Shown one piece after another: positions 1 to 33,795 of a stretch of DNA of 33,795 nt; position 1 is the stretch's first letter; each line of letters begins with the position of its first letter. The notes under the pieces are model-generated. The model searched no databases. It was not told the origin of the DNA and worked only from the letters and a program-made list of their open reading frames with translations. The stretch comes from Nitrospira sp. (lineage in GTDB: Bacteria > Nitrospirota > Thermodesulfovibrionia > Thermodesulfovibrionales > SM23-35), in assembly GCA_016873615.1 (NCBI GenBank), contig VGWX01000022.1, positions 1-33,795 on the forward strand. Direction: 5' to 3'. The position numbers were made by a program, and so were the translations under genes.

Positions 1-1
1 G

Positions 2-478
2 GTCCTCTATGGAAGCGGGTATGTGCTCATCGCCTTTCTCGAGGGCGGACTTGTAAAAGACTACGGTTGGCTAACCTATCAACAACTCCTTGATGCAATA
101 GCAATAGGCCAATTCACACCTGGACCTCTCCTGAGCACCGCGACCTTTGTGGGATATATTACTTCGGGTGTGTCTGGCGCATTCATAGCAACTGTGGCTG
201 TTTTCCTGCCCTCATTTCTTTTTGTTCTGGTATTGAATCCGCTAATACCGCGCCTCCGGAAATCAGGGACAATGTCTGCTTTCCTTGACGCTGTGAACAT
301 CAGCGCTATAGGACTAATGGTATCTGTTGTTATTAGTCTTGCCGGGCGGACTCTTTTGGACTGGCGGGCAATAGTAATTGCCGCAATCGCTTGTATGGCA
401 GGATTGCGATTTAAAATCAGTAGTGCATGGCTTGTTGCTGGAGGGGCGGCGGTAGGATGGTTATTGCAGAAGATATAG
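2..478 (+). CDS. Chromate transporter (ChrA family), C-terminal part, truncated at window start
   Basis: Open frame continues to the left edge (VLYGSGYVLIAFLEGGLVKDYGWLTYQQLLDAIAIGQFTPGPLLSTATFVGY...); typical ChrA 'GxGxVLxAFL' and 'QxTPGPxxxxATFxGY' motifs. Confidence 0.9.
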   Translation, partial: VLYGSGYVLIAFLEGGLVKDYGWLTYQQLLDAIAIGQFTPGPLLSTATFVGYITSGVSGAFIATVAVFLPSFLFVLVLNPLIPRLRKSGTMSAFLDAVNISAIGLMVSVVISLAGRTLLDWRAIVIAAIACMAGLRFKISSAWLVAGGAAVGWLLQKI

Positions 479-766
479 AAGTGTTTATTCTACCATATAA
501 CAAATGTGGAGAAATTTGTGTGGACTCTCTATTTTTATGTAAAGGTTTGCAATCTATTGCCGTTTTGCAGGGGCTTTGCTTAGGGAGGACATTGATAGGT
601 CTGCCTACTTTCATAAAAAGCAATAGTTGTAGGGAAACTGTGCAGCAAAAGAGGGGCAGCATAGTCTCTCTATTAAATAATGAGAATTACCTATATCAAA
701 GCTGTTTTAATATATCTTTTAGAATTACCTAATTTTAGTTTATAATTAATAATCAAAAAGTTAGCA

Positions 767-812
767 GTGCCTGGAGGAGTGTATGTCAAGTTGTATGTCC
801 TTCCTTCGGCAC
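767..812 (+). promoter_or_regulatory. Candidate 5'-leader hairpin upstream of the NYN gene, with an 8-bp direct repeat in the loop
   Basis: GTGCC(T)GGAGGA (767-778) pairs with TCCTTCGGCAC (802-812) with one bulge and one G-U; TGTATGTC at 780-787 and 792-799 in the loop. Confidence 0.4.
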
Positions 813-831
813 CAGAGAATTAAGGAGAGTT

Positions 832-1578
832 ATGACTAATGGGCCAACGCAGAAATTAGCTGTTCTGATTGATGCAGACAATGCTCAGCCATCAATCATA
901 GAGGGATTGCTTGCTGAGATAGCCAAGTACGGCACTGCAAACGTTAAGAGAATCTATGGAGACTGGACCGGTCCCCATTTAAAGGGCTGGAAAGACGTTT
1001 TGCTCAAGCATTCCATCCAGCCGATTCAGCAATTTCGTTATACAATAGGAAAAAATGCAACTGATTCCGCCATGATCATTGATGCAATGGATCTGTTATT
1101 CACAAATAAATTTGATGGTTTTTGTATTGTTTCAAGCGACAGTGATTTTACAAAGATAGCCTCAAGACTAAGGGAATCTGGTATTGTTGTTTATGGATTT
1201 GGCGAGAAAAAGACACCGGAGCCATTTGTGTCAGCTTGTGACAAATTTATATATACCGAGGTTTTGATATCCAAAGAAGATGATAATCTATCGATAAAAC
1301 GAAAATCTGCCAATGAGTTAAAACAGGATACAAAGCTGGTGAATCTCTTAAGGAACGCTGTTGAGGCATCCTCAGACGAGAGCGGATGGTCTCATCTCGC
1401 ACCGGTAGGAAACAACATCGCCAAACAGGTCCCGGATTTTGATCCCCGAAACTATGGATACAAGAAACTTGGAGAACTGGTTGCCGCAACAAAACTTTTT
1501 GAAATAGAAGAGCGTCTGGTAGGCGATGGTCAGTCTAAAGCAGTTTATATAAAGGATAAGCGTAAACAAATATATTAA
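832..1578 (+). CDS. NYN (PIN-like) domain protein with C-terminal OST-HTH/LOTUS-like domain
   Basis: N-terminus '[14 protein letters not shown]', '[12 protein letters not shown]', '[30 protein letters not shown]' fits NYN; C-terminal '[55 protein letters not shown]' fits OST-HTH. SD AAGGAGAG upstream. Confidence 0.88.
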
Positions 1579-1615
1579 GCAGTCTTCCTGGAATTATTTC
1601 CAAAGTCAAAGAGGG

Positions 1616-2095
1616 ATGAAAAAGCTTACTCATATCGATAAACAGGGCAGGGTGAAGATGGTTGACGTTACTGAAAAGCCATCAACTCAGAGAGAGGCTA
1701 TTGCAATAGGATCTGTTCATATGAAACCTGAAACCCTGAAACTTATACTGGACAAAAAGATGCCAAAGGGAGATGTGCTCTGCGTTGCCCGCATTGCCGG
1801 CATATCTGCTGCAAAGAAAACAGGTGATCTTATCCCGATGTGTCATCCGTTGAATATCACTGCTGTAAACATTAATATTAATCCTGACAGCAGTAAGAAC
1901 AAAATAGATATTGAAGCAAAGGTAAAGGTTACAGGCCAGACAGGGGTTGAGATGGAGGCGCTGACTGCGGTATCCGTTGCTGCCCTGACCATTTATGATA
2001 TGTGCAAGGCAGTTGATAAAGAGATGGTTATTTCTGATATCATGCTTATTGAGAAACAGGGAGGACGCAGCGGAATATACAAAAGAAAACGATGA
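1616..2095 (+). CDS. moaC: Cyclic pyranopterin monophosphate synthase MoaC
   Basis: [18 protein letters not shown]..., '[12 protein letters not shown]', '[30 protein letters not shown]'. Confidence 0.96.
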
Positions 2096-2096
2096 G

Positions 2097-3536
2097 TTAG
2101 CCCTTTATCTTATCAATGCCCTTTCTTGCCTTAATATTTCCCGGATCGAGTTTTAATGCCTTTCTAAATTGCTCCAGAGCCATTGTTTTTATTCCTTGCA
2201 TGGTATAGATCAAACCAAGATTGGCAAGATTGTCTGCATTGTCCGGTTCCAGTCGTACAGCCTCGAGTATAGCCTGTTCTGCATCACTGAGACTGTCCGG
2301 GATCTTTGTAAGAGAAAGGGAAAGATAACTCCAGTACCTTGCATTCTTTGGCGCTAAACCGGTTGCAAGTCTGAATGCTTCAACAGCGCCCTGGAAGTTG
2401 CTTTTCTTGAATGCCTCAACACCACGCTTAAACTGTTCATCCGCGCTCAATGTTGCTGGTTTATCTTTCTTTTCTTTATGCAATATGGAATTATTATCTT
2501 TTGATTTTAAAGAGTTTTTAAGGATTGTGTAAGCGTTTGTCAAAGCGTCAAAGATTGCTGTAAGCTTATCTTTTAATAGAGGATCTGCAGAACTGAAATA
2601 TCTGTCAGGATGAAATTCCCTGGTCAGCCTGTAATAATTCTTCTTTAAATCATCTTCATTTGAAGTCCCATCTGCCTCAAGCAGTTCATATGGATTGATG
2701 CTGTCGAGATTAAGGTACAGATCATCAACCTTTTTCATATAAGCATATTCATCCTCAGTGACAGGCTGAAGTATTTCTTCAAGAGAAACGCTTTCCATTT
2801 CCTGAGGCTTTTCTGAAATTAATTTCTTTTCTTCGAGAACACCTATCGACCACAACACAAATAATATTTTCATGCCCTCAAAGGAACCGATCCATGCACT
2901 GTCAATAAGCTCTTTGATCGTCTTTGTCCCATCAATAATTGAGAGCATTTTTCTGTCCTGAGGTGTTAATTCCACATCCTGGAAGAGGGTTATAGGGTCG
3001 GCGCTTAGTTTAAGGACAGTATCTGTGCCCGGCATTTCGTTCCTTATTCTGGTCCAGTTGTCTATCCTTTTTATTCCTTCATAAATAAGATTACCCATGC
3101 TCATCTTTAAGGTTATTACTTCATCGGCAGGTATCTCTCCTTCAATGAATTCATACTCTGCATCCTCAAGCAGAAAAAGGCTGTAAATTATCTCCCTGAC
3201 CTGAAACTTTACACCCCAGAAAAGATCTTTTGGTGTGAGATATCCGAGTTCGACAAGGATGGCGCCTTGCCTTTTTCCGGTCTTCTTGAGCAGTTTTACA
3301 GATTCATCATACTGTTCCATATTGATTTTGCCCGCTTTAATAAGCATCTCACCTAACCTGTCATCCTCATATGTTGAGGAAGCAAAAACAGCATCTCCTT
3401 TAAGAAGAAATATTTTTTTCGCGAATGTCATTGTCCTTATCAGGAGAGTCCCTGTCTTTCTGTTTCTGTTCAGATAGACAAGAAGTTTTGAAAGACTGAT
3501 GGTTTTGATCTTCTCTTTCAGCGGTATCTCTGTCAT
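2097..3536 (-). CDS. DUF4388/PATAN-like + DnaJ domain + TPR protein
   Basis: N-term 'ISLSKLLVYLNRNRKTGTLLIR...IFLLKGDAVFASS'; J-domain 'YYRLTREFHPDRYF' (HPD motif); C-terminal TPRs ('NLANLGLIYTMQGIKTMALEQFRKALKLDPGN'). Confidence 0.85.
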   Translation of the reverse strand: MTEIPLKEKIKTISLSKLLVYLNRNRKTGTLLIRTMTFAKKIFLLKGDAVFASSTYEDDRLGEMLIKAGKINMEQYDESVKLLKKTGKRQGAILVELGYLTPKDLFWGVKFQVREIIYSLFLLEDAEYEFIEGEIPADEVITLKMSMGNLIYEGIKRIDNWTRIRNEMPGTDTVLKLSADPITLFQDVELTPQDRKMLSIIDGTKTIKELIDSAWIGSFEGMKILFVLWSIGVLEEKKLISEKPQEMESVSLEEILQPVTEDEYAYMKKVDDLYLNLDSINPYELLEADGTSNEDDLKKNYYRLTREFHPDRYFSSADPLLKDKLTAIFDALTNAYTILKNSLKSKDNNSILHKEKKDKPATLSADEQFKRGVEAFKKSNFQGAVEAFRLATGLAPKNARYWSYLSLSLTKIPDSLSDAEQAILEAVRLEPDNADNLANLGLIYTMQGIKTMALEQFRKALKLDPGNIKARKGIDKIKG

Positions 3537-4039
3537 TTGTACCTGATTACCATAAATTTATATATTTCAACATCCTCATGAGGGAGGATGCCTGCTTTCA
3601 TCTTTGTTATTTTTATCTGTTCTTCGACTGTGTCAACCCCCTCCAGGTCAGGAAGCAGTAAGCCTCTCCTGAGTCCACTGATAACAATTATGCCATATTT
3701 TTTAGGATCAAGCTCGTCTGCGGTCTGAATTTTTTCAGGACAGGTCAGAACATCGACAGAATATGTGAGGTCTTTTAGTTCATCTTCCTGAACAGGATGA
3801 AATCTGGGGTCCTTTGTTGCTGCGGATATGGCGTTTGCTATGATTTCAGCTCCAATAGATTCACAGCAGGGCATATAAGTTCCGATACATCCTCTGAGTT
3901 CACCGTGCTTTTTTAGACTGACGAAAACACCTGCCTTTTCTGACATTTCCTGAGGTAAAGGATCAGGTAGCTTTGAAATTATACCTTCCCTCACAAATGC
4001 TTCTATTGACTTCCTGGCAAGTTCAACAAAAGGATGCAT
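3533..4039 (-). CDS. AMMECR1-domain protein
   Basis: 'GVFVSLKKHGELRGCIGTY', 'SAATKDPRFHPVQEDEL', 'GIIVISGLRRGLLLPDLEGVDTVEEQI'. Overlaps the next gene by 4 nt. Confidence 0.92.
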   Translation of the reverse strand: MHPFVELARKSIEAFVREGIISKLPDPLPQEMSEKAGVFVSLKKHGELRGCIGTYMPCCESIGAEIIANAISAATKDPRFHPVQEDELKDLTYSVDVLTCPEKIQTADELDPKKYGIIVISGLRRGLLLPDLEGVDTVEEQIKITKMKAGILPHEDVEIYKFMVIRYK

Positions 4040-5014
4040 TTATTTTCTTCTCTGCAATGTATAATCGGCTATTACATGCAGCGCTTCTTTTGCGGGTGAA
4101 TCCGGAAATACTGCAAGTTCATTCTTTGCATCAGCAATAAGATCATGGGCCTTTTTCAGAGACAGTTCTATAGTATTGTATTTCTTGAAAAGCTTTAACA
4201 TTTTATTCAGTCCGCTTTTCTTAAAACCATTTTTGATAATATCCTTCAATCCTGATTTTTCTTTCTCTGATGCGTCCTTCAGTAAGTAGATAAGGGGAAG
4301 AGTTATCTTGCCTTCTTTGAGATCCTTGCCGAGACTCTTCCCGAGTTCCACCTCATCTGCCATATAATCAAGCACGTCATCTGCCATCTGAAACGCAATC
4401 CCTGTTTTCGTGCCAAAACTTGCAAGTGCATTTTCTTTATCTTCAGATAAGGAACCGAGAAGCGCGCCTATCCTGCATGATGCAGAAATCAAGGCCGCAG
4501 TTTTTGCCGAGATAATATCAAGATATTCTGCTTCTGTTATCTCAGGATCCCCTGTTTTAGCAAGCTGTAGTATTTCACCTTCTGTCATTCTTGTAGTAGA
4601 TTCTGAGAGCGCCTCCATGATCTTCTGGTTTTTCTGCAGAACAGCAAGCCTCAGGGCATTGGAATAAAGAAAGTCACCAACCAGTATTACAATCTGATTG
4701 CCCCATATAACATGAGACGGAACTTTGCCTCTGCGTATTTCAGCCCCGTCAACAACATCATCATGGAGAAGTGAGGCAGTATGTATTGATTCAATAATTC
4801 CTGCAAGGGTCAAACGGGAATCTCCTTTATATCCTGAGAGTTCAGAACTCAGCAAAAGAATTAATGGCCTGAGTCTTTTGCCGCCACCGTCCATGATATG
4901 TTTTCCAATAAGAGGTATGGTAAAAACAGGGCTTTTGAAAAGGTCTTTAATCCGTGCTTCTACAATACATAATTCTGCTTCATATTTTTTGAAAAGTTCT
5001 TCAAGATTCATCAT
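4040..5014 (-). CDS. Trans-polyprenyl diphosphate synthase (octaprenyl/heptaprenyl type)
   Basis: First Asp-rich motif 'LLHDDVVDGAEIRRG', second 'FQMADDVLDYMADEVELGKSLGKDLKEGKITLP', 'GGGKRLRP'. Confidence 0.94.
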   Translation of the reverse strand: MMNLEELFKKYEAELCIVEARIKDLFKSPVFTIPLIGKHIMDGGGKRLRPLILLLSSELSGYKGDSRLTLAGIIESIHTASLLHDDVVDGAEIRRGKVPSHVIWGNQIVILVGDFLYSNALRLAVLQKNQKIMEALSESTTRMTEGEILQLAKTGDPEITEAEYLDIISAKTAALISASCRIGALLGSLSEDKENALASFGTKTGIAFQMADDVLDYMADEVELGKSLGKDLKEGKITLPLIYLLKDASEKEKSGLKDIIKNGFKKSGLNKMLKLFKKYNTIELSLKKAHDLIADAKNELAVFPDSPAKEALHVIADYTLQRRK

Positions 5015-5098
5015 TAATGGTAGGATAGCTTCTGATTCAAAGTCAAGTCTGATGAGTTATCGGTAGTTTATACGATAATTGGGAGATTATAACGCCTT

Positions 5099-6166
5099 TT
5101 ATTTTGGTCTGAAACGAAACTTGCCGATACTGGCATTCTTCTTCATCAGTTTCTTTAAATTCTTTGGGCTGAAAGCGCCTTTTTCAGTGATAATAGCAGT
5201 GACATATTTATTAGGTGTTACGTCAAATGCGATATTTCTTACTTTAACGCCATCAGGCGCTATCCGGCATTTGCCGAAAATATGGGTTACCTCTTCAGGG
5301 CCTCTTTCCTCAATAGGAATATCTTCTCCTGATCTGATAGAGAAATCGATGCTGCTTAAAGGAGCAGCTACATAAAACGGAATTTTATGTTCCCTGCATA
5401 ATATTGCAACAGTATAGGTTCCTATCTTGTTTGCTACATCGCCGTTACGGACAGTCCTGTCTGTGCCGACGATGGCGAGGTTAATTTCACCTCTCTTCAT
5501 TAAAGCGCCGGCGGTATTATCAGTAATAAGAGTAACCGGTATCCCCTCCTGCATGAGTTCCCAGGCTGTAAGCCTTGCACCCTGGAGTACTGGCCTTGTT
5601 TCATCAGCAATAACCTGGAATTTCTTACCCTGTTCTTTAGCAACAAGCATCGGCGCTGTCGCAGTCCCGTATCCGCCGGTTGCGAGTGCGCCTGCATTAC
5701 AGTGGGTTAGAATGGTATCGCCATCCTTAATGAACTCTGCCCCCCAAATGCCTATTGCCTTATTAACCTCAATATCTTCTTCAAGGATTTTCTTTGCCTC
5801 ATCTATAAGGATTTCCTTTAATCTGCCGACAGATTCTTCTCTGTATTTATTCAGGATGCCTTTAATCTTCTGAACAGACCAGTGAATATTCACAGCAGTT
5901 GGCCTCGTGGAAAGCAAGGTCTGAAAGACAGGTTCAAGTTGCCCGGTAAAATCATCGGAATTATCCGCCTCTATATCCTGCGCTCCAAGCGCTATGCCCA
6001 TTGCAGCAGCAATCCCTATAGCCGGAGCTCCGCGTATCCAGAGTCTTTTAATCCCCTCTGCAACCGTTCTGTAATCAGGACACTCAATAAAAGTGACTTC
6101 CAGGGGCAGCTTTGTCTGATCAAGCATGACGACCTTGCCATTAACCCATTCTATCGCTCTGACCAT
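5099..6166 (-). CDS. mtnA: S-methyl-5-thioribose-1-phosphate isomerase
   Basis: 'IRGAPAIGIAAAMGIALG', 'ILTHCNAGALATGGYGTA', 'DETRPVLQGARLTAWEL', 'VGTDRTVRNGDVANKIGTY'. Confidence 0.95.
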   Translation of the reverse strand: MVRAIEWVNGKVVMLDQTKLPLEVTFIECPDYRTVAEGIKRLWIRGAPAIGIAAAMGIALGAQDIEADNSDDFTGQLEPVFQTLLSTRPTAVNIHWSVQKIKGILNKYREESVGRLKEILIDEAKKILEEDIEVNKAIGIWGAEFIKDGDTILTHCNAGALATGGYGTATAPMLVAKEQGKKFQVIADETRPVLQGARLTAWELMQEGIPVTLITDNTAGALMKRGEINLAIVGTDRTVRNGDVANKIGTYTVAILCREHKIPFYVAAPLSSIDFSIRSGEDIPIEERGPEEVTHIFGKCRIAPDGVKVRNIAFDVTPNKYVTAIITEKGAFSPKNLKKLMKKNASIGKFRFRPK

Positions 6167-6191
6167 GCAGTCTTTCTCTAATCCATTTATT

Positions 6192-7415
6192 TTAAAATAC
6201 TAACGTAACTGCCCATGAAACAGTTAGGAAGATTACTGAGATAATCGTTCCCCATGATATATAGTTTTGCATTCTGGAATTAGTGAACTCTCCCATGAGC
6301 TTCTTGTTATTAATCAGTAATATGGCAAACACAAGGACAAACGGCAACAAAAGGCCGTTAATAACTGCTGAGAGCACCATTAAAAAAACAAGAGGAGCGC
6401 CGGGGATTAAGACAAGCAGGGAAGCCAGCGCTATTGTTAATGTGTAGATCCACATAAACTGGGGCGCATCCTTGAAGGTTTTATTCACGCCTCTTTCCCA
6501 GCCCATTGCCTCGCATATATAATATGCTGTTGCAAGGGGCACTATTATTGCCCCGAGCAATGAAGCATTCGCCAATGAAACAGCGAATATCAGGGAAGCG
6601 TAATCTCCGGCCAATGGCCTGAGAGCCAGGGCAGCTTCTGAAGCTTCATTGATCCTGATGCCATAAGGGAAGAGAAGCGTGCCGCAAGTTATTATAATAA
6701 AAAAACTTATAATGTCGGTTATGGAACATCCTATAATTACATCAAGCCGGGAGGCTTTGTAATGTTCCTTTGAGATGCCTTTTTCTGCTATGGATGACTG
6801 AAGGTAAAACTGCATCCAGGGTGTAATGGTTGTTCCGATGATTGCTATGCTCATCATTATGTACTCTGATTTCCATTGTATTTTTGGAACAAACGTTTGC
6901 TTTATTACGGCGTTCCAGTCCGGGTTTGCCATGACCCCGGATATGATATACCCTACGAATATAAAACAGGCATAAAGCAGTATGATCTCCACAACCCTGT
7001 AACTCCCTTTTGTGACCAATATCCATATGGTGACAGCCCCAAAAGGCACCATCATATATTTTGTAAATCCGAGGATTTCCATGCTCGCAGCCCATCCCGC
7101 AAAATTAGCCACAGTATTTCCGAAGTTTGCGATGAGGAGACCTAACATCATAAAAAATGTTGTCTTAACTCCATAGTTTTCGCGGATTAGATCAGACAGC
7201 CCCTTTCCGGTAACAACGCCCATGCGGCCTATCATTTCCTGTATTACTACGAGAGCTATTGTTGTGGGTATTAATGTCCAGAGCAAAGAGTATCCGAATC
7301 TTGCGCCTGCAACTGAATAGGTGGTTATACCGCTCGCGTCATTGTCAATGTTTGCAGTTATTATCCCCGGCCCCATAACGGAGATGAATACAGCAACTTT
7401 TTTCCAGAGACTCAT
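6192..7415 (-). CDS. NRAMP/SLC11-family metal ion transporter with atypical substrate-site motifs (possible Mg2+ type)
   Basis: Overall NRAMP-like hydrophobic protein: 'MGPGIITANIDNDASGITTYSVAGARFGYSLLW', 'GRMGVVTGKGLSDLIRENYG', 'IIGTTITPWMQFYLQSS'. Start overlaps the stop of the upstream MgtE-like gene (ATGA). Confidence 0.88.
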   Translation of the reverse strand: MSLWKKVAVFISVMGPGIITANIDNDASGITTYSVAGARFGYSLLWTLIPTTIALVVIQEMIGRMGVVTGKGLSDLIRENYGVKTTFFMMLGLLIANFGNTVANFAGWAASMEILGFTKYMMVPFGAVTIWILVTKGSYRVVEIILLYACFIFVGYIISGVMANPDWNAVIKQTFVPKIQWKSEYIMMSIAIIGTTITPWMQFYLQSSIAEKGISKEHYKASRLDVIIGCSITDIISFFIIITCGTLLFPYGIRINEASEAALALRPLAGDYASLIFAVSLANASLLGAIIVPLATAYYICEAMGWERGVNKTFKDAPQFMWIYTLTIALASLLVLIPGAPLVFLMVLSAVINGLLLPFVLVFAILLINNKKLMGEFTNSRMQNYISWGTIISVIFLTVSWAVTLVF

Positions 7416-8674
7416 ACCTTTCTCCTCTTGCGTTTTGCTGACGGCGGGAGGATTACGTCTATAACATCATCAACGGTAACAATACCAAGCATGAATCCTT
7501 CCGTATCAACGACAGGAATTGCAACAAGGTTATACTTTGACACAATCTCAGCAACTTCAATTTCATCTGTATCCGGTGTAACGGTTTTTAATTTCTTTTC
7601 CAGGATATCAGAGAGCTTTGCATCCGGAGGTGCGAGAAGCAGCTCTCTCAGGGAGACAACGCCAAGCAGTTTTTCATCAGGATCAGTAATGTAGAGATAA
7701 TAGACAGTCTCGACATCCTCAGCATCTTTCCTGAATTTCTCTATAGCGTCCTTTACGCTGATTTCCGGCGGATATGTTATGAAATCATTTGTCATCAGTC
7801 CGCCAGCGGTATCCTCTTCATGGCTGAGCAGTTCCTGTATATCTTCCGCCTCTTCCTTCTCTATGCTCTCAAGTATCTCTTTCGCCTTGTCTACAGGAAG
7901 ATCACTGAGCACATCAGCAGCCTCATCAGGAGGCATTTCTTCAATAATATCTGCTGCCTTATCTGTATCCATTCCGGTTATAATCGCTGCCTGTACATCA
8001 GGTTCAAGTTCTGAAAGTGCTTCAGCCGCAGTCTCCACATCAAGTCCCTTGAAAAATGATGCCCCTTCTTTATGAGATACCTGGCTGATAATCTCTGCAA
8101 TATCAGCGGGGTGAAGTTCTGATACCATCTGTCGCGGGACTGTAAGGGAGATTTTTGTAAGTTTCGGCTCCAGGGGCTGGATATATGTCCAGCTGATAAG
8201 GTTATATGAGAGATGTTTATTAAATATTCTCATAACATCTTCTCCACCCCTTTCAACCCCAAGCCTGCGCATGATACCTCTCATCCCCACGTCAACTGCA
8301 ATAAGTATAGCCTCTGAATCAAAACCCTCAAGCTTGACGTCATTTACCCTGACAACCTTTACGCCATTTGCATCAACTATCTGTTTGTCAAATATATCCC
8401 TGACTATAAGGAGGTCTTTCTCATTGAATTCATAAGTCTGGAGGCTTTCCGTATAAATATTTGAAGAGATTATTCTCTTGTTGAATATATTCAGGCCGGT
8501 CCAGGGGAGATTCAGAAGACTTTTCTTTTTCTCAAGTATCAGGGCGGATACTTTGGGGAATGCTTCACCCCTAACAACAACAATATCCCTGACTTTACCC
8601 AACTCCTCGCCCTTTGGGTCAAGTACAGGTTTCCTGAGTATTTCACTTACAAATAATTCACCAAAAAAAGGCAT
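7412..8674 (-). CDS. PRC-barrel-like + MgtE N-terminal domain + tandem CBS protein, without the MgtE membrane domain
   Basis: 'LVSEILRKPVLDPKGEELGKVRDIVV' (PRC-like); 'LHPADIAEIISQV...LSELEPDVQAAIITGMDTDKAADIIEEMPPDEAADVLSDLP' (MgtE_N); 'HEEDTAGGLMTNDFITYPPEISVKDAIEKFR' and following CBS repeats; terminates after CBS at KRKRRKV. Confidence 0.9.
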   Translation of the reverse strand: MPFFGELFVSEILRKPVLDPKGEELGKVRDIVVVRGEAFPKVSALILEKKKSLLNLPWTGLNIFNKRIISSNIYTESLQTYEFNEKDLLIVRDIFDKQIVDANGVKVVRVNDVKLEGFDSEAILIAVDVGMRGIMRRLGVERGGEDVMRIFNKHLSYNLISWTYIQPLEPKLTKISLTVPRQMVSELHPADIAEIISQVSHKEGASFFKGLDVETAAEALSELEPDVQAAIITGMDTDKAADIIEEMPPDEAADVLSDLPVDKAKEILESIEKEEAEDIQELLSHEEDTAGGLMTNDFITYPPEISVKDAIEKFRKDAEDVETVYYLYITDPDEKLLGVVSLRELLLAPPDAKLSDILEKKLKTVTPDTDEIEVAEIVSKYNLVAIPVVDTEGFMLGIVTVDDVIDVILPPSAKRKRRKV

Positions 8675-8709
8675 TACTTCTCCAATAGCGGTAAATTTGT
8701 TTTGCTTTA

Positions 8710-8747
8710 AAAGTATCTCTATGTTAACTTTTTGTCAATAGTTAACA
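8710..8747 (-). promoter_or_regulatory. Predicted promoter of the MgtE-like/NRAMP operon, with -35 embedded in an inverted repeat
   Basis: Minus strand TGTTAACTATTGACAAAAAGTTAACA: arms TGTTAACT/AGTTAACA (8722-8729, 8740-8747); TTGACA at 8733-8738, 17-nt spacer, then TACTTT at 8710-8715. Confidence 0.5.
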
Positions 8748-8760
8748 GTAGCATTACGAA

Positions 8761-8844
8761 AGGGTTCGAGGGGTCGAGGATTCAAGGGTTCTATTCATGA
8801 ACTCTACGATCTTGAACCCTAAAATGCTTGAATTCTTGAACCCT
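8761..8844. repeat. Intergenic imperfect inverted repeat (GGGTTC-aAG-nnnTC-aAG type)
   Basis: Left AGGGTTCGAGGGGTCGAGGATTCAAGGGTTC (8761-8791) is largely the reverse complement of GAACCCTAAAATGCTTGAATTCTTGAACCCT (8814-8844). Confidence 0.75.
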
Positions 8845-8941
8845 GACTCATAAGTATAGCTTACAGATTTTTATTTCAGCAATATGAAAATGAAAGGGGT
8901 TTGCTTTATAATTTATTAATCAAGATATCAGAGGTATTGTT

Positions 8942-10195
8942 TTGGATAAACTAATAATTTATGGCGGCAAAAGACTTAAAGGTGAAGTTGCAATAAGCGG
9001 TGCAAAGAATGCGGCTCTCCCGATAATGGCTGCTTCGCTTTTATCATCCGGCTATTCTACTATCAGCAGGGTTCCGGACCTGAGAGATATCATGACCATG
9101 GGCCGGCTTTTTGCAAATCTTGGCGCAGGATTTCACTATGAAGACAGGAAGGTTATTATTAATACGGAAAAAATGAAAATATATGAAGCTCCGTATGATC
9201 TTGTCAGAAAAATGCGGGCATCCATACTTGTGCTCGGACCGTTGCTTTCGAGATATGGAAGGGCAAAGGTTTCATTGCCTGGAGGATGTGCTATTGGCGC
9301 AAGACCGATAAATTTCCATCTGAACGGACTTGAAAAGATGGGAGCAGACATTAAACTGGAATCCGGGTATGTTATTGCAAAAGCAAAAAGACTCAGGGGC
9401 GCAGCTCTGTACTTTGATATACCGACTGTTACCGGGACTGAAAACCTTATGATGGCTGCTTCATTGGCAAAGGGCATCACATTGCTGGAGAATGCTGCGA
9501 GAGAACCTGAAGTGACTGATCTTGCAAATGCCCTTATCTCTATGGGCGCCAGGATAAAAGGAGCCGGCGAGAGCGTTATTGAGATAGAGGGTGTAGATGA
9601 ATTAAGCCCCGTGGATTATACAATAATCCCTGACAGGATCGAGGCAGGCACATTTATGACGATTGCCGGAATCACAGGTGGCGATATTATTCTGAAGGGA
9701 TGCAGACAGAGACATCTTGATGCATCGATAATGAAACTGAAAGAAGCCGGTCTTTCCTTTGAGAATGTTCCTGACGGCTTACGCGTAACCGGTACCGGCA
9801 GGCCGGCTGCTTCTGATATAAAGACGCAGCCATATCCTGGTTTTCCTACTGACATGCAGGCGCAATTCATGTCGCTTATGTGCATAGCTGACGGCACCAG
9901 CATCATAAAAGAGACGATATTCGAGAACAGATTTATGCATGTCGCAGAGCTTAAAAGGATGGGCGCTGATATAACTGTAGAGGGAGGAGTCGCGACTGTT
10001 AAGGGGATTTCGAAACTGAAAGGCGCGCCTCTGATGGCAACTGATCTGCGGGCCAGTGCATCCCTTATAGTTGCGGCGCTTGCGGCAAAAGGAGAGACTG
10101 TTATACACCGTATATATCATCTTGACAGGGGATATGAAAATATGGAGGGAAAACTCAGAAAGATAGGGGCTGATGTGAAACGAATAAAAGAATAG
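8942..10195 (+). CDS. murA: UDP-N-acetylglucosamine 1-carboxyvinyltransferase (TTG start)
   Basis: '[27 protein letters not shown]', catalytic '[24 protein letters not shown]', '[17 protein letters not shown]', '[23 protein letters not shown]'. Confidence 0.97.
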
Positions 10196-10258
10196 GCTAA
10201 GATTTAGGTTAAGGCTGAGAAAAACTCAAAATTCTTGATCTTAACCTCAACATTAGCC
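10195..10258. repeat. Inverted repeat between convergent murA and glucan phosphorylase genes
   Basis: GGCTAAGATTTAGGTTAAGGCTGAG (10195-10219) vs CTTGATCTTAACCTCAACATTAGCC (10234-10258); 18/25 positions complementary. Confidence 0.65.
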
Positions 10259-10266
10259 TTGACCTG

Positions 10267-11985
10267 TCATCTTATGTATGCTTCTGTAACGTAACGGCGC
10301 ATCATGCGGTGGCAGTTGAAGTAGTAAGCATTCTTGCCTATGGCATTCTGCATCATTCGAATCCATGTATGCCTTTCTTTGTAAAACATGGGGATAATGA
10401 TGTTTTCGAGTTTATTGTAAAGATCATCGGCGTCTCTTGTATCCATGTTGTCTGTCAGGGTTGTCTCTGTCGGACTCGGGCCTATCGACCAGCCTGTAAA
10501 TCCCTCAATATGACCTTCTATCCACCATCCGTCAAGCACGCTGAAATTCATTACTCCATTATGTGTTGCTTTCATCCCGCTTGTGCCTGATGCTTCTCTG
10601 GGCCTCAAGGGTGTGTTCAGCCATATATCGACGCCTGATACCATCTTGAGCGCAATATCCATATCATAATTTTTCAGATAAGCCATGGCAATTTTATCTT
10701 TGAATTTCTCTTTTATAGAAAATATTTTCTCTATGAGTTTTTTCCCTAAATCATCCTTCGGATGAGCTTTCCCGGCATATATAATCTGGAGCTTGCCTTC
10801 GGAAATCCTTTCAAGTCTCTCAATATCCGAAAATATCAGATCAGCTCTCTTGTAGGCTGTTGCCCTTCGTGCAAATCCTATGGTGAGAATATCCGGGTTC
10901 ATAACAATCTGAGTTGTTTTTTTAACATAATCGAAAAGAACCTTTTTGGCCTCCATATGCGCATTCCAGATTTCATAATCAGGAATACGTCCAACCCTTA
11001 CAAACAGTTCAGGTTCATTCGCCCAGCCGGGAAGATGTTTATCAAACAGGTTTTTGAAGCTGTCGCAAGTCCATGTGAACGTATGAACGCCGTTTGTAAT
11101 AGCGCTGATTTCATATCCGGGAAACATATTTCGCGATACTTCACCGTGTTTTTTTGCAACACCGTTGATAAATTCGCTCAGGTTAAGTCCAAGGCGGGTC
11201 ATGTTCAGATCTTCCTTTCCGCCGAGTTCTTTTAAAACATTCAATGGTATTTGTTCGCCCATAATCTTTATGACAAGGGCATAGGGGAATCTGTCGTGTC
11301 CTGCATCAATAGGTGTATGTGTTGTAAAGACACAGAGGGATTTTACTTTATCCACATCCCATACAAGTTTTTCATCCCAGACATCTTCAATAGGACGTTT
11401 GAATCTATTGAGAAGTTCGAGGGTAAGAAGACTCGAATGCCCTTCATTCATATGGTACTTCTTGATCTCAAAACCGATCTCATGAAGCATTCTCACACCG
11501 CCGATGCCGAGTACTATCTCCTGTTTCAGCCTGTATGCAAGGTCTCCTCCGTAAAGATAATGGGTAATCTCTCTGTCCTCAGGGGCATTCCCTTCAATAT
11601 CCGTATCAAGGAAGAAGATTGGAACGCAGCCTCCTGTCAGACTTTCAACATTATATTCCCATGCCTGTACCAGTACATCCCTGCCTTCAATCTGTACCGT
11701 AATCCTTGCAGGAAGCAGGGTCATAGACCGGCACGGATCCCAGGATACAGGGTATTCAGTCTGTTTTCCATGTTCATCAAGTTCCTGTATGAAATACCCT
11801 TTTTTCGTAAGGATGGTAACGGCAACCATCGGAAGTTTCAGGTCAGCGCTTGTCCTGATGGTATCGCCTGCGAGCACACCGAGCCCACCACTGTATGTAG
11901 GAATATCATTCCGGATTCCTATCTCCATCGAAAAATATGCAATCTTGGGTTCTTTTGTAAGTTCTATCGGACAGGCGTTATTCAT
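10267..11985 (-). CDS. Alpha-glucan phosphorylase, short GT35 type
   Basis: 'IAYFSMEIGIRNDIPTYSGGLGVLAGD', 'KYHMNEGHSSLLTLEL', 'FTTHTPIDAGHDRF', 'TIGFARRATAYKRADLI', PLP region 'EASGTSGMKATHNGVMNFSVLDGWW'. Confidence 0.95.
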   Translation of the reverse strand: MNNACPIELTKEPKIAYFSMEIGIRNDIPTYSGGLGVLAGDTIRTSADLKLPMVAVTILTKKGYFIQELDEHGKQTEYPVSWDPCRSMTLLPARITVQIEGRDVLVQAWEYNVESLTGGCVPIFFLDTDIEGNAPEDREITHYLYGGDLAYRLKQEIVLGIGGVRMLHEIGFEIKKYHMNEGHSSLLTLELLNRFKRPIEDVWDEKLVWDVDKVKSLCVFTTHTPIDAGHDRFPYALVIKIMGEQIPLNVLKELGGKEDLNMTRLGLNLSEFINGVAKKHGEVSRNMFPGYEISAITNGVHTFTWTCDSFKNLFDKHLPGWANEPELFVRVGRIPDYEIWNAHMEAKKVLFDYVKKTTQIVMNPDILTIGFARRATAYKRADLIFSDIERLERISEGKLQIIYAGKAHPKDDLGKKLIEKIFSIKEKFKDKIAMAYLKNYDMDIALKMVSGVDIWLNTPLRPREASGTSGMKATHNGVMNFSVLDGWWIEGHIEGFTGWSIGPSPTETTLTDNMDTRDADDLYNKLENIIIPMFYKERHTWIRMMQNAIGKNAYYFNCHRMMRRYVTEAYIR

Positions 11986-12069
11986 ATCCGGATATTCTAA
12001 GATATTTCAATGGAGATAAACAATAATGAAAAACCATTACTGGAAAAGAAAGGATAGGGGAGATAAATA

Positions 12070-13695
12070 TCAGACAGGGCAGATGAGTCTGCCGAGCTTT
12101 TCAGTCAACCTGAGATTTTCTGAGTAATCAACCGGACAATCAACAATAGCAGGCACTTTCTGATTAAGGGCATCCTTTAAAACCGGCAGCAATTCATCGT
12201 CTGAGGCAACACGGTAACCTTTGGCGCCAAAGGATTCTGCAAGTTTCACAAAGTCAGGATTATTGAATCTTATGAAGAAATCTTTTTGATGCCTCAGTTT
12301 TTCCTTCCATTCGATGAGGCCGTATCCGCTGTCATTAAATATAACGCAGACAAAGTTAAGACCAAGCCTGATGGCTGTGTTGATCTCGCATAGAGACATG
12401 AGAAAGCCTCCGTCACCAACTCCTGCTATGACCTGTTTCTCCGGGTATAACAGCTTTGCTGATATGGCAGCAGGTATTGCAAAACCCATTGAGGCAAAAC
12501 CGTTCGAAATAATAACGGTATTTTCTTCATATGCAGGATAAAACCGTGCAATCCATATCTTATGTGCGCCTACATCACTTATCAGGATGTCATTTCTTCT
12601 CAGGGCCTTCCTTATATCATTTACTATCCTGAATGGTTTGAGCGGAAACCCTGTCAGCGAAAAATCCATCGAGTGATCGCTATACAGCTTAAGTTTGTGA
12701 TAATAAGATGTATCTTTTTGAGACCTTACCCTTTCTGCAAGCAGAGACAGTGTGGTTTTGATGTCTCCAATAAGTTCGAGAGAAGAATAATGAGAATCTG
12801 TGTCGGAAGGTGTGCAATTAATATGGATAATATTCTTGTCGCTGTTCGGGTTCCAGTGTATGGGGCTGAACTCAACAGGATCATAACCAACGGTTATTAT
12901 CAGATCAGCCTTGCTAAAACCGCACGAAATATAGTCCTTTGACTGCAGACCGGCTGTAGAAATAAAAAGATCGTTATCTGCCGGCATGGCGCCCATGCCC
13001 ATGAATGTTGTTGTGATTCCGATTTGTGTCTTTAATATGAATTTCTTCAGTTCCCTTGATGCATTTCCTCTTATTACACCGTTTCCTGCAAGGACAAGCG
13101 GCATATCTGCATTCTCTATCATGGAAACAGCCGCAGACAGAGCTTTTTCTGAAGGCTCTGGGTAGCTTATTGGTTCATGGGTCAGGGGCGAGCCTTCTGT
13201 ATTGACCGGGGCTATATCTTCCGGGAACTCGATGTGGGACGGTCCAGGTTTTTCGATAGATGACGTCTTAAAGGCTTTTCTAACTATCTCCGGGATCACT
13301 AAAGGACTTTCTATCCTTGCATTCCATTTTGTCAGTGGTTTAAATGATGAGAGAATGTCAATGTACTGATGTGATTCCTTGTACATCTCTGATAGCCCTG
13401 CCTGTCCGGTGATTGCAACCACAGGAGAAAAATCAAGCAGGGCATCAGCGATGCCGGTCATGAGATTTGTTGCGCCGGGACCGAGTGTTGAGAGACAGAC
13501 ACCGGGTCTTCCTGTGAGTCTTCCATATGCATTTGCCATAAAGGCTGCCCAGCGTTCATCATGGGTAAGGATGAATTTTATATTTGATGATGTTAATGCA
13601 TTGAGGAAATCCATATTCTCTTCGCCGGGCAGACCGAAAATATATTCGACTCCCTCAGCTTCGAGGCATTTAACGAATAATTCAGAAGATCTCAT
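12070..13695 (-). CDS. Acetolactate synthase large subunit-like TPP-dependent enzyme
   Basis: 'GLPGEENMDFLNAL', 'THDERWAAFMANAYGRLTGRPGVCLSTLGPGATNLMTGIADA', TPP motif 'AGVGDGGFLMSLCEINTAIRLGLNFVCVIFNDSGYGLI'. Confidence 0.88.
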   Translation of the reverse strand: MRSSELFVKCLEAEGVEYIFGLPGEENMDFLNALTSSNIKFILTHDERWAAFMANAYGRLTGRPGVCLSTLGPGATNLMTGIADALLDFSPVVAITGQAGLSEMYKESHQYIDILSSFKPLTKWNARIESPLVIPEIVRKAFKTSSIEKPGPSHIEFPEDIAPVNTEGSPLTHEPISYPEPSEKALSAAVSMIENADMPLVLAGNGVIRGNASRELKKFILKTQIGITTTFMGMGAMPADNDLFISTAGLQSKDYISCGFSKADLIITVGYDPVEFSPIHWNPNSDKNIIHINCTPSDTDSHYSSLELIGDIKTTLSLLAERVRSQKDTSYYHKLKLYSDHSMDFSLTGFPLKPFRIVNDIRKALRRNDILISDVGAHKIWIARFYPAYEENTVIISNGFASMGFAIPAAISAKLLYPEKQVIAGVGDGGFLMSLCEINTAIRLGLNFVCVIFNDSGYGLIEWKEKLRHQKDFFIRFNNPDFVKLAESFGAKGYRVASDDELLPVLKDALNQKVPAIVDCPVDYSENLRLTEKLGRLICPV

Positions 13696-14363
13696 AACAA
13701 CTCATCAAAATCAACAATATGCAAAAAAGTATCTGAACCCCTGGGCGTTGTCTTTGAATTAGACCTGGCTTTGTAGAGAATATATTTGATTCCATATTTA
13801 TTAGCTGTATGAAGAATTTCCTCTGTATCATCAACAAAGAGAGATTTATCTTTGTCGAATCCGAGACGTTTTTCAGCTTTTTCCCAGAAAATCAAGCTTT
13901 CCTTTGGATATCCCACATCAAAAGAAGAAAGCACTGAGTCGAAATATTTCCCGATCTGTGTTTTGTTGAATTTCAGCTCGATAGATTTGTAATGTGCGTT
14001 TGTCAGCAGAAATATTTTCTTCTTGTGGATTTTCATCGTCTTCAGAAAATCAATAACATGAGGATGAACTTCAATCAGATGCCTGATCTGTTCTTTTAGG
14101 GCCGGGATATCGAGATGGAGTTCTTTTGACCAAAAATCAAGATCTGTCCAGTTTAACGTTCCCTCATGCATTTTATATTTTCCCGTGAGTTCTTCCTTTG
14201 CCTTGCCGAATGTAATATTATGCTTCTCTGCATACTTTTCAGGCACAAGATGTTCCCAGAAGAAATCATCGAAATATTTATCAAGGAGAGTCCCGTCCAT
14301 ATCAAGCAGGATGAACTTGATATCTTTTAAAGGGATAAGATTTGTTACCTTTTTGGAAATCAT
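13692..14363 (-). CDS. HAD-family hydrolase
   Basis: Motif I 'ILLDMDGTLLDKYFDD', motif II 'FLLTNAHYKSIELK', motif III/IV 'LGFDKDKSLFVDDTEEIL'. Overlaps the downstream gene by 4 nt. Confidence 0.88.
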   Translation of the reverse strand: MISKKVTNLIPLKDIKFILLDMDGTLLDKYFDDFFWEHLVPEKYAEKHNITFGKAKEELTGKYKMHEGTLNWTDLDFWSKELHLDIPALKEQIRHLIEVHPHVIDFLKTMKIHKKKIFLLTNAHYKSIELKFNKTQIGKYFDSVLSSFDVGYPKESLIFWEKAEKRLGFDKDKSLFVDDTEEILHTANKYGIKYILYKARSNSKTTPRGSDTFLHIVDFDELL

Positions 14364-14386
14364 ATTATTTACCTGAAATATTATAT

Positions 14387-14499
14387 GTCATTCTGGCTTG
14401 TCCAGAATCCTTCTTGTCTTTATCATACCAACTTGTCATGTCTTCATGCATATATTTATATTGCAGCGTTCAGAAGGATTCCCGACAAGCGGGAATGAC
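14387..14499. repeat. Compound inverted repeat: two palindromic arms, head to head
   Basis: GTCATTCTGGCTTGTCCAGAATCCTTCT (14387-14414) and AGAAGGATTCCCGACAAGCGGGAATGAC (14472-14499); reverse complements at 24/28 positions; each arm also contains its own perfect 7-bp hairpin. Confidence 0.85.
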
Positions 14500-14516
14500 A
14501 GCAGAAATGAATAAGA

Positions 14517-15836
14517 TTAAAAAGGCAGGACTTTTGGTAGTTTGAAACCTTTCTTGCCTTTGAACATCTTGAGCATTTTCTTTATTTCAATGTATTGCTT
14601 TATAACTCTGTTTACATCCGGTACAGTAGTGCCGCTACCTAATGCAATCCTTCTCCTTCTGTTTCCGTTGATTATATTGTGGTCTCTTTTCTCTTTTTTC
14701 GTCATGGAGCTTATGATTGCTTCAACCTTTACCAATTCCCTCTCATCAATATCCAGATTTTTGATCTTATTCATGCCGGGTATCATATTAATCAGGTTTT
14801 CCAGTGGACCCATGTTGCGCATCTTCTGAAGCTGTTCTCTAAGGTCATCAAATGTAAACGATTCATCCATTATAGTCTTCTGGAGTTTCTCAGCCTCTTT
14901 ATGGTCAAAGGTTTTCTGTGCCTGTTCTATCAGACTGAGGACATCACCCATGCCGAGTATCCTCGAAGCTATCCTGTCCGGATAAAAAGGCTCAAGCATC
15001 TCGATCTTTTCTCCGGTGCCGATGAACTTGATCGGTTTTCCGGTCACTGATATTATTGAAAGCGCAGCTCCACCCCTTGCATCGCCATCCATCTTTGTAA
15101 GAATTATGCCGTCAATGCCGATCTGCTCACTAAAATTCCGTGCTATATTGACCGCATCCTGTCCTGTCATTGCATCTGCAACAAAGATGCTCTCTTTTGG
15201 TGAAACGCTCTCTTTTATCTTTTTCAACTCTGTCATGAGAGATTCATCGATGTGCAATCTGCCGGCAGTGTCGAGGATGACTATGTCTCTGGCGTCAACC
15301 TTTGCCTTTTTTACAGAGTCATAACAGAGGGTCACGGGATCCTTTATGTCTTTTGAAAAATAGACAGGGACATCGATCTGGCTGCCGAGAGTGATGAGCT
15401 GGTCTATTGCTGCAGGTCTCTGGAGGTCGGCTGCCACAAGCATAGGCCTCCTGCCTTCTTTCTTGAAGAGCCTCGCAAGTTTTGCTGATGTTGTAGTTTT
15501 TCCCGAGCCATGCAGACCGACCATCATTATGATGGTCGGAGGATTGGGAGAAAGAGGGATCCTGCTGTTTGTCTTTCCGAGCAGCCGGCAGAGCTCTTCA
15601 TTGACTACCTTGATAACCTGTTGTCCCGGAGTCAGGCTTTCAAGAACTTCCTTGCCGATAGCCTTTTCCTTTATCTTTTGAACAAAATCCTTTACAACCT
15701 TGAAGTTGACATCAGCCTCCAGAAGGGCAAGCCGGATCTCTTTCAGGGCGACCTCTACGTCTTCTTCTTTCAGGAGGCCTTTCCCTTTTAATTTTTTGAA
15801 TATGGATTCTAATTTTTCCGTGAGGGATTCAAACAT
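14517..15836 (-). CDS. ffh: Signal recognition particle protein Ffh
   Basis: NG domain 'MVGLHGSGKTTTSAKLARLFKKEGRRPMLVAADLQRPAAIDQL', 'VILDTAGRLHIDESLM', 'ILTKMDGDARGGAALSI'; M-domain 'LENLINMIPGMNKI...RRRRIALGSGTTVPDVNRVIKQY'. Confidence 0.97.
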   Translation of the reverse strand: MFESLTEKLESIFKKLKGKGLLKEEDVEVALKEIRLALLEADVNFKVVKDFVQKIKEKAIGKEVLESLTPGQQVIKVVNEELCRLLGKTNSRIPLSPNPPTIIMMVGLHGSGKTTTSAKLARLFKKEGRRPMLVAADLQRPAAIDQLITLGSQIDVPVYFSKDIKDPVTLCYDSVKKAKVDARDIVILDTAGRLHIDESLMTELKKIKESVSPKESIFVADAMTGQDAVNIARNFSEQIGIDGIILTKMDGDARGGAALSIISVTGKPIKFIGTGEKIEMLEPFYPDRIASRILGMGDVLSLIEQAQKTFDHKEAEKLQKTIMDESFTFDDLREQLQKMRNMGPLENLINMIPGMNKIKNLDIDERELVKVEAIISSMTKKEKRDHNIINGNRRRRIALGSGTTVPDVNRVIKQYIEIKKMLKMFKGKKGFKLPKVLPF

Positions 15837-15901
15837 ATATAAATACTACCGTTTCCTTGCAGTTTTCCGGCAAAAACGCTGGAGGCAATAGCTTAAATCC
15901 A

Positions 15902-16228
15902 TTACAGGAGAGAATCTAATTTTGCCTTTAACTGCTGCTTTGGGACCACTCCAACTATCTGATCGACATTAACGCCGTCCTTAAAGAACATTATGGTAGG
16001 TATGCCCATAATTTTGTATTTGCTGGCGATTTCAGAATTCTCATCAGTATTAAGTTTCATAACTTTTACTTTGCCGATATATTCTTTGGATAATTCTTCA
16101 ACTGTCGGTGATATCATTCTGCATGGACCGCACCATGCTGCCCAGAAATCAATCATAACAACACCCTGAGCTTTTAAAACTTCATTTTCCCAGTTAGATG
16201 TTGTAGCTTCAAGTATACCTTCCGCCAT
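15902..16228 (-). CDS. trxA: Thioredoxin
   Basis: 'VMIDFWAAWCGPCRMISPTVEELSKEY', 'YKIMGIPTIMFFKDG'. Confidence 0.95.
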   Translation of the reverse strand: MAEGILEATTSNWENEVLKAQGVVMIDFWAAWCGPCRMISPTVEELSKEYIGKVKVMKLNTDENSEIASKYKIMGIPTIMFFKDGVNVDQIVGVVPKQQLKAKLDSLL

Positions 16229-16338
16229 GCAACCCTCCTCTTAACCCCGTCTAATGCAACGGAGAATTTATTTGATTAATTATATTTTCAGGTTGCAATC
16301 TTTGTCAATCTAATTAGAAGCATGAAACTATCATCTCA

Positions 16339-16374
16339 TTGACACTCTTTGGTTCTTTCTGCTATTTTTAACCA
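16339..16374 (+). promoter_or_regulatory. Sigma70-like promoter abutting the start codon (possible leaderless mRNA)
   Basis: TTGACA (16339-16344), 18-nt spacer, TATTTT (16363-16368), TAACC, ATG at 16374; no Shine-Dalgarno. Confidence 0.45.
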
Positions 16375-17156
16375 TGAAAAAGTGTTTCCTTTTCTCTCTT
16401 ATTTTTCTTTTCATCCTCTCTGCAAATTCATATGGCTTTGACATAAAAGGTTTTCAACCTCTTGATCCTTATGGCATATTTTCGACCTTCAGCGCTGAGA
16501 GCTTAACAAAAGGTAAAGCAGCAATTTCTACCGGCGCTGAACTGTCAGTAGATCCTGATTTTTACCGGTTTGTTTTTAAAACTGCTTATGGAGTTACTGA
16601 TAACTTCGAAATAGGCATGACCGTTCCTTATGTGCTCGGTTCTGATGCTACGGACGGTTTTGAAGATGCTGCTATAGGTTTTAAGCACAGGTTTTTTGAT
16701 GAGGGCAAGTATGGTCCCTCTTTAGCATATGTCCTGAGTGCATCTGTGCCTTCAGGCCGTGATCAGTTAAGCACAGACGGACGTTACAGTGTTGGACTTA
16801 TTATAAGCAAGAGGGTAGGCCCTGTTAACGGACATTTGAATCTGTTTTACGCAAAACCCGGCAATGGAAGTTTGGAGGATGAGGTTTCTTTTCTGACCGG
16901 ACTGGACTTTGCCGCTTCGCATAATTTTAAGCTTCTTGCAGAATTACAGGTTAAGAAAAGTAGTTTTTCAGATAAAATCGACTCTATAGAGGGAAGGATC
17001 GGCTACAGGATAAAGACTACAGATTATATATATACTACATTTGGCGCAGGATATGATTTTAAGAATAGAAGCCCTGAATCAAGAGTATTATTCACGGTAA
17101 CATTTATATATCCAAAGGAAACGAAAAAAATCAAGAAGATTTATGAGGAGGAATAG
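16374..17156 (+). CDS. Secreted/outer-membrane beta-barrel-like protein
   Basis: Signal peptide MKKCFLFSLIFLFILSANSYG; alternating strands ('YGVTDNFEIGMTVPYV...AAIGFKHRFFDEGKYGPSLAYVLSASVPSG') ending in an aromatic-rich strand. Confidence 0.75.
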   Translation: MKKCFLFSLIFLFILSANSYGFDIKGFQPLDPYGIFSTFSAESLTKGKAAISTGAELSVDPDFYRFVFKTAYGVTDNFEIGMTVPYVLGSDATDGFEDAAIGFKHRFFDEGKYGPSLAYVLSASVPSGRDQLSTDGRYSVGLIISKRVGPVNGHLNLFYAKPGNGSLEDEVSFLTGLDFAASHNFKLLAELQVKKSSFSDKIDSIEGRIGYRIKTTDYIYTTFGAGYDFKNRSPESRVLFTVTFIYPKETKKIKKIYEEE

Positions 17157-17163
17157 GTAAAGA

Positions 17164-17559
17164 ATGTTTGATATCGGCATGGCGGAGCTTATAGTGATAT
17201 TTGTTGTCGCCCTCCTCGTGCTTGGTCCGGATAAACTTCCTGAATTAGCGAAAACACTCGGAAAGGGGCTGGCGGAACTGAAAAAATCATTTCAGGATGT
17301 GAAAGACTCGGTTGAGGAGGAATTCAAGGGAACCACCTCAGATATCCGCGAAGCAGTAACAGACGTTAAGAAACAGATAGAGAGTGAGGTCAGGGATACA
17401 ACTGCAACCTTGCAGGAAGCTAAGAAACAGGTTGAGACTGAAACAGAAGAGATACATAAGACATTTGAAAACACTGCGAAAGATATAGAGGATCAGGGAG
17501 AGCAAGAATCCGGACAGACAGGCAAGACGTCAGATGATGAGGTTAAAAAACAATCATAG
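17164..17559 (+). CDS. Sec-independent translocase TatA/TatB-family protein
   Basis: 'MFDIGMAELIVIFVVALLVLGPDKLPELAKTLGKGLAELKKSFQD', amphipathic helix then charged tail; directly upstream of tatC. Confidence 0.93.
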   Translation: MFDIGMAELIVIFVVALLVLGPDKLPELAKTLGKGLAELKKSFQDVKDSVEEEFKGTTSDIREAVTDVKKQIESEVRDTTATLQEAKKQVETETEEIHKTFENTAKDIEDQGEQESGQTGKTSDDEVKKQS

Positions 17560-17643
17560 ATGGTCGGCATGATGCCTGCGACAGCAATCCTTTTTAAAAT
17601 CAGATAAAAAAAATTAGCATGAGTCAATAGGCGGAGGTTTAAT

Positions 17644-18426
17644 ATGGCAGACACCAAGATGATGTCTTTTCTCGAGCATCTCGGTGAATTCAGGAAAAAG
17701 ATCACCGTATCTCTGATAGCCTTATGTGTTGCCTTTGTCATTTCATTTAATTATTCTGAACAAATCCTCAAATCCCTCATGTTTCCCCTCCAATATACCT
17801 TAGACTTTTCAGTAAAGAAAATGCACCTGTATTTTGTTTACGAGGATAAACTGCACACTACAAAACTCGTATTCCTGGCGCCTACTGAAGCATTCTGGAT
17901 GAACATGAAGATTTCTCTCGTAGCTGCGCTGATGCTCGTCCTTCCAGTGCTGTTCCAACAGTTATGGAGTTTTGTCTCTCCAGGGCTTCATGCAAAAGAA
18001 AAAAAATATGTAGTTCCATTTGTCATTATTGCGACAGGACTTTTCTTAACCGGCGCGGCCTTCTGTTTTTTTATTGTCCTTCCGTTTGCAATGGGATTTC
18101 TTCTCACCTATAAGATTGGTGATTTCATGATGCCCATGCTGTCTGCGGGACAATATGTTGATTTCTGTCTGAAGTTTATGCTTGCCTTTGGAGCTGTATT
18201 TGAACTGCCTGTTATTATCATCTTTTTTACCAAGATGGGGTTTGTAACTCCAAAGACTTTAGCTAAACACAGAAAGTATGCTATTTTATTGGCCTTTGTC
18301 GTGGCTGCCATCCTTACTCCAACCCCTGATATCTTTAATCAGACCTTAATGGCCGTTCCCATGATAGTGCTCTATGAGGTAGGCATACTGATGTCAAGAA
18401 TCTTTGTGAGGCAAGAGGTAAAATAG
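17644..18426 (+). CDS. tatC: Sec-independent protein translocase TatC
   Basis: 'MSFLEHLGEFRKKI', 'LVFLAPTEAFWMNMKISL', 'LWSFVSPGLHAKEKKYVVPF', 'FELPVIIIFFTKMGFVTPKTLAKHRKYAILLAFVVAAILTPTPD'. Confidence 0.96.
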   Translation: MADTKMMSFLEHLGEFRKKITVSLIALCVAFVISFNYSEQILKSLMFPLQYTLDFSVKKMHLYFVYEDKLHTTKLVFLAPTEAFWMNMKISLVAALMLVLPVLFQQLWSFVSPGLHAKEKKYVVPFVIIATGLFLTGAAFCFFIVLPFAMGFLLTYKIGDFMMPMLSAGQYVDFCLKFMLAFGAVFELPVIIIFFTKMGFVTPKTLAKHRKYAILLAFVVAAILTPTPDIFNQTLMAVPMIVLYEVGILMSRIFVRQEVK

Positions 18427-18704
18427 TGCCTACTATCAGGGGGAAGAGCCTCAAGGCGATTGCATTTGACATAGCTGAAGGGTACGTGGTTGTTAATCCT
18501 ATCTTTTTAAAGCATCTCGACCATGAATCCCTTAAGGGCATCTATCAGGAGCTCATGAGGGCCCAGATAGAGATCAGGGGCGAGAAATTTCCACAGGGGG
18601 ATACCAAGGCAATCAGATGGCGAAATACACGGCTCCAGAGACTCAATTCTGCACTGATGATCCTGAAAAACTTTGCAAGAGAAAGAAAAATCATCATCAT
18701 ATGA
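18426..18704 (+). CDS. Small hypothetical protein (GTG start, overlaps the tatC stop)
   Basis: 92-aa ORF MPTIRGKSLKAIAFDIAEGYVVVNPIFLKHLDHESLKGIYQEL..., directly coupled to tatC (TAGTG). Confidence 0.7.
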   Translation: MPTIRGKSLKAIAFDIAEGYVVVNPIFLKHLDHESLKGIYQELMRAQIEIRGEKFPQGDTKAIRWRNTRLQRLNSALMILKNFARERKIIII

Positions 18705-18707
18705 AAT

Positions 18708-18743
18708 TTGACTGCTTGTGAAATTTATGGTAATTTTTAACCA
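18708..18743 (+). promoter_or_regulatory. Sigma70-like promoter abutting the start codon (possible leaderless mRNA)
   Basis: TTGACT (18708-18713), 17-nt spacer, TAATTT (18731-18736), TTAACC, ATG at 18743; no Shine-Dalgarno. Confidence 0.45.
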
Positions 18744-20395
18744 TGGAAATATCTGAAGAAACAAAAGAAGTAAGGGATTTACTCCAGAGCATTATAAAAT
18801 CAAAGAAGACCCTCAGGATGTATCCTCAGAACAACCCTGTATATGTAAAGACATTAGAGGATGCCTATATAAGATTCAACAGTTTTTTTGATTATAAAGA
18901 TACCTTCACATTAAAGATAAAACAGAACAGTATTTATTATGATGCGGAACAATTGTATTACAATCCTGAAAAAGAAGATAATTTTGCCCTGTTTTTCTTT
19001 AAAGACGGGTTAAGAGAGATATCATTCAAAAAAGGTTTGACTCAGGAAGAAATCGAGGAATTTTTAAGGATTATTGCGCTTGATTTTGACAGAGAAGCTA
19101 TAGATGACGACATAGTCACTCTTTTATGGGAAAAGGACTTCCAGAACATCAAGTATATTGTTGATGAGGCGTATCTTCTGGATGTTGATGAAGAGAATTA
19201 TCAGGATACAGCTGAAGAAAAGACAAAGGAGCAGGTTACTGATGTCGATGATCTGATGAGGGCTTATGCAGATGGATTTGGTGAAGAGGACATCAGTGGC
19301 GTATCAATCGTGCCATTATCAGAAAAAGACCTCCAGCTTCTCGTGAAGGAACTGGAAAAAGACTCATCTGATAACAAAGTATACAAACTGGTTAGCATAC
19401 TCTTTGAATTAATCTATACATCAGAGGATAAAAGCGATTTAGAAGATATCTATACATTCCTTCAGGAAGCTATTCTGTTTTCGATGAAACACGGGGATAT
19501 CCATGCAATATTGGATGTCATGAAGAGAGCTCGGGAAGTTATAGACAACCCTATGTTATCTGAGAATGAGAAGCGATATATGAGAATGCTCCCTGTATAC
19601 CTTGGGACAGAAGTGATCATGTTGCTTCTTGCAGATCTTCTTGATAGCGGTGTGGAGATAGAAGAAAAAGTTCTTGAGAATCTGGTTCAATTCTTTGAAA
19701 AAAATGCAATCGAACCTATGGTAAAGTGTCTCGGGGAACTGAAGACGATCCGTGCAAGAAAAAGTATTATTGAGGCGCTTATTGTTACAGGAAAGAAGGA
19801 TATCCAGACTCTGTCAAAGGGTCTTGATGACCAGAGATGGTATGTTGTCAGGAATATTATTTACATTCTCAGGAGAATAGGGGACAGGAGAGCTACTGAA
19901 TATCTCCTGAGGACTGTAAGGCACGGAGATATAAGGGTCCGGAAAGAGGTCATTAAGGCTTTTGGTGAACTTGGCGGGAAAGAAGTAATCCATACCCTCA
20001 GGGAATGCCTTGATGACCCTGATATGCAGGTAAGGATTGCTGCTGCAAAGGCCTTTGGCAGTATCGGGACAGAGGCTCCTAAAAGAATAATACTCGATGA
20101 GATATGTGATAAAGATTTTAAGGATAAGGAATTTGATGAGAAAAGGGAATTTTATGAGGTGCTTTCAAGATGGAAGGACACAGAGGTCTTTGAATTTCTG
20201 ATAAAGACGTTCAAAACAACATCATTTTTTGGCAGGGCTAAAAACTATGAGAACAGGGCTTGTGCTGCATTCTGTCTCGGTCTTTTAGGGAACAAAGAGG
20301 CTCTCCCGGTTCTGGAAAAATATAAAGACTCAAACAATAAACTTCTGAGGGACTTTACATATGCAGCAATCAAAAAACTTGAGTACGGACAATAA
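18743..20395 (+). CDS. HEAT-repeat protein
   Basis: C-terminal tandem helices 'DQRWYVVRNIIYILRRIGDRRATEYLLRTVRHGDIRVRKEVIKAFGELGGKEVIHTLRECLDDPDMQVRIAAAKAFGSIG'. Confidence 0.85.
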   Translation: MEISEETKEVRDLLQSIIKSKKTLRMYPQNNPVYVKTLEDAYIRFNSFFDYKDTFTLKIKQNSIYYDAEQLYYNPEKEDNFALFFFKDGLREISFKKGLTQEEIEEFLRIIALDFDREAIDDDIVTLLWEKDFQNIKYIVDEAYLLDVDEENYQDTAEEKTKEQVTDVDDLMRAYADGFGEEDISGVSIVPLSEKDLQLLVKELEKDSSDNKVYKLVSILFELIYTSEDKSDLEDIYTFLQEAILFSMKHGDIHAILDVMKRAREVIDNPMLSENEKRYMRMLPVYLGTEVIMLLLADLLDSGVEIEEKVLENLVQFFEKNAIEPMVKCLGELKTIRARKSIIEALIVTGKKDIQTLSKGLDDQRWYVVRNIIYILRRIGDRRATEYLLRTVRHGDIRVRKEVIKAFGELGGKEVIHTLRECLDDPDMQVRIAAAKAFGSIGTEAPKRIILDEICDKDFKDKEFDEKREFYEVLSRWKDTEVFEFLIKTFKTTSFFGRAKNYENRACAAFCLGLLGNKEALPVLEKYKDSNNKLLRDFTYAAIKKLEYGQ

Positions 20396-21785
20396 GGAAG
20401 ACAGAGAAATCCACAGGATCGGACAGGATATAATCAATCAGCTGGCTGTTGTCCTGAGGACCGCCCAGATCCATGATCCCGGCAATATTGCCGTAACATC
20501 AGCGATAGAAAGGTTTATTTTGCTTATCAATAAACTCACCGCTTCTGAGCCGAGCGTTGCGCTCGAGCTTATAGGAGAATTTTTTTACATAGCTGATGTA
20601 AGGATACGATACTCCATGGAACATCTCCTTAATTTTGATTTTCTTGTGCGGGAATTTAAAAGGAGAGAGATCGGGAGAATTATTTTCAGGGATCCTGTCA
20701 GGGCTGATGACGTCCAGATATTTCTTAAAGCATTCACAGCATCAGGCTATTCTGATTCTCCATATGAAAAAATGCTCGATATAATGACGCAATCAGACAA
20801 CATAGATGTAGACAGGTTACAGAAAATAGCGGAAGAAGAAGTAGACGCCAGGAAGGTGATAAAAAAATCATATTTCAATGCTGTTTCATACACAAGAGGC
20901 GTGATGACCAAAATTAAACAGGGAGAAAAAGTCAATATTAAAAAGGCGAAAAGGATTGTAGAATCCTTGGTCGACCATTTGATCGAAGAAGAAAAATTCC
21001 TGATGGGGATGACTGCGATCAAGGACTATGATGAATACACATATCATCATTCAGTTAATGTCAGCATACTCTCGATAGCCCTGGGCCAGAGGCTGGGGTT
21101 GAACAGGAAGGTTCTTACGGAAATTGGACTTGTAGCCCTTTTTCATGACATCGGCAAGATAGAGATTCCCAATGAAGTCCTGAATAAAGCTACTAATTTT
21201 AACGAAGATGAATGGAAGATTATGAAAAAACATCCTGTTTGGGGTGTGAAGGCTATTTTGAAATTAAGAGGCATGGACACAAGCGCTATCCGGGCTGCTG
21301 TTGTTTCATTTGAGCATCACATGAACTATGATCTTTCGGGATACCCCAAGGTAAGACAATACAAAGAACTGGATTTTTATTCGAAGCTTGTGAGTCTTGC
21401 TGATCAGTATGATGCAATGACATCCTCAAGAGTCTATTCAAGGATTCCATTGTCTCCTGATAAAGCGCTTAGCATCATGATGGAAAGAGCCGGCATCCAG
21501 CTTGATCCTATTTTATTTAAGTTTTTCATCAATATGGTAGGCGTCTTTCCGATAGGAACACTTGTAATGCTTGATTCAAAAGAACTCGGACTTGTCTATG
21601 AAAGTGATGTCGTGTTTGCCGACAGGCCGAGGGTATTGCTGATAATCGACAATAAGGGAGAAAGGGTTAATGGGCCTGTTATAAACCTTACTGAAAAAGA
21701 TGCAGCAGGCAAATACTTCCGGACAATAGTTAAAACCCTGGATCCCAATAAATACAAAATAAACCTTGCAGAATATCTCCTTTAG
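20361..21785 (+). CDS. HD-GYP domain protein (putative c-di-GMP phosphodiesterase)
   Basis: 'YTYHHSVNVSILSIALGQRLGL', 'LVALFHDIGKIEIPNEVLNK', 'HPVWGVKAIL', 'EHHMNYDLSGYPKVRQYKELDFYSKLVSLADQYDAMTS'. Overlaps the HEAT gene by 35 nt; the start may be slightly downstream. Confidence 0.88.
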   Translation: MQQSKNLSTDNKEDREIHRIGQDIINQLAVVLRTAQIHDPGNIAVTSAIERFILLINKLTASEPSVALELIGEFFYIADVRIRYSMEHLLNFDFLVREFKRREIGRIIFRDPVRADDVQIFLKAFTASGYSDSPYEKMLDIMTQSDNIDVDRLQKIAEEEVDARKVIKKSYFNAVSYTRGVMTKIKQGEKVNIKKAKRIVESLVDHLIEEEKFLMGMTAIKDYDEYTYHHSVNVSILSIALGQRLGLNRKVLTEIGLVALFHDIGKIEIPNEVLNKATNFNEDEWKIMKKHPVWGVKAILKLRGMDTSAIRAAVVSFEHHMNYDLSGYPKVRQYKELDFYSKLVSLADQYDAMTSSRVYSRIPLSPDKALSIMMERAGIQLDPILFKFFINMVGVFPIGTLVMLDSKELGLVYESDVVFADRPRVLLIIDNKGERVNGPVINLTEKDAAGKYFRTIVKTLDPNKYKINLAEYLL

Positions 21786-21847
21786 AAAACCGCAGTTCCA
21801 TATTTCTTCTTGCGATTTTAGTGAGATTATTATTTAATATAAATAGG

Positions 21848-21872
21848 TTAGACTGTAATATTTCAAGTCTAA
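21848..21872. repeat. Short inverted repeat upstream of hpt (possible operator)
   Basis: TTAGACT (21848-21854) / AGTCTAA (21866-21872), 11-bp spacer. Confidence 0.35.
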
Positions 21873-21892
21873 AATAAACAAGGGGTGAATTA

Positions 21893-22414
21893 ATGATTAC
21901 CGGGAAACCTTTATTTAATAGCCAGGAGATACAGGCAAAGGTTAAAGAGCTTGCTGTCAGGATAACGAGAGACTATTCAGGCAAGGAACTTCTTGCGGTT
22001 GGAATTCTTAAGGGCGCATATATGTTTTTTTCTGATCTTGTAAGGGCTATTGAGGCGCCCTTGACGCTGGATTTCATAATTGCCTCAAGTTATATTAAGA
22101 CAGAAACATCCGGAGAGGTAAAGATATATTATGACATCAGGGAAAATATCCCGGATAAGCATGTGCTGCTCATTGATGACATTGTCGATACAGGCATTAC
22201 CCTGAATTATATCAGGGAGAGAGTCCTTGCAAGATGCCCCCAAAGCGTTAAAGTTTGTGCATTCCTTGACAAGAAAGACAAGAGAGAGGTTGAGATCCCT
22301 CTGGATTATGTGGGGTTTGAAATACCGAATGAATTTGTGGTTGGTTATGGCCTTGACTACGACAATAAATTCAGGAATCTCCCTTATATTTCAATTTTCA
22401 AAGAAAGGAAATAA
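21893..22414 (+). CDS. hpt: Hypoxanthine phosphoribosyltransferase
   Basis: 'GILKGAYMFFSDLVRAI', PRPP motif 'HVLLIDDIVDTGITLNYI', 'DYVGFEIPNEFVVGYGLDYDNKFRNLPYI'. Confidence 0.95.
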   Translation: MITGKPLFNSQEIQAKVKELAVRITRDYSGKELLAVGILKGAYMFFSDLVRAIEAPLTLDFIIASSYIKTETSGEVKIYYDIRENIPDKHVLLIDDIVDTGITLNYIRERVLARCPQSVKVCAFLDKKDKREVEIPLDYVGFEIPNEFVVGYGLDYDNKFRNLPYISIFKERK

Positions 22415-22424
22415 AAGGCACAAG

Positions 22425-22796
22425 ATGTTCGAACTCATGATAGAAACGCATTTTGCTTCTGCACACCAGTTAAGAGGCTATAAGGGAGAATGTGAAAGAG
22501 TCCATGGACATAACTGGAAAGTACAGGTCTATATTCTTGCAGAAAGATTGAATGAAATAGATATAGCAATAGATTTCCATGATTTGAAAAAGATGACAGA
22601 GGAAATAGTAGGGCAGCTGGACCATAGGTTATTAAATGAGATTTTCCCTTTTACCGAAAAGAATCCATCTTCTGAAAATATCGCAAAATGGATTTATGAC
22701 TCGCTCAGAAAGCGGATTGATAATGATGATATCAGTCTTTCTGCTGTTACGGTCTGGGAGTCAGAGACTGCATCTGCAACGTATTTTGAAGCATGA
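22425..22796 (+). CDS. queD: 6-carboxytetrahydropterin synthase QueD
   Basis: 'FASAHQLRGYKGECERVHGHNWKVQV', 'DFHDLKK', 'LDHRLLNE', 'VTVWESETASATYF'. Start chosen at ATG 22425; the longer ORF from 22227 overlaps hpt. Confidence 0.93.
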   Translation: MFELMIETHFASAHQLRGYKGECERVHGHNWKVQVYILAERLNEIDIAIDFHDLKKMTEEIVGQLDHRLLNEIFPFTEKNPSSENIAKWIYDSLRKRIDNDDISLSAVTVWESETASATYFEA

Positions 22797-22854
22797 GTTA
22801 TTGAAGAATATATCCAGCATATTCCTGAAGGAGAGACCAGGGTAGAATTTTATC

Positions 22855-23478
22855 ATGACGATAAACATAGCAATAGGTTGCCATAGCTATCTTTTGGGTG
22901 AAGGGATAAAAAAGCTCCTCAAAAATGAAGACGGCATAAATATTATCGGTATATTTGACGAAGGAATAGATGTAAGGGAAATATTAAAACTGAATCCTGA
23001 TATAATCATTGCTGATTATAAGATATTTCGTTCCTTTCCCGAAGACCCTTTCAGAGAAGAACAGGTGAAGATTATCCTCATCAGTGACAGGGCCTGGATT
23101 TCTGAAGTTGAGAGACAGATGCCGGAATTAATCTTAAGAGGTGTTTCCGGTATCCTGCCCCCGGAGGCGGATTCAGATATTCTGAAAAAGTCAGTCAAGG
23201 TTGTCTATGCAGGAGAACTGTGGATTGACGGCAAAATAATAAAGCATATGCTCTATAACATGAAGAATCTTGAAAAGAAAATAGATCTTACTAAAAAAGA
23301 AAAAGAGATCGCAAACCTTATCTGTAATGGATACAGGAATAAGGAAATTGCACAGAGACTTGATATCTGCGAACAAACAGTCAAATCACACTGCAATCGT
23401 ATTTACAAGAAGATCGGTGTTTCTGACAGACTGCAACTCGCCCTTTATACTCACAAGATATGGCCGGGTCATATCTGA
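22855..23478 (+). CDS. LuxR/NarL-type regulator with degenerate receiver domain
   Basis: C-terminal HTH 'LTKKEKEIANLICNGYRNKEIAQRLDICEQTVKSHCNRIYKKIGVSDRLQLALY'; N-terminal receiver-like fold without the usual acidic pair. Confidence 0.85.
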   Translation: MTINIAIGCHSYLLGEGIKKLLKNEDGINIIGIFDEGIDVREILKLNPDIIIADYKIFRSFPEDPFREEQVKIILISDRAWISEVERQMPELILRGVSGILPPEADSDILKKSVKVVYAGELWIDGKIIKHMLYNMKNLEKKIDLTKKEKEIANLICNGYRNKEIAQRLDICEQTVKSHCNRIYKKIGVSDRLQLALYTHKIWPGHI

Positions 23479-23582
23479 AGCATTAAAACCAAAGTGTATA
23501 TCTTTTTAAAACCAATAACAATAAAAATTAAACCTTTAGGGTAATTGTAAATTATTTATATCTGTAGTAGAAGTAATATAGT

Positions 23583-24011
23583 TTGCAGAAAATCATATTA
23601 AGCGGGTCTTCTTCAGGAGGCAGCTTGCTCTTAAGACTAATATGTCCGGAGTGTCAGAAAGATTCATACAGTGTTTCTGTGGAGAACTTTAAACCGTGTC
23701 CTTACTGCGGAATTCTCTTTAGCGGGAAATATGGCGCTGAAAAAAGAGATGAAGGCCGCATAAACAAAGAGATCCCTTTTATCCTTCCGTATAAAGGTCA
23801 GAATCTTGAAGCAAGCACAATAAACTTTTCAAAAAAAGGATTGAATATCAAGATATTCGGCAAACCATCCCTCCCTGTCGGACATGTAATGGAATTCAGC
23901 ATTGGAAACTCATTTGTAAAAGCACAGATTTTATGGTTTTTTAATGCTCCTGAAGTCTCTATAGCAGTGACAGGGCTAAAGATACTGGAAGGCAGTTTAA
24001 ATCCTCAATGA
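23583..24011 (+). CDS. Zn-ribbon + PilZ-like domain protein (TTG start)
   Basis: 'CPEC...CPYC' zinc ribbon; 'RDEGR' plus 'NFSKKG' resemble the PilZ RxxxR and (D/N)xSxxG motifs. Confidence 0.65.
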   Translation: MQKIILSGSSSGGSLLLRLICPECQKDSYSVSVENFKPCPYCGILFSGKYGAEKRDEGRINKEIPFILPYKGQNLEASTINFSKKGLNIKIFGKPSLPVGHVMEFSIGNSFVKAQILWFFNAPEVSIAVTGLKILEGSLNPQ

Positions 24012-24161
24012 TTTCCAGGTCTCAATATATCTGATAACGCATCTAAAGGCAATTAAGAATTGTTAGATATAATACAGGATTTCCGTATTCTGTTCCAAAA
24101 CCCGCTTCTTTTCTGTTAGAATTAACTCCCGATCATAATTTACCTGGATGAAGGAGGTAGC

Positions 24162-25316
24162 ATGGATTATTTCTTAAATGAGGATCAGGTTATGATAAAG
24201 GAGCTTGTACGGCAGATATCTGAGGAAAAGGTTGTTCCTGTCAGAGGAGAGCTTGATGAAAAAGAAGAGTTTCCCTGGGAAATCATGAAAATCCTTTCAC
24301 AATCAGATCTGTTTGGTCTTTTTATACCTGAAGAATACGGTGGAATAGGAAAGGGCTCTCTTGAATTATGTATAGCGGTCGAGGAACTCTCAAGGGCATG
24401 TCTTGGCGTTGCAACGACATACGCAGCGAACGCGCTCGGTACATATCCTATACTTTTTTTTGGTTCAGATGAACAAAAGAAAAAATATCTCCCTGATATT
24501 GCTGCCGGTAAAAGGCTTGTTGCCTTTGGACTTACAGAAGCAAATGCAGGCAGTGACGCTGCGGGCATACAGACTACTGCAAAGCCGGATGGTAATGAAT
24601 ATGTAATTAACGGCACAAAACAATGGATTACTAATGGAGGAGAGGCCGGGATTTATACAATTATTGCCATGACGGATAAGGCGAAAGGACCGAGAGGCGC
24701 ATCGGCTTTCATCATTGAAAAAGATACCCCTGGTTTTCAATTCGGGAAAAAAGAAAAAAAGATGGGCATCAGAACATCATCAACAAGGGAACTAATATTT
24801 GATAACTGCAGGATACCCAGGGAGAATATTGTAGGCAAGGAAGGTATCGGGTTTATTGTTGCCATGAAGACCCTTGATAATGCAAGAGCCGGTGTTGGCG
24901 CGCAGGGCGTCGGCATTGCTCAGGGGGCATTTGAAGAAGCGCTGAAGTTTGCACGCCAGCGGGTTCAGTTCGGACATCCCATCATAAGTTTTCAGGCTGT
25001 TCAGCATATGCTTGCAGACATGGCTACGGAAATAGAGGCTGCACGCGCACTGGTATACGCTGTTGCAAGATATATGGACAGTGGAGCGCGTGAGGTATCA
25101 AAGGTATCGGCAATGGCAAAGGTCTTTGCTACAGATATGGCTATGCGTGTTACTACAAATGCAGTGCAGGTTATGGGTGGATCAGGGTATATGAGAGAAT
25201 ATCCTGTCGAAAAAATGATGCGTGACGCAAAGATTCTCCAGATTTATGAAGGCACAAATCAGATCCAGCGTAATGTTATCGGGCAGGCATTAATCAGGGA
25301 AGCAGCCAAGAAATAA
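24162..25316 (+). CDS. Acyl-CoA dehydrogenase
   Basis: 'FGLTEANAGSDAAGIQTTA', 'INGTKQWITNGGEAGIY', 'FDNCRIPRENIVGKEGIGF', 'RQRVQFGHPIISFQAVQHMLADM', 'QIYEGTNQIQRNVIGQAL'. Confidence 0.96.
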   Translation: MDYFLNEDQVMIKELVRQISEEKVVPVRGELDEKEEFPWEIMKILSQSDLFGLFIPEEYGGIGKGSLELCIAVEELSRACLGVATTYAANALGTYPILFFGSDEQKKKYLPDIAAGKRLVAFGLTEANAGSDAAGIQTTAKPDGNEYVINGTKQWITNGGEAGIYTIIAMTDKAKGPRGASAFIIEKDTPGFQFGKKEKKMGIRTSSTRELIFDNCRIPRENIVGKEGIGFIVAMKTLDNARAGVGAQGVGIAQGAFEEALKFARQRVQFGHPIISFQAVQHMLADMATEIEAARALVYAVARYMDSGAREVSKVSAMAKVFATDMAMRVTTNAVQVMGGSGYMREYPVEKMMRDAKILQIYEGTNQIQRNVIGQALIREAAKK

Positions 25317-25324
25317 ATTGAATG

Positions 25325-25361
25325 TAAGGTGCAGCCTTGATGAAAACAAGGCTGCACCTTA
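25325..25361. terminator. Hairpin between convergent genes (possible bidirectional terminator)
   Basis: TAAGGTGCAGCCTTG-ATGAAAA-CAAGGCTGCACCTTA, perfect 15-bp stem. Confidence 0.75.
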
Positions 25362-25381
25362 AAATGCAGTAAATGAAAGAG

Positions 25382-26269
25382 TTACTTCTTTCCCCCCATC
25401 AATAATTCCGGATGAAGTTCAATATTTGCCTCTTTCATCGCTTTCTCTAAAAACTCTGTAACCTTTGTTTTAGTGCGTTCCTGAAGCAGCTTCTGCCTAA
25501 TTTTTTCTTTTGCAGTATCAAAGGGCTCCATTCCAGGCTCTTTCTTTTCTTCAACCTTGATAATATGATATCCGAATTGCGTTTCTACGATTTCACTTAC
25601 TTCTCCGGGTTTTAAAGAAAAAGCTGCATCTTCAAAAGGCGTTACCATCCTTCCTTTTGGGAAAAATCCTAATTCGCCTCCCTTGGGTTTAGAGCCTGTA
25701 TCATCTGATACATCGGATGCGAGTTTTGCAAAATCTTCACCGGCTTTTATCTTTTTGAGAATTTCCCCGGCTTTTTCTTTGGCTTTTTTCTTATCGTTAT
25801 CAGAAGCAGAGGGATCGGTTTTGATGAGTATATGCCGCGACCTTACCATCTCAGGCGTTTTGAATTCATCTTTATGACTTTCGTAATAAGCCTTTATATC
25901 TTCTTCTGAAACCTCCACTTTGTTCGTGACTTCTTTTTTCAGGTACTCAATTGCGATATAATTGTCCTTGAGCAGTTCCAGTTGCTCTTTTAATTCAGGA
26001 TTTTTATCAAAACCTTTCTTTTTTGCAAGTTTAGATATTACGATTCCCTGAACATACTGTTGGAGCAGATTCTCTTTCAACTGGGGATTTTTTTCTATAA
26101 GTTTCTGTTTTTCACTGTCAAGATATCCGAGCATTTTGTTGAATTCCGAGATTGTTATTTTCCTGTCTCCAATTTTAGCCACAACGTCATCATCCTTAGC
26201 TGATACATTGCCATGAATGAATACCATTGCCAACAACAAACTTACAACGATTCCAAAATATTTGCGCAT
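25382..26269 (-). CDS. Parvulin-type peptidylprolyl isomerase (PpiC/SurA-like), exported
   Basis: Signal peptide MRKYFGIVVSLLLAMVFIHGNVSA; 'RSRHILIKTDPSASDNDKKKAKEKAGEILKKIKAGEDFAKLASDVSDDTGSKPKGGELGFFPKGRMVTPFEDAAFSLKPGEVSEIVETQFGYHIIKVEEKK'. Confidence 0.95.
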   Translation of the reverse strand: MRKYFGIVVSLLLAMVFIHGNVSAKDDDVVAKIGDRKITISEFNKMLGYLDSEKQKLIEKNPQLKENLLQQYVQGIVISKLAKKKGFDKNPELKEQLELLKDNYIAIEYLKKEVTNKVEVSEEDIKAYYESHKDEFKTPEMVRSRHILIKTDPSASDNDKKKAKEKAGEILKKIKAGEDFAKLASDVSDDTGSKPKGGELGFFPKGRMVTPFEDAAFSLKPGEVSEIVETQFGYHIIKVEEKKEPGMEPFDTAKEKIRQKLLQERTKTKVTEFLEKAMKEANIELHPELLMGGKK

Positions 26270-26556
26270 AGATAACGCTCCTCCATATATTGAATTTTAT
26301 TGAACGAAAGCATACAGAAAAAATATATAAACACAAAATCAACGAAATGTCAAACTACTCATGATTTCTAAATAATTCTTTCAAGTGTTTATAGACAAAT
26401 ACCCTTTCAATGAAATTCTCAATAAGCTCTGGTTTATTTTGAGTATTTTAATTTTACAGTCTTTGCCCTTAAGTTATAATCAGAAAATGCATCTGATAAA
26501 AAGAATGTGATAAAATTTATCAATAACAAGTATCCGTCGCAAATGATTTTATTGGC

Positions 26557-26982
26557 ATGATCATTAAGGAATCTATAATTATTAATGCAGCTATGAGTAA
26601 AGTATGGGATACATTTACTGATCTGACGTGCTGGATTAACTGGAACAGTGTTATGAAAAACGTCAGCTCAGAGGAAAAATGCCTTACAAACGGTAAAAAC
26701 CTTAAATGTTGTTTCAGGCCTTTTATCTTTCCGATTCAAATGAGGATCAAGGTTGAAGAAATAATACCCTATGAACGTATAGTATGGTCTGCAAGGAAAA
26801 AAGGATTATTCGCATTTCACGAATTCTTCTTTCAAAAGAATGAAAGAGGCGTCCTGGTCACAAGCAAGGAGACCTTTTCAGGCTTTCTCGCCGGAGCATC
26901 CGGTTTGTTGCTGCCTGAAAAGAGGATGAGATCACTGACAAGGACTTTTCTGAAGGATATTAAAAAAGCTGCAGAGAGTTAA
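26557..26982 (+). CDS. SRPBCC (START-like) family protein
   Basis: 'IIINAAMSKVWDTFTDLTCWINWNSVMKNV...MRIKVEEIIPYERIVWSA' pattern of polyketide cyclase-like SRPBCC proteins. Confidence 0.75.
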   Translation: MIIKESIIINAAMSKVWDTFTDLTCWINWNSVMKNVSSEEKCLTNGKNLKCCFRPFIFPIQMRIKVEEIIPYERIVWSARKKGLFAFHEFFFQKNERGVLVTSKETFSGFLAGASGLLLPEKRMRSLTRTFLKDIKKAAES

Positions 26983-27001
26983 ATGAAGAAAGATTAGAGG
27001 T

Positions 27002-28834
27002 TTATATTATTTCCTTTGCCTTTTTTATGATCGCATTTGCCGATATCTCTTCATAATCAAGGAGTTCTCCCGGTTTCCCGCTTTTTGGCATTTTTCTTAC
27101 TGATAATGAATAAACAGGCGCTGCTACAGCGCCAAGCGCAGTCTTTACAGCTTCTCCAATACCTCCCTCTGTAAAATGATCTTCAACGGTAATAATTGCT
27201 TTAGAGGCCTGAGCAGCTTCATGTATTGTTGCCTGATCAAGAGGCTTAATGCTGTAAAGGTCAATGACACGAACGAAGATGCCTTCTTTCAGGAGTTCGC
27301 TGTAAGCATTCAGCGCTTCATGAAGTGTTATCCCGGCAGCAATAATTGTTATATGATCATTATCGCTTTTCCTCAATACTTTGCAGCCTCCAATACGGAA
27401 ATTCTCGTTGTTTTTATACAGGATTGGAGTGTCTTTTCTTGTAGTGCGCAGGTAAACAATTCCAGGATGTTTTGCGGCTTCTTCGACAAGTTTTTCTGTG
27501 GATACAGCGTCTGAAGGATAAAGGACTACGCTATTCAGCACAGACCTGAACATGGCAATATCCTCAAGCCCCATCTGGGACGGGCCATCCTCGCCGATGG
27601 ATACGCCTGCATGAGAACCCGAAAATTTTATATTGGGATCTGAATACTGGCACATCCTGATCTGATCGAATGCGCGGGTAAAAAATGCTGCAAAGGTTGA
27701 AATAAAAGGCATTTTACCGCGACGGGATAGGCCTAATGCTGTCCCTACCATATTCTGTTCTGCTATGAACATCTCGAAGAACCTCTCAGGGTATGCTTCT
27801 TTGAATATCCCGGCAAAGGTCGAATTACTCACCTCAGCGTCCAGGACCACCATGTCCGGGAATTGGGGAAAAATACGGACGAGAGCCTTGCCATATGCCT
27901 TACGTGTGGCAACATGTTTGTCATCCGGATAGTATATGCTTTGTGGTTTTTGGGGCAGCTTTGTTTCCGGTCTGAGATTCTCCGGTTTGCTAATTTCACC
28001 CCTAACTGAAATATCCACCGTACCAAGTTCCCTTAATGCCAGATTCAATTCGTCTCTATTGAGAGTTTTTCCATGCCATCCATCATGATCCTCAAGGAAA
28101 GAGACCCCTTTGCCTTTCTTGGTACCGGCAATAATCATAACAGGTTTATTTTTAGACCTTAGAGTCTTTTTAAAGGCGATCAGGATTTCCTGAAAAGAAT
28201 GGCCATCAATTACGATTGTTTTCCATCCGAATGAAGAAATCCTCTTTTGGTAAGCCTTCAGATCGTGGCCGTACATTGTTTCTCCGCGCTGTCCAAGACG
28301 GTTTACGTCGATAATCCCGACAAGATTATCTAATTTGTAATAGGCTGCAATCTGCATTGCTTCCCACTGTGAACCCTCAGACATCTCGCTATCGCCGAGC
28401 AGCACATAAGTTCTGTAGGGAAGCTTATCGATAAATTTCGCGTTCAGGGCCATTCCGACTCCAATCGAAAGTCCCTGACCCAATGAACCTGTTGCTGCTT
28501 CAGTGTATCTGAAATTTGCGGTAGGGTGACCTTCAAGGGGACTGCTGAATTTCCTCATGGTCATCAGTTCTTTTTCCGTCAATTTTCCAGCAACACACCA
28601 CAGAGCATAAAAAAGAGGAGAGGCATGGCCTTTGGAAAATATTAACCTGTCGTTATTAGGATGTTCCGGCTTATCTGCATCGAATCTGAAAATACCGCTG
28701 AAAAAAAGAACCGTCATTAAATCAGTTGCAGACAGAGAAGATGTCGGATGTCCTGACCCGGCCTCAGTTGTTGAAGCAAGTATATGGTAACGGATTAATT
28801 TTGCTGTTTTTTCGAATTTCTTGATATCTGCCAT
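27002..28834 (-). CDS. tkt: Transketolase (single polypeptide)
   Basis: 'ASTTEAGSGHPTSSLSATDLMTVLFF', 'GSLGQGLSIGVGMALNAKF', TPP motif 'LLGDSEMSEGSQWEAMQIAAYYKLDNLVGIIDVNRLGQ', C-terminal 'FIAEQNMVGTALGLSRRGKMPFISTFAAFFTRAFDQIR'. Confidence 0.94.
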   Translation of the reverse strand: MADIKKFEKTAKLIRYHILASTTEAGSGHPTSSLSATDLMTVLFFSGIFRFDADKPEHPNNDRLIFSKGHASPLFYALWCVAGKLTEKELMTMRKFSSPLEGHPTANFRYTEAATGSLGQGLSIGVGMALNAKFIDKLPYRTYVLLGDSEMSEGSQWEAMQIAAYYKLDNLVGIIDVNRLGQRGETMYGHDLKAYQKRISSFGWKTIVIDGHSFQEILIAFKKTLRSKNKPVMIIAGTKKGKGVSFLEDHDGWHGKTLNRDELNLALRELGTVDISVRGEISKPENLRPETKLPQKPQSIYYPDDKHVATRKAYGKALVRIFPQFPDMVVLDAEVSNSTFAGIFKEAYPERFFEMFIAEQNMVGTALGLSRRGKMPFISTFAAFFTRAFDQIRMCQYSDPNIKFSGSHAGVSIGEDGPSQMGLEDIAMFRSVLNSVVLYPSDAVSTEKLVEEAAKHPGIVYLRTTRKDTPILYKNNENFRIGGCKVLRKSDNDHITIIAAGITLHEALNAYSELLKEGIFVRVIDLYSIKPLDQATIHEAAQASKAIITVEDHFTEGGIGEAVKTALGAVAAPVYSLSVRKMPKSGKPGELLDYEEISANAIIKKAKEII

Positions 28835-28887
28835 TAAACAAAAAGGGAAGGGGGATGGCTAAGCCATTGCCCCCGTTCTTTTCCGTC

Positions 28888-29418
28888 TTATTTCAGCGAA
28901 CCTGTATAGATGTAATCGTTATCTTTTTTAACGCTATGGCATTTGATGCAGGCTTCTACTTTCCCCTCGGCTTCAACCTTTCCATCAGGGGCGTATTTTG
29001 CCCAGAACCAGTCGCCGGCGTCAGGGTTGTAAGCTCTTACTTTATACATCACAGTAACAGACATAAGTTTCTTGTCAGCAGAATAGTTCTCTTTTACAAC
29101 TATTGATCCTTCAGGGAGCACGCCTTTTTTGCCCACAATGTTCATAAAAGCAGGGATGTTGACATATGTGGTTAAGAGCGAACCATGCGGCTCTGTGCCT
29201 TGATACAAGGATGTCTTTCCCGGCCACATCTTGAATTTTGCCTTGTAATCCATTTTTTTCAGTTGCTCCCATAAAATGGCCCCTTTCGGTTCAATAGCAG
29301 TGGCAGCTTGCGAGCCTCCTCTGCCACCGCCGCCACGAAAGGCCTGAGCCGGATCATTTCCAAAAAACATGATACCTGCGCTTGCCAGAATTGCAATCAA
29401 CAGCAGAATTCTTTTCAT
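28888..29418 (-). CDS. Cytochrome P460-family c-type cytochrome, exported
   Basis: Signal peptide MKRILLLIAILASAGIMFFG; 'YVNIPAFM...GSIVVKENYSADKKLMSVTVMYKV...DWFWAKYAPDGKVEAEGKVEACIKCHSVKKDNDYIYT' with CxxCH. Confidence 0.85.
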   Translation of the reverse strand: MKRILLLIAILASAGIMFFGNDPAQAFRGGGGRGGSQAATAIEPKGAILWEQLKKMDYKAKFKMWPGKTSLYQGTEPHGSLLTTYVNIPAFMNIVGKKGVLPEGSIVVKENYSADKKLMSVTVMYKVRAYNPDAGDWFWAKYAPDGKVEAEGKVEACIKCHSVKKDNDYIYTGSLK

Positions 29419-29520
29419 TGTGTTCCTCCTGATATTAAAATGTATTAGAAATATTATAACCTTTCACCTCTTCTGTCATAAATCACCTCCTTACTATTTC
29501 TTTTCCGTATTGTCAAAACA

Positions 29521-29629
29521 TAACCACAGAGATCACAGAAAAAGTATTGCATATTATAAAGATCAAATAAACAACTGAGTTCTCAGAGATTTTACAAGCT
29601 AAATTTCCCCTCTGAGTCCTCTCTGGTTA
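29521..29629. repeat. Degenerate intergenic inverted repeat (CCACAGAGxxCACAGA type)
   Basis: TAACCACAGAGATCACAGA (29521-29539) vs TCTGAGTCCTCTCTGGTTA (29611-29629); 15/19 complementary. Confidence 0.65.
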
Positions 29630-29652
29630 AATATCTCTTATTAATTTTAACA

Positions 29653-30460
29653 AAAAAAGCAAAATAGATGCCCTAATTATTAGAAATAAATTAAATAGGG
29701 ACACATCCCAATATTCTTGACATGCAAGACTATAATCGATAGAATTTCCCATGCCGAGGATTGGGCGAGCAGTTGCTGCAGGATTTCCGCACCACGTAAT
29801 TCAAAGAGGAAACAATCGAAAGCATGTCTTCTTTGATGAGAAAGACCGAAAGCAATATCTATTTCTGCTTAAGAAATATTCTGTGAAGTGGAAATCTCCG
29901 ATCATGGCATACTGCCTTATGGGCAATCATGTTCATCTGCTGACGAAACCTGAGTCGGACGAATCATTGTATAAAATGATGCAGGGTCTTACCCTCTGCT
30001 ATACGCAATATATAAACAGGTTGTACCAACGGACGGGCAGATTGTGGGAAAGTCGCTATCATTCATGCATAGTGGATCATGAGAAATACTTGTGGGCAGT
30101 AGCCCGGTACATCGAGCAAAATCCTGTACGAGCCGGTATGGTCAATAAAGCTGAAGATTATCCTTATTCAAGCGCCCGCGCTCATGTAAACGGCAGCAAG
30201 GATACAGTTTTAACAGAGGAACTCTTCAGTAATGACAGACATCCGGACTATATACTTTTGCTGCGATCCGATATTCCCCGGATAGAAATTGAACGTCTGC
30301 GATATGCTACAAAAACGGGAAGACCATTCGGCAAAGAGGGGTTTGTTGGCGATATGGAAAAGAAGCTTGAGCGAAGGCTATTGCAGCGCCCGAAAGGAAG
30401 ACCAAGAAAGGAATATAACTGAAAATGGGATGTGTCCCTATTATTTTATTTTGCTTTTTT
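29653..30460. mobile_element. RAYT element with nested terminal inverted repeats
   Basis: Perfect 17-bp IR AATAGGGACACATCCCA (29694-29710) / TGGGATGTGTCCCTATT (30426-30442); outer 14-bp IR AAAAAAGCAAAATA (29653-29666) / TATTTTGCTTTTTT (30447-30460); encloses a Y1 transposase. Confidence 0.8.
29751..30422 (+). CDS. REP-associated tyrosine transposase (Y1_Tnp/RAYT)
   Basis: 'MPRIGRAVAAGFPHHVIQRGNNRKHVFFDEKDRKQYLFLL', HUH 'MGNHVHLLTKP', 'GRLWESRYHSCIVDHEKYLWAVARYIEQNPVRAGMV'. Confidence 0.94.
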   Translation: MPRIGRAVAAGFPHHVIQRGNNRKHVFFDEKDRKQYLFLLKKYSVKWKSPIMAYCLMGNHVHLLTKPESDESLYKMMQGLTLCYTQYINRLYQRTGRLWESRYHSCIVDHEKYLWAVARYIEQNPVRAGMVNKAEDYPYSSARAHVNGSKDTVLTEELFSNDRHPDYILLLRSDIPRIEIERLRYATKTGRPFGKEGFVGDMEKKLERRLLQRPKGRPRKEYN

Positions 30461-30552
30461 AGACGCCTATTGACAAGCCTCCGCAATAACGGTACAGTTC
30501 TTGAAGATATCATTGAAGGCAAACAGAACGTATAAAAGGGTAAGCATAATTC

Positions 30553-32442
30553 ATGAGAAAGGATAAATCAAAATCAAAACATGCTGATGATCATCTCAGC
30601 CGTCTATCCAAGCTTATCGAGAAACCCGGAACGCCATTAGAAGGAATATTTGAAAAACTGGTTAATCAAATTCCCCTTGCATGGCAATATCCTGAGATTA
30701 CATGCGCGAGGATAATTTTTGGAAATAAGGAATTCAAGGCAGATAATTTCAAAGATACGAAATGGAAACAGTCAGCCGATGTTATGGTTTATGGAGAAAA
30801 AGCCGGATGCGTTGAAGTGTGCTGCCTGGAAGAAAAGCCCGAATCTTATGAAGGTCCTTTTTTAAAAAAGGAAAGAGATTTGTTAGAAACAGTTGCAGGG
30901 CTATTAGGGAGAATCATCGAGCGCAAGAAGGCAGGGGATAAACTGAGAGAGGGCAAAGCAAAGTTCCGTGATTTTTTAGACCATATCAGCGACGGCATTT
31001 ATAGGCTCAATAAAGACGGATATTTTACGTTTGTGAACAAAGTGATAGTAGATAGATCGGGAATTCCTCCGGAAAAGTTTTACACCTTGCATTTTCTTGA
31101 CATTGTAATGCCGGAATACCATGAAATAGTGAAGAGGAATTTTGAAAGAGTTATTGGAGGTGAAGAAACGAACCCCTATGAATTGAGTTACAAAAGAGCT
31201 GATGGACGGATACTTAATGTAGAGGTTTACACTAAACCTATCTATGAAGGCGGAATAGTTATTGGTCTTCAGGGCGTCTCACGTGATATCACCGAGCGCA
31301 AGAAGATAGAAGAGTTGCTAAGGGAAAGCGAACAGAGATTTCGTTGCATCTTTGATTTATCTCCGCAGGCTATTGCCCTTACCGAGCTTGAAACGGGAAA
31401 AATAATTGACGTCAATAACAAATATTGTGAACTAACCGGGTATGAAAAGGAAGAGATTATAGGACGCACATCAATCGAAATCGGCCATTTCTCTGAGGAT
31501 GATAGGGACACGTTCACAAAAGAATTGAAATCAAAAGGTTATGTTTATGGATTCGAAAAGGATTTTAGGTCCAGAGATGGGTCGGTTATAAACTCACTCA
31601 TGTTCTCAAAAATTATTCAAGCAGGAAGAGATAATTTTATTATTACTATATTTATTGATATCACTTTACGTAAGCAGGCGGAAGAGAAGTTGTTACAATA
31701 CCGCAAGCACCTCGAAGAGATGGTAAAAGAACGAACAGCGGAACTGGAAAAAGCCAATATGGAACTAACTGAGGCTAAAGAGCGATTTCAGACGCTCTCC
31801 GGCAGTTTGTTGAAAATAATGGAGGATCAAAGGCGACATATAGCCAGGGAATTACATGATGAAATCGGACAACAACTGACTGTCTTGAAAATTAATCTGC
31901 AAAATGCTCAACAATTATCGAATTCTAAAGAATGCCCGAAGCCCTTAAATGACACTATGGCTATTGTTGAGAGTTTAGTTCAGGTGGTGCGCAATTTATC
32001 GCTCGAATTGAGACCTTCGGTCCTTGACGACCTTGGGCTGGCGCCGGCGCTGCGAATGTATGTAAAGCGTCTTGAGAAAGAAGCAGGAGTGGCAATAAAT
32101 TTTGTTGCAGATTCGCTATATCACAGGCTTCCTCCGGATATCGAAAACGCTTGTTTCCGTGTAGCACAGGAGGCATTAACAAATGTAATTAAACATTCTA
32201 AAGCTCAAAAAGTTGGAATAGAATTAAGGCAAGTGGAAAATAAGTTGCAACTGACTATATTTGACGATGGAATTGGCTTTGATGTACAATCTGCACTGGA
32301 ACAGGCCAAAATGGGCAGAAGTTTTGGATTGTTGGGAATACATGAGCGCATTTTCTTAGCAGGTGGTAAAATCAAAATTGAATCAACGCCTAAAAAAGGA
32401 ACTAAGATACAGGCATATTTTCCATTGCATGAAGAATCATGA
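30553..32442 (+). CDS. PAS-domain sensor histidine kinase, NarX-like HisKA_3 type
   Basis: Two PAS domains ('HISDGIYRLNKDGYFTFVNKV', 'LSPQAIALTELETGKIIDVNNKYCELTGYEKEEIIG'); HisKA_3 'DQRRHIARELHDEIGQQLTVLKINL'; HATPase 'AQEALTNVIKHSKAQKV...DDGIGF...SFGLLGIHERI'. Confidence 0.95.
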   Translation: MRKDKSKSKHADDHLSRLSKLIEKPGTPLEGIFEKLVNQIPLAWQYPEITCARIIFGNKEFKADNFKDTKWKQSADVMVYGEKAGCVEVCCLEEKPESYEGPFLKKERDLLETVAGLLGRIIERKKAGDKLREGKAKFRDFLDHISDGIYRLNKDGYFTFVNKVIVDRSGIPPEKFYTLHFLDIVMPEYHEIVKRNFERVIGGEETNPYELSYKRADGRILNVEVYTKPIYEGGIVIGLQGVSRDITERKKIEELLRESEQRFRCIFDLSPQAIALTELETGKIIDVNNKYCELTGYEKEEIIGRTSIEIGHFSEDDRDTFTKELKSKGYVYGFEKDFRSRDGSVINSLMFSKIIQAGRDNFIITIFIDITLRKQAEEKLLQYRKHLEEMVKERTAELEKANMELTEAKERFQTLSGSLLKIMEDQRRHIARELHDEIGQQLTVLKINLQNAQQLSNSKECPKPLNDTMAIVESLVQVVRNLSLELRPSVLDDLGLAPALRMYVKRLEKEAGVAINFVADSLYHRLPPDIENACFRVAQEALTNVIKHSKAQKVGIELRQVENKLQLTIFDDGIGFDVQSALEQAKMGRSFGLLGIHERIFLAGGKIKIESTPKKGTKIQAYFPLHEES

Positions 32443-33110
32443 GAGAACCTATTCGTGTAATAATTGTAGATGACCATGATCTTGTCCGCGCCGGATTTAT
32501 TTCTTTACTAAAAAACCTCAGCGGCATTCAGATAATTGCTGAGGCGGGAGAAGGTTATGAAGCATTACGTTTAATTAAAGAAAATAAACCGGATGTTGTT
32601 TTGCTGGATATAGCAATGCCCGGACTCAATGGTCTCGAGGTAGCAGACCGTATACGCAAAGAATTTCCTGAAGTGCGTGTTATTATCCTTTCCATGTATG
32701 TCAATGAAGAATATGTGTTGCAGGCAATGCGTGTTGGCGCAGCAGGATATCTGATGAAAGACTCAAAATCTGAAGAACTCGAACTTGCCATAAAAACTGT
32801 TGCGAGTGGCAAGACATATCTGAGTTCTCCTGTTTCCAAAAAGGTTATTGAGGACTACATTAAACAGCCTCTTAAGACAGGATCAATTGCGAATAAAAAC
32901 GGAGTGTATGAGAGATTGACGCCCCGTCAGCGGGAGGTAGTCCAATTAATTACTGAGGGATATACGACTAAAGAAATTGCAAAAAAGCTAAACCTCAGCG
33001 TAAAAACAATTGATGCGCATCGAACACAGATAATGGAACGTCTCGATATCCACGATATTGCAAGCCTTGTGCGATATGCCATCCAAATGGGAATAGTAAA
33101 AATAGACTAA
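32439..33110 (+). CDS. NarL/FixJ-type response regulator
   Basis: 'VIIVDDHDLVRAGFISLL', 'DVVLLDIAMPGLNGLEV', 'GAAGYLMKDS', HTH 'LTPRQREVVQLITEGYTTKEIAKKLNLSVKTIDAHRTQIMERLDIHDIASLVRYAIQMGIV'. Overlaps the kinase stop. Confidence 0.97.
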   Translation: MREPIRVIIVDDHDLVRAGFISLLKNLSGIQIIAEAGEGYEALRLIKENKPDVVLLDIAMPGLNGLEVADRIRKEFPEVRVIILSMYVNEEYVLQAMRVGAAGYLMKDSKSEELELAIKTVASGKTYLSSPVSKKVIEDYIKQPLKTGSIANKNGVYERLTPRQREVVQLITEGYTTKEIAKKLNLSVKTIDAHRTQIMERLDIHDIASLVRYAIQMGIVKID

Positions 33111-33135
33111 TAGCGTTAAATTTATTTCCACCCTT

Positions 33136-33165
33136 AATTTTATAAGGTAATTACCCTATAAAATT
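33136..33165. promoter_or_regulatory. 30-bp near-perfect palindrome (candidate operator)
   Basis: AATTTTATAAGGTAA|TTACCCTATAAAATT, one mismatched pair. Confidence 0.5.
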
Positions 33166-33284
33166 TAGTTTTGTTTCAGGTTGTTCCCCGATTGTAAATC
33201 TGACAAACGACTAATAAAATAAATCAACTTAAGTTATTGTTTCAAATAGGCTATTTGTTGTATTTCTTGAGGGAAACAGACTAA

Positions 33285-33479
33285 ATGACAATGCAAGAAA
33301 TTAAGAAGATTGCAAAAGCAAAGGGCCTGATATTCCATAATGCGGGTAAGACTACAATTATCCGTTCAATCCAGCGAGCCGAAGGACTTAATGATTGTTT
33401 TGCAACATCGAGAGCCAAAGAATGTGAGGAAAATTGTTTTTGGAAAAAGGAATGTTTTGCCTATATCCAGGAAGGATAG
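33285..33479 (+). CDS. Small SAP/Rho_N-like protein with four-cysteine tail
   Basis: 64 aa: MTMQEIKKIAKAKGLIFHNAGKTTIIRSIQRAEGLNDCFATSRAKECEENCFWKKECFAYIQEG; helix-extended-helix like SAP motif then C-x8-C-x3-C-x5-C. Confidence 0.7.
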   Translation: MTMQEIKKIAKAKGLIFHNAGKTTIIRSIQRAEGLNDCFATSRAKECEENCFWKKECFAYIQEG

Positions 33480-33489
33480 TTGTAGGAAG

Positions 33490-33656
33490 GGGTGGGTCAG
33501 ACCCCGCATATCCTCTGGGCAATAACAGGTGCATCCCGGAGGTCTCTCTAAGGGAAAGCAGGGTTTTCCTGCTTTCCCGACTAAACAGGAAAAGGATAGA
33601 AAACGAACGAAGATAAAGAACCAATTCATGCTCCGTGATGATGCTCACGGGTTTTT
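33490..33656 (+). promoter_or_regulatory. Structured leader RNA candidate (several hairpins) upstream of the truncated right-edge gene
   Basis: CCTCTGGG...CCCGGAGG; GGGAAAGCAGG-GTTTT-CCTGCTTTCCC (33552-33578); terminator-like hairpin at 33633-33656, followed by a strong RBS. Confidence 0.45.
33633..33656 (+). terminator. Rho-independent terminator-like hairpin
   Basis: CCGTGA-TGATGC-TCACGG then GTTTTT. Confidence 0.6.
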
Positions 33657-33770
33657 AAAAAATCTTTATAAAATATAAGGAGGTGAGGAAATTTGAGTGC
33701 GGAGTGCTTCATAAGAAAATACAGGAATTGTTTAAGGGGAAACATAAATTAAAGAAATGGAGGTGAAAGG

Positions 33771-33795
33771 ATGAAGAAGTTTTTATTACCTATTC
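33771..33795 (+). CDS. Start of a truncated CDS (probable signal peptide)
   Basis: GGAGGTGAAAGG RBS followed by ATG AAG AAG TTT TTA TTA CCT ATT (MKKFLLPI...), running off the window. Confidence 0.6.

Follow-up and report, generated by a model that had tools for sequence, protein, structure and literature searches.

A free-standing MgtE-type sensor encoded beside an NRAMP-related transporter in Nitrospirota, and its fusion to an MgtE channel in relatives

The stretch of DNA analysed here (33,795 nt of Nitrospira sp. contig VGWX01000022.1, hereafter the window) carries on its minus strand two overlapping genes, one encoding a transporter of the NRAMP-related Mg2+ transporter (NRMT) branch and the other a detached counterpart of the cytosolic, Mg2+-sensing half of the MgtE channel. 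The most likely mechanism, to which we assign a probability of roughly 0.6, is Mg2+-feedback control of the NRMT in trans by the cytosolic sensor. The parts of this system, their linkage, the retained Mg2+ residues and the interchange of the transporter with an MgtE pore can be read directly from the genomes compared. The features of the pair are as follows.

6192..7415, minus strand: NRMT, NRAMP-related Mg2+ (or Mg2+/Mn2+) transporter, 407 aa (PF01566 and EleNRMT kinship)
6822..6833, minus strand: TM6 metal-site motif T195-T-I-T198 (TxxT) replacing AxxM, with P199-W200 replacing P-H (alignment)
7329..7340, minus strand: TM1 metal-site motif D26-A-S-G29 (DxxG) replacing DPGN (alignment with EleNRMT, DAGG, and DraNramp, DPGN)
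7412..7415, minus strand: 4 nt shared by the end of the sensor frame and the beginning of the transporter frame (ORF coordinates; -4 spacing in 63/78 loci)
7412..8674, minus strand: free-standing sensor, 420 aa, with PRC, PRC-like, MgtE_N, CBS pair and basic tail (Pfam; MgtE cytosolic domain 2yvy)
7415..7447, minus strand: conserved basic C-terminal tail PPSAKRKRRKV, residues 410-420 (kept in nearly all detached sensors)
7448..7798, minus strand: CBS pair, residues 293-409, with D403 (=D247) and D406 (=D250) of T. thermophilus MgtE (Pfam and alignment)
7811..8116, minus strand: MgtE_N, residues 187-288, with E218 (=E59), D250 (=D91) and D254 (=D95) of T. thermophilus MgtE (Pfam E 1e-29)
8279..8404, minus strand: possible second PRC-like barrel, residues 91-132 (PF05239 E 0.02; model strands 98-128)
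8468..8662, minus strand: PRC-barrel domain, residues 5-69 (PF05239 E 5.8e-8)

The transporter and the sensor

The 407-aa protein is a member of the NRMT branch by sequence, motif and fold. It matches the Nramp profile over its full length (PF01566, E 2.3e-99; residues 30-381 over profile positions 1-357), and its nearest solved relative is EleNRMT of Eggerthella lenta (7qia, E 1.7e-103; 43% identity in the fold match), followed by canonical DraNramp (3e-29). Its AlphaFold2 model, of moderate confidence (pLDDT 67.5), best matches EleNRMT 7qji with a TM-score of 0.84. The EleNRMT report gives the NRMT binding-site signature as DxxG in TM1 with TxxA/T in TM6 (PMC8806188); the 407-aa protein carries it as DASG and TTIT, the TM6 form being TxxT here and TxxA in EleNRMT, and DxxG with TxxT or TxxA occurs in nearly all relatives above 45% identity (87 aligned). 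The LeuT-type fold and PF01566 are shared with canonical NRAMP/MntH proteins (DraNramp, ScaDMT), whereas DPGN and the TM6 Met and His are missing: TM6 reads A-T-V-M-P-H in DraNramp and T195-T-I-T198-P-W here, and alignment to DraNramp revealed no intact DPGN/MPH site elsewhere in the protein. The protein also scores far below the cut-offs of the canonical NRAMP/MntH models TIGR01197 and PRK00701. A canonical Mn2+/Fe2+ NRAMP identity was rejected on motifs and kinship, and both the non-canonical TM1 and TM6 sites and the kinship with an NRAMP-related Mg2+ branch, proposed in an earlier note on this DNA, are borne out. The window's genome encodes one NRAMP-family protein, one MgtE_N protein and one CorA.

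NRAMP-family proteins of other kinds were also encountered among the loci compared. A protein with canonical motifs (DPGN, MPH) and a C-terminal universal stress protein domain is encoded at L064:2242-4119 (Usp E 4.5e-22; L063 similar), proteins of about 553 aa, whose C-terminal extension has no Pfam match and whose motifs are TM1 DAGA and TM6 TTIAPWQ, at L060:184-1842, L061 and L062, and one with a mixed site (TM1 DTDAGS; TM6 AVIMPW, with Met kept and His not) at L076:1438-2658.

The 420-aa partner is an MgtE-type cytosolic module by sequence and fold. It matches the cytosolic domain of T. thermophilus MgtE (2yvy) with E 3e-38, and the top Foldseek matches of its model (pLDDT 69.5; both models were built from 25-28 close homologues and are of moderate confidence) are all MgtE cytosolic domains, with a global TM-score kept low by the poor prediction of how the domains are arranged. 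The protein shares with T. thermophilus MgtE (2yvx/2yvy) the MgtE_N domain and the CBS pair with the acidic Mg2+ residues of the N/CBS interface, and differs in carrying a PRC barrel at its N-terminus and a basic tail at its C-terminus and in lacking the plug helix and the channel, the chain stopping 11 residues past the CBS domains, which end at residue 409. A second PRC-like stretch (residues 91-132) is suggestive only: its match to PF05239, obtained when the stretch was searched alone, lies below the Pfam cut-off, and its strands are seen in the moderate-confidence model. The MgtE channel domain PF01769 is absent from the 420-aa protein, as the earlier note had described when it reported PRC-like, MgtE_N and CBS regions and no channel, and from the rest of the window's genome; no DNA-binding or output domain was found in the sensor. 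In detached sensors the tail (LPPxAKRKRRKV) takes the place of the acidic plug helix of MgtE. A broken or truncated MgtE gene was ruled out as an explanation, the form of about 420 aa with a conserved tail being the norm among the 81 detached sensors compared.

In T. thermophilus MgtE, the Mg2+ sites of the cytosolic domain are Mg4 (D91/D247), Mg5 (D226/D250), Mg6 (D95) and Mg7 (E59), with Mg2 (E258) and Mg3 (D259) in the plug, and mutation of D91/D247, D95 or E59 impairs Mg2+-dependent closure (PMC5882242). In the alignment, detached sensors keep D91 in 81/81, D95 in 81/81, E59 in 78/81, D247 in 77/78 and D250 in 73/78 cases. The window sensor keeps the Mg4, Mg6 and Mg7 equivalents (E218, D250, D254 and D403, in its own numbering) as well as D406, and has N382 for D226 of Mg5, a residue that is also N in half of the ordinary MgtEs compared. 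The plug sites Mg2 and Mg3 cannot exist in a detached sensor because its chain ends in the basic tail. Judged from this pattern, divalent-cation sensing is likely retained in the detached sensors. At the ATP-contact sites (taken from PMC5529423), the stacking residue F227 is L383 in the window sensor, and across the detached sensors N203 is replaced by E and V207 by K, with Y170 and R187 mostly kept; with half of the pocket changed, ATP modulation is probably weakened.

Linkage, co-occurrence and distribution of the pair

The 4-nt overlap of the two reading frames, already seen in the earlier note, likely reflects translational coupling. Among 78 loci at which the retrieved stretch contains both genes and transporter identity is at least 47% (some genomes being counted twice), 63 share the identical overlap, and in all 78 the sensor gene lies upstream and co-directional. 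Over 296 Nitrospirota genomes, 106 encode both proteins, 2 the transporter only, 6 the sensor only and 182 neither (Fisher p ~4e-70, a statistic that ignores phylogeny). All eight exceptions are accounted for: four contig edges, comprising the two transporter-only genomes (G003 and G273, both at contig ends) and two genomes whose sensors run off contigs (G073 and G068), three channel fusions described below, and one frameshifted sensor (G134). The recurrent overlap and the co-occurrence across 296 genomes argue that the pair is not due to chance; the conserved linkage whose absence the earlier note took as refuting its reading is present. Both genes are present at separate loci in G150, G244, G238 and G198, and such separation is seen in some genomes of the f7 family.

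Several individual loci depart from this arrangement. The frameshifted sensor of G134 (L119:3403-4664) adjoins mtnA, lying upstream of it; its reading frame is shifted in the assembly at about residue 369, and the genome has no close NRMT. In G152 the sensor is apparently split, its PRC half lying about 0.8 Mb from its MgtE_N-CBS half, the latter adjoining the NRMT gene (L109:3147-5158, L110:1986-2636). An 890-aa open frame in G111 was considered as a natural sensor-NRMT fusion and ruled out, since it consists of an upstream stop-free stretch and the genes are separate. With regard to the surroundings of the pair, no M-box riboswitch was matched by Rfam in the window, nor RF00380 in 150 genomes of the order, and an intergenic repeat lies between the sensor gene and murA (window positions 8755-8850), of which the rest of the genome contains one partial copy (74% identity) and two short copies.

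A divergent branch with about 35% transporter identity has the reverse gene order, transporter first, with about 200 nt between the genes. Divergent pairs in this reverse order were noted at L066, L068, L070, L071, L072, L074 and L120 and on a Citrobacter plasmid (L155:5959-8671); in their sensors D91 is replaced by A and the C-terminus reads LKHRFV or similar. The same kind of pair is also found on plasmids of Bacillota, Actinomycetota and Enterobacterales: that of an Alicyclobacillus plasmid is 48.6% and 33.3% identical to the window pair, the actinomycetotal examples come from Mycolicibacterium, Rhodococcus, Arthrobacter and Streptomyces, and the Citrobacter and Serratia pairs are in reverse order. 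On the Citrobacter plasmid the pair is flanked on one side by genes for a heavy-metal P-type ATPase and an ArsR/SmtB regulator and on the other by a Tn3 transposase, and its sensor has A for D91 and N for D250, like the divergent Nitrospirota branch. Since D91 and D250 are lost, pairs of the Citrobacter type and of the divergent branch may read another metal.

Sensor-channel fusions at the same locus

In three relatives the sensor is fused to the MgtE plug and channel: G144 (L105:3572-5395), G268 (L106:3925-5748) and G232 (L107:3519-4742). In the first two the reading frame stays open beyond the sensor, through an acidic plug (MEEEATEDI or MEAEATEDI) and the MgtE channel, giving proteins of 607 aa with Pfam MgtE channel matches of E 4e-28 and 3e-26, respectively; the L105 protein matches full-length MgtE 2yvx with E 3e-80 (phmmer). 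In G232 the same fusion is spread over a contig break (L107/L108). The fused sensors are 57-68% identical to that of the window, and no NRMT match was found in any of these three genomes. Downstream of the fusions follow mtnA, a polyprenyl synthase gene and a 168-aa ORF in the window's order, which places the fusions at the same locus with the NRMT gene gone.

In a tree built from residues 1-390 of the sensors, with the divergent branch as root, all three fusions nest within the detached sensors of one family (100/98), and L105 pairs with L081, a detached sensor from a genome of the same genus (98/98). The nesting of fusions among detached sensors in the rooted tree makes the fusion most likely the derived state. 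As the ancestral state it is disfavoured by the same tree and the strong bootstrap for nesting, the AU test against monophyly of detached sensors being borderline (p 0.048). The three fused channels share 62-70% identity among themselves and no more than 45% with the other MgtEs compared. On these comparisons the fusion would have arisen at least once, perhaps twice, and a single short segment hints at a crossover near residue 390. Across the Nitrospirota genomes, NRMT genes and MgtE channel genes seldom occur together, with 3 genomes carrying both, 105 and 122 one only, and 66 neither (p ~1e-29, phylogeny being ignored), as expected of functional equivalents. The occurrence of the same sensor with a transporter in some genomes and with a channel in others suggests that it controls either one.

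Proposed mechanism, alternatives and significance

Under Mg2+-feedback control, the NRMT (LeuT fold, DxxG/TxxT site) would import Mg2+, perhaps Mn2+ too, and the sensor, as the cytosolic half of an MgtE channel, would form a homodimer acting in trans. With enough Mg2+ in the cytosol, binding of the ion at the acidic N-domain/CBS interface would compact the sensor, which would then dock on the transporter or membrane via the PRC barrels and/or the basic C-terminal tail, and uptake by the NRMT would be shut down. We infer the gating, the substrate (Mg2+ as opposed to Mn2+), the dimerisation and the docking. The persistence of the pair in the reverse-order branch and the unlinked retention of both genes in some f7-family genomes speak for feedback by Mg2+; the absence of an M-box, the D226 to N change, the loss of plug sites Mg2 and Mg3 and the altered half of the ATP pocket speak against it, as does the behaviour of the Acidobacterium capsulatum pair described below. 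A broader proposal, which we consider evenly balanced, is that PRC-MgtE_N-CBS constitutes an interchangeable Mg2+-gating cassette that, within one sensor lineage, would serve a LeuT-fold secondary transporter in trans and, after an in-place swap, an MgtE pore of unrelated structure in cis; whether the C-terminus is a basic tail or an acidic plug would set the partner.

The adjacency itself has been known since 2014, and the window pair is a further instance. According to Shin et al. (2014; PMC4072509), genes for MgtE cytoplasmic domains adjoin most NrmT genes, and cytoplasmic feedback or chaperoning was proposed; the M-box Mg2+ riboswitch precedes only a subset of operons of NrmT and an MgtE-like fragment and is not required. 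Like those operons, the window pair sets an NRAMP-related transporter beside a gene encoding the N-terminal cytoplasmic part of MgtE, with adjacency, co-direction and conservation across genomes; unlike the riboswitch-bearing subset, it has no M-box. Of the earlier note's proposal that an MgtE-type sensor is coupled to an NRAMP-fold transporter, the NRMT assignment, the linkage and the kept Mg2+ residues stand; its novelty does not, such coupling having been published by Shin et al. To the extent checked, the present analysis adds the in-place exchange for an MgtE pore, the PRC barrel, the change from plug to tail and the conservation of individual residues: the main text of PMC4072509 does not describe them, the accessible text on EleNRMT does not discuss a partner protein (PMC8806188), and a search of later literature (PRC-barrel with MgtE; NRMT with MgtE; subscription papers lay outside its scope) returned nothing on the NRMT partner.

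The same sources bear on the alternatives. Shin et al. report that the Acidobacterium capsulatum pair, an NrmT with its adjacent sensor, complemented Mn2+ uptake and not high-affinity Mg2+ uptake, and that co-expression of this sensor brought no gain, Mg2+ rescue not being improved (PMC4072509); EleNRMT carries both Mg2+ and Mn2+ (PMC8806188). The window transporter might, then, be chiefly a Mn2+ (or mixed Mn2+/Mg2+) importer whose sensor reads Mn2+ or the Mn2+/Mg2+ balance, as would also suit the lack of an M-box and a genome in which this is the sole NRAMP-family protein while CorA is present for Mg2+. We regard this as rather unlikely, given a TM6 site without methionine, the retained Mg2+-sensing residues of MgtE and relatives that put a Mg2+ channel in place of the transporter on the same sensor. 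The last two observations weigh likewise on the partner being a metal chaperone, scaffold or assembly factor for the NRMT and not its gate: the residues retained are those required for Mg2+-dependent closure of MgtE, and the fusions join the same PRC-bearing protein to an MgtE pore whose plug motif is intact, the position expected of a gating domain. Chaperoning was named as an alternative by Shin et al. (PMC4072509), the PRC barrel and the basic tail are both absent from MgtE, and the PRC half in G152 lies at another locus than the MgtE_N-CBS half next to the NRMT gene; even so, we hold a chaperone or scaffold to be improbable.

Least probable of the readings weighed is that the linkage reflects shared regulation only, a soluble Mg2+ sensor acting on another target such as CorA or gene expression. 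The loci at which sensor and NRMT are unlinked (G150, G244, G238 and G198) would be compatible with it, yet both genes co-occur even there, genomes that lack the NRMT have a sensor either joined to a channel or carrying a frameshift, the swap takes out exactly the transporter, and the sensor has none of the DNA-binding or output domains sought. Feedback by Mg2+ on the transporter remains our preferred reading. The Clostridium acetobutylicum NrmT, reported by Shin et al. to function without its sensor (PMC4072509), fits an inhibitory role for the sensor, though it does not prove one.

What the MgtE-like fragment does beside NRMTs is a question dating from 2014, and the same-locus sensor-MgtE fusions amount to an experiment performed by nature, with chimera partners at hand for examining whether a secondary transporter can be gated in trans. 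If the proposed control is correct, two unrelated membrane machines would operate under one Mg2+ sensor fold and the NRMTs would gain a defined regulator; sequence might also offer a possible guide, with kept acidic sites marking Mg2+-sensing pairs and loss of D91 marking diverged ones.
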